Below are positions 1 through 43,879 of a stretch of DNA of 43,879 nt, in pieces. Source of the DNA: Nostoc sp. T09 (lineage in GTDB: Bacteria; Cyanobacteriota; Cyanobacteriia; Cyanobacteriales; Nostocaceae); the NCBI RefSeq assembly GCF_002154695.1, contig NZ_MTAV01000014.1, positions 1 through 43,879 of the forward strand. Direction: 5' to 3'. The first letter of the stretch is position 1, and every line of letters starts with the position of its first letter. Position numbers and translations under genes: made by a program. The notes under the pieces were generated by a model. The model saw only the letters and a list, made by a program, of their open reading frames with translations, ran no database searches and had not been told where the DNA came from.

Positions 1-679
1 CCTCCGGTACAGGACTAATTAAATCCTGGGGTTGTATGAAGGTAGCTTCATCTGCAATCGTTGTACCTACATTCACACCTGCATCATCAAGATCTGTGGG
101 AACTTCACTGACTTCCTCAGGAGTTTCGATAATGTTGTCGAGTGCGTTTATTGCCTCTTCTAATTCTGAGATTTGTACTTCACTTTGAGGTTGAATAAGT
201 TCATCATTAGTTACTGAATTAACCTGTTGTGGAACTTCGCTAATTACTTCTGAGGGTTGATTGACAACATTAATATTGTTTAAATTCTCATTTCCTCGCC
301 ACCCGGAAAACAGTGCCGGATCTATAGTTCTAAATACTGTTTCTGGCAATTGTTCAGACAAAGGAACCATGTCTTCCACTGTCATAACGTAATCGCCAAT
401 ACGGATAACGTCTTTATCTTTCAACAAAACTGGTTTATTTTTTTCAGCCAGTTTGCCATTAATTATTGAGCCATTTCTACTACCAAGATCGCAGAAGTAA
501 TAATTGCCATTTTGAAGAAAGAATTTGCCGTGTACCCTACTAACATCAGGACTGTCCAACACTAAATCAGATTCCGGAGCACGACCAATAATATACTCTC
601 CTTTTGGTGTAGTTGCTAATGCTAAATCAAGTTCGTTAACTTCATTTAGTGTTGGTGAGTAGTTAACTTTTACTTTCAT
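1..679 (-). CDS. FHA-domain protein at the end of the contractile injection operon (partial)
   Basis: The ORF starts at ATG 679-677 and stays open through base 1, giving 226 visible codons with the C-terminus missing. Residues about 1-100 form a forkhead-associated domain, a phosphothreonine-binding fold. The hallmarks read directly: YIIGRAPESDLVLD, SRVHG and LGSRNGSIINGK. After about residue 110 the chain becomes acidic and low in complexity, rich in Glu, Val, Asn and Pro, which suggests a linker to an unseen domain. The start overlaps the DUF6760 stop by four bases (ATGA), so translation is probably coupled. FHA proteins regulate type VI secretion through threonine phosphorylation; a similar role here is inference. 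The FHA call is firm, the role is open. Confidence 0.85.
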   Translation of the reverse strand, partial: MKVKVNYSPTLNEVNELDLALATTPKGEYIIGRAPESDLVLDSPDVSRVHGKFFLQNGNYYFCDLGSRNGSIINGKLAEKNKPVLLKDKDVIRIGDYVMTVEDMVPLSEQLPETVFRTIDPALFSGWRGNENLNNINVVNQPSEVISEVPQQVNSVTNDELIQPQSEVQISELEEAINALDNIIETPEEVSEVPTDLDDAGVNVGTTIADEATFIQPQDLISPVPE

Positions 680-879
680 ATTAATTTTTCGTTAATTTTA
701 TTAATTTCTGTAACCCAGCGCTGACGGGTTTTATGCTCTAAATTTAAAATATCATTTTGTGACCAGTGGAAATGGTAAGCAATAAAAGCTACCTCCTCAT
801 ATAGAGTATCAGAGGGGTAGCTTACGACTCCCCCGCTAGTTTTAACTCCACTGAATATTGAGTATTGCAATGGGGACAT
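676..879 (-). CDS. DUF6760 family phage-tail/eCIS protein, possibly a -1 frameshift product
   Basis: From about residue 20 onward the ORF matches the small DUF6760 family of contractile injection clusters: YPSDTLYEEVAFIAYHFHWS, then NLEHKTRQRW and EINKINEK. The only ATG (879) lies 58 nt inside the preceding gene, has no ribosome-binding site, and adds about 19 residues that simply read the upstream CPHC-coding region one base out of phase. No ATG, GTG or TTG lies close to the family core. The frame is -1 to the upstream gene, and a run of five G at about 829-833 sits just before that gene's TAA. Expression may therefore be by -1 slippage onto the tail-assembly protein. Function in the particle is unknown. 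The family call is good; the start is doubtful. Confidence 0.7.
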   Translation of the reverse strand: MSPLQYSIFSGVKTSGGVVSYPSDTLYEEVAFIAYHFHWSQNDILNLEHKTRQRWVTEINKINEKLI

Positions 880-1205
880 TGTGTGGGTATTTGTACATTT
901 CCTTGCTGATTAATACGATTATAAAATTCTCTGAGATAGGCAATATCATGAAGGAGCAGTCCTTCTAATAAATTGGGGCTAACAGAATTTAAACTACCTA
1001 AGCGGGTAATAACCCGTGCCAGCATTACCAAGACACCGTAAGCAGGGTTTTCCTGAACTTTGCGTTCTTGTTGTACCAAAATTTCATCTTTAGCGGTAGC
1101 TAAACGCATCACACCATGACGATGGACTCGGTTTTGGCTATCAATCAACCCTCGAGGAAGAATGAAGGCAAATTCAGTGCTGAGAGTATCCTGCTTGCGA
1201 CCCAT
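822..1205 (-). CDS. Phage-tail-assembly-like protein with C-terminal CPHC motif
   Basis: This 127-residue protein belongs to the small tail-assembly type found after the tube genes in contractile injection loci. It is a clear paralogue of the gene at 1350-1694: both have TEF.F.LP.G..DS, a VMRL.TA.DEI stretch and an ARVITRLG/SRVITRLG core. Unlike the paralogue it ends in a short tail with one CPHC pair (residues about 110-113), half of a zinc-ribbon pattern. The gene ends at TAA 824-822 inside the DUF6760 reading frame. The likely role is chaperoning or positioning tube subunits during assembly, inferred from position and the lambda G/T analogy rather than from any catalytic motif. Confidence 0.75.
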   Translation of the reverse strand: MGRKQDTLSTEFAFILPRGLIDSQNRVHRHGVMRLATAKDEILVQQERKVQENPAYGVLVMLARVITRLGSLNSVSPNLLEGLLLHDIAYLREFYNRINQQGNVQIPTQCPHCNTQYSVELKLAGES

Positions 1206-1230
1206 AATTTGTCTAGGTTTTTAAATATAT

Positions 1231-1345
1231 ATAACCACAGATAAACAACGGACACTTGCTTCAACGCCGATAACCCGCGCAACGCAGTGTCCTCCAGATA
1301 AACACAGATAAATATCTGTGTTCATCGGTGTTTATCTGTGGTTCC
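1231..1345. repeat. Inverted repeat between the two tail-assembly paralogues
   Basis: The gap holds a perfect 14-bp inverted repeat: AACCACAGATAAAC at 1233-1246 and its complement at 1330-1343. A smaller palindrome (ACAGATA, AA, TATCTGT, 1304-1319) lies inside. The ACAGATAAACAC/GTGTTTATCTGTGG wording resembles a short repeat scattered widely in bacterial genomes, and a related copy sits at 25366-25402. It interrupts an otherwise tightly packed operon and would fold as a long hairpin in the mRNA. Confidence 0.75.
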
Positions 1346-1349
1346 ATTG

Positions 1350-1694
1350 TTAAGAAGCTGAATTTTGCAAGACGTTGACTGTATCTTCTGATTGGGAAAT
1401 TGTACTCTCCAAGCCGTTGATTTGACGGTAAAAATCTTGGAGATAATTTAGATCTTGGGAGAAAAAGTTTTCCACGATCGCAGGAGTTACTTCCGATAGA
1501 GCACCCAAGCGAGTAATGACGCGTGACAAAATAATAATTGTGGCATAAGCTTCATTAGCTTTAACTCGTGGGTCACGCAATGGTGCAATCTCGTCTATCG
1601 CTGTTGATAACCGCATTACACCCTTGCGGTGGAGGTTGCCTTCAGAGTCTAGATACCCCTTAGGCAGTGTAAATTCAAACTCTGTCGGAAACAT
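1350..1694 (-). CDS. Phage-tail-assembly-like protein
   Basis: A 114-residue paralogue of the 822-1205 product, sharing the N-terminal PTEFEFTLPKGYLDSEGNLH segment and the central SRVITRLGALSEVTP block, but lacking the CPHC tail. It starts at ATG 1694 behind a strong ribosome-binding site (CAGGAGG, 6-7 bases upstream), 11 bases after the tube gene, so it belongs to the same transcript. Small proteins of this type follow tube genes in cyanobacterial and actinobacterial contractile injection clusters. A role in tube polymerisation or chaperoning is inferred from that position. The C-terminal 25 residues are Ser/Gln/Asn-rich and look disordered. Confidence 0.75.
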   Translation of the reverse strand: MFPTEFEFTLPKGYLDSEGNLHRKGVMRLSTAIDEIAPLRDPRVKANEAYATIIILSRVITRLGALSEVTPAIVENFFSQDLNYLQDFYRQINGLESTISQSEDTVNVLQNSAS

Positions 1695-1705
1695 AATCCT
1701 CCTGA

Positions 1706-2200
1706 TTACTTCACGCGTTTAAATTCCTCGAAAGCAATCTCCAGTTCTTCAATATGTAGGTCGGTACTACGGGCATTGAAATCAGCCATTTTATAACTAG
1801 CAGGCCAAGCACCTGCCAATTCAAATCTAGCTTCTTCTTGATTTCTTTGATTGTAAATAGACAAAGCCATGAGTTTCCGTTGCTTTGCCCATTTACCATT
1901 TTGCACTTCCTCAAACCATTTCCAAAAAACCATAGAGTTAGCGATCGTACCTCTACGTAGAGTGATGTTGCCACTTTTAACATTTCCAGGAAGCTTGGTT
2001 CTAACCACCTGACCTTTAACCGCCGCACCCCACTTGTTAGAAGTAACTTCAGCAATTTCAATTGCATCCTGTGTTCTTTTAAAGCCTTGACACTCTAAAA
2101 AGTAACAATCGATATTATCTTTTTGTCCATCTAGTGTCAGTCCTAAATAGAACCGATGGGCTGCTAAAATTTCCGGTAGCTTTTCAGTTGCTGGAACCAT
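1706..2200 (-). CDS. Phage tail tube protein, gp19 family (second tube paralogue)
   Basis: The 164-residue product has the gp19 tube-fold pattern: an N-terminal strand with FYLGLTLDG, then FLECQGFKRTQDAIEIAEVT, a KLPGNVKSGNITLRRG loop, the W-F-E-x-V-Q-N-G-K segment and a C-terminal IEELEIAFEEFKRVK strand. In contractile injection systems this family stacks as the inner tube. Two different tube proteins in one locus are normal: one usually builds the shaft and the other joins tube to baseplate. This copy is second in the transcript (20 bases after the first) and ends in the Glu/Lys-rich strand common in the main tube subunit. Which is shaft and which is adaptor cannot be settled here. Confidence 0.88.
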   Translation of the reverse strand: MVPATEKLPEILAAHRFYLGLTLDGQKDNIDCYFLECQGFKRTQDAIEIAEVTSNKWGAAVKGQVVRTKLPGNVKSGNITLRRGTIANSMVFWKWFEEVQNGKWAKQRKLMALSIYNQRNQEEARFELAGAWPASYKMADFNARSTDLHIEELEIAFEEFKRVK

Positions 2201-2220
2201 TTTTCTTTACAGGTTTAATT

Positions 2221-2682
2221 TTAGTTAACGCGTTCAACACCCTCATGAACTAATTCGACTGTTTCGTTTGCCATATCACCGCTAGAAGCTGTTAATGTTG
2301 GACCTGTATATTTCACAGGGTAGCAATTAATAATATTCCAACGAGCTACTTCTTTGAGTTGTTGATTGTAAGCAACTACCGAAGCTGATTTACGATTTTG
2401 ATCCCACTGGCGAGGTTTTCCCATATCCTCGTTACACTTTTTGTACCATTGGTAAAGGTCTACATCAGCAGTGGCAATCACCTTAAGTGTGATATTCGTA
2501 AACTTGGTAACGGTAGGAGTTGCTTGCCGCCAAATTTTACCGCCTTTAGTAGATCCGTGTACTTCTTGAGCGGGGGTATTTTCTACACCTAAACCGCTGA
2601 TTTCTTTAATAGACTTCTCTGTAATTCCGTCGGCTTCAAAATAAAACAGACAAGCAGATAATAACTCAGGTTGACCCGGCAT
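2221..2682 (-). CDS. Phage tail tube protein, gp19 family (first tube paralogue)
   Basis: A 153-residue gp19-family tube protein. Recognisable parts are the N-terminal CLFYFEADGI strand, the ISGLGVENTPAQEV segment, VTKFTNITLKVI, a YQWYKKC helix start and the closing NETVELVHEGVERVN strand. It starts at ATG 2682 with AAGGAG nine bases upstream and lies 54 bases after the sheath gene, the usual sheath-tube-tube order. It differs enough from the 1706-2200 protein (shorter loops, no KLPGNVK loop) to be an old duplication. It is probably a structural subunit of the inner tube or the tube-baseplate junction; family membership is secure, the exact place in the particle is not. Confidence 0.87.
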   Translation of the reverse strand: MPGQPELLSACLFYFEADGITEKSIKEISGLGVENTPAQEVHGSTKGGKIWRQATPTVTKFTNITLKVIATADVDLYQWYKKCNEDMGKPRQWDQNRKSASVVAYNQQLKEVARWNIINCYPVKYTGPTLTASSGDMANETVELVHEGVERVN

Positions 2683-2736
2683 GACTAAACTCCTTATGAA
2701 TTAATAATTAGTAAACAGTAAACAAAGAAATGCTAT

Positions 2737-4398
2737 TTATTCTTCGTCTTCGATGCCATTCCATTGGCTAATTCGGAAGATGACAAACTCGGCTGGTCTG
2801 ACTGGACAAACACCAACTTCGATATATAAACGCCCCAAAATTCTCGTTTCTGGTGGGTTTAATTCCTCATCGCACTTGACATAAAATGCTTGTTCTGGTG
2901 AAGCACCAAATAAAGCTCCTTCACGCCAAATTCGCTCTAAAAAGTTACTGACAGTGCGTTTTACCCTTGCCCACAAATCTTCATCGTTGGGTTCAAAAAC
3001 GACCCACTGCGTACCTAGTTCAATTGATTTTTCTATATAGCTAATTAACCGCCGCACACTGATATAACGCCACTCAGTTTTATCTGGCTCAACGAGAGTT
3101 CTTGCGCCCCATATGCGGATACCGCGATTGGGGAAGCTGCGAATGCAGTTAATTCCCAAGGGGTTTAAAAGTTCTTGTTCGCGGAAATTAGTTTCATAAC
3201 CCAAACCAATTACACCTCTGGGTACCTCGTTAGCAGGTGCTTTATAAACGCCTCTGGTTTCGTCGGTGCGTGCCCAAACACCCATGACGTGACCGCAAGG
3301 AGGTATGAGAATGGGATTACCGCGATCGCGGGGATTAGGAACTTTGATCCAAGGATAATAGAGGGCCGCAAACATGGAACGGCGGTTAAATCTGTTCAAC
3401 CACTCCACTACCTGTTGGGGTTTAGTCTGTTCTGGTGGTGGGTCGATTAAAACCATGCGGTTGGGTGGGTTGGGAATATCACCACTAGCAGAACCCTCAC
3501 ACATGCTAATCATCAGTTCCATGATGCCGTGGATTTGATCCAAGTTCATCACTTGCGCTTGATAAGCCCGCATTAAATCGGGACAAGCTAGCATGGTGAT
3601 TTCATCAATTTCAAAAATCCCTCTTACCCCTGTTCGGTCATCACGTACCCCTTCAAAATCCCGTGAAAATCTATCAACTGTCTGGGCAACAATTGGCGGC
3701 GCTAGTTCATATTGACCATTGGTCGGACGACGAGATAAAGGCTGTCCAGTTTGAGAAATATCTTCTACGTTAATATACATAGAATTTCTCAAAGCTGTTA
3801 ATGCGTAAGTTGCTACCTGAGCCGGAACTTCGCGGTTCATGGTTAAGTTCTCATATTGCTCTAGAACTTCATCTCCCCGGCGAATTTGCACTGTAAAGTA
3901 TTCACCTGTATTGGGAGGTGCTTCTCCTTCAGTTCCTTCAGGTAGGGCACGAGGGCCACTATCAGTGATCAAAATATCGATGGCTCCGCCTGCTGCTTGT
4001 TCTGGGCGCAAACTAAAGCGCAGCGTTGGACGATTACCGCGACCGCTAATTCGGAGAGTGGCAGGTTCTTGGCTTGGGGGCTTGGGTGCGCCTGGTAACT
4101 GCGTACCAATACTGGTCACCCAGCAGCGACCGCCACCATTCATAAAGTAGCCATAGACGGCAAAGGGTAAATAGGCGTTGAAATCGGTGAAACCGTCGGA
4201 GTTGGGACGGGCAAAGTAGTTGAGATATTGCGTCCAATTGGTCACCAGCATGGGCTTCAATAGTTCAGCCCCATCGCGAATATCTTCTGTAAAGCCGACA
4301 AAACCACCAACCGCAGTGCTGACACCTTCTATCGGTCGGCTACCTCGGTCAATTTCTTCGACATAGACACCAGGTGCAAAGTAATCAAGTCTAGCCAT
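2737..4398 (-). CDS. Contractile tail sheath protein
   Basis: The 553-residue protein begins MARLDYFAPGVYVEEIDRG, the standard sheath N-terminal linker strand, followed by GVSTAVGGFVGFTE. It closes with the conserved sheath C-terminal domain: NPLGINCIRSFPNRGIRIWG, the RTLVEPDKTEWRYISVRRL helix, and FYVKCDEELNPPE before the final VGVCPVRPAEFVIFRISQW strand. These end strands interlock neighbouring subunits. The middle (about residues 120-260) is a variable insertion. Contraction of the sheath drives the inner tube outward. Length and order, directly after the Pvc16-like gene and before the tubes, match cyanobacterial contractile injection loci. It is the most diagnostic gene of the cluster. 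Confidence 0.95.
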   Translation of the reverse strand: MARLDYFAPGVYVEEIDRGSRPIEGVSTAVGGFVGFTEDIRDGAELLKPMLVTNWTQYLNYFARPNSDGFTDFNAYLPFAVYGYFMNGGGRCWVTSIGTQLPGAPKPPSQEPATLRISGRGNRPTLRFSLRPEQAAGGAIDILITDSGPRALPEGTEGEAPPNTGEYFTVQIRRGDEVLEQYENLTMNREVPAQVATYALTALRNSMYINVEDISQTGQPLSRRPTNGQYELAPPIVAQTVDRFSRDFEGVRDDRTGVRGIFEIDEITMLACPDLMRAYQAQVMNLDQIHGIMELMISMCEGSASGDIPNPPNRMVLIDPPPEQTKPQQVVEWLNRFNRRSMFAALYYPWIKVPNPRDRGNPILIPPCGHVMGVWARTDETRGVYKAPANEVPRGVIGLGYETNFREQELLNPLGINCIRSFPNRGIRIWGARTLVEPDKTEWRYISVRRLISYIEKSIELGTQWVVFEPNDEDLWARVKRTVSNFLERIWREGALFGASPEQAFYVKCDEELNPPETRILGRLYIEVGVCPVRPAEFVIFRISQWNGIEDEE

Positions 4399-4428
4399 GA
4401 AATTCTCTCCAAGTCAGTTAAAAAGTAA

Positions 4429-5268
4429 TTATTCAGGAGTTAGTAAGATTTCTTTGAAGCTATAACTTTGGCTATCCACCAAGACATTGACATTCTGGGG
4501 TAAATAGCCAGGACAATTAACTGTCAAAACATAATTACCTATACGAATGTCTTCAAAAAAGAACAGTCCTTCTTTATTGCTTACCGCTGATTTTTTAGTT
4601 CTTTGCACAGTTACTTCTGCCGCCAGCAGTGGCAGATTGGTGACTGCACTTTTGACCATACCTGCGATCGCTACCCGCCTGGTGACAACTGTGCTGTTGC
4701 CATTCTCACTCAATTGGTTTTGCAAATTGAAAATTCGTTCCCAAACTAAAGGTACGAGAGTAGATTGCGGCTCAACGGGTATCATTGCAGTCACATACAA
4801 AGCGGAACGCAAAGGTACATTTAGCGCGCTCCATAATGAACCAATCTCAATCGCCGGATCTAAGGCAACTGTTAAAGATAAATTGCCATAACCTCGCAAC
4901 TCCGGAACCAAATAGTCTTCTTGCAAAGACCGATGGCGCAGCAGTACAGTTAATGCTTCGCTGAGAAGGTGATGTTCACCTAAAGCTGTTCGATCCCAGG
5001 CTGTTATTAGCATTGAGACATCAAACCAATTAGGTGACCAACTTACAGATGTCGGTTGCAGACCCCGTGACGGTTTACGTTCAACTTGCCTACCGGATTG
5101 TTGAAACTGCTTACTCTCACGAATGTCATAAACATACAAATTGAGAGTTGGTCCTGCACCCTCTTCGCGACGATTACTAGGATGACTAAAGTCAATTTGC
5201 TCTGTACTGGTGAGTGAGGTTCCTCCAGCTAGAATTTCTGCTAAGGTTTGAAGAACGAAGATAAGCAT
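4429..5268 (-). CDS. DUF4255/Pvc16-like cap protein with C-terminal carboxypeptidase-regulatory-like domain
   Basis: First gene of the visible eCIS transcript, 279 residues. Residues about 1-190 are the DUF4255 (Pvc16 N-terminal) domain: VLQTLAEILAGGTSLTSTEQ, a YVYDIRES strand, SWSPNWFDVSMLITAWD and an EHHLLSEALTVLLRH helix. This family caps or terminates the sheath/tube at the end away from the baseplate. Residues about 200-279 form a carboxypeptidase-regulatory-like beta sandwich (VAIAGMVKSAV, EGLFFFEDIRIGNYVLTV, PGYLPQNVNV). The start follows an 870-bp gap, so the promoter probably lies just upstream; a TATAGT hexamer on the minus strand (5312-5307) is a weak -10 candidate. Confidence 0.87.
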   Translation of the reverse strand: MLIFVLQTLAEILAGGTSLTSTEQIDFSHPSNRREEGAGPTLNLYVYDIRESKQFQQSGRQVERKPSRGLQPTSVSWSPNWFDVSMLITAWDRTALGEHHLLSEALTVLLRHRSLQEDYLVPELRGYGNLSLTVALDPAIEIGSLWSALNVPLRSALYVTAMIPVEPQSTLVPLVWERIFNLQNQLSENGNSTVVTRRVAIAGMVKSAVTNLPLLAAEVTVQRTKKSAVSNKEGLFFFEDIRIGNYVLTVNCPGYLPQNVNVLVDSQSYSFKEILLTPE

Positions 5269-5716
5269 GAAGGTGTTGTGCTGGTAGCTAATCCAGATGT
5301 ATCTAGACTATATGTACCCACCATCTGAGTTAATTAGACTTTTGTCGAGATTTTTAGTATCGTTCGCGTCAGGGATGTTATTTTAATTTTTAGTTATTTT
5401 TATCATGAGTTAGTAACACTCTAGGTTTGGAAACCGAGGTCAGGAATTTACATATAAAGCAACGTTGATGCTAGTAAGACAGAATAAATAAGACCTAAGT
5501 CGTGTATTTTTTCTTAATTAAAACTCATCTCTGGGTTGCGAATAATCATAATTCGGAGAACTTTAGCAGTCCTATTTCATTTGTGCAACAAACAAGGTAC
5601 ATTTGTAGATCCTTCTTTGCTGTTCCTTGTTCCCTAAGTAAACGAGTAATTTCACAACTCCTATACGGATTGCTATAAGTAATTAAATATAGTTAAAATT
5701 ATTACTTTCACAGGAA

Positions 5717-5779
5717 TTACGCAAAATCATGAAAAAATGAACCGCAAAGGACACGAAGGAAAGAGGGTTTTTGCGTAAG
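5717..5779. repeat. Small foldback element with TTACGCAAAA arms
   Basis: TTACGCAAAA at 5717-5726 is matched by its exact reverse complement at 5770-5779. The 43-bp centre contains ACCGCAAAGGACACGAAGGA, a phrase of the kind dispersed in cyanobacterial genomes. The element has no coding potential. It could be a miniature non-autonomous repeat; no target duplication is obvious. Confidence 0.5.
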
Positions 5780-5836
5780 TCTTATTTTAAGAATATCGTC
5801 TTTTAAAGAAACCAGCCTTCTCGGTTTTTATTAAGG

Positions 5837-5852
5837 TTGTATAAGTATACAA
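5837..5852. promoter_or_regulatory. Operator-like palindrome TTGTATA-AG-TATACAA
   Basis: A perfect 7+7-bp inverted repeat with a 2-bp centre, the spacing expected for a dimeric helix-turn-helix regulator. It lies about 290 bp before the ATG of the 826-residue envelope protein. The regulator is unknown. Confidence 0.35.
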
Positions 5853-5973
5853 TATTAGTTAATTCAATGGCAATTTTACTGTAATATTCATCTTTTACCT
5901 AGTTCTTTGTGCTAAAGTCTTAAAGCTTGAGCAGATAGTTATTAGCAAAAATGAGCTAGCAAAATAAAACTGT

Positions 5974-5997
5974 GTAAACTACCATACGATAGTTTAC
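5974..5997. promoter_or_regulatory. Dyad GTAAACTA-N8-TAGTTTAC
   Basis: Perfect 8-bp arms separated by eight bases (CCATACGA), 142 bp before the start of the 6139 gene. The half-site spacing of 16 bases centre to centre suits a regulator dimer, or the arms could form an mRNA hairpin if transcription starts upstream. Confidence 0.4.
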
Positions 5998-6036
5998 TTC
6001 TTGCACAAAAGAACGTAAACTTATGTGAATGCTAAA

Positions 6037-6055
6037 ACACCCTGAGTAAGGGTGT
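6037..6055. promoter_or_regulatory. Leader hairpin ACACCCT-GAGTA-AGGGTGT
   Basis: Perfect 7-bp stem with a 5-base loop, flanked by a further GCT/AGC pair (6031-6033 and 6056-6058). No U tract follows, so it is not a classical terminator. It lies 84 bp before the ATG of the envelope gene and may be a 5'-UTR structure or a binding site. Confidence 0.4.
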
Positions 6056-6138
6056 AGCACAGATATCTTTAATTATAAATATCATTCTTGGGTAATTTTT
6101 AAGACCAAGTTATGAAATAATTAACTTGTTTTAATCAC

Positions 6139-8619
6139 ATGCGTATATTAATTACTGCGATTTTTACTGTTGCGGCTTTAGCTTTACAGGAGTTTAGCTA
6201 TGAGGCTAAAGCAGCTCCTAAACAGACGGGGTTGATCAAACAGTCTTCTCAATTAATTGAAAATCTAGATCGGCAAGCCAATACAACCACAGCACGTAGT
6301 TCTCAAAATTTGCGACAAGCTGCCAACCAGTCTGGTCAGGTTATCAATAGTGGAGTTCCAGATTCTCCGCCTACTGCTGATATTTTTACACCTTATCTCA
6401 AGGAGATTGCAGCTAGTTTATCACCCGGCTGGGTAATGCGCTTACCATCTCATATATTACTCGATAAAAACTTAGCAGAGGAAGCTAGCAAATATAGTAT
6501 TAAAGTTGCTACCTCAATCTCTAAGTCTAGCCTCACAGTTAATATTTTTTCTTGCAAACGACAAGAAGTTTCTTGCTTAGTTGGCATTATTAGTGCATTT
6601 CAGATAAATAAAGATGCTGAAAAAGCATTCAAGCAATATCAAAACATAGCTGAATCTATTATTATAAATCAAAATCTAAAAGGGTATTTCTTAGAAGCAC
6701 AAAAACAAAATAATCCGACAGATTTATCTCATTTGATATGGCAACAAGATAACCAATTTTATAAAGTCAGTTTTAGAACAAAGTCTCAGCAAAAGCTGTT
6801 AGCAATAGTAAATTCAATGGTTGAGGCTACACCGATTCTCAGCGCTAATAGCTTAGGTGAAGTCAGCTCACTACCAAGTAAACTACAAGCAGAAATTGAA
6901 GAATCACCAAAGAGTAGTTTAGTTATTCCTAGCCGTCGTCTTGTACTAACCACAGCGGAGCAGTTGCGACAAGGAGAGATTTTAACAACTATCCGACAAC
7001 GCCGCTTTTTAGTACCTGGAGGAGAACGTCGTAGCGGACTTACCGATCAACCTACTGTTGGGTTTAGCTGGGGTGTTACCAATAACCTAGAACTTACCTT
7101 AGACGCACAGACAATTGATAATTCTGGTCCCATCAAACAAGGTGGTTTTAATACTCAACGCGTCAATCGCAATAGAGACACTAATAGAAATAACGGTACT
7201 AACTTCTTTCAGGAGTTCACCTTGCAAGCCAAACAAAGGCTTTGGCAGAGTGAAAATGCGACGCAGGCTCTCGGCGGTGTAATTGCTGTTTCTGTAGGAA
7301 ATGGAGGTCGTCCCTTCCAATTTTCTAATGATATTGATGTTGTAGCAACAGGAAAAAATCAACAAACAGTTTTTTCTCTAGAACTGCCATATACCATTAC
7401 ACCTGATGAAAATTGGCAATTTACTCTATCGCCTAAGATAGCTTTTTTACCCGAAGATAATGCCTTATATTTAACTAAACTTCCTTTGCCAAATTCTGGA
7501 TCTTTTGGTACTACATTTGGGCTGGCTGGCGGTGTAAGTTATAAGCTCAATTCACGTTTAATATTGTGGGGTGATGCCTTTATACCATTTGCAGGTAATA
7601 ACACAATTAACCGTGATACAGGCTTACCTAGTCGCACTGTTGCTTACAATGCGGGTTTAAGGTACATAGTTAATCCTCGATTATCTACAGATTTATTTGT
7701 TTCTAATACTTTAGGTAATACAGGACCTTTGTCTATAGTGGCAGATAGAGAGTACACTGCCATAGGATTTGGTGTGACTGTGTTACCAGGTATCACCAGC
7801 GCCAACCGCCGCTACCCAGAACATTTTGGACCAACCCAGCAACCACCGCCAACTACATACGCTGGATTTAGCTTTTTAGATGGAGGTACAGTTCCCCATA
7901 ATCAATTATTACTAAGTTTACAAGGGGGAGGGCAGGGAATATTATCTGCAATTCGCTACGGGTTATTAGATGATTTAGAAATTGGTGCTTTTCTTGATTA
8001 TGTTCCAGGTACTATAGATGAGTCGTTATTAGGGTTCAGTGGAAAGATTCGTTATTTGCATCAAGCTGACGGCGATCCATTTACTTTAAGTATTGCAGGA
8101 ACAATAGCAAGGGCGAATAACCCTTTTGTGAACTTTACTGAAAACAATCGTAATAAATTCCAACAACTAGGATTGCAAAAGGCGGGATTTGCCTTGAGTA
8201 ACGAAAAGGATGAACAAGGCGAATTATTTGTCGTTACTATTTCTACTCCCATGCATTACCAATTTCCAGGCGGAAGTGCAACTTGGCTAACTCCGATTTT
8301 GGGATTTGTACAACGCAGAGGATTAGAAATTGCGGGGTTTAATATTGGCGGATCGGTTCCTTTGTTGAACAACTTGCAGGCGATCGCAGAGGTAGGTTTA
8401 GACTTAGCAGATAAAGGTAACGGCTTTATTGGTAACCAGCGCCAAACAATTATTCCTTGGACTCTAGGTCTGCGTTGGCATCCTGGTTTGTTTTCAGGGC
8501 TGCAATTAGAAGCATACCTCACTAATCGACTTGGTTCTAGCCCTTTTGATAGCTTAAGAGTCAAAGCTGATAATGAAACGACAATAGGTGTTGGTCTACT
8601 GTTACCTATTCAGTTCTAG
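6139..8619 (+). CDS. Outer-membrane beta-barrel-like protein with N-terminal globular domain
   Basis: The 826-residue product begins with a signal peptide (hydrophobic residues 3-17, likely cut near AKA-AP at 26). Residues about 60-240 are a mixed alpha/beta domain with a close Cys pair (FSCKRQEVSC). From about residue 270 the sequence alternates polar and hydrophobic residues in long strands (FSWGVTNNLELTLDAQT, TFGLAGGVSYKLNSRLILWG, EIGAFLDYVPGT) with Gly/Asn-rich turns, and ends in Phe (LLLPIQF), a typical BAM recognition end. I recognise no named family. It resembles a large outer-membrane transporter or surface barrel. It stands alone behind three DNA dyads and codon use looks native. An envelope location is well supported, a specific function is not. 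Confidence 0.75.
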   Translation: MRILITAIFTVAALALQEFSYEAKAAPKQTGLIKQSSQLIENLDRQANTTTARSSQNLRQAANQSGQVINSGVPDSPPTADIFTPYLKEIAASLSPGWVMRLPSHILLDKNLAEEASKYSIKVATSISKSSLTVNIFSCKRQEVSCLVGIISAFQINKDAEKAFKQYQNIAESIIINQNLKGYFLEAQKQNNPTDLSHLIWQQDNQFYKVSFRTKSQQKLLAIVNSMVEATPILSANSLGEVSSLPSKLQAEIEESPKSSLVIPSRRLVLTTAEQLRQGEILTTIRQRRFLVPGGERRSGLTDQPTVGFSWGVTNNLELTLDAQTIDNSGPIKQGGFNTQRVNRNRDTNRNNGTNFFQEFTLQAKQRLWQSENATQALGGVIAVSVGNGGRPFQFSNDIDVVATGKNQQTVFSLELPYTITPDENWQFTLSPKIAFLPEDNALYLTKLPLPNSGSFGTTFGLAGGVSYKLNSRLILWGDAFIPFAGNNTINRDTGLPSRTVAYNAGLRYIVNPRLSTDLFVSNTLGNTGPLSIVADREYTAIGFGVTVLPGITSANRRYPEHFGPTQQPPPTTYAGFSFLDGGTVPHNQLLLSLQGGGQGILSAIRYGLLDDLEIGAFLDYVPGTIDESLLGFSGKIRYLHQADGDPFTLSIAGTIARANNPFVNFTENNRNKFQQLGLQKAGFALSNEKDEQGELFVVTISTPMHYQFPGGSATWLTPILGFVQRRGLEIAGFNIGGSVPLLNNLQAIAEVGLDLADKGNGFIGNQRQTIIPWTLGLRWHPGLFSGLQLEAYLTNRLGSSPFDSLRVKADNETTIGVGLLLPIQF

Positions 8620-8782
8620 GAACGTGCATTAGTCATTTATTATTTGTGTGGTCTTCACAAATAAAGTGCAAATTGTTTTTTGTCAGCAAACTATTACCAA
8701 TTTACTTGGTAGCTTTGCGGTTCTCCTGGTAGGATTTTACCAACCATTAACTCAAGAAAAAAACCGCGATCGCACTTTGACT

Positions 8783-9577
8783 ATGAACAGAAGACGAATT
8801 CTAGCCTTGATTGGTACAGCAATTGCTAGCTTGGTATTGGCAGTTACCTTGCCGACGTTTGCACCCTCGCCTGTAGTAGCCCAGTCTAATACCAACCTTC
8901 TGGTGTCTGCTGCTGCTAGCTTGAAAGATGCATTGGCAGAAATTAAGCTTCTGTACCAACAAAGTCAACCAAACGTCAATATTAATTATAATTTTGGGGC
9001 TTCTGGCGCTTTGCAACAACAAATTGAGCAAGGCGCACCCGCAGACATATTTGTTTCTGCTGGTAAAAAGCAGGTTGACGCTTTAGAAGAGAAAGGACTC
9101 TTGCTTACAGGTAGCCGTACTATTCTTGCCAAGAACCGCCTGGTTTTGGTTGTACCTAAGAATAGTGTAGGTATCACCAGTTTTTACAATCTCAAAGACC
9201 CCAAAATTAAAAAAATTGCGATCGGTGAACCTAGGAGTGTACCCGCCGGACAATATGGCGAACAAGTGCTTCAGAAATTGAAAATTTTGCCACAAGTCAA
9301 ATCGAAATTAGTCTACGCTAACAATGTACGCCAAGTTTTAGCTGCTGTAGAAAGTGGCAACGCCGATGCAGGACTAGTTTACATCACTGATGCCAAAATC
9401 TCTGACAAAGTAAAAGTCGTAGTTGCGGCTGACGAAAAATACCATTCTGCGATCGTTTATCCGCTAGCAGTGCTCAAAGGTAGTAAAAACGCTGGTGCTG
9501 CCAAAGAGTTTGCCCAGTATTTAACTAGTACTCAAGCCAAAGCTGTACTTCAAAAATTTGGCTTTATTCTGCCTTAA
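8783..9577 (+). CDS. modA: Molybdate ABC transporter substrate-binding protein ModA
   Basis: The 264-residue periplasmic binding protein has the ModA signature near its mature N-terminus, LLVSAAASLKDALAEI, then NFGASGALQQQIEQGAPADIFVSA, NRLVLVVPKNS, the IAIGEPRSVPAGQYGEQVL block and AGLVYITDAKI. The start is set at ATG 8783 (MNRRRILALIGTAIASL) because a normal signal peptide ending near VVAQS begins there; the frame extends 45 codons upstream without adding anything signal-like. It would bind molybdate or tungstate and pass it to a ModB/ModC channel for molybdenum-cofactor enzymes such as nitrate reductase. No modB or modC is adjacent: the gene is flanked by an envelope barrel and an 800-bp gap, so the permease must be elsewhere. 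Confidence 0.93.
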   Translation: MNRRRILALIGTAIASLVLAVTLPTFAPSPVVAQSNTNLLVSAAASLKDALAEIKLLYQQSQPNVNINYNFGASGALQQQIEQGAPADIFVSAGKKQVDALEEKGLLLTGSRTILAKNRLVLVVPKNSVGITSFYNLKDPKIKKIAIGEPRSVPAGQYGEQVLQKLKILPQVKSKLVYANNVRQVLAAVESGNADAGLVYITDAKISDKVKVVVAADEKYHSAIVYPLAVLKGSKNAGAAKEFAQYLTSTQAKAVLQKFGFILP

Positions 9578-9756
9578 TCAACCCAATTCTCCTGGAAGTA
9601 ACTGCTACCATCTGAAACATAAGGCATTTGATAGGTTTGTAGTCAGGACTTTAGCCCCCAAATTATTGAAGCACTAAAGTCTCCACTACACCATATTTAA
9701 CCCGCAAAATTAATGCGATAGACCAGTAGGTTACTAAAAATTAAAATTTTTTTGTG

Positions 9757-9910
9757 ACAGGCGCGAATAACATTGCGCCTGTACAATGCTGTTCGTCTAG
9801 GTCTAGTTTTATCCAACTTTACAAGAAGCCGCCTAGCAGGCGTCTACAGAAACGTCTTAGGAAATGCCTGGGGCGAAGGCCAAAACCCCACGTATTCCTA
9901 GGTATTTTAA
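9757..9910. repeat. Cluster of hairpins, likely degenerate interspersed repeat
   Basis: Three foldbacks follow one another. ACAGGCGC (9757-9764) pairs with GCGCCTGT (9775-9782). CGCCT-AGC-AGGCG lies at 9830-9842. A longer imperfect pair, TAGGAAATGCCTGGGG against CCCCACGTATTCCTA, spans about 9858-9901. The block is GC-richer than its surroundings and has stop-free frames only by chance. It looks like a worn repeat element; a structured RNA is the alternative. Confidence 0.45.
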
Positions 9911-10179
9911 CTATTTTTAATGGCATTTGGCGTTATAGAATTTTGCGATTATAACTGAATAGTGAATTTACTGCTGTCCATAAGCTGCGTTCATGAATAG
10001 GGACAGATCATCTACTCAAGGCTACGGGTTGGTCCAACTCTTCACTCGTTAGACAGTTACATTCTGCTTAACCGTGTGACAAAGTATTCCAGTATTAATT
10101 ACTTGTTTACTTAGATAAAAACGCTAGTCTTTATTAAGAATAGTACGGTTAAATATTTACAGCGACAAATACTACGTAA

Positions 10180-10263
10180 CCTTAGCTATCTAAATAGCTA
10201 AGGCTAGCGAGCGTCGATGTTAAATCTCATGAATCCTTGTTTTAGAAAGCTAGGAGCTTTTTT
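10180..10263 (+). ncRNA. Candidate small RNA: 10-bp hairpin plus intrinsic terminator
   Basis: CCTTAGCTAT at 10180-10189 and ATAGCTAAGG at 10194-10203 form a perfect 10-bp stem with a CTAA loop. After an unpaired 42-base stretch comes a perfect terminator hairpin (AAAGCT-AGG-AGCTTT) running into six T. Nothing upstream codes for protein within 600 bp, so the terminator needs a transcript of its own; a short RNA starting at or before about 10130 is the simplest reading. I do not recognise the family, and the Yfr1 core motif is absent. The 5' end is not defined. Confidence 0.4.
10246..10263 (+). terminator. Rho-independent terminator
   Basis: Six-base-pair perfect stem AAAGCT/AGCTTT with a 3-base loop, the last T of the stem continuing into a run of six T in all. 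It lies 118 bp before the SLH gene start, so it would also shield that gene from upstream transcription. Confidence 0.55.
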
Positions 10264-10380
10264 GTGTATCCGTATGATAAAACTGTTTGTTAGCCTATCT
10301 TGTATTTATAAATACTTTAATATAGGATGAATCAACTCTAGTGTAACGTTATATTTTTTTTAAAGTGTGAGGAATTTACT

Positions 10381-12219
10381 GTGATGAAAGAAAAATTAGT
10401 AAGTATATTATTACTCAAGAGAGTACAGTATATTTTTTCTGGTTTAGGAAGAACTTTAATAACTAGCCTTTTGCTGACTACAGCTATATCCACTCATTCT
10501 GCCGCTGCCGAAGATAAGTTGATAGCTGACAATCCAAGTAGTGAATTCAGTTTTGCGGAAACACCACAAGAGGATTCTGCCACTTTTGAAAATGTTGCAG
10601 AGCAAGATACAAACTGGGGGCAGGTAATTGTGGAAGATCACAATCCCAGTGTTGAATTCAGTTCTTTGCAAACACCAAAACAATTTTCTGTCAGTTCTGA
10701 TATTGCAGAAAAGCACAATGCAGACTTCAAGCAAAAATTGGTTGCTTCCCAAAATATAGATCCTAGGAATAAGCAAAAACAACCTCAGCTAATTGCGCAA
10801 ACAGATTCTTCCAGTGCTGGGTATGATAGCCTTACTAAGCAGCTAATGCTATCAGACATTCAGGGCAATTGGGCTCAAAGTTTCATTGAATTTTTGAATC
10901 AACGAGGGATTATTCTGGGATTTCCAGATGGCTCTTTCCGTCCAGACGAACCAGTAACACGCGCTCAGTTTGCAGCCATGCTTCAGAAAGCTTTTCAGAA
11001 AGCTCCTGTCCGCAATGCTATTCAATTTGTAGATACGCCTGACAATTATTGGGGTAAAGATGCAATCGAAGCAGCCTACAAGAGTGGTTTTCTAGAAGGT
11101 TATCCTGGCAGTGTCTTTAAGCCTGACCAAAATATCCCTCGTGTTCAAGCATTGGTTGCTCTGGCTACTGGTCTGAATCTTTCTGCCGACACGCCAATGC
11201 CAACGGTTTTGAATACCTATTTTCAGGATGCTTCTCAAATTCCTGATTATGCTCTTAAACAAGTCACTGGTGCTTTAGAGAGCAATTTGATTGTCAATTA
11301 TCCCAATGTACAGATTCTAAATCCGAATCAGGTAGCTACCAGGGCAGAGGTAGCAGCGTTTATCTATCAAGCTTTAGTCAAGAATGGAAATGCTCCGGAG
11401 CTAACAGCCTCTGAAACTGCAACTCAATATATTGTGGGTTACAAACCATCGGAAAACACCGCTCAAACGCCACCCTCACTTGAAGAGTTACGGCAACGTT
11501 TTCGTGTTCCATCACTAACCTCACAAGAACTGAGGGTAATTACATCAGGAATTGTGAGTATACCTGGCTCATCTGTAACGAGTCCTACTGCGTTCGGTGC
11601 AGAATTTGGGGATGTTTTTGCTGGTGTTAGTTACCAATCTAGGACACGCTATAGCAATAGGGATGATGGTGGGCTAGTGTTTGGGTTTGGTCTGGGAGAA
11701 CGGCAAAAGGTAGCTTTAGAAGTCGCAGTTTCTTCTTTTTCCACTTTTAGGCAAGGTTTTTTTGAGAATGGTGGTGTTAGCTTGAAGCTTCACCATTCAT
11801 TCTCCAATGGCATGGCGATCGCTGCTGGAGTAGAAAATGCACTTACGGTTGGTTCTCCGGATGCTGGAAGCAGTGTCTATGGTGTTGTTAGTAAAATCTT
11901 TCCGTTGAAAAACGACCCTACTCAACCATTTAGCTCTGTTACCTTGTCTTTGGGTTTAGGGGGTGGTCGTTTTCGCTCAGAACAGGATACAAAAAAAGGC
12001 ATAGACTCAGTTAATGTGTTTGGTAGTGTTGGGGTAAGAGTATTGGAACCAATATCCCTAATTGCAGACTGGACTGGTCAAGATTTGACAGTAGGTGCTT
12101 CCATTGCCCCTTTCCGAAATTTCCCAATGGTTATTACTCCAGCTGTAGCTGATATTACAGGCAATGCTGGTGATGGTGCTAGATTTATTCTAGGAGTGGG
12201 TTTTGGCTATTCTTTCTAA
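10381..12219 (+). CDS. Envelope protein with three SLH domains and a C-terminal barrel-like region
   Basis: The 612-residue protein starts GTG-ATG (10381/10384) with GAGGA 7-10 bases upstream. Residues 20-43 are a hydrophobic export signal ending in SAAAED. Three S-layer homology domains follow at about 156-205 (SDIQGNWAQSFIEFLNQRG, GFPDGSFRPDEPVTRAQFAA), 216-265 and 280-335; SLH domains bind peptidoglycan-linked polymer in cyanobacteria. From about 405 the chain is strand-rich and ends in Phe (GVGFGYSF), as outer-membrane barrels do. Typical cyanobacterial OprB-type porins carry one SLH and a larger barrel, so this is not a standard porin. Residues 50-83 and 87-122 are a degenerate tandem duplication (NPSSEFSFAETPQ, NPSVEFSSLQTPK). 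Probably an outer-membrane anchor to peptidoglycan. Confidence 0.82.
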   Translation: MMKEKLVSILLLKRVQYIFSGLGRTLITSLLLTTAISTHSAAAEDKLIADNPSSEFSFAETPQEDSATFENVAEQDTNWGQVIVEDHNPSVEFSSLQTPKQFSVSSDIAEKHNADFKQKLVASQNIDPRNKQKQPQLIAQTDSSSAGYDSLTKQLMLSDIQGNWAQSFIEFLNQRGIILGFPDGSFRPDEPVTRAQFAAMLQKAFQKAPVRNAIQFVDTPDNYWGKDAIEAAYKSGFLEGYPGSVFKPDQNIPRVQALVALATGLNLSADTPMPTVLNTYFQDASQIPDYALKQVTGALESNLIVNYPNVQILNPNQVATRAEVAAFIYQALVKNGNAPELTASETATQYIVGYKPSENTAQTPPSLEELRQRFRVPSLTSQELRVITSGIVSIPGSSVTSPTAFGAEFGDVFAGVSYQSRTRYSNRDDGGLVFGFGLGERQKVALEVAVSSFSTFRQGFFENGGVSLKLHHSFSNGMAIAAGVENALTVGSPDAGSSVYGVVSKIFPLKNDPTQPFSSVTLSLGLGGGRFRSEQDTKKGIDSVNVFGSVGVRVLEPISLIADWTGQDLTVGASIAPFRNFPMVITPAVADITGNAGDGARFILGVGFGYSF

Positions 12220-12241
12220 ATCCATTGACATAAACAGAATC

Positions 12242-13003
12242 ATGAATATTAAACATTTTCCATTTCATCTGGGTCTGAGCTTTACTTTTGCATTGGCTTT
12301 AATAACTTGTCAAACATCGCAGCCTGCTTCTGCCCAAGCTTTCAATCAACAAACAGATGTCACGGGTAATATTATTACAACTGGCGACATCACAGGTGGT
12401 ACTTTCCAAAATCCACCAACTAACACTGGTGGGACTGTAACAATCGGTGACATCCAAGGAGGTACTTTGCCCTACTCGGTTACAGGAGGAAGGGATATCA
12501 AGGAAGTAGTATTTAAATCTCCTTCTATTCAAGCATCTGTCAATAATACTGCTCTTGAGATAGTCAGTAAGCTCGATACGAATAGCTTAACTTCACTAAC
12601 AGGGCAACCGATTGCTTCAGAGACGCAAAAGAATTTACGGAGTGTTCTAACAGGATCAGAATGTGTGCCAAGTACGGACGAAGATCGTAAGAAAATTACA
12701 GACGCAGGTAATAGGGACAATACAAACGCATGTACTGGGCAAATTACGGCCGCATTAAGTAGTGTTCAAGGAAATCCTGGATTGGATCAGGTTCAGCAAC
12801 TAGCCAATAAACTACAAGGTTTGTTAAAAACTAATCAATCTAAACAAGTCGATCCAATTCGATTAGTGAATGTTGTGAATGCTTACAACAATTTAATTGA
12901 TAATAGCTCGGCAGAGTTTCTCAATAATCCACCACCTGAACTACAAGCTATTCAATCGGTACTGTTGCAATTAGTTAATAGTGTAGTTGCAAATAATCAA
13001 TGA
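12242..13003 (+). CDS. Small exported protein of unknown function
   Basis: I set the start at ATG 12242, 22 bases after the SLH gene, because a signal peptide begins there (MNIKHFPFHLGLSFTFALAL, cut near ASAQA). The mature chain of about 220 residues opens with Gly/Thr-rich repeats, GNIITTGDITGGTF and GGTVTIGDIQGGTL, followed by a mostly helical, Gln/Asn/Leu-rich region with one Cys pair (TGSECVP and TNACTGQ). I recognise no family. The short gap and lack of a terminator suggest cotranscription with the SLH-domain protein, so a periplasmic or surface role is a reasonable inference. The earlier ATG at 12203 overlaps the upstream gene and precedes no signal sequence. Confidence 0.75.
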   Translation: MNIKHFPFHLGLSFTFALALITCQTSQPASAQAFNQQTDVTGNIITTGDITGGTFQNPPTNTGGTVTIGDIQGGTLPYSVTGGRDIKEVVFKSPSIQASVNNTALEIVSKLDTNSLTSLTGQPIASETQKNLRSVLTGSECVPSTDEDRKKITDAGNRDNTNACTGQITAALSSVQGNPGLDQVQQLANKLQGLLKTNQSKQVDPIRLVNVVNAYNNLIDNSSAEFLNNPPPELQAIQSVLLQLVNSVVANNQ

Positions 13004-13325
13004 TTGGTCAATAGTATTCAAGGCTGAATTTGACTCTGCAAATATACCTGTATAGACACAGAAGCCCATGAGCACAATAGTTTTAATTGTTGAGTCAAAA
13101 TTGTGTAGCTATGTAGGTTTTTGATGCCTGCAAGCGTTCCGTAAGGTTGATGCAGGCACATTGCCAATCATATTGAATCTACAAGGTTCTGTGCGATCGC
13201 TTGCGTCAGCTATTACTTATACATGGGTACAAGTTTTCAAGCTAAACCCATAAAAAAATCATACCATCAAACGTGAAAGTATGATACTTTTGGTAGCGAT
13301 ATTAGTAATATAATTAGATTGCTAC
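13004..13325. other. 322-bp convergent intergenic region with two hairpins
   Basis: No gene is visible between the convergent 12242-13003 and 13326-15785 genes. TGCCTGCA at 13125-13132 pairs with TGCAGGCA at 13151-13158 (8-bp stem, 18-base loop, GC-rich); no U tract follows, so it is probably a repeat remnant or a processing hairpin. A minus-strand terminator lies at 13252-13287. Confidence 0.5.
13252..13287 (-). terminator. Intrinsic terminator for the dynamin-like gene
   Basis: Read on the minus strand, ATCATAC (13285-13279) pairs with GTATGAT (13264-13258) and runs straight into a tract of seven T (13258-13252). It lies 39 bp past the stop of the dynamin-like gene. The stem is AT-rich but perfect. 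Confidence 0.6.
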
Positions 13326-15785
13326 TTAATTCTCAGCCACAAGATCTGTTAACCCATCAGAAACAAGAAAACCGTTACTAGCAAGCCTGCCATCAACAAT
13401 TTCTAGCTCTGAGCCATAATTATTAATTAATGGCAATGAACTATCATTTAAGTGCATCGATTGCAAATAAGTATTGATACTAGAAACTGCTAAATTATAT
13501 GCCGCTATTTTTTGTGTAACTAGGCTTAGTAAACGATGATTATTCAGAATTTTTTCCTCAGCTTCTTGCTCTAGGGTTGTCTCTAAATAATCACGTGCAT
13601 GAGGATACTGTTGCAATATATCTTCTGCTTGCTTGTCTGCCATTTCTAACAACTTATTTTTGAATATTTGATTGATGGTTTGGCGGAAAGACTTACGAAT
13701 AGTTTGAGAGACTTTTGGTTCAAAATCTAATTTTAATAACTGTCTAATTGCTGGTTCTGCTTCTACCATACTTTCGCAATCGTAACCTTGAGAAGTTTGC
13801 TGCAATGTTTGACGAAACTGATATATAGAAAAAGTACCTTCATCGTAAAATCTAGGGCTTTCTCTGACAAAGCGATCGCACTCTACACTAGCTGCACTTA
13901 TTAAGGCTTGAGAAACTTGTTTTTCAACAATCTTAATCTCTTGCTCAATGCCACCATCGTGACCTAAGAGACGATATAATTGGCGATAATATTCTGATTT
14001 ACGAATCTTTTCCATTAGCTGCTGAAATAGATTCGCGACTAATTGTTGGGAAGATAATATCAAAATATCTTCCAACTGATTAGCTAGATAATAAAATGCC
14101 TCTACTAAAATAGCGATTAAAGGTGCAGTAGCATTGCGAGGATGACTCAGGGTTGCACGTCGATACGCCTCAGCAACAGAAAAGGTATCTAGCAATTCAT
14201 CCAAACGGCGAATCATCCGTGATTGTAATTGCCGAAAATCCGTCTCAAAATTATCACAAGTGTTATTAATGACTTGGTTTACTTCTTCTGTAATATGCTG
14301 GGTAAAGTCTTTAGCAACTTGCTGTAATTGCTGATTGAGGCGTTGCAACTCATGCACTTTCATTGTTTCAATTTCTCGCGGTTGACTATCTAAATGCCGA
14401 TATACCGCTTGATAATGTTTTTGCAATTTAATACACATATCTTGCAAATCCTCAGCCAGATTTCTAAAAAGCTGAGGGCGTTTCTCATGGGTAAGATAGC
14501 GAGTAATAGCAGTTCTAAATTCTTCAATTCCACTATCTTGAATTAGCTGGTTAATTAGTGGCGTACCCTGTGCAGCTAAAATTCTGACATAATTTATATT
14601 TGCAGGATCGTTGGTGACTGCAATAGAGAACTTACTAGTAGATAGCTTGCCAGAAATACAATATCGCAGAAACTCATTAACAAATTGTGGTGTTTCCTCT
14701 CTACCATCTAAAGCTTTAACACTTGCAGCAAAGATAGAATCTAAGCCAAATCTATCTTTCTCACTTGTCTGTTTAATTTGACTCCCGTAAAATCCCAGTA
14801 AACCACTGGTTTTATAAACCCGATTCGTATCCCGAAACTGCCCGTTAATTAAATCCTCTAATCGTTGCCTTAGTTGGGCATTATACCAAGTTTCATCGAT
14901 GCGGTTAAAGACATAGAAAACGCGATCGCGAATTCCCCCATTTCCCCGCGTAGTCTCCAAAAGTTCCGTTTCTTCTTTTGTCATGTCGCCGGCTGAAGCA
15001 GGTTTCAGCACACACACTACGGCTGAAGTCTCAGGATGTTGAATTTTTTCATAAGTCAGTAGTGCATCCTTCTGTACAGGTGCATCAATTCCTGGCGTAT
15101 CAATAATGACATTACCATCTTGTAACAGAGAATGGTTGCAGTAATATTCAATCCGTTTTAAAACAGCACTGTTACTACCACGACGCGCATAACTAGCAGC
15201 TTCCTTAATATTAGAAAAATTAAATTGTGCCATCGAATAAGTGGCATTATTAACAGTGTGGATGTGTTGATGATTTACTACATAACCCTCAAGCAATAAC
15301 ATTAACGCCTTTGCTTGTTTTGCACGTTCCGATTTACTCTCACCACCCTCTTGTTGAAGAATAGCATCACAGCCTTGATTAAGTAAGTTGATTACATCAG
15401 TTTGATCAATATTCGCAACTGTCTTAAATCCTAGCTGTTTACATAAAGAAATTGCTTGATCTCGAATTTCTGCTTCACTCAAAAAAGTTAAAACAACACG
15501 TTCTTGATCTACTTCTGCGTATTCAATTTTGCACTCTGTACCTGTAGCGTGTCCTTCTGCACTGTATAGCAATTCTCTTTCTAAAAGGGCATTAATGAGC
15601 ATTGATTTACCCGCACTAAATGCACCTGCAAAGACAATTTCAAATCTAGGAGAAATCGCTTTATTTAAAGAAGTTTGCACAGGCGTAATGTCATAAGAGC
15701 GTAATCTAGGTTCTTGGTCTAAAAGATGTAATATATACTCAACTTGTTCTTTTAAATTTTGAGAATGAAGCGACAAGTCTGACAT
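13326..15785 (-). CDS. Dynamin-like GTPase
   Basis: An 819-residue large GTPase. Numbered from the chosen start, the P-loop is GAFSAGKS (54-61), the switch Thr lies in HATGTEC (79-85), the G3 motif is DTPG (229-232) and the G4 motif is NRID (294-297), all dynamin-superfamily features. Beyond the GTPase domain the chain is almost wholly helical with many Gln/Glu/Leu heptads (about 430-780), as in the bacterial dynamin stalk. No transmembrane segment is evident. I use ATG 15785 (MSDLSLH) rather than the ATG six codons earlier because AGGA lies 8-9 bases before it. Bacterial dynamins remodel or protect membranes. It is longer than the roughly 690-residue Nostoc punctiforme BDLP, so it is a different branch. 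Single gene, own terminator. Confidence 0.88.
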   Translation of the reverse strand: MSDLSLHSQNLKEQVEYILHLLDQEPRLRSYDITPVQTSLNKAISPRFEIVFAGAFSAGKSMLINALLERELLYSAEGHATGTECKIEYAEVDQERVVLTFLSEAEIRDQAISLCKQLGFKTVANIDQTDVINLLNQGCDAILQQEGGESKSERAKQAKALMLLLEGYVVNHQHIHTVNNATYSMAQFNFSNIKEAASYARRGSNSAVLKRIEYYCNHSLLQDGNVIIDTPGIDAPVQKDALLTYEKIQHPETSAVVCVLKPASAGDMTKEETELLETTRGNGGIRDRVFYVFNRIDETWYNAQLRQRLEDLINGQFRDTNRVYKTSGLLGFYGSQIKQTSEKDRFGLDSIFAASVKALDGREETPQFVNEFLRYCISGKLSTSKFSIAVTNDPANINYVRILAAQGTPLINQLIQDSGIEEFRTAITRYLTHEKRPQLFRNLAEDLQDMCIKLQKHYQAVYRHLDSQPREIETMKVHELQRLNQQLQQVAKDFTQHITEEVNQVINNTCDNFETDFRQLQSRMIRRLDELLDTFSVAEAYRRATLSHPRNATAPLIAILVEAFYYLANQLEDILILSSQQLVANLFQQLMEKIRKSEYYRQLYRLLGHDGGIEQEIKIVEKQVSQALISAASVECDRFVRESPRFYDEGTFSIYQFRQTLQQTSQGYDCESMVEAEPAIRQLLKLDFEPKVSQTIRKSFRQTINQIFKNKLLEMADKQAEDILQQYPHARDYLETTLEQEAEEKILNNHRLLSLVTQKIAAYNLAVSSINTYLQSMHLNDSSLPLINNYGSELEIVDGRLASNGFLVSDGLTDLVAEN

Positions 15786-15916
15786 ATTTAGTATCCTGAG
15801 CATATTTTATGTATATGCTATGAAATTTTGTATTTAAAATAAATCAGTGTAATTACTGATAAACTTGCCTAAACCTTGGTTGTCAGGGCAATATACAAAC
15901 TACTGCTGAAAAATTT

Positions 15917-16336
15917 ATGAAAATATTTGCAATCAGACTTAAACCCAATGAAGATTTAAGAGAAAGCCTCAAAAACTTTGCCATTCAGCAAAATATCCAA
16001 GCAGGGTTTATATTAAGTGCAATTGGTAGCCTGAAAGAAGCAAAAATTCGATTTGCTAATCAAGAAAATAGTACAGTCTTTAGTGACAAGTTTGAAATAC
16101 TTGCTCTTAATGGTACGGTAGCAATCACAGGTGTACATTTGCATATTGCCATTGCTGATCGGCAAGGTAAAACTATTGGAGGACATCTTGATAATGGATG
16201 CATTATTTATACAACTGCCGAAATAGTCATTGGTGCAACTGAAGAGTTTAGTTTCAAGAGAACTTTTGATGAGCAGACGGGATATCAAGAATTAGAGATT
16301 GAAACGCAGAGTAACGCTGAGGAAATCGCAGAGTAA
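15917..16336 (+). CDS. PPC domain (DUF296) DNA-binding-type protein
   Basis: A 139-residue single-domain protein of the PPC/DUF296 family (plants and prokaryotes conserved). It shows the family layout: IFAIRLKPNEDLRESLKNFA, GFILSAIGSLKEAKIRFA, and the diagnostic HLHIAIADRQGKTIGGHLDNGCIIYTTAEIVIG (about 77-110), which holds the conserved GGHL turn. Members form trimers; in plants the domain follows AT-hooks, and bacterial stand-alone copies have no proven role. The start is the only plausible ATG. The last dozen residues (IETQSNAEEIAE) and the stop codon are supplied by a 22-bp tandem DNA repeat, so the C-terminus was probably rewritten by repeat insertion. Divergent from the dynamin-like gene. 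Confidence 0.88.
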   Translation: MKIFAIRLKPNEDLRESLKNFAIQQNIQAGFILSAIGSLKEAKIRFANQENSTVFSDKFEILALNGTVAITGVHLHIAIADRQGKTIGGHLDNGCIIYTTAEIVIGATEEFSFKRTFDEQTGYQELEIETQSNAEEIAE

Positions 16337-16340
16337 CGCT
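16305..16340. repeat. Tandem repeat CGCAGAGTAACGCT providing the stop codon
   Basis: Two exact 14-bp copies start at 16305 and 16327 (period 22). The stop codon TAA (16334-16336) of the DUF296 gene lies within the second copy. CGCAGAG-type short repeats are dispersed in cyanobacterial genomes. Confidence 0.75.
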
Positions 16341-16364
16341 AAGAAGCGGTACGAACTCTATGTT

Positions 16365-17318
16365 CTATGAAATTTGTCTAAAACCGAGTTGATGATAAAT
16401 ATCTTCATCTACTTCTTTAGGCTCACCTTCTTCTGTATTTTTGAAAAGCACCGTGAACGCACCAGCACCTAATCTATCTTGAGGAAAGAGTCGATAACAA
16501 GGCATTTCTGTTAAATGTGATTGATAATCTTGTAAATGGCTAACTTGGATTGGCTGAAATTGGGGAAAGCGTTGCAAAAACCATGCGCAAACTTCCTCAT
16601 TTTCTTCAGGAGAGTAAGTACAAGTCATATAGGCAAGATAGCCTTGAGGTGCCACAATTTGAGCGGAGTTCGCTATAATGCGTTTTTGCCGATTGGCACA
16701 TTTATTAATATTAGTTGGATGAAAACATCCCGGTGCTGTTTCACATTTAGCTAATAAAGATTGCCCAGTGCAAGGAGCATCTACTAGAACTAAATCACTA
16801 GATAAAGGTATAGCTTCGGCAAATATGCTCGAATCTCGATTAGCTACAAAACTAGGTTGGATTTGGCAACGTTTTAAATTAGAAATTAGCATTCCCAGAC
16901 GTTTGCCAATTACTTCATTACTGATGAGTAAATCAGGTTGTAACGCTTTCCAGGCAAAGATACTCTTTCCTCCTGGTGCAGCGCACATATCAAAAAATAA
17001 ATGTACTGATTGCGGAATTGCTAACAAGGTAGTAGCCGCAAATACTGAAGAAAAATCCAGGCAATAAAAATTTCCTTGGTTATGTAGAGGATGTTTACCA
17101 GGCTTTTGTCCCCAGTGTAATCTGTCTACAAATTGGGGTTGCCAATTCATTGGTATTTCTACAGCAAAAGGTGGAATATCTGGTCTTTTTTGACACCAAA
17201 GAATGCAAGGTGGGAAAGGTTGAGGATTAATTAGCGCCTGAATAAACTTTTCTTGAATATCAAGGTTTTCAAACAAACGTCGCGAGAGTTTAAGTAATAG
17301 ATTTGAAGGTTTTTCCAT
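16365..17318 (-). CDS. RsmB/NOP2-family RNA cytosine-C5 methyltransferase
   Basis: A 317-residue S-adenosylmethionine-dependent methyltransferase of the RsmB/RsmF/NSUN class. Motif I is DMCAAPGGKS (110-119); motif IV is DAPCTG (180-185), holding the release cysteine C183; motif VI is MTCTYSPEENE (231-241) with the catalytic C233. Both cysteines needed for the C5-methylation mechanism are therefore present. The protein lacks the N-terminal NusB-like domain of true RsmB and ends soon after the core, so it is the short RsmF-like form and probably modifies one cytosine in rRNA or tRNA; the target cannot be read from the sequence. It converges on the DUF296 gene with only 28 bases between. Confidence 0.9.
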   Translation of the reverse strand: MEKPSNLLLKLSRRLFENLDIQEKFIQALINPQPFPPCILWCQKRPDIPPFAVEIPMNWQPQFVDRLHWGQKPGKHPLHNQGNFYCLDFSSVFAATTLLAIPQSVHLFFDMCAAPGGKSIFAWKALQPDLLISNEVIGKRLGMLISNLKRCQIQPSFVANRDSSIFAEAIPLSSDLVLVDAPCTGQSLLAKCETAPGCFHPTNINKCANRQKRIIANSAQIVAPQGYLAYMTCTYSPEENEEVCAWFLQRFPQFQPIQVSHLQDYQSHLTEMPCYRLFPQDRLGAGAFTVLFKNTEEGEPKEVDEDIYHQLGFRQIS

Positions 17319-17505
17319 TGGGAATTGAAACTGTTATGGAAGAACAATGCCATGCCAGGGTTTGGCTGCATACTGAAAAATAATGACCGCCATTCTAATC
17401 ATCGCAAAGTGCGACCAGCATAAGCTTCCAGCGTTGAACTGGAAGCTGTTGCCTTTAAGGACGCATTCAAGCGCGCTAAACTACACCACTTCACTGGAGA
17501 GGGTC

Positions 17506-18942
17506 ATGATCTTAGATGATTTTCAGCGAAAAATACGCAAAGAAGCACAACTATGGAGAGACGAAGGCATAATTAGTTCCTCACAGTACCAACAGCTAGC
17601 AGACCGTTATCAATTTAACAATATAGAAGCTGCTGCGCGCGATCGCTCTCGAATGACTGCGATCGCAATCGGCGGTATTCTGTTAGTCTTAGGTGCGATC
17701 ATTTTTATCGCTGCTAGCCGGCAGGAATGGTCACGGGATGTCAAGTTTATCTTAATGATGAGTTTGTTTTTCTCCGTTACTATCACTGGTTTTTACACCT
17801 GGCGAGAACCTGCACTTCGTAAAGCTGAAGGTAAAAAGCCACAACGCAGCAAACGCATATTAGGAGAGGCGTTGCTGATATTAGGCGCTTTTATTTTAGG
17901 CGCAAATATCCTGTTGATGGCTCAAGCCTTCAATATTGCTGGTTCCACTTCGGAACTTTTTCTCGCCTGGGGATTTGGTGTTTTGGTGATGGCTTACAGC
18001 CTGTCTTTAAATTCCTTGGGTATTTTGGCTATTGTCCTCATCCAGATTGGCTATTGGAGTGGATTGGGAGACTGGTGGTACACTCCCAACGAATGGACTT
18101 GGGCGCGGTTAATCGTGCGACATATGCCTCTGGTGTCATGGTTACTGTTTGTACCCTTAGCTTATATTTGTCGATCGCGCTGGATTTTTGGACTAGCAGT
18201 CTTTGCCTTTACAACTTCCTTGCAATTCAACCTCAATCCCTTGCAAGTCCTGACTTATTCTGATATCGCACCGTGGGTAGCATCGTTTGCCTTTGCACTT
18301 CCGCCAGCCTTATTGTGGAGTTACGATGACCTATTATTTCCCACAGTCAATTATAGGTTGTTTCAACCCTTGGCGCGTACCTTAGCTTTAGTATGTTTTG
18401 GCTTTGCCTTTTATATCTTGTCCTTCCGTTGGCAATGGCAATTTCCAGATTATGGTTATTCTCCACCAACCACTAACAGCAACATCCTTAGAACTCTTCC
18501 CATAATTGATGTGGGGATTCTCAGTGGTTTGGCAGTTTTACAATGGTTGTTTCTGCTGCGTCAACGAAACAACGCTCCACGCCGGGAAATGGTTTTTACT
18601 CTGGTTTTAGTTGGCACATTTATTGCGATCACGGCTGTAGTACCTTTCTGGCATCAAGGTATTACCAGAATTAGTGAACTGGGAATTTTTGTATTCAATG
18701 TCCTGCTGGTAATCTTAGCTTGGGGGCTAATTCAAGAAGGATTGAAGTTAAATGATCGACGTTCCTTCTGGGGCGGTATGCTATTGTTAACTTTACAAGT
18801 TCTCAGTCGGGTGTGGGAATACAATACAGACTTGCTGTTCAAGTCCCTTGTGTTTGTGATGTGCGGTTCTGTGCTAATTAGCTCTGGACTATGGTTTGAA
18901 CGCCGCCTATCTGAAGTGAAAAGTAAAAAAAGTAACTCTTGA
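17506..18942 (+). CDS. DUF2157 multi-pass membrane protein
   Basis: The start is taken at ATG 17506 (MILDDFQRKIRKEAQLWRDE), preceded by GGAG 7 bases upstream; the frame's longer reading from 17383 carries no family sequence. The N-terminal 60 residues match DUF2157: LWRDEGIISSSQYQQLADRY, with the following TAIAIGGILLVLGAIIFIAA helix. About 12 hydrophobic segments make up the rest. The C-terminal part resembles the DUF4401-type membrane region often coupled to GDYXXLXY proteins, and a relative of that family is indeed the next gene, 143 bp on. The family's biochemical role is unknown. Likely a two-component inner-membrane complex (inference). Confidence 0.85.
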   Translation: MILDDFQRKIRKEAQLWRDEGIISSSQYQQLADRYQFNNIEAAARDRSRMTAIAIGGILLVLGAIIFIAASRQEWSRDVKFILMMSLFFSVTITGFYTWREPALRKAEGKKPQRSKRILGEALLILGAFILGANILLMAQAFNIAGSTSELFLAWGFGVLVMAYSLSLNSLGILAIVLIQIGYWSGLGDWWYTPNEWTWARLIVRHMPLVSWLLFVPLAYICRSRWIFGLAVFAFTTSLQFNLNPLQVLTYSDIAPWVASFAFALPPALLWSYDDLLFPTVNYRLFQPLARTLALVCFGFAFYILSFRWQWQFPDYGYSPPTTNSNILRTLPIIDVGILSGLAVLQWLFLLRQRNNAPRREMVFTLVLVGTFIAITAVVPFWHQGITRISELGIFVFNVLLVILAWGLIQEGLKLNDRRSFWGGMLLLTLQVLSRVWEYNTDLLFKSLVFVMCGSVLISSGLWFERRLSEVKSKKSNS

Positions 18943-19026
18943 CTTTTTACTGATGATCTAAATTCAGTTTAATTGCTTATGATCTCTGCGTATTCCTATA
19001 TTTAGTATTTAGTGTCTCTCTGCGTC

Positions 19027-19079
19027 AGTCCTAATCCTGGGTTCTCAACCAGACTCTTGTCGCCCCTTCTTTTAGGACT
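19027..19079 (+). promoter_or_regulatory. Inverted repeat that would cover a ribosome-binding site
   Basis: AGTCCTAA at 19027-19034 is complementary to TTAGGACT at 19072-19079. The right arm contains AGGA, 8 bases before the ATG at 19086, so pairing would hide the Shine-Dalgarno sequence of the GDYXXLXY-like gene. The loop is 37 bases. A translational switch is possible but unproven. Confidence 0.35.
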
Positions 19080-19085
19080 ACGCCC

Positions 19086-19853
19086 ATGAAAAGTAACTCC
19101 TCTGAATCGAATAAATCGAATAATTCTGAATCAAAAAAATCCAGTACCTCTGAATCAAGTAAATCTAATAAATCCTGGTCTCCCGAAGCCGAATTCTCTG
19201 GCAAGCTGACTTTTAGAGACTATCTAATTGCAACTGAACAGAAAGCAAACAAGCCTCTACCTTTTTGGCGGCTACTGGTTCCCCTAGCGCTGCAAACAGG
19301 GTTAATCATGGCTGTACCTACTCAAGCTTTGTATACAGATGTTGCAGGTAAGACGGTGATTCTGCAAAGTGCGCCTGTAGATCCTGATGATGTGCGGCAA
19401 AACTACGCTCTCAATTTGGACTATAACATATCCCGCATCTCAACTTTGAGAAGGCTGCCAGGCTGGGAGGAGTTACTGCGGCAAAATCGCGGTAGAAATA
19501 GGCAATTGGCTCAAGGAACCAACTTGTATGTCACTTTGCAAGAGAGAGAATCCTTTGATCGTGGTGTGCCTCGGGCTTGGAGACTGGTGCGGGTAAGTGG
19601 TAAACGCCCCTCTAACCTTGCAAACGATCAGGTCGCCTTAAAAGGCGTATATCGCGATGGAATTGTTAATTATGGTATGGAAAGATATTACATCCCAGAA
19701 GAGCAACGGGAGCGATTTAGTAGAGATATTTCCCGTGCTTTAGAAAGCCGAGAGGGACGACGCCAACCAATAGTAGTAAAAGTTAAAGTCGATCCCCAAG
19801 GTAACGCAGTACCCATTAGTTTGTGGGTGCGCGATCGCAATTACCGCTTTTAA
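19086..19853 (+). CDS. GDYXXLXY-type membrane-anchored protein
   Basis: A 255-residue protein. Residues 2-30 are a low-complexity Ser/Asn/Lys/Glu tract built from SESNKS-like units. One membrane helix follows at about 61-82 (WRLLVPLALQTGLIMAV), then an extracytoplasmic domain. The family motif GDYxxLxY is present in altered form as QNYALNLDY (105-113), in the normal place after VDPDDVR. The end (VKVKVDPQGNAVPISLWVRDRNYRF) fits the family. GDYXXLXY proteins occur next to DUF2157/DUF4401 proteins, as here. The N-terminal Ser tract is unusual and probably a local expansion. Its stop overlaps the convergent gene at 19850 by four bases. Function unknown. Confidence 0.78.
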   Translation: MKSNSSESNKSNNSESKKSSTSESSKSNKSWSPEAEFSGKLTFRDYLIATEQKANKPLPFWRLLVPLALQTGLIMAVPTQALYTDVAGKTVILQSAPVDPDDVRQNYALNLDYNISRISTLRRLPGWEELLRQNRGRNRQLAQGTNLYVTLQERESFDRGVPRAWRLVRVSGKRPSNLANDQVALKGVYRDGIVNYGMERYYIPEEQRERFSRDISRALESREGRRQPIVVKVKVDPQGNAVPISLWVRDRNYRF

Positions 19854-20089
19854 TCATGCTGCCGTAACTGCCAAGCTACGCCGCAAGCTGCTCCAGCGCC
19901 GGCTACCAAGCCGGTACTCATTCCTTGGATTGTTTTTTGAATTGGGTCTTGGGTTAAACAATCACTGGTGACTGTCTTGGCGTTCAAGCACATACTGCTT
20001 TCTGCCCAGCTAGTAGTTCCCCCTAAAATTACACCTGTCAGACTACAGAAAACAACAAGCAGCAAGAGGCGTTTGGTTTTTTTCTCCAT
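19850..20089 (-). CDS. Small exported or membrane protein, unknown
   Basis: A 79-residue product with a strong N-terminal signal (KRLLLLVVFCSLTGVILGG, possible cut after SWA at about 29), two cysteines in the mature part (SSMCLNAKTVTSDC), and a second weakly hydrophobic Gly/Ala segment near the end (GLVAGAGAACGVAWQL). The signal and Cys pair argue that it is a real gene, not a shadow. No family recognised. It converges with the GDYXXLXY-like gene, sharing four bases at the stops. Confidence 0.6.
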   Translation of the reverse strand: MEKKTKRLLLLVVFCSLTGVILGGTTSWAESSMCLNAKTVTSDCLTQDPIQKTIQGMSTGLVAGAGAACGVAWQLRQHD

Positions 20090-20241
20090 ATCAGGATGCG
20101 TTAAATAATTGCAGTTAATAAATAATCCTCAACTACTTTACACATCCTGGGAGAGATTGTCAGCTGTATCAAGTTATGGTTTACAGTTTTTTCAGTTCTT
20201 TTGGAATTGCACAAGTGACTAATTGCGATCGCTAGAAAAAA

Positions 20242-20346
20242 TCAGCCCCACAAGGAGAGATAAATCGCTATTGGAGTTAGAGACACTTCTGATGCGATCA
20301 CTGTTGCTTGTTGGATATCTGCTTTGGCTTGTACTTGTGTCATCAT
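20242..20346 (-). CDS. Candidate 34-residue small protein
   Basis: A short frame starts at two consecutive ATG codons (20346-20341), with AGGA 7 bases upstream of the first, and runs to TGA at 20244-20242. It reads MMTQVQAKADIQQATVIASE then VSLTPIAIYLSLWG, with a hydrophobic C-terminal stretch. The ribosome-binding site is better than at many accepted genes here, but the length is short and no homology is recognised. The rest of this 379-bp gap (20090-20468) shows no gene. Confidence 0.3.
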   Translation of the reverse strand: MMTQVQAKADIQQATVIASEVSLTPIAIYLSLWG

Positions 20347-20468
20347 TTATTAATCCTAACGCCGTCGGCGATCGGCTCAATTGCCACCCTGGATAATTAC
20401 TGATTTACATACCAGATACAAATGATGGCAAATAATAAGGATGATCTAATCGATAGGGTGTTACTACA

Positions 20469-20804
20469 TTGATTCTTGTGATCCGTGAACCTGCTACAAA
20501 ACAGCAGATTGAGGAAATGCTCGAAACCTGGGGAGTGTTTATCAAAATAGTTGTGGATATCGAGCGCGAAATTTTGGCAGGTGGTGGAGAACGTCACTAT
20601 AAATGCGAGCAAGAATTATTGAAAGATGGCAGCAGACAACGAGATCTTTGGGGTGCAGATTCGAGTCCTTACACTCAAGAAATAGTGTTTGAATCGATTA
20701 TTAACATCCGTCCAAGTGAAAATAATCGTAGTATGGAGATTCAATCTCCTTTAATTCGAGAGCGTGTTACTCAGATTACACAACGATTGCTAGGAGGATT
20801 ATGA
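20469..20804 (+). CDS. DUF5674 family protein
   Basis: The 111-residue product matches DUF5674: MILVIREPATKQQIEEMLE, IKIVVDIEREILAGGGERHY, CEQELLKDGS, DLWGADSSPYTQEI and FESIINIRPSENN. The start must be TTG 20469, because an in-frame TAG lies five codons upstream and MILVIRE is the family N-terminus. Function of the family is unknown; the short soluble alpha/beta fold and conserved Glu/Asp residues have no assigned chemistry. It overlaps the next gene by four bases (ATGA) and forms a two-gene unit. Confidence 0.85.
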   Translation: MILVIREPATKQQIEEMLETWGVFIKIVVDIEREILAGGGERHYKCEQELLKDGSRQRDLWGADSSPYTQEIVFESIINIRPSENNRSMEIQSPLIRERVTQITQRLLGGL

Positions 20805-21160
20805 TGCCGAACTGGAGCGTAATTGAAGCAAGTTTTTTACGTCAATCCTATCCACAACAATTAGGAGAATTGGCAGCCTCTTTAGCACGTCTCAAATCCT
20901 GGTGTCAAAAGAATGCTAGTCGTGAATTAATCCCAGTGTTGCTTTCCGAAAACCTGCTATACGTCAATTTATTACAACAAGAAAGCCATATCAATAATGT
21001 TGAATTAACCCAACTCCAAGAATTACTACAAAACTGGCTGCAAGATTGGGTAACTATTTGCGATAAACCAACCGAAATAGCTTCTTTAGCTGATGTTGCG
21101 GCTACTTGGTCAAAGCGAGTGTTGGATATGTCGGGGTTATTGTCAAAAGCAGTTATGTAG
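20801..21160 (+). CDS. Small helical protein coupled to DUF5674
   Basis: A 119-residue, all-helical soluble protein rich in Leu and Gln (LGELAASLARLKSWCQ, VELTQLQELLQNWLQDW). The start ATG-ATG at 20801 has TAGGAGG about 3-6 bases upstream and overlaps the DUF5674 stop, so the two are translationally coupled. I do not recognise the family. Tight coupling to a small partner resembles regulatory or toxin-antitoxin-like pairs, but neither protein shows a toxin motif, so only a shared complex is proposed. Confidence 0.7.
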   Translation: MMPNWSVIEASFLRQSYPQQLGELAASLARLKSWCQKNASRELIPVLLSENLLYVNLLQQESHINNVELTQLQELLQNWLQDWVTICDKPTEIASLADVAATWSKRVLDMSGLLSKAVM

Positions 21161-21190
21161 CTAAGTTAATACTTTTAAGACAGAAGAATA

Positions 21191-21256
21191 GCGATCGCCC
21201 TACTTTCCCCCAACACTAAAGAGCGATCGCAACTTCTTGGCAAAATGGGCGATCGC
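21191..21256. repeat. Cluster of three HIP1 octamers
   Basis: GCGATCGC occurs at 21191, 21223 and 21249, three within 66 bp of non-coding DNA. HIP1 is the highly iterated palindrome of many cyanobacterial genomes. The rest of the 21161-21424 gap shows nothing else. Confidence 0.85.
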
Positions 21257-21424
21257 TAACGAGAACCTGCTTTACACCACGCCCTGATCAGCAACAAAAA
21301 ACCCTAGCAATTTGAGCTGAGGCAAGAAAGTCAAAATAATATGATGGGAGATTCCGATAACGAAGATAAAAATCTAGACTACACTCAAGGCAAGCCAAAT
21401 TAGAGCAATGACTTTCTACACCTC

Positions 21425-21655
21425 CTATGCCGAACGTGCACAAGCTAAATCACGTATTAGCTGAGTTCTGGAGAATAGGTAAGCGTTTACAGAATTCATT
21501 TCTTCACTGCTGAGTGCTTGTATGCTTTCAAGCTGTCTCAACAACTGGTTGACTAAATCTGGATCGCTGAGTCCAACAAGAGTACTGGTCTGAGTTTGCT
21601 CAACCACAGACCAAAGTTGACGTAATATTTTTGAGTTTACAAGACATCCCTTCAT
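21425..21655 (-). CDS. Small conserved-looking cyanobacterial protein, unknown
   Basis: A 76-residue soluble protein starting at ATG 21655 with GGAG 8 bases upstream. It has a regular helical pattern (SDPDLVNQLLRQLESIQALS then SEEMNSVNAYLFSRTQLIRD) and a balanced composition, unlike chance frames. No named family is recognised; the sequence style is that of short helical cyanobacterial proteins without assigned function. Monocistronic, with 700 bp of non-coding DNA upstream. Confidence 0.6.
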   Translation of the reverse strand: MKGCLVNSKILRQLWSVVEQTQTSTLVGLSDPDLVNQLLRQLESIQALSSEEMNSVNAYLFSRTQLIRDLACARSA

Positions 21656-21700
21656 GACAACCGCTCCAACTCTTGTGAATCCAACACAGTGTTGCGAAGA

Positions 21701-21745
21701 ATCTAAAGAAAATCTTAAATTACAAATCTAAAGAAAATCTTAAAT
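21701..21745. repeat. Tandem duplication of ATCTAAAGAAAATCTTAAAT
   Basis: The same 20-bp phrase occurs exactly at 21701-21720 and 21726-21745, separated by 5 bases (period 25). It lies upstream of the 76-residue protein gene on the minus strand. Confidence 0.85.
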
Positions 21746-22023
21746 CTTACAAAACTTAAATATTTAGATGAAGATCTAAATGCCTAAGATGAGAAAAGTT
21801 GTGCGATCGCTTGCAGTTGTGTAGTTTTCGATTGATTTCCCATGATGAGATGAGCGCAAGTTTTTGGCGGAATGGGCGATCGCTTTCATAATTTAGGTTA
21901 TTGCTCTGCTTAGGATTGTCTGATTTTTCTTCTACCCAGTTGCTCAAACTGCTTTGCGGCCTGTCTATAGTATGCGTGGAATGCAGCTTGGTCTTGGTAA
22001 AGGGCGAGTAGGTAGTTAAACAT

Positions 22024-22164
22024 AATTAATTACACAATGTCATTGCGAATGTAGCGTTCGCGTTGGCGTAGCCTCTCGTAGAGAAGCGTCCCGAAGGGAA
22101 GCGAAATGAAGCAATCCCCGCCCTTGCGATTGCTTCGCTTCGCTCGCAATGACTGTAATTAATT
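22024..22164. repeat. 141-bp MITE-like foldback element
   Basis: Outer arms AATTAATTACA (22024-22034) and TGTAATTAATT (22154-22164) are exact complements, followed inward by GTCATTGCGA (22039-22048) against TCGCAATGAC (22144-22153), with one 4-base bulge. An inner pair, GAAGCAATC and GATTGCTTC, lies near 22109-22136. The body contains the GCGTTCGCGTTGGCGTAGCC and AGAAGCGTCCCGAAGGGAAG phrases seen in Nostocales dispersed repeats. There is no transposase. Probably a non-autonomous mobile repeat inserted into an AT-rich site. Confidence 0.75.
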
Positions 22165-22360
22165 TTGCATCGTTACTTAGTTTTGAAAGATGGCGATCAG
22201 GCATAAGTCGCTTTGGTAGGGCTGTGAAGATAAATTCTGCTCAACAATCACTTTTATCTATCATTTTAAAAAGAAAGAGTATTTGCTCCTATCGTTGGGT
22301 CAGCATACATTGAAAGTCATCAGGTTAAACACAAACTGAAATGACGCGAGCAGGTGCAAC

Positions 22361-23032
22361 ATGAATAACGTGAAAAAAGTATTATCAAACAATGTTGATG
22401 CAAAAGCAGTTCAAAACCCCAATATTGTAGAAATACCGCAATCAGCAGATCAAAGCACCTCAACAGAAAATTGGACTCGCGGACAGCGCCTTGCCGACAA
22501 ATTAGCTTCTCACGTCGGTTCTTGGAAATTTCTGATTTGCCAAAGTACTGTTTTGGCAGGATGGGTTGGGATGAACTTAATGCCTGGGGTTCCTCACTGG
22601 GATGAGTCACCATTCATCATGCTCAACTTAGTATTTTCATTTGCTTCAGCCTACACAGCTCCCATCGTTTTGATGAGTCAGAATCGCCAGTCTGATACAG
22701 ATCGTAGAAATGCTGAAATTGACCACCAAGTGAATTTGAGAGCTGGACAAAATATTGAACTGCTGCATGAAAAGTTTGATGCATTACACACTCAACAGCT
22801 AAACGAACTGACTGAGATTATCAAACAACAGCAACGAGTTCTCAATGAACTAAAAGTAAATTTAGCACCTGAATCTAAACAGATTAAAGATATTAAAGTC
22901 AGCCTAGTACCAGGTTTGCATATCCAAACTAACAGCAAATTTCCCAAAGAAGCTTCTAGTAATAAACCTTTTACTGTTGACCAACCAATCGGGGATAACA
23001 GCAAAGTTGTTGAGAAACTGAATCGTCGCTAA
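22361..23032 (+). CDS. DUF1003 membrane protein
   Basis: A 223-residue protein. Residues about 40-150 match DUF1003: RLADKLASHVGSWKFLICQS, a membrane helix around 62-82 (VLAGWVGMNLMPG), FIMLNLVFSFASAYTAPIVLM (second helix), and the signature SQNRQSDTDRRNAEIDHQVN. A coiled-coil-like segment (ELTEIIKQQQRVLNELK) and a polar tail follow. N- and C-termini are cytoplasmic by the positive-inside rule. Family function is unknown; members are common inner-membrane proteins. Alone in its transcript. Confidence 0.88.
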   Translation: MNNVKKVLSNNVDAKAVQNPNIVEIPQSADQSTSTENWTRGQRLADKLASHVGSWKFLICQSTVLAGWVGMNLMPGVPHWDESPFIMLNLVFSFASAYTAPIVLMSQNRQSDTDRRNAEIDHQVNLRAGQNIELLHEKFDALHTQQLNELTEIIKQQQRVLNELKVNLAPESKQIKDIKVSLVPGLHIQTNSKFPKEASSNKPFTVDQPIGDNSKVVEKLNRR

Positions 23033-23313
23033 GTATTGAGCCATAGTACCTATTTCATTGCCGCGATCGCATAAGAGCCTGAAGATTACATTACTCGATG
23101 CATTTCTAGTCAGAACCATCCTTTAAGCATTTTGATCAAAAAGAATATTTGCATTAGTTCTGCTAGTTCACAGAACCCAAGAGGGTACAGGCTACCCGTT
23201 GAATTGGAAACGCAATACTTTCACACATAACTAAGTAGAATTTCCTAAACATTTGCAGACATTAACCAACGTTACTTAGACAGCAGCAGCGATAAGATTG
23301 AGGATAGATAGAA

Positions 23314-24018
23314 ATGAACGAACTCTTCATTGCCATTTCCACTGGAATTACAGCTTTTACAGCCACAAACTTGGATGATTTAGTCATCCTGACGCTATTG
23401 TTTTCTCAGGTGAATGCAACTTTCCGTCGTCGGCACATCGTAATTGGTCAATACTTGGGCTTTTGCACTTTGGTCATTGCCAGCCTAGTAGGTTTTTTGG
23501 GAGGCTTGGTATTACCATCCCATTGGATTGGACTTCTAGGCTTGGTGCCTATTACTATCGGGTTAAATCGTTTGCTGAATTCAGATAGCGATTCATCGTC
23601 AGATACCCAATTAGAAAGCGACTTTTCTCATTCTTCTGCCTTAGCTAGTTTTCTGTCTCCCCAGGCTTATAGTGTGGCGGCTATTACTATCGCCAATGGC
23701 AGTGATAATGTCAGCATCTATATGCCATTATTTGCTAATACGGCCCTCTCGAGTTTGCTGGTGATTGTAGGAGTGTTTCTGTTACTAGTTGGGGTTTGGT
23801 GCTACGTGACATACAAGCTGACTTGCCAAGTTGCGATCGCCAATTTACTAACCCGCTACGGCAACAATTTTGTTCCCTTTGTATTGATAGGCTTAGGTGT
23901 GTTTATTATCCTAGACAGCGCTTCACTAACTCCAATTGCCTTAGTAGTTAGCTGTCTGTGCTTGGTAGGACTTATCAAAACAATTCAAAATTCCAAATTC
24001 AAAACTGAAAGTTTGTAA
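23314..24018 (+). CDS. CadD-like cadmium resistance transporter family protein
   Basis: A 234-residue polytopic membrane protein. The N-terminus AFTATNLDDLVILTLLFSQ is the CadD signature with its paired Asp, and IVIGQYLGF follows. Six hydrophobic segments are visible, with a Ser/Asp-rich cytoplasmic loop (residues about 91-106) and the repeated motif ANGSDNVSIYMPLFA (about 129-143) in the second half. CadD belongs to the LysE superfamily and exports cadmium, or in some cases other cations; the substrate here is not proven. GAGGA lies about 12 bases before the start. The next gene begins 11 bases after the stop, so the two are probably cotranscribed. Confidence 0.85.
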   Translation: MNELFIAISTGITAFTATNLDDLVILTLLFSQVNATFRRRHIVIGQYLGFCTLVIASLVGFLGGLVLPSHWIGLLGLVPITIGLNRLLNSDSDSSSDTQLESDFSHSSALASFLSPQAYSVAAITIANGSDNVSIYMPLFANTALSSLLVIVGVFLLLVGVWCYVTYKLTCQVAIANLLTRYGNNFVPFVLIGLGVFIILDSASLTPIALVVSCLCLVGLIKTIQNSKFKTESL

Positions 24019-24029
24019 TCGTAAAAAAG

Positions 24030-24332
24030 ATGAAAGTTTTTCCAATTTCTCTGGTGGTGTTAGTACTTGTAATCAACTTAGTAGTTTCTAGCCCTTCTTG
24101 GGCAGATAGCTCATCTTCTTTAATGAGCAATCATGACTATTTTGAAGTAGGGCAAAAAGTTATTTGGCTTTACAAGCCTCGTGCAGATTCTACTGATGTC
24201 CAAAGAATTCCCGCCGAGATAGTTAAGTTAGGCACCAAGCAAGTGCAAATCAAGGTGCCTAAACATAATAACGAAGTTGTCAATCGGTGGGTGAATCGAA
24301 ACAGGCTTGAGAATTTCCCCAAGATGAAATAG
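24030..24332 (+). CDS. Small exported protein downstream of CadD-like gene
   Basis: A 100-residue product with a signal peptide (ISLVVLVLVINLVVSSPSWA, cut after about 25). The mature 75 residues are basic and strand-rich (GQKVIWLYKPRA, AEIVKLGTKQVQIKVPK, VVNRWVNRNRLENF), reminiscent of a small SH3-like barrel. Family not recognised. Its signal resembles that of the 24704 product. Eleven bases separate it from the CadD-like gene, suggesting one operon and a periplasmic companion role. Confidence 0.68.
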   Translation: MKVFPISLVVLVLVINLVVSSPSWADSSSSLMSNHDYFEVGQKVIWLYKPRADSTDVQRIPAEIVKLGTKQVQIKVPKHNNEVVNRWVNRNRLENFPKMK

Positions 24333-24703
24333 CTAGTAGACAAAGCATTAAAAGTCTTTCTAAATTCCACCATACTTCTAGTGTCAGCGATCTGAACCAT
24401 ATATTTCTGCACTTTAGAGATTCGCTTAACAATTAATCATTTTTATTTATTAAATTAACAACAAAGACTGTTTGCTTTTATTAAAGTAACTTACTTAAAC
24501 TTAAAGTTATAAAATACCAGTGAGATTCACTATTACTTACAATTTTTCTAGGCTAATAAACCAATAGAAATCTCTAGAGAAGCATCAGCCTTCTGATAAT
24601 TCTGCTTTCATACCCTCTGACTCTAACTTATTCAGTATCTTCCAACTTCCTCATCACATTCTTTATTGGAAAGCAACACCAATCTTAAGCAAAGAAGAAA
24701 AAT
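24333..24703. other. 371-bp AT-rich intergenic region
   Basis: No gene is seen. The stretch TTAAAGTAACTTACTT near 24484 loosely resembles the palindrome upstream of the LOV gene (29727-29744). The promoter of the 24704 gene is expected here, but no clear -35/-10 pair is visible. Confidence 0.4.
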
Positions 24704-25327
24704 ATGCAGTTTCTCAAAATTGTTCTTGTCGCTCTCGTGTTTATTGTGAACCTGGCGATCGCTCAGCCTTCTTGGGCTGGCAAGGATTTTACCAAGGGTG
24801 CTGACTATGCAGAAGTAACTCAAGCACTTAATCAACTTTTAACTGTGAAGGATGCACCTGAGCAATCTGGTTATACACCTGAGCAATTTCAGCAGCGACT
24901 AGCACAGTTGCAGTCTCAAAAATATATCATAGAAACAGCCAGAAAGCGGGCGCAGTGCCGCAATGAAACGGGCAAGACTTTGGCTGTCTATGCTAATAAA
25001 CCGAAAAAATATCCAACTCAACTCTACTTCTTAGCCGCAGGGCAAATCACGGATGATGATTGGGATTGCGATGGTATTTACTTACCCGCAGGTAGCCAGG
25101 TACTTCTCAGTCCCGGTAGCCAAGTACAACAGCTGACTGAACCAATAGCTGTTAAGTTTGTTGATGGTACACAATCGATTGCTAGAACCAATCCCGCAAC
25201 TGGTGCGATTGAATTGAATGTTGAACCTGCTAAAGTATTCAAGACGGGTGAAAGTAACTGGTTACTCCCGACGTTATCTCAAGCAGATATCGACAGACAA
25301 ATTCCCAGCCCCCAACTCATTGACTAA
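24704..25327 (+). CDS. Exported protein of unknown function
   Basis: A 207-residue protein with a signal peptide (FLKIVLVALVFIVNLAIAQ, PSWA cut at about 25). Residues 30-80 are helical with Gln-rich heptads (EVTQALNQLLTV, EQFQQRLAQLQSQKY). The rest is a strand-rich domain containing two cysteines (RAQCRNETG and DWDCDGIYLPAG). The signal is so similar to that of the 24030 gene that the two may come from a local duplication of the 5' end. No known family recognised; a periplasmic or lumenal location is likely. Confidence 0.7.
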   Translation: MQFLKIVLVALVFIVNLAIAQPSWAGKDFTKGADYAEVTQALNQLLTVKDAPEQSGYTPEQFQQRLAQLQSQKYIIETARKRAQCRNETGKTLAVYANKPKKYPTQLYFLAAGQITDDDWDCDGIYLPAGSQVLLSPGSQVQQLTEPIAVKFVDGTQSIARTNPATGAIELNVEPAKVFKTGESNWLLPTLSQADIDRQIPSPQLID

Positions 25328-25365
25328 TCTTTCTGAGTTATAGCGATTTTCGAGATCAATCCATA

Positions 25366-25402
25366 GATGGACACAGATAAACATCGATTATTTGTGTCCA
25401 TC
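25366..25402. terminator. Convergent-gene inverted repeat, possible bidirectional terminator
   Basis: GATGGACACA (25366-25375) is exactly complementary to TGTGTCCATC (25393-25402), with a 17-base loop. It lies between the stops of the 24704 gene and miaB. No long U tract follows on either strand, so termination would be weak. The ACACAGATAAAC wording also occurs in the 1231-1345 repeat. Confidence 0.35.
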
Positions 25403-25460
25403 AGTGCTGCAAAAGCCCGGAATACAATTGTTTTGACTTTTGACTTACTCGGCAGCGGTA

Positions 25461-26825
25461 CTAGACTGGCAAAGCTTGTCGCACTTCGATTGGTTCACCA
25501 GTCAAGCTAAAAGCACGAACTTCGGTAATTTTGACCTTCACCAATTGCCCTTTGAGTTCCTTGATGTTACCAGTGAAGAAAGTCAGACGATTACCTCCTG
25601 TGCGTCCCATTACCTGAGTTGGATCTTTGGGATTTTGGTCTTCTACCAACACTTCCTCAATGCGTCCAAAGTAACGTTGCGATCGCTCGGCTGCTTTAAT
25701 GCCTACTAAATGATTTAATCTTTGTAGGCGATCGCTTTTTACTTCTTCACTCAGTTGATTTGTCCACAAAGCCGCAGGTGTTCCCGGACGTGGGGAATAT
25801 GCGGCTGTATTCAACATATCAAAACCAATATCTTCTACCAGTTTCAAGGTATTTTCAAACTGTGCTTCTGTCTCCCCAGGAAAACCCACGATCGCATCTG
25901 CACTAATCGATGCATCCGGCATATAACGGCGAATTGTATCGATAATCCGGCGGTATTTCTCATGGGTATAACCCCGTGCCATTGCCTTCAACAGTTCGTT
26001 ATCCCCAGATTGAAAGGGAATATGGAAGTGTTTGCAAACCTTGGGTAATTCCGCACAAGCTTTAATTAGACGCTCAGTAAAATAACGGGGATGACTAGTA
26101 GCAAACCGTAGTCTTTCAATACCTGGCACATCATGCACATAATACAGTAAATCTGTGAATGTATGCAGATGTCGCCCCTCTGGAGTCACTCCTGGCAAGT
26201 CACGACCATAGGCGTCAATATTTTGACCAAGTAGAGTAATTTCTTTGTAACCTTGCTTTCCTAGTTCTACCATTTCGGTGCGAATGGCTTCCGGTGTGCG
26301 GGATTGTTCTACACCACGCACGTTGGGAACTACGCAATAGGTGCAGCGTTCGTTACAGCCATAAATTACATTCACCCACGCCGTAACTTTGCTATCGCGT
26401 CGTGGCTGGGTGATATCTTCCATAATGTGAACTGGCTCGGTAGCCACAACTTGATTGCCCTCAAATACCGATTGCAGCAAATCTTTGAGACGGTTGGCGT
26501 GTTGCGGCCCCATAACCAAATCTAATTCTGGCACGCGACGCAATAGGCTCTCGCCTTCCTGTTGGGCAACGCATCCAGCAACAATTAATGTTAAATCAGG
26601 CTGTTCGTGTTTGCGCTTCGCCTGTCTACCCAGGTAAGAATATACTTTTTGCTCGGCATTATCCCGAATCGTACAGGTATTGTAGAGAATTACATCTGCA
26701 TGATTAGGGTCTTCTGAAAACTCAAAGCCCATGTCTTCTAAAATGCCAGCCATGCGCTCTGAGTCGGCTTTATTCATTTGACAACCAAAAGTAGTGATGT
26801 GATAGCGGCGTTTAGAAGTGGTCAT
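25461..26825 (-). CDS. miaB: tRNA-2-methylthio-N6-dimethylallyladenosine synthase MiaB
   Basis: This 454-residue radical-SAM methylthiotransferase adds the methylthio group to i6A37 of tRNAs. The N-terminal UPF0004 domain holds the auxiliary-cluster cysteines C15 (TTFGCQMN), C51 ([10 protein letters not shown]) and C85 (VAGCVAQ). The radical-SAM triad is C157/C161/C164 in [54 protein letters not shown] and the [11 protein letters not shown] block follow, with a TRAM domain at the end (about 385-450). Length and all motifs are normal. It starts at ATG 26825 with no clear ribosome-binding site, as is common here. Confidence 0.97.
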
Positions 26826-27073
26826 GGGGAATTATGCTTAATCAGCGTAAGTTATATAAGCTTTATTTCTATTCTATTAAAGTATAGAAAAGTCCACCGG
26901 AAGCAGGAGGCGATCGCACTAATGGTTCAAGAAGCTTTACTAACTGATATTGCTCCCGCCCCATTTAAAGGGAGTAAAACCTAACGTCTACAGGGCTTTT
27001 TAGCGAAAACTGGCACAGCGTTAAAGACATTTAATGAGGCGAAGGGGAATGGTCTATCTCGGTTAAATGCTGT

Positions 27074-29671
27074 CTACGGCTCGCTGTTTCCCAAAACTGC
27101 TTCTAAAGTCGTTATCAGATCTTCTCGGGTGTAAGGCTTATTCAAAACAGCTTTAACACTTGCTCTGAGAGCTTCATCAAGTTGCTCATTCGATTCCACT
27201 CCATTGAGTGCAATAATCTTAACTTGCGTATTGATTATTCGCATTGTCCGAACTACCTTTGGTGCATCAAGTTCTGGAATTCTCATATTAAGCAGAACCA
27301 AACTGACCTCCGATTGATGCTCAGCATAAAGTGAGAGCGCTTCAATTCCGTTAGTTGCAGTCATAATTCTATAGCCACAACTTTCTAGCAGTGTCTTCAT
27401 AATCTGGCGGGAATCATTTTCACCATCAGCAACCAGAATCAGCCTTGCATCTCCTATCGATTGTGTCTGTTCAAAGGATGTGGACTCAGGTGTTGCTCTT
27501 AAGTAGATTTTGAATTGAGATCCCGTTCCCACCTCACTCAACACATCGACTGCACCCCCATGACCTTTGATAATTCCTATTACCGCCGATAGTCCTAACC
27601 CTGCTCTCTGTCCAAAAGCTTTTGTTGTGAAGAAGGGGTCGAAAATCCGGTTCAAATTTTCTGGAGGAATGCCAATACCAGTATCAGAGACTGTAATCAC
27701 AATGTAAGGACCAATACCAGCACCTAAAGGGATACGAGCGATACTCTCTTCCATCCAAGTATTTTCTGCGGTAATGCGTAAGATGCCACCATCGGGCATA
27801 GCATCACGAGCATTATTGCACAGGTGTATTAACACCTCGCGTAGTTGGTCTGGATCTCCAGAAATCTTCCACAAGTCCGTTACAGGTGCTTTTGTCCGAA
27901 CTAATATGTCTGGTGGAAATTTTTGTTGAACGTATTTTTTAACTTCTAAAAGCAATTGGTTTACATCTAAAATCCTCTTTTGACCCTTAGTCCCTTGGGC
28001 AAAATTCAGCACCTGCTTCAGCATATTGGCACTGCGCTTGGTATTCTCCTCTAAGATCGCTAATAATTGCTGGCTCTGCTCATCTTGAAGATTTTCAGAG
28101 AGCAGTTGTACAGCCAATAAAATCGGCGACAGAGCATTATTGAGGTCAGCAGCCAGACCTGTTGCCATTGTGCTGATGCCCTCTAAGCGTTGAGTTTGTA
28201 ACCGTTGAGTTTCAGTTTGTTTTCTTTGTGTAATATCTGTATTGGCAATCAAAATCGATTTAGATTTGCCATTTTGAAAAATCAATTTCCAACGGCTTTC
28301 AAGCGTTAGTCGCTTACCATCTTTCGTCCGTTGCTGAAGTTCACCCTGCCACTCACCCTTTTGATGAACCGCTTTTTGAGCTGTTTTGAGTAGCAGAGAA
28401 AAATCTTCAAACAGCAGTTCATCTAGATAACGCCCTAAGGCTTCATTCGCCGTCCAACCAAATAGATTTGTTGCACCACTATTCCAGAAAAGAATGCGAT
28501 TTTCTAAATCCACAACTACAATGGCATCCTGAGATCGATTAAAGAGCATTGCTTGCTCTCGCATTTGCTCTTGGGTCTGTTCCCGCTGTGTAATATCGGT
28601 TTGAATGCCAACAAAATAAAGCAGGTCACCAATACTTGAAGAGACCGGAGCAATTTTTAATTCATTCCAAAAGGGTTGATTGTCTTTGCGATAGTTCAAG
28701 AGGGTGGTCTGTATCTCTCGTCTTTGCGCGATCGCCTCGCGGATCTGAGCCACAACGTTCCAATCGGTGTCCTCCCCTTGTAAAAATCGGCAGTTGCAAC
28801 CCAGAATCTCCTCAGAAGAGTAACCCGTAATTCTAGTAAAAGCGGGATTTGAGTAGATAATTGGGTTATCTTCCTGATTGGGGTCGGTTATGATAATCCC
28901 ATCAGAAGCGGAATCAATTGCTTGTACCAGCCCTAACTTAGCGATCGCGGCTGTTTCGCCTTTGTCTTGATTAGTTTGGGGTTCCGTCGTACTTATTTGT
29001 TCTACCGGGCTTAACGACTCCTGCTGAACCCTACTCCAGTAGGTGTTGAAGAAGTCTACAAGACGAGGTTCCTCCACGGTTAAATCACTGAAGTGTTCTT
29101 GAACGCGCTTATCAGTTTCGTATCTCACTTCAGGATGAGCTTTCATCCACTCATGGCAAGTTTTAACATAAGCAATAAATGTAACTAAGTAATCGTAATT
29201 CTCATCTCCCAAAATATGGCGTAGCTCATCTCGGTAGTCTTCAGACAGATCGGTTTTCAGTGCGATAAAGATTGAGCAGCAAAGTAAACTTTCTTCGAGG
29301 ATCGAATTTAAATCAGATAAAATCTTCAGTACGTCTGCCTGTGCTGCAAGCAAATGCAGATGCCGCTCAACCTCTTGTTCATCTGGAGGGGCTGACTCAA
29401 GAAAGGTGAGGATCTCTTGTGCCTGCATTCCCAACTCACGCAGTGAGCAACTATGGCAGACCAAGCAGTATGGGACGGGGCAAAAACGCGACAGGTAGGC
29501 AGAAAGTTTTTCCTTAAATAAAGATGGTAAAGGATTCTCGACATAGGCAGCAAGCGTTTGCTGCCACAAATTCTCCAATATCTTTGGAGTTGCTAATGCT
29601 GGAGAGAAAAAAGGCGGAAAGAAACCAAACTTTTCTTCAATTTCTGTAGTGATTTGTCTACTTGTTCGCAT
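27074..29671 (-). CDS. AhpD-like/LOV/PAS hybrid histidine kinase with lost phosphoacceptors
   Basis: An 865-residue multidomain sensor. Residues 1-215 resemble an AhpD/carboxymuconolactone decarboxylase fold with the redox motif CLVCHS (C69, C72, H73). At about 247-362 lies a LOV domain: NPIIYSNPAFTRITGYSSEE, GCNCRFLQG (adduct cysteine C294), NYRKDNQPFWNELKIAPV. A second PAS follows at about 372-483. The dimerisation helix reads TGLAADLNNALSP, with Ala508 (codon GCT) where the phosphoacceptor His belongs. The ATPase domain is intact: N box CNNARDAM (618-625), DTGIGI (663-668), RAGLGLS. In the receiver (743-862) the phosphoacceptor Asp is Asn795 (codon AAT, in LVLLNMRIPE), the acidic pair reads DG and the Thr/Ser is Asn823. 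No frameshifts. Likely a blue-light or redox sensor without its own phosphorelay. Confidence 0.9.
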   Translation of the reverse strand: MRTSRQITTEIEEKFGFFPPFFSPALATPKILENLWQQTLAAYVENPLPSLFKEKLSAYLSRFCPVPYCLVCHSCSLRELGMQAQEILTFLESAPPDEQEVERHLHLLAAQADVLKILSDLNSILEESLLCCSIFIALKTDLSEDYRDELRHILGDENYDYLVTFIAYVKTCHEWMKAHPEVRYETDKRVQEHFSDLTVEEPRLVDFFNTYWSRVQQESLSPVEQISTTEPQTNQDKGETAAIAKLGLVQAIDSASDGIIITDPNQEDNPIIYSNPAFTRITGYSSEEILGCNCRFLQGEDTDWNVVAQIREAIAQRREIQTTLLNYRKDNQPFWNELKIAPVSSSIGDLLYFVGIQTDITQREQTQEQMREQAMLFNRSQDAIVVVDLENRILFWNSGATNLFGWTANEALGRYLDELLFEDFSLLLKTAQKAVHQKGEWQGELQQRTKDGKRLTLESRWKLIFQNGKSKSILIANTDITQRKQTETQRLQTQRLEGISTMATGLAADLNNALSPILLAVQLLSENLQDEQSQQLLAILEENTKRSANMLKQVLNFAQGTKGQKRILDVNQLLLEVKKYVQQKFPPDILVRTKAPVTDLWKISGDPDQLREVLIHLCNNARDAMPDGGILRITAENTWMEESIARIPLGAGIGPYIVITVSDTGIGIPPENLNRIFDPFFTTKAFGQRAGLGLSAVIGIIKGHGGAVDVLSEVGTGSQFKIYLRATPESTSFEQTQSIGDARLILVADGENDSRQIMKTLLESCGYRIMTATNGIEALSLYAEHQSEVSLVLLNMRIPELDAPKVVRTMRIINTQVKIIALNGVESNEQLDEALRASVKAVLNKPYTREDLITTLEAVLGNSEP

Positions 29672-29726
29672 AAACTGGACTGATCTGAACAGAATTTAGT
29701 GCAAGAGTAATTAGTAGCAAGAGATA

Positions 29727-29744
29727 TTAAAGTAATTACTTTAA
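29727..29744. promoter_or_regulatory. 18-bp perfect palindrome upstream of the LOV gene
   Basis: TTAAAGTAATTACTTTAA, fully symmetric, centred about 64 bp before the ATG (29671). A minus-strand TATTAT/TATAAA stretch lies just upstream at about 29755-29763, so the palindrome may sit over or right after the transcription start. The remaining part of the 29672-30080 gap shows no gene. Confidence 0.5.
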
Positions 29745-30080
29745 GAATTTACTTTTTATAATACATTTTAAGAATGCGCTTATTCTGTCTTGGAGGGATC
29801 TGCCAGGAGATAGACTTGAGCGAGAACACTCCTCTCGACTCTAACATTCGTCTCATCTCCTAATTAAAAGCTGGCTCGATTTTTCCAAGTATCCCACTTA
29901 ACTATCTACTTGATGGATAGTTGGCAGACAATCGGCTTTGTGTAATTGTAAAAAATGAAAATTAATTCGGTGAAGATGTTTATTGTTAGTAATTGAAAGG
30001 TTTTTTACAAGAACTAGCGGGAGCGTAAAAGCTGACTCTTTCTAGGCATGGGATGAAGCTGTAGCTTTACCTGAAGGATG

Positions 30081-30641
30081 CTACTCAAATAGCACGCATT
30101 GAAACCCAGTTTGCTGCTTTATTACTTGTTTATAGCCCGCCAATGTAGTATTTAAGCGTGTAACATCAGATTCTTTGATGCCTTTGACATATATACACGA
30201 TTTATCTGCCCAGAGTTCATAACCCGCTTCACTGCGACCCTTAAAAGTTCTTTGCTCGGTAGTGGTAGCCTTAGCTACTACTGGTGTAGGAAGTCTGTAG
30301 GAAACATCGCTGATAGCAATTATGCCGCCAATCAAACCCACCAAAACTGCACTCACCACTTGCACAAGATTTGTATTATCTACATACTTATCAGAATGAA
30401 GTGCAAAATATCTGTTCCAATTGATTCCAGCTATGTGAATTGATTTAATTGGCAACTGGATTTCTTCAAGCACTTGAATAATTCGGACGCAAACCTTGGG
30501 ATCAGCGGATTTAATTTTTAACAATAAAGCCACCCGATATTGTATTTTGGGTTCCACTTTTGTACTAATTGCTTGTTCTATTAAAGACGCGATCGCCTGG
30601 ATGTCTCCACTGCGAGCTAATTCGAGTATATTATCTTGCAT
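30081..30641 (-). CDS. Single-span membrane protein with N-terminal cyanobacterial helical module
   Basis: A 186-residue protein. Residues 1-80 (ILELARSGDIQAIASLIEQA, then VALLLKIKSADPKVCVRIIQ and LEEIQLPIKSIHIAGI) recall a short module common at the N-terminus of cyanobacterial membrane proteins, built around an ALA..GD..AI..LI phrase. One transmembrane helix lies at about 94-114 (VVSAVLVGLIGGIIAI). The periplasmic part of about 70 residues has two Cys (DKSCIYVKG, GFQCVLFE). No catalytic motif. Function unknown; possibly a small sensor or assembly factor. Flanked by two long gaps, so monocistronic. Confidence 0.68.
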   Translation of the reverse strand: MQDNILELARSGDIQAIASLIEQAISTKVEPKIQYRVALLLKIKSADPKVCVRIIQVLEEIQLPIKSIHIAGINWNRYFALHSDKYVDNTNLVQVVSAVLVGLIGGIIAISDVSYRLPTPVVAKATTTEQRTFKGRSEAGYELWADKSCIYVKGIKESDVTRLNTTLAGYKQVIKQQTGFQCVLFE

Positions 30642-31161
30642 AATGAAATAAAAGTGCGTAATCCAGTTTATTAGTGGCAGGCTATGATTGGTGCCGTAGG
30701 TTTAGCGAATTTTCTTTTGTTGATATATAAGAAAATATATTTTGGTTCTTCAGTACCTAGTATGCTAAATTTACGTGAGAAAATCTCAAAAAGCTTGGTA
30801 TACATGGGAAATCATGCTTATTTGTCAGATTATTTCTTAATATTGCCTCTTTCCCCTGTTCCCTCTTAAAGACTATGAATTTAGCATAACAAGTACGGTA
30901 GAGCCTATATTTTTAGCTTCTCATTGCATATTCATCAGCAAATTATGCTAGAGCAATTGCATCCAGCATCGTTAAAGTTAGTTAATGATTAGCTTTAATG
31001 TCTTTAACTAGGGATTGGCGTTTATACTGATTTCCAAGTTGGATAATTCTAGTTGACGAACGGGTTGATCGTCTAGGCGATCGCTAACAAAATTCTCTAA
31101 AATTATTTTTTGTAATACAATAAATATTACAAAATGAATTGTTAGGATATTTTCGCTATTT
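30642..31161. other. 520-bp intergenic region before the RNA ligase gene
   Basis: No supported gene. GTTAAAG (30971-30977) and CTTTAAC (31002-31008) form a small inverted repeat, a HIP1-overlapping AGGCGATCGCT lies near 31076, and the strong dyad at 31108-31134 immediately precedes the RNA ligase gene. Confidence 0.5.
31108..31134 (+). promoter_or_regulatory. Dyad TTTTGTAATA-N7-TATTACAAAA before the RNA ligase
   Basis: Two exact complementary 10-bp arms separated by CAATAAA, ending 27 bases before the RNA ligase ATG. The symmetry and TGTAAT/ATTACA core are those of an operator for a dimeric repressor; as RNA it would form a stable leader hairpin. No matching regulator gene is adjacent. Confidence 0.5.
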
Positions 31162-32223
31162 ATGGACGCAGTAGATAGCAACATCAATGAGTGGACGTAC
31201 CTCAGCTATGAAAAGATTCCGGAGAATTTCAATAAATGGGGTTTGACAGAAGCCGATTATCGCCTTTTCAACAAAACAGATTGGGTGGTAACGGAAAAAA
31301 TTCATGGTGCTAATTTTGGTATAACTACCAATGGTTCACAAGTCCGCTTTGCCAAAAGAAAAGAGTTTTTACAGCCAGAAGACGATTTTTTTGATTATCA
31401 ATCTTTAAAAGATAAATTAGCGCACCAGGTAAAAGAGATATTCCAAATTTTGCAGTCCGAAGCTCCGTTGCAAAGAATATATGTTTATGGTGAATTGTTT
31501 GGCGGAGAGTATCCCCACCCAGATGTACCTGCTGTTAATCGTATTCAGGCTGTACAAACTGGTGTTTATTACTCACCAAAAATAGAATATTGTGCTTTTG
31601 ATATTGTTGGGTTAGAGAGTCAAAATCTAGCATTAAGATATTATCTAGATTATCAAATATCGCTCAAGCTGTTTCAGCAAGTGGGAATAATAGCAGCAGA
31701 ACCATTATTTATCGGTAAATATGAAAAAGCTTTAGCATATAATATTGAGTTTGAGTCTACAATTCCAGCAGCTTTAGGTTTGCCTAAGCTACCTTTTGTG
31801 AATAAGGCTGAGGGAGTTGTAATTAAACCACTTCATTCTATTTATATAGAGACAGGTAAACAAAGAATTCGTCCAATTCTGAAAAAGAAGATTCCGGAAT
31901 TTGCAGAAGATAGCCGATTTCATCAGGCGCAAAAATGGACTGTGCAACAACAGCCAATAATTACTCAACAGATGAGTATAGAAGAGGAATTGACTCAGGA
32001 AATGCTGGCTTTAGTAACGCCTACCAGGTTGAACAATGTTATTTCTAAATTGGGTAGAGTTTCTGTAAACAAATTAGTGGAATTATTAGTTAAAGATGTA
32101 TTAGAAAGCTTCCAAGAAGAGTACGAAAGTATTTTCAATGCATTAGAAGATGCTGATCGGCAAAATATGATTGAGCGATTAAATCAAGCATCGCAACAGT
32201 TAGTTGATGATTACTTCCAATAA
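31162..32223 (+). CDS. RNA ligase, Rnl2 (T4 RnlB) family
   Basis: A 353-residue nucleotidyltransferase that would seal RNA 3'-OH/5'-phosphate nicks through an enzyme-adenylate. Motif I is TEKIHGAN with the adenylated Lys at K46; motif III is YVYGELFGG (E111); IEYCAFDIVG corresponds to IIIa; motif IV is EGVVIKP (217-223); motif V is in ILKKKIPEF (239-247). The order and spacing match Rnl2-type ligases. After about residue 255 a helical C-terminal domain (EEELTQEMLALVTPTRLNNV) replaces the T4 C-domain and would give RNA specificity. RNA ligases often act in repair of tRNA cut by toxins, but no nuclease, kinase or RtcB partner is adjacent; a strong operator-like dyad precedes the gene. Confidence 0.9.
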   Translation: MDAVDSNINEWTYLSYEKIPENFNKWGLTEADYRLFNKTDWVVTEKIHGANFGITTNGSQVRFAKRKEFLQPEDDFFDYQSLKDKLAHQVKEIFQILQSEAPLQRIYVYGELFGGEYPHPDVPAVNRIQAVQTGVYYSPKIEYCAFDIVGLESQNLALRYYLDYQISLKLFQQVGIIAAEPLFIGKYEKALAYNIEFESTIPAALGLPKLPFVNKAEGVVIKPLHSIYIETGKQRIRPILKKKIPEFAEDSRFHQAQKWTVQQQPIITQQMSIEEELTQEMLALVTPTRLNNVISKLGRVSVNKLVELLVKDVLESFQEEYESIFNALEDADRQNMIERLNQASQQLVDDYFQ

Positions 32224-32229
32224 CTTTTA

Positions 32230-32260
32230 GATGCCCGACTTCTTGAAGAAGTTGGGCATC
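32230..32260. terminator. Strong hairpin between convergent genes
   Basis: GATGCCCGACTTCT (32230-32243) pairs with AGAAGTTGGGCATC (32247-32260) around a 3-base loop, with one G-U pair. It fills the 53-bp space between the RNA ligase and carotenoid oxygenase stops. There is no U tract, so it is either a bidirectional barrier or a copy of a REP-like hairpin. Confidence 0.5.
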
Positions 32261-32276
32261 TTAGAAACCTGCAAAA

Positions 32277-33710
32277 TTAATTTGGTTTCCATGTACCGTG
32301 AAAACTTGGAGGAATAACGCTAGGTAATCCTAGTTTACAAACAGGCGGTTCATCCAGGCGATCGCTATCAAATACCCAAACTTCACTACTATCAGAATTA
32401 CCGTCATAGACAACGGTTACCAGCCAACTTTGCTCTTGATTTTGCGCATCTTGAACGTAAATGGGTTCTGAACAATAGCAGTTTTCGCCTAAATCTGCTT
32501 CGGTAAAGGTTTCAGTTTGGTGATCGAAACGGGCGATCGTGTTTAATATTTCTTGACTAATATCTGATTCTTGGCGGAATGAAGACATATATGTATACCG
32601 TGAGACTTGCCCAACATTTTGCTGAGGTACACCCGGAAATTCACAATGTCTGTCTATTAGTTCTTGAATTGCTGTAACTTTACCTGTGTCGGGATGTAGA
32701 TGAACGCGCGTTAGCGTGCTCTTAGCAGGAGTGTGAGTTTCTCCTGTGGCTACTTCTTTAAGGTACTGGTTAGTCTGAAAATCTTGATAACGGGCGATAT
32801 CAACAATTACTGTACCGCTAGCATCAACATAACCGTTGGCAAAATGCCATTGAAACCAAGGTTCGGTTTGTCCCCGACTTACCAAAGATAAGTTTTCACG
32901 GTCAATCACCAAAATTTGAGTACCTACTTCTGGGTGCCATTTTAGTGAATCGCTATATGGGCTGGTCCCAAACAGAAGAGGCCAAATATTTACCCGCACA
33001 GCTGGGGCAAAAAATACAAGATACTGACCCGCTAGTACAAAATCATGGATTAAGGGTACACCTTCTACAGTGAACTTGGCTTTTTGGAGAATTTTGCCAG
33101 TAAAATCGCTCTTGTAAACATTGAGCGTAGCATTTGGCCCAGGACTAACGCCAAAGTTAAAAATCTCTTTAGTTTGGTAGTCAACTTTGGGATGAGCAGA
33201 ATAAGGTAATCCCTTATCCAAAGCACCTAAATTATCTAAACCTCTAGTTTCCAAGGTTTGAAGGTCAAGGGCATAGGGGTTATCACCTTCCCAAAGTGCC
33301 AGTAGTTTATCAGGTAATGCCAATACTGAGGTATTAGCTGAATTCTTGACTGGTCTGCGCCACTGATTCCAAATTGCCCCTGGTGCGGTCATGCCATAGT
33401 TACCGTAAAGCAGTGTACCTGAGGCTGCTTCTTCTTGATAACCAGTGGTTTGCACGTAGCGATAAACTCCGGTTGCTCCTGCATCGGTAAAATTCACAGC
33501 TAGAATTGCCCCATCTCCATCAAACCAGTGTCCTACATGAATCCCGCCACGTTCTAGGCGTGCAGGGCCATTGCGGTAAAGTGTGCCGCGTAAACCTTGC
33601 GGGATGTTGCCAGAAAGAATCGATAATTCCGTAGAAGGAAATTCGGTCGCAGGTTGAGCGATCGCCTGAGACCAAGCTCTTTTCGTTGACTTTCTCTCAA
33701 GTGTATGCAT
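32277..33710 (-). CDS. Carotenoid cleavage oxygenase
   Basis: The start is set at ATG 33710 (MHTLERKSTKRAW), with GGAG about 12 bases upstream; the longer frame would overlap the region upstream of the divergent gene. The 477-residue enzyme is a seven-bladed non-haem iron oxygenase that cleaves carotenoid or apocarotenoid double bonds. The four iron-binding histidines are identifiable: H173 (YSAHPKVD), H222 (PLIHDFVL), H289 (FQWHFANGYVD) and H471 (PSFHGTW). The N-terminal GNIPQGLRGTLYRNGPARLE and HWFDGDGAILAVNF blocks are also conserved. The substrate cannot be assigned. The length equals that of cyanobacterial apocarotenoid oxygenases. Confidence 0.93.
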   Translation of the reverse strand: MHTLERKSTKRAWSQAIAQPATEFPSTELSILSGNIPQGLRGTLYRNGPARLERGGIHVGHWFDGDGAILAVNFTDAGATGVYRYVQTTGYQEEAASGTLLYGNYGMTAPGAIWNQWRRPVKNSANTSVLALPDKLLALWEGDNPYALDLQTLETRGLDNLGALDKGLPYSAHPKVDYQTKEIFNFGVSPGPNATLNVYKSDFTGKILQKAKFTVEGVPLIHDFVLAGQYLVFFAPAVRVNIWPLLFGTSPYSDSLKWHPEVGTQILVIDRENLSLVSRGQTEPWFQWHFANGYVDASGTVIVDIARYQDFQTNQYLKEVATGETHTPAKSTLTRVHLHPDTGKVTAIQELIDRHCEFPGVPQQNVGQVSRYTYMSSFRQESDISQEILNTIARFDHQTETFTEADLGENCYCSEPIYVQDAQNQEQSWLVTVVYDGNSDSSEVWVFDSDRLDEPPVCKLGLPSVIPPSFHGTWKPN

Positions 33711-33895
33711 ATAAACTTTGCTCTCCAAATTAAAGGAACTTCTACAAGGATTTAGGCGTGACGATTGAGTCAATTAAGTTTAGTAAAATTGAGCGAAAGA
33801 ATAATCACTCCCAATGTAGTGAAAGAGGAGAAAATTTCTATCTTTTTGTCTTAAACCTTTTATTACCTTGCGTAATTTGTGCGCTCACAACTTTT

Positions 33896-34039
33896 ATGAT
33901 TACAGCCCTAACTCACATTTTCTCAAATCACTACAAAACTAGTGCAGTGCTGGCAGTCATAGCCGCATCTATCCTTTCTACAACTAGTGTAACTGCTCAA
34001 ATACCGTCAGATAATCTAGCCCGGATTTCTTACTTGTGA
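33896..34039 (+). pseudogene. Orphan signal-peptide ORF, perhaps a truncated gene
   Basis: From ATG 33896 a 47-residue frame reads MITALTHIFSNHYKTSAVLA then VIAASILSTTSVTAQ, a well-formed secretion signal with an AQ cut site, but only about 12 residues follow before TGA. This looks like the 5' end of an exported-protein gene that lost its body, or a tiny secreted peptide. No downstream frame carries an obvious continuation before the lipoprotein at 34151. Confidence 0.35.
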
Positions 34040-34150
34040 GAAATCCAGGTCATAGCCGTTGTCATGCTCAAATAAAAACTCAAGGTGCTAAAAATAGATT
34101 TTGAGTATAAACTAAAACCAATTTTCCAGAATTGGTAACTAGGTGCAATA

Positions 34151-34675
34151 ATGTCTACTGCTACGGTTAAGGCTTGTAGTTTGGAGCGAAAAATTTATCT
34201 TAACGCCCACAGCTTTGGCAGAGCGATCGCTTTATTAATGATGCTGTGGGGGTGTGCAGCACCTGGTTTTAATGCCTCTAATGTCACTTGGAAGACTTAT
34301 ACTAATACCCGGTACGGCTTTGAGTTTCCCTATCCTAGCAACTGGAATGCTTTACCACCACCAGAAAATGATGATGGGGTTGCCTTTGTCTCTTCAGAAA
34401 AAAATACAGTAGAAATTCGCTCTTGGGCGGGTAACCGGCTACCAGAGTCTTTCAACCGGAATACTAAAGTTACCGTCAATCCCAACTTTAAGACGGCCCA
34501 AGGAATACCTGGGGTAATCGTTGTAGAAGTGGGTCAGCAAGTAAGTTCAATGACTCTCACAATTACTCAGGGACAAGTTAAATACTACTGGCAAGGCCGA
34601 AGCCAAAGCCAAGATTTTACTGATTACTACCGTTTTTTTTACTACGTTGCCCAGCAGTACAAAGTTCCTAAGTAA
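34151..34675 (+). CDS. Lipoprotein with PsbP-like domain
   Basis: A 174-residue protein with hydrophobic residues 24-34 followed by a lipobox-like LWGCAAP (Cys35), so it is probably lipid-anchored. The mature part opens YTNTRYGFEFPYPSNWNALP, a phrase typical of PsbP-like and related small lumenal or periplasmic domains, then DDGVAFVSSEKNTVEIRSW and a strand-rich end (SMTLTITQGQVKYYW, FFYYVAQQYKVPK). True PsbP is larger and acts on the photosystem II lumenal side; this short form is only similar. Start ATG 34151 is accepted although it leaves a long basic n-region. Confidence 0.7.
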   Translation: MSTATVKACSLERKIYLNAHSFGRAIALLMMLWGCAAPGFNASNVTWKTYTNTRYGFEFPYPSNWNALPPPENDDGVAFVSSEKNTVEIRSWAGNRLPESFNRNTKVTVNPNFKTAQGIPGVIVVEVGQQVSSMTLTITQGQVKYYWQGRSQSQDFTDYYRFFYYVAQQYKVPK

Positions 34676-34946
34676 TTAATTATACAATTTGTCATAAATT
34701 TCCTTGACAAATGCCTTGACAAAATTTCGGCTCATCAGCACCAATTATGAAATTTTCTGTAGAAGTTGGGCAAAGCACAGCAAAGAAAAAAGCTGAAGCA
34801 AAAAAGAATAGAATTTTCCTTTTGCCTTTAAAACCTTTTCCCAGCTATGGCAAACAGCACTTTGAAAAAACATCTGTTGAGTAGTTTACCCCTTTGGATA
34901 GTTGAGAGGTGACACAAACCTGGTAGATTTAGCTTACAGCGAGTGA

Positions 34947-36113
<1,167 letters not shown>

Positions 36114-36120
36114 GATGAAG

Positions 36121-36155
36121 AGTCCTGAGTACCGAGTCCTGAGTGCTGAGTAGGG
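36121..36155 (+). repeat. Heptamer tandem repeat AGTNCNG (five units)
   Basis: Units in exact 7-bp phase: AGTCCTG, AGTACCG, AGTCCTG, AGTGCTG, AGTAGGG. This fills the space between sqdB and the DUF4291 gene and is a short tandem repeat of the type known from heterocystous cyanobacteria. Related blocks occur at 39615-39642 and 42151-42185. Confidence 0.85.
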
Positions 36156-36165
36156 TAAATTCTGT

Positions 36166-36810
36166 GTGCGGCTGATTACAGAACCTTATTTAAGTCAAGT
36201 AAGTCGCTGGCCAAAAACTGGTCGTCATATCCTAGCGCAATATGATGACCAGTCAATTATTGTTTATCAAGCGTATCGTCCAGCTATTGGTAACTTCGCT
36301 GCTGCACACGGTTATTTTGGTGGCGAATTTAGTCTAGATCGCATGAGTTGGATCAAGCCTAATTTCTTGTGGATGATGTACCGTTCCGGTTGGGGTACAA
36401 AAGCAGGACAAGAGGTGGTATTGGCTATTTGGATTAAACGCTCGGCTTTTGATGAAATTTTAGCGATGGCTATTCATTCCAGCTATATTCTAGAACTTTA
36501 TCCCAATAGAAATGCATGGCAAACAGCCCTGAAGCAGTCACAGGTTCGCTTACAATGGGACCCCGATCGTTACCCATCTGGAGCCAAGTTAGAGCGCCGT
36601 GCTATTCAGTTAGGGTTACGAGGAAAAGTGCTAGCTACTTATGCTAAAGATTGGATTTTGAATATTGAGGACATCTCCGATTTTGTCCAAAAACAGCGAC
36701 AAAACATTAATTCTGACTGTACAGAATTGATTACGCCACGGGAGACAGTTTACGCTGTGATTGAGAAAGAAACGCAAAAGAAGCTGGAATTATCTGCTTG
36801 GACTGAATAG
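36166..36810 (+). CDS. DUF4291 family protein
   Basis: A 214-residue protein of the DUF4291 family: ILAQYDDQSIIVYQAYRPAIGNFA, RMSWIKPNFLWMMYRSGWGTK, QEVVLAIWIKRSAFDEIL, then VRLQWDPDRYPSGAKLERRAIQLGLRG. The start is GTG 36166; no ATG fits ahead of MRLITEPYLS. Family function is unknown, although the conserved Tyr/Arg/Trp-rich pocket suggests a small enzymatic or nucleic-acid-linked fold. It lies between sqdB (52 bases upstream, filled by heptamer repeats) and sqdX (6 bases downstream), an arrangement not expected for the sulfolipid pair, so it is probably an insertion that stayed cotranscribed. Confidence 0.87.
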   Translation: MRLITEPYLSQVSRWPKTGRHILAQYDDQSIIVYQAYRPAIGNFAAAHGYFGGEFSLDRMSWIKPNFLWMMYRSGWGTKAGQEVVLAIWIKRSAFDEILAMAIHSSYILELYPNRNAWQTALKQSQVRLQWDPDRYPSGAKLERRAIQLGLRGKVLATYAKDWILNIEDISDFVQKQRQNINSDCTELITPRETVYAVIEKETQKKLELSAWTE

Positions 36811-36816
36811 TTGTTC

Positions 36817-37953
36817 ATGAAAATAGCCCTATTCACTGAAACCTTTTTGCCTAAGGTTGATGGCATTGTAACGCGCCTGCGTCACACCGTTGACCACCTA
36901 CAGCGTCATGGAAATCAAGTCCTAGTGATTGCCCCGGAAGGCGGGATCACCGAACATAAAGGAGCGAAAGTTTATGGCGTGACTGGCTTTCCTTTGCCAT
37001 TGTATCCAGAATTAAAAATGGCTTTACCGCGACCAGCCATTGGTTACGCCTTAGAAGAATTTCAACCAGATATCATCCATGTCGTAAATCCAGCAGTTTT
37101 GGGATTGTCTGGGATATTTTATAGCAAAGTCCTCAAAATTCCTTTAGTGGCGTCTTACCATACCCATTTACCCCAATATCTCCAACATTACGGCTTGGGG
37201 ATGCTGGAAGGCTTGCTCTGGGAATTACTTAAAGGCGCTCACAATCAAGCCGAGTTAAATCTATGTACTTCCACAGCGATGGTGGAAGAATTAACAGCAC
37301 ATGGTATTGAACGGGTAGATTTATGGCAAAGGGGGGTGGATACAGAATTATTTCATCCTGATTTAGCTAGTGTCGAGATGCGATCGCGTTTAACACAGAA
37401 TCACCCAGAAAGTCCGTTGCTACTCTACGTTGGTCGTCTATCTGCCGAGAAAGAAATTGAGCGCATCAAACCGATTTTAGAGGCAATTCCAGAAGCACGG
37501 TTGGCATTGGTAGGAGATGGCCCTCACCGCCAAGCGCTAGAAAAACACTTTGCTGGCACGAACACCAACTTTGTCGGTTATCTCATGGGACGGGAGTTAG
37601 GTTCTGCCTTTGCGAGTGCAGATGCTTTTATCTTTCCTTCCCGTACAGAAACACTGGGATTAGTTCTACTAGAAGCAATGGCGGCTGGTTGTCCAGTAGT
37701 CGCAGCTCGTTCGGGCGGAATTCCTGATATTGTTACAGACGGGGTTAATGGCTATCTCTTTGAGCCAACAGCAGATATTCAAGGTGCAATTACCGCTACT
37801 GTTCGCCTTTTACAGGAGAAACAAGAATGTGACCTAATCCGTCAAAATGCTCGTAGAGAAGCCGAAAGGTGGGGATGGGCAAACGCCACACGCCAGCTAC
37901 AAGATTACTATCAAAAGGTGCTGTTTTCTCAAAAGTTAACTAGAGCTATCTAG
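36817..37953 (+). CDS. sqdX: Sulfoquinovosyltransferase SqdX
   Basis: A GT4 glycosyltransferase of 378 residues that moves sulfoquinovose from UDP-sulfoquinovose to diacylglycerol at the membrane. It starts at ATG 36817 (MKIALFTETFLPKVDGIVTR), six bases after the DUF4291 stop; a TTG two codons earlier is less likely. The N-terminal Rossmann half includes HVVNPAVLGLSG and SYHTHLPQYLQHYG, the donor half LLYVGRLSAEKEIERI, LVGDGPHRQ, and the EX7E motif E278/E286 in SRTETLGLVLLEAMAAG, then AARSGGIPDIV. With SqdB it completes the SQDG pathway. Confidence 0.95.
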   Translation: MKIALFTETFLPKVDGIVTRLRHTVDHLQRHGNQVLVIAPEGGITEHKGAKVYGVTGFPLPLYPELKMALPRPAIGYALEEFQPDIIHVVNPAVLGLSGIFYSKVLKIPLVASYHTHLPQYLQHYGLGMLEGLLWELLKGAHNQAELNLCTSTAMVEELTAHGIERVDLWQRGVDTELFHPDLASVEMRSRLTQNHPESPLLLYVGRLSAEKEIERIKPILEAIPEARLALVGDGPHRQALEKHFAGTNTNFVGYLMGRELGSAFASADAFIFPSRTETLGLVLLEAMAAGCPVVAARSGGIPDIVTDGVNGYLFEPTADIQGAITATVRLLQEKQECDLIRQNARREAERWGWANATRQLQDYYQKVLFSQKLTRAI

Positions 37954-38117
37954 CTAAGCATTTGAACACAAATGGTACTAAGTTAACCCATAGGACGGAT
38001 GCGCAAAAGCAAGATGCGGGGACATTGAGAGATTTTGAGAAAAATTATCTTCGCGTCCCCCTTCGGCTGATTTTTGTGTGCTGTGGTAATTCTCAGTTAA
38101 ATGGTGTATAGCAATAT

Positions 38118-38150
38118 AAATCTAAAATCTAAAATCTAAAATCTAAAACT
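38118..38150 (+). repeat. AAAATCT heptamer tandem repeat at the cyclase start
   Basis: AAATCT followed by three exact AAAATCT units (38124-38144) and a degenerate AAAACT, ending 10 bases before the adenylate cyclase ATG. This replaces any ribosome-binding site. Such heptamer tracts are common in heterocystous cyanobacteria. Confidence 0.85.
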
Positions 38151-38159
38151 AAAATTCCC

Positions 38160-40808
38160 ATGACACTCCCTAATCCTGGTAGCGTCCTGGCTACATTAAC
38201 TGAACTGACTCAAGTTAATCGTACCCACGCTTTATTGCGTCGTGTTAAAGATCTTTCTGTTAACGAATTTGTTTGTTTACTCGATTTTATTACTGCTGAG
38301 TTCCAGCAATTTCTTAGAGCAATTGAACTGATCAATAATGAAGCTCTAGAAACTATGTTGGAGAAAGTCCTAGAAGCGATCACACTAAAAATTGGTCAAA
38401 TTCTCCAAGCAGAGCACACGGCAATTTTTTTAGTAGATTATGACAAAGGCCAGCTGTGGTCAAAAGTTCCCCAAGATAACAGCCAAAAATTCTTAGAAAT
38501 TCGCACTCCAATTACAGTTGGTATTCCTGGTCATGTTGCTAGCACTGGTCAATATTTAAATATATCTGAAACCGCTACTCATCCCTTATTTAGCCCAGAA
38601 CTAGAAAAACAAATGGGCTACAAAATCCGGAATCTTTTATGTATGCCAGTTGTTAGTAGCAAAAGCCAAACCGTAGCAGTGGTACAACTGGCTAATAAAG
38701 CGGGAGATCTTCCCTTTAATCATGATGATGAGGAACGATTTCGAGATTTTGCAGCTTCGATTGGTATTATCTTGGAAAGCTGCCAAACTTTCTATGTAGC
38801 AGCTCGCAATCAACGGGGAGCCACAGCACTTTTACGGGCAACTCAAACCCTAGGGCAAAGTTTAGATTTAGAAGCAACTTTGCAAATAGTGATGGAGCAA
38901 GCCCGGATCTTAATGCAAGCAGACCGCAGCACGCTATTTCTATATCGTAAAGAAATGGGGGAACTCTGGACAAAAGTAGCGGCGGCAGCAGATGGCACAA
39001 ACTCAATTGAAATCCGGATGCCATCCAATCGCGGCATTGTTGGCTATGTGGCTTCCACTGGTGAAGCTGTGAATATCCCAGATGCTTATAAAGATCCCCG
39101 CTTCGATCCATCTACAGATAGAAAGACTGGGTATGTAACTCGCAATATTTTATGTTTGCCAGTCTTTAATTCCGCGAATGAATTAATTGGTGTCACCCAG
39201 TTGATTAATAAGCAACAAGGTAGTTTTACTGCCTCTGATGAAGAATTTATGCGAGCTTTTAATATCCAAGCCGGAATTGCTCTGGAAAACGCTCGCCTTT
39301 TTGAAAATGTGTTGTTAGAAAAACAGTATCAAAAAGACATTTTGCAAAGTTTGTCTGATGCTGTAATTTCTACAGATATGGCAGGTCGAATTGTCACTAT
39401 TAATGATGCCGCACTGGAATTACTTGGTTGTCCGATAGGAGATACTCATCAAAAAAGTAATAAACATTTGTGGGAACAAAATTTGCTTGGGCGCTTAGTT
39501 TGGGAAGTAGTGCCCATTGAAAATTTGCAAATGCGGCTGGAAGATAGTCTAAAAACCGGAGCAAAACATTACGTTCCCGAGCAAAGTTTAACTGTGGGAC
39601 TGTACCACGTCCAAAGTTCTGAGTGCCGAGTACCAAGTGAAATGGATGCGGGATGGACACAGCAACGTCAGAACCAAAGTAATACGCCGCCACTGGGGGA
39701 ACTCTTTTACACCCCTGGTTCCTTAATTTTGGCAGTGAGCGATCGCCAAAATCTAGATGTTTTTATTCCCTGGAATCTACCCCTGACACCCCAATCTAAG
39801 TTTTTGAGTGCAAGTGAGGTGCAAAAAGTCGAACGCAGCACCAATCTGACTGTGAATCCCTTAACCAACCCAGAAGGTGGAGTTAGGGGTGGTTTGGTGG
39901 TGTTGGAAGACATCAGCCAGGAAAAACGCTTGAAAACTACCATGTACCGCTACCTCACACCCCATGTAGCTGAGCAAGTTATGGCTTTGGGGGAAGATGC
40001 CTTAATGGTGGGAGAACGCAAGGAAGTAACGATTTTGTTTTCTGATATCCGTGGCTACACCACACTTACAGAAAATCTCGGTGCAGCTGAGGTGGTATCG
40101 TTACTTAACCAGTATTTTGAAACAATGGTAGAGGCAGTTTTTAACCATGAAGGCACCTTAGATAAGTTTATTGGCGATGCTTTAATGGCAGTGTTTGGTG
40201 CGCCTTTACCCCTCACAGAAAATCATGCTTGGCGAGCCGTACAAGCAGCATTGGATATGCGCCAACGGTTAGCAGAATTTAATCAGCGCCGGATTATTCA
40301 AGCACAGCCACAAATTCATATTGGCATTGGGATTAGTTCGGGAGAAGTGGTTTCTGGTAATATCGGCTCCCACAAACGCATGGATTATACCGTCATTGGC
40401 GATGGCGTCAATTTAAGTTCCCGCTTGGAAGGTGTGACAAAAGAATATGGTTGTGACATCGTTTTGAGTGAATTTACTTATCAACTCTGTAGCGATCGCA
40501 TTTGGACACGCCAGTTAGATAAAATTCGCGTCAAAGGTAAGTATCAAGCAGTAAATATCTATGAGTTAATTAGCGATCGCACTACTCCTCTAGATGATGC
40601 CACTCAAGATTTTTTGTTCTACTATCAGTCTGGAAGGATGGCTTATTTAGCCCATAACTTCCAACGTGCGATCGTTTGCTTTGAAGCTGCCAAAAATATT
40701 CGCCCTCAAGACCAAGCCGTAAATATCCACTTAGAACGCGCTCATAATTATCAAAAAACACCACCCCCTGATTCTTGGGATGGTGTCTGGACAATGACTG
40801 CTAAGTAA
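38160..40808 (+). CDS. cyaB: Class III adenylate cyclase, GAF-GAF-PAS type
   Basis: An 882-residue sensor cyclase of the Anabaena CyaB1/CyaB2 layout. GAF-A (about 65-208) and GAF-B (about 237-378) each keep the cyclic-nucleotide NKFDE-type residues (QLANKAGDLPFNHDDEE; QLINKQQGSFTASDEE). A PAS domain begins near 388 (DILQSLSDAVISTD). The cyclase domain (about 620-775) has metal Asp D629 (LFSDIRGYT) and D673 (DKFIGDALMAVFG), K669 and T744 as purine-selecting pair (the Lys-Thr pair reported for CyaB1), and the transition-state N751/R755 (GVNLSSRLEG). A short TPR-like tail ends WDGVWTMTAK. cAMP bound to a GAF probably stimulates its own synthesis. Odd: the PAS holds long Ser/Asn/Pro-rich insertions, one made of heptamer repeats (39615-39642). 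Confidence 0.94.
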   Translation: MTLPNPGSVLATLTELTQVNRTHALLRRVKDLSVNEFVCLLDFITAEFQQFLRAIELINNEALETMLEKVLEAITLKIGQILQAEHTAIFLVDYDKGQLWSKVPQDNSQKFLEIRTPITVGIPGHVASTGQYLNISETATHPLFSPELEKQMGYKIRNLLCMPVVSSKSQTVAVVQLANKAGDLPFNHDDEERFRDFAASIGIILESCQTFYVAARNQRGATALLRATQTLGQSLDLEATLQIVMEQARILMQADRSTLFLYRKEMGELWTKVAAAADGTNSIEIRMPSNRGIVGYVASTGEAVNIPDAYKDPRFDPSTDRKTGYVTRNILCLPVFNSANELIGVTQLINKQQGSFTASDEEFMRAFNIQAGIALENARLFENVLLEKQYQKDILQSLSDAVISTDMAGRIVTINDAALELLGCPIGDTHQKSNKHLWEQNLLGRLVWEVVPIENLQMRLEDSLKTGAKHYVPEQSLTVGLYHVQSSECRVPSEMDAGWTQQRQNQSNTPPLGELFYTPGSLILAVSDRQNLDVFIPWNLPLTPQSKFLSASEVQKVERSTNLTVNPLTNPEGGVRGGLVVLEDISQEKRLKTTMYRYLTPHVAEQVMALGEDALMVGERKEVTILFSDIRGYTTLTENLGAAEVVSLLNQYFETMVEAVFNHEGTLDKFIGDALMAVFGAPLPLTENHAWRAVQAALDMRQRLAEFNQRRIIQAQPQIHIGIGISSGEVVSGNIGSHKRMDYTVIGDGVNLSSRLEGVTKEYGCDIVLSEFTYQLCSDRIWTRQLDKIRVKGKYQAVNIYELISDRTTPLDDATQDFLFYYQSGRMAYLAHNFQRAIVCFEAAKNIRPQDQAVNIHLERAHNYQKTPPPDSWDGVWTMTAK
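39615..39642 (+). repeat. Heptamer repeat inside the cyclase coding sequence
   Basis: Units AGTTCTG, AGTGCCG, AGTACCA, AGTGAAA run in 7-bp phase and encode about residues 486-495 (SSECRVPSEM) within the PAS region. The motif is the same AGTNCNG family as at 36121 and 42151. The reading frame stays open, so the insertion or expansion has been tolerated. Confidence 0.7.
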
Positions 40809-41032
40809 CTGAAGTTTAATTAATAAAGCTACTTAACAAGCAAATTGATATCTTAAATTTTTACCAACAATTTATTGACTTTTACTTAGTACCGCGATCG
40901 CGGGCATGAAGACAATATACCCTGCGCTTTGGAGCCAAAGATTCTCGCAGAGTAAACCCGGAGCCTCTAAAAACTCATTCTTATTGAGAATTCCGCTTGC
41001 TCCGGAGGGTAGTGTTAGTAATTTTTCTGGCT

Positions 41033-41317
41033 TTATCCTTGAGGCTGATCCTGGTTACCCTGGTCATCCTGAAAAGGGCTTTCACCAATTTTTAGTTGTT
41101 TTTTTGTACGTTTTAACTGTTTCCAAAGCTCTTTTATTTGTTCATAAGCTTCTTCTGGCGGTAATTTCCCCCCTGTTTCTAAGTTACAAATATAACTTAC
41201 TTTCTGGGCGAATTCCTGTAGATTTGCATTGAAAACTAAGTTTTCTGGCTTTACGTGACCGTAGTAGCGGCCACGAGGATAGAGAAAATCATCTTTACTC
41301 ACTATTTTTTTCTCCAC
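41033..41317 (-). CDS. DUF7219-type small cyanobacterial protein
   Basis: A 94-residue soluble protein with a recognisable cyanobacterial pattern: DDFLYPRGRYYGHVKPENLV, FNANLQEFAQKVSYICNLET, GGKLPPEEAYEQIKELWKQL, KRTKKQLKIG. The start is GTG 41317, with GGGGGAG eight bases upstream; a second GTG at 41302 also has GGAG ahead of it, so the start is uncertain by five codons. The tail (ESPFQDDQGNQDQPQG) is low in complexity. The family has no known function; conservation across cyanobacteria is from memory of similar proteins. It converges on the cyclase gene, with a 224-bp gap that contains a HIP1-like CCGCGATCGCGG and an inverted repeat CCGGAGC/GCTCCGG (40958, 40999). Confidence 0.8.
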   Translation of the reverse strand: MEKKIVSKDDFLYPRGRYYGHVKPENLVFNANLQEFAQKVSYICNLETGGKLPPEEAYEQIKELWKQLKRTKKQLKIGESPFQDDQGNQDQPQG

Positions 41318-41630
41318 TTATTCAACTCCCCCTGTGTTTATATCTGAAGCTGAATCACTAGCCGCTCTAAATCTCTGTTTTATTCAGTCGGGAGTAATTA
41401 AAAAATTAAATCCCTCTTGTTTAAACCTTTTGGGCAAAATTGTCAATTTTAATTTTTGACAGAGATTATCAAAGCTAAAAATCATTAAATATTAGGATTT
41501 ACCAAGACAGGTTTTTAATTAACGTTGCAAACTAGGTAGGATAGTTTACTCCTGCTAGTTACCAATTCATTACATCTTAGTGCATGATTGCACGAAATAA
41601 CGACTACCATTAACTACGCTAAAAGCCTTA

Positions 41631-41658
41631 TTGACAAGGTATTAATATATACTATCTT
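41631..41658 (+). promoter_or_regulatory. Promoter-like TTGACA-N16-TATCTT with no gene behind it
   Basis: A consensus -35 (TTGACA, 41631-41636) is followed after 16 bases by TATCTT (41653-41658). No ORF or recognised RNA follows before the repeat block at 41880. It could drive an unannotated RNA or be fortuitous in AT-rich DNA. Confidence 0.25.
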
Positions 41659-41881
41659 GCCAATTTAAAATATTTTTCCTTGCATATAGAAAATTAATTA
41701 CATTGTCAAAAAATACACTTTATTCAAAAATTTAGCTTGCGCCAAAGATAATTTAACACTGCTATGGAAATCTGGTTTGATTAAAAATAGACCTAATGCT
41801 GAACCTCCTTTCTTTCCTGGGGATTGTTTGTTGCTCTTCTGATTCGCCAGTCGCTCAGAGGAGGGCTGTGCGTTACGGGGT

Positions 41882-42310
41882 TTTCAAGGCAGTCTCGATG
41901 AAAAAAATTCATCGCTATGTATGAAAAAGGGACAAGGTGAGACAGCGCTGCGGGAGGGGAGCCACTCCGTTGGTGTTAGCGTAGCGGTGAGCCAGTCCGG
42001 TGGACGGGTTTCCTAGCTTGTACTCCAAAGGAGAACCCGTTCGCGTAGCGTCTCCGTTAGGAGAAGGGTAGCAAGTAGCGTTTTCCCTCCGCAGGCGACT
42101 GCGTTAGCGAGGTACGAGCGCTACCCGAAGGCAGGAATTGGGAGATAATTAATTACTCTTAACTCTGTACTCAGCACTCAGCATTCTTTCAAGGCAGTCG
42201 CTGCTAGGGAGACCAGCACTGCCTTGAAAGAGTTTTCCTCCGTAGGGAACTAGCATTAGCAAGGTAATAGCGTCGCGTAAGGGATGTTCTCCGTCGTAGC
42301 ACATGGCGTG
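41882..42310. repeat. Nested interspersed-repeat block
   Basis: A TTTTCAAGGCAGT-type phrase occurs at about 41882 and again as TCTTTCAAGGCAGT (42185-42198), whose exact 14-bp complement lies at 42218-42231, making a foldback. Within the block are ACGGGTT/AACCCGT (42004-42010, 42034-42040) and phrases such as GTTAGCGTAGCGGTGAGCCA and GCGTAGCGTCTCCGTTAGGA, typical of Nostocales dispersed repeats. On the minus strand five heptamers (AATGCTG, AGTGCTG, AGTACAG, AGTTAAG, AGTAATT) span 42185-42151. Several small elements seem to have landed in one another. No transposase remains. Confidence 0.75.
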
Positions 42311-42510
42311 GGAAACCCAATACTGGGCTGGCTCAGATTTTACCTATTGCCTACCTTTACGAGTAAATTCATCAATCAAATAAGAGTGCGAACTGCCTGT
42401 TGTGATTGACCGTTGATTCATAAGCAATGGCTAATTACTAATAACTAAAGATAAAATGGTTTAGCTTTAAGAGCCAAATCTGCCCATCACCTGTAAATTT
42501 ACTGCTCGCC

Positions 42511-43248
42511 ATGTCTGTTTATTCCAAGCTATACGAAGGCAAAGCAAAAATCCTCTACAAGACGGATGATCCTGAAGTCTTGTTGGCTGATTTCAAAGAC
42601 GATGCCACGGCCTTTAATGCCCAAAAACGTGGCAGTATCATAGGTAAGGGAAATATTAACTGTAGTATTTCCAGTCAACTGTTTCAGCAGCTAGAAAAAC
42701 AAGGTATAAAAACTCACTATATTGACAGCCCTGCCCCACATCAAATGCGGGTAAAGGCAGTGAAAATTTTGCCATTAGAAGTCGTTGTGCGAAATGTTGC
42801 AGCTGGTAGTCTGTGTGAGCAAACAGGGCTGTCATTGGGCACAATACTAAAGCAGCCGTTGGTAGAGTTTTATTACAAAAACGATCACTTAGGTGATCCG
42901 TTACTGACTCGCGATCGCCTCTACCTGCTGGAACTAGCTACTCCGGAACAAGTTGAGACAATTACCCATCTAGCATTGCAAATCAATGAGTTTCTGCGCA
43001 GCTTTTGGCAGCGTTGCGGTATTACCCTAGTAGACTTCAAACTAGAGTTTGGCTTGGACTCAAAAGGGCAAGTGCTTTTAGCAGACGAAATTAGCCCCGA
43101 CACTTGCCGTTTGTGGGACACAGCCCAAGAGGATAGTAACCGCCGGGTAATGGACAAAGACCGCTTTCGCAAAGACTTAGGAAATGTAGAAAACGCCTAC
43201 CAGGAGGTTTTACAAAGAGTATTACAAGCAGTGGAAAGCCTAAATTAA
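42511..43248 (+). CDS. purC: SAICAR synthetase PurC
   Basis: The 245-residue phosphoribosylaminoimidazole-succinocarboxamide synthase joins CAIR and aspartate with ATP in purine synthesis. Family sequence is clear throughout: KLYEGKAKILYKTDDPEVLL, FKDDATAFNAQKRGSI, the GKGNINCSISSQLFQQLE block, VRNVAAGSLCEQTGL, DDPL-like GDPLLT, and the C-terminal GITLVDFKLEFG, LADEISPDTCRLWD, DKDRFRKDLGN. Normal length and start. It lies 98 bases ahead of the bamA/omp85 gene, a neighbourhood I recall from Nostoc-type genomes, where lipid A genes follow. Confidence 0.97.
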   Translation: MSVYSKLYEGKAKILYKTDDPEVLLADFKDDATAFNAQKRGSIIGKGNINCSISSQLFQQLEKQGIKTHYIDSPAPHQMRVKAVKILPLEVVVRNVAAGSLCEQTGLSLGTILKQPLVEFYYKNDHLGDPLLTRDRLYLLELATPEQVETITHLALQINEFLRSFWQRCGITLVDFKLEFGLDSKGQVLLADEISPDTCRLWDTAQEDSNRRVMDKDRFRKDLGNVENAYQEVLQRVLQAVESLN

Positions 43249-43346
43249 ATAAAATCGGTAAAAATACCATTTTTATTTTTTACCTTTTACATGAGAGCAT
43301 GATTGCCTTGTGATGGTGTGTGGACGAGAAGAGGAAGTGAAATAAA

Positions 43347-43879
43347 ATGCGTTTATCTCCCGTATTAGTGGCAGCGGTAACAATTGCAGCCCCTTTGGGT
43401 GCTCCGCTAAGTGCAAATGCACAAGCCACTAACAATTTCCAACAGACAGCAGAGGTGTTTACACCGACGACAAATCAGCAGTCTGAAAATGACATCGGTC
43501 AAGAACACTCTAGTGAAAATGTGGAATCTTCCGCGCACTCCCCAGCGGTTTCGGTATTGGAAGGTCTCCATTCTCCTGCTGTCGTGGCAGTATTCCCCAA
43601 TCCCTCATTGGGGGCTACGACACCAGCAGTAATAGTGCCAACCACAACAACGCCAAAAACTACACAAATTCCTCAAACACCCCCTAGCGCCGGGGTAAGG
43701 GCACTGAAGGGACTCCAGCCCCGTACTCTCGTGGCAGCATTCCCCAATCGCTCAGCTGGGACGATAACGCCGACAACGATACAAGTGCAAAAACCCCCTA
43801 GTGCAGGGGTAAAAGCATTAGAAGGTCTCCAGCCTCGGACGATCGCTACATTACCAAATCAGTCAGCGGAGACTGGGAC
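43347..43879 (+). CDS. bamA: BamA/Omp85 outer-membrane assembly protein, N-terminal part
   Basis: The ORF opens at ATG 43347 (MRLSPVLVAAVTIAAPLGA, signal peptide cut near ANAQA) with GAGGA about 11 bases upstream and is still open at the window edge after 177 codons. The start, composition and position after purC match cyanobacterial Omp85; the POTRA and barrel domains lie outside the window, so the name rests on context and the N-terminus. The visible mature part is a Pro/Thr/Ser-rich linker holding three related peptides: SPAVSVLEGLHSPAVVAVFPN (from residue 65), SAGVRALKGLQPRTLVAAF (from 113) and SAGVKALEGLQPRTIATLPN (from 151). Confidence 0.65.
   Translation, partial: MRLSPVLVAAVTIAAPLGAPLSANAQATNNFQQTAEVFTPTTNQQSENDIGQEHSSENVESSAHSPAVSVLEGLHSPAVVAVFPNPSLGATTPAVIVPTTTTPKTTQIPQTPPSAGVRALKGLQPRTLVAAFPNRSAGTITPTTIQVQKPPSAGVKALEGLQPRTIATLPNQSAETG

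Follow-up and report, generated by a model that had tools for sequence, protein, structure and literature searches.

The window, that is, the whole 43,879-nucleotide stretch of Nostoc sp. T09 that we analyzed, carries on its minus strand a gene (P0001) whose reading frame has zero internal stops, as the initial annotation had stated. Its product places an AhpD-like domain, a LOV domain, and a second PAS domain in front of a histidine kinase core and a fused receiver (Table 1). The HisKA, HATPase_c, and Response_reg matches all exceed the Pfam cut-offs.

Table 1. Coordinates of P0001 and its features in the window
Feature	Position	Strand	Basis or remark
Whole gene P0001, putative LOV hybrid pseudo-histidine kinase, 865 codons	27074..29671	-	
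AhpD/carboxymuconolactone-decarboxylase-like N-terminal domain, all-helical, residues 1-219	29015..29671	-	
C69-x-x-C72-H73-x-C75 motif, N-terminal domain	29447..29467	-	14-row structure alignment A3
LOV domain, residues 250-362	28586..28924	-	Pfam PAS_9 at 257-362; PDB matches
Photoactive Cys294 (TGC) in GCNCRFLQG	28790..28792	-	Codon read from DNA; alignment
Second PAS domain, residues 377-485	28217..28543	-	Pfam PAS_4
HisKA (DHp) domain, residues 501-561	27989..28171	-	Pfam HisKA, E 3.1e-7, 30.8 bits, cut-off 26.9
Ala508 (GCT) at the phosphoacceptor His site	28148..28150	-	Codon; His in 22/22 other rows
Asn512, H+4 position of HisKA phosphatase chemistry, kept	28136..28138	-	Codon; Asn in 22/22 other rows
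HATPase_c (CA) domain, residues 605-726	27494..27859	-	Pfam, E 1.3e-19
Altered G2 box RAGLGL, residues 689-694	27590..27607	-	Relatives have GTGLGL
Degenerate receiver, residues 745-856 (D749 G750, N795, N823; K845 kept)	27104..27439	-	Pfam Response_reg, E 1.1e-15
Asn795 (AAT) at the receiver phosphoacceptor Asp site	27287..27289	-	Asp in 20/20 other receiver-bearing rows

The N-terminal domain has the all-helical AhpD fold. The AhpD motif is CxxCxxxH, that is, CxxC plus a His four residues on; the P0001 domain has C69-x-x-C72, a His at residue 73, and a Ser at residue 76. C69, C72, H73, and C75 are invariant across the 14 rows of structure alignment A3, and in the 19-row set described below the exceptions are L089 (Tyr at 73) and L090 (Ser at 69). 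The LOV cysteine that the initial annotation had called intact is indeed present, within NCRFLQ. It belongs to a set of residues invariant in the second 14-row structure alignment (A2), namely N293, C294, R295, Q298, N326, and Q357, so that the residues expected of a LOV domain are all in place; we take the Asn, Gln, and Arg members of this set to be flavin-contact residues. PDB matches of the domain include the blue-light photoreceptor 2mwg (E 2.3e-32) and the blue-light-activated histidine kinase 3t50 (E 1.9e-29). Entries called hybrid histidine kinase, 7oo9 among them, rank highest, and the one displayed has Ala at the Cys position.

Just upstream of P0001 lies a 186-amino-acid gene (30081-30641, minus strand) that matches no Pfam or NCBIfam family at cut-off; it has a full-length match only in its own genome and partial matches in two of the seven other genomes of the genus, so that it offered no synteny comparison. 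Elsewhere in the window, translations read by eye point to a contractile-injection or phage-tail-like run (822-5268, minus strand) with a sheath gene (2737-4398) and tube-like and DUF4255-like genes. On the plus strand there are an Rnl2-family RNA ligase-like gene (31162-32223; TIGR02307, E 1.5e-49, 169 bits, below the curated cut-off of 197) and a gene (38160-40808) for a protein with an adenylate/guanylate cyclase domain that also has a PAS-like stretch and a pair of GAF stretches.

Catalytic residues lost and kept

The initial annotation had described a kinase with Ala in place of the phosphoacceptor His and a receiver with Asn in place of the phosphoacceptor Asp, and the codons bear this out. 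There is no His anywhere in residues 498 to 602. The ATP site needed correction: the N box (NARDAM, with Asn620), G1 box (DTGIGIP), and F box (FDPFF) are kept, as claimed, but the G2 box, also listed as intact, reads RAGLGLS, with Arg (AGA) at residue 689 and Ala (GCA) at 690, where all 22 other rows of our comparison have Gly and Thr. Because the G2 box is altered at these two residues, the statement that the protein has "kept its ATPase" is unsupported in that form, and so is the statement that everything besides the two acceptors is preserved. In the receiver, the changed DG and Asn823 positions were confirmed: the acidic pair has lost its second member (DD to DG), the Thr/Ser is gone as well (N823, AAT), and the Lys (Lys845, AAG) remains. 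Overall, the observations of the initial annotation were largely confirmed.

Measured against an active HisKA kinase, P0001 thus lacks the H-box His and a standard G2 box; measured against an active receiver (PF00072), it lacks the acidic pair, the Asp, and the Thr/Ser, and has the Lys. With HisKA and Response_reg matches and no phosphorylation sites, it falls within the definition of a pseudo-histidine kinase with a pseudo-receiver. Given the changes at both phosphoacceptor sites and at residues 689 and 690 of the G2 box, established chemistry makes it nearly certain that autophosphorylation has been removed, and the residues support the view that P0001 would be unable to run a His-Asp phosphorelay alone.

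The changes occur in one genome only, a draft assembly of 270 contigs, as a sequencing or assembly artefact would. Going from CAT or CAC to GCT takes two base changes, so a single sequencing error cannot explain Ala508. Taken together, the four catalytic codons show at least six base differences (CAT/CAC to GCT, GGN to AGA, ACN to GCA, and GAT/GAC to AAT) in an unbroken frame, and we consider an artefact very improbable.

Relatives and the order of losses

Full-length relatives of P0001 are sporadic. Matching genes were found in 3 of 387 other genomes of the host order and in 13 of 387 genomes in a search of the class. No match was found in the 216 other genomes of the host family at E ≤ 1e-160 or in the seven other genomes of the genus at 1e-150, all seven of which have weaker kinase-core matches; in a phylum sample of 386 genomes at a threshold of 1e-170, P0001 itself was the sole match. 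Seventeen loci came from a scan of genome contigs; of these, L057 to L059 match over the full length (L058 only up to the receiver) and alone entered the main comparison. L060 to L065 have the N-terminal domain in common with P0001 and different output parts, and L066 to L073 are weak matches. The closest relatives, L080 to L082 (65 to 66% identity), belong to one genus of a different order from the host. The comparison set holds 22 rows besides P0001: 21 relatives and L005, a paralogue in the same genome whose identity to P0001 is 54% across residues 2 to 236 and 47% across the kinase core. Two further rows, L083 and L084, duplicate L057 and L058 exactly, and each pair was counted once.

A phage or plasmid origin was rejected: no relative was confirmed among viral contigs, the N-terminal domain had no match in phage records, and the partial matches in three plasmid records never spanned 80% of the query. 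The distribution fits a transfer from the lineage of the relatives, to which composition adds no support, because the GC content (0.433) and GC3 (0.393) of P0001 lie inside the range of 14 other window genes measured.

In a tree of all 23 rows, P0001 groups with L080, L081, and L082 (support, 100/99), and these four join L057, L058, and L085 (100/100) in a seven-row subclade in which the receiver is either degenerate or deleted. At the second position of the acidic pair, P0001, L057, and L080 to L082 have Gly or Ser, and all 16 rows outside the subclade have Asp; L080 to L082 also lack the receiver Lys (His or Gln instead). The L058 and L085 proteins end after the ATPase domain and have no receiver. 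Beyond the stop codon of L058, a GALILLG stretch (6176-6200) resembles the first strand of the lost receiver and looks like a remnant. Two genomes of the set, G827 and G833, carry two copies of the architecture each (L080 and L094; L081 and L093), the receiver being degenerate in one copy and intact in the other.

Because every member of the subclade has a degenerate receiver or none, receiver decay most likely began before the subclade split, when the His and the G2 box would still have been intact. The changes at the His, the receiver Asp, and the G2 box appear on this tree as later events found only in P0001 among the compared rows. His is present at the 508 position in 22 of 22 other rows and Asp in 20 of 20 others with a receiver (a stray tail Asn of the receiver-less L085 falls in the Asp column), so both acceptor changes are private to P0001; Ala508 and Asn795 occur once each, on the same branch. 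Among the compared rows, P0001 alone combines the loss of both acceptors with that of the first G2 glycine. A separate set of 17 kinase-core homologues from the genus, L005 included, likewise keeps both the His and the receiver Asp.

These patterns speak against treating the two losses as one event, as the initial annotation had done, since receiver decay is the earlier and is common to the subclade, and the loss of the His is private. The same annotation had named orthologues with His and Asp, and a change in this strain only, as an outcome that would refute its reading. At the level of the two acceptor residues, that refuting outcome was observed, though in a subclade that had already lost the acidic pair and of which two of seven members are without a receiver.

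Distribution of changes and selection along the branch

We counted columns that are invariant in all other rows and changed in one row, using 19 rows; L005, as a paralogue, and L092, L095, and L096, which have no N-terminal domain, were omitted, and the receiver-less L058 and L085 were kept for all but the receiver part. P0001 has changes at 0 of 52 such columns in the N-terminal domain, 1 of 30 in the LOV domain, 1 in PAS, 1 in DHp (H508A), 5 in CA (H611R, Q612E, G689R, T690A, and P725R), and 4 in the receiver (V769I, D774N, D795N, and L810M). The sensor half thus has 2 of 98 columns changed versus 10 of 83 in the output half (P = 0.013 by Fisher's test, for a contrast picked after the counts were seen). 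The sensor-to-output ratio is 2:10 in P0001 versus 55:16 in the 18 other rows pooled (P = 9e-5 by Fisher's test; also a post hoc contrast), in a count in which two closely related rows can hide each other's changes. Sensor changes exceed output changes in L059, L074, L085, L087, and L091, all of them long single rows. A milder excess of output changes is also seen in L057 (2 sensor and 3 output), L082 (0 and 3), and L093 (0 and 1); as L057 and L082 are His-keeping members of the subclade, the tilt toward the output half is not peculiar to the His-less gene. Only H508A, G689R, T690A, and D795N, of the ten output changes in P0001, lie in known motifs.

Selection was evaluated with custom-written codon models on 9 of the 23 non-identical rows, for which background omega was about 0.10 to 0.25. 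When each domain was fitted separately and branch lengths were left free, a neutral P0001 tip was rejected for the N-terminal domain (2ΔlnL = 6.89), LOV (11.37), and CA (10.85) and was not rejected for PAS (2.85), DHp (1.30), or the receiver (0.54). Tip omega was 0.12 for CA, 0.39 for DHp, and 0.60 for the receiver, the latter two not distinguishable from 1; the great length of the tip (neutral scale, 1.6) makes these estimates rough. A joint model with branch lengths common to the domains rejected tip neutrality in every output domain (2ΔlnL = 18.58 for DHp, 22.96 for CA, and 13.38 for the receiver), with a few L085 tail codons falling in receiver columns, which the separate fits avoid. The joint values are rough too, because a fit with DHp and the receiver both neutral is hardly worse than one with DHp alone neutral (lnL, −17282.86 and −17282.69), the other factors rising two- to sixfold.

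Faster evolution on the P0001 tip, to which the raised DHp and receiver omega values of the separate fits pointed, was considered and dropped. In the joint model no domain was significantly faster there than the background (lnL, −17278.95 for the null, −17276.69 with two factors, and −17273.40 with six; P about 0.1 and 0.09), and the output/sensor pair of values on the control tip L057 was similar (1.71/1.12 versus 1.53/1.07 for P0001). The models show that P0001 was non-neutral over most of its tip branch. They neither date the loss of the His nor demonstrate selection after it, because the average spans the time before and after the loss and most of the tip may predate it.

With the sensing half intact and the phosphate-passing residues lost, the protein should either signal by another route, for which a few disabled kinases offer precedent, or be in recent decay. 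Ordinary decay would mean that a sporadic kinase gene, dispensable in this strain, has lost function from its catalytic end and has as yet acquired no stop. The absence of matches from the 216 other family genomes (E ≤ 1e-160), with the nearest relatives in another order, is in keeping with this, as are the restriction of the catalytic changes to one genome among the compared rows, the receiver lost by truncation in another subclade lineage (with the apparent remnant past the L058 stop), and the DHp and receiver omega values indistinguishable from 1 in the separate fits. Random loss should, however, also hit the sensor, where 0 of 52 N-terminal and 1 of 30 LOV columns are changed versus 10 of 83 in the output half, and the joint model rejects tip neutrality in every output domain. 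We regard decay as the main rival of the pseudokinase reading and as quite possible, short of probable; the restriction of the His loss to one genome weighs against that reading, as it gives no sign of retention over time.

Possible roles of a kinase without its histidine

We give an even chance to the reading that P0001 is a pseudo-histidine kinase under the control of a LOV sensor and an AhpD-like, possibly redox-responsive domain. Functions left possible for such a protein are binding, scaffolding, trans-phosphorylation by the CA domain, and phosphatase activity. The initial annotation had inferred selection for a light-gated non-phosphorelay role from the preservation of everything but the acceptors. 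That premise fails, and the interpretation is only partly supported; the role itself is still plausible, because phosphorelay by P0001 alone would be impossible, the LOV domain is intact, and the joint model shows average purifying selection on the output domains along the tip.

As a more specific course of events, the ancestor would have been a normal LOV hybrid kinase whose fused receiver lost its intact acidic pair by the time of the subclade ancestor, a step visible in the living members. With a fused receiver that was degenerate by then, the ancestral kinase, if it signalled at all, must have addressed a separate response regulator. In the P0001 lineage, the observed changes at both phosphoacceptors and at G2 residues 689 and 690 would then have abolished autophosphorylation and left the sensor, the helical core, and the CA fold. 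The present role would most likely be light-gated binding of a separate response regulator or of another kinase, so as to sequester the regulator or dephosphorylate it through the kept Asn512, in analogy to DivL-like pseudokinases and to His-less HisKA phosphatases. Living relatives represent the steps before the pseudokinase stage: an intact hybrid, a dead receiver with the His, and a deleted receiver with the His. We tentatively propose, while holding it rather unlikely in this full form, that P0001 is a natural light-gated, kinase-dead regulator with LOV/AhpD sensing, its transmitter turned into a one-way device by which a separate response regulator is captured or dephosphorylated depending on light, and that it was reached stepwise from a hybrid kinase through a dead or deleted receiver.

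Asn is an alternative to Thr at the H+4 position. HisKA phosphatases use the H+4 residue plus the His itself (T264 and H260 in HK853), according to an excerpt of PMC5727384. The His contributes to this activity and is dispensable for it in the account given by the available part of PMC12632262, where a frequency argument speaks against phosphatase activity as the general role of pseudokinases.

A different role would make P0001 one half of a heterodimer in which its ATPase domain, still active, transfers phosphate in trans to the His of a second kinase; that kinase could be a His-bearing paralogue such as L005, which is in the same genome, has the N-terminal domain in common with P0001, and shows the 54% and 47% identities given above. 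The CA domain is conserved overall on the tip (omega, 0.12; neutrality rejected), and the N box Asn620 and the G1 and F boxes are retained, which speaks for this role. Against it, the G2 box, which closes over the phosphates, reads RAGLGLS; the six best kinase-core matches in the host genome are merely 44 to 48% identical; and no partner gene lies in the window. We consider such a heterodimer unlikely.

The partner search used purpose-made receiver and kinase-core profiles (E ≤ 1e-3) on the window and on the flanks, of unequal lengths, of 10 relatives. It found no receiver or kinase gene beside P0001 in the 43.9-kb window or near L074, L075, L076, L080, L081, L082, and L085. Such neighbors occur at 3 of 11 loci (L057, L058, and L059) with differing placement, and an adjacent partner gene for P0001 was rejected. 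A hybrid histidine kinase directly upstream of L057 (34-2391), also seen in L104 from the same record region, is a possible partner of that gene, as is the hybrid histidine kinase that adjoins the receiver-less L058 kinase in divergent orientation (3222-8000 in L105). Downstream of L059 (7000-8782) lie two receiver-bearing genes, one of them CheY-like, and then a gene that by eye is CheW-like.

Several known systems resemble P0001 in part. DivL of Caulobacter (PMC4211667, available in part) likewise has the His replaced, the DHp/CA fold kept, and a sensor half in front, and its structure (PDB 4q20) matches the P0001 core at E 3.3e-9. In DivL, which has been studied as a regulator acting on the CckA pathway, Tyr occupies the His site, whereas P0001 has Ala, a LOV domain, a dead receiver, and no known partner. 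The same source describes DivL as without kinase activity, weak in ATP binding, and acting as a sensor of response regulators; DivL thus shows that such sensing is open to a transmitter that lacks the His and binds ATP weakly. The closest solved DHp-CA cores by sequence are those of CckA-type hybrid kinases (histidine kinase 5idj, E 7.2e-33; CckA 5idm, E 3.1e-24), but CckA is an active kinase with other sensors, and the NCBIfam model HisKinCckABruc gives P0001 268.6 bits against a cut-off of 1000. Bacterial LOV histidine kinases (PDB 3t50 and 6ph3, blue-light activated) place LOV before the kinase module as P0001 does; P0001 differs in its lost H-box and receiver chemistry and its extra AhpD-like domain. 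CikA and ShkA share with it a degenerate receiver on a HisKA kinase, which may control the kinase by docking, but they autophosphorylate (available part of PMC12632262), and P0001 is also without the His. CCNA_03265 of Caulobacter is a natural hybrid kinase without the conserved His that, unlike P0001, still has the Asp of its receiver and another His that might take the place of the missing one; in the accessible portion of PMC11481889 its authors weigh a heterodimer among other roles.

Pseudo-histidine kinases are thus already known. In the samples given in the excerpt of PMC12632262, 0.9% of HisKA domains (722 of 76,471) lack the His and 2.0% of receivers (3,111 of 152,269) lack the Asp. 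New here is a member that is fronted by LOV and AhpD-like sensors and has relatives in which each of the preceding steps survives; we found no light-gated pseudo-histidine kinase of this make-up among the open-licence, non-preprint papers searched. If P0001 is merely decaying, it represents an ordinary loss. Pseudo-histidine kinases are a small class that is little understood, and because the sensor of P0001 can be switched by light in the laboratory and relatives exist for each earlier step, both the route from kinase to pseudokinase and the role of a His-less transmitter would be directly testable.
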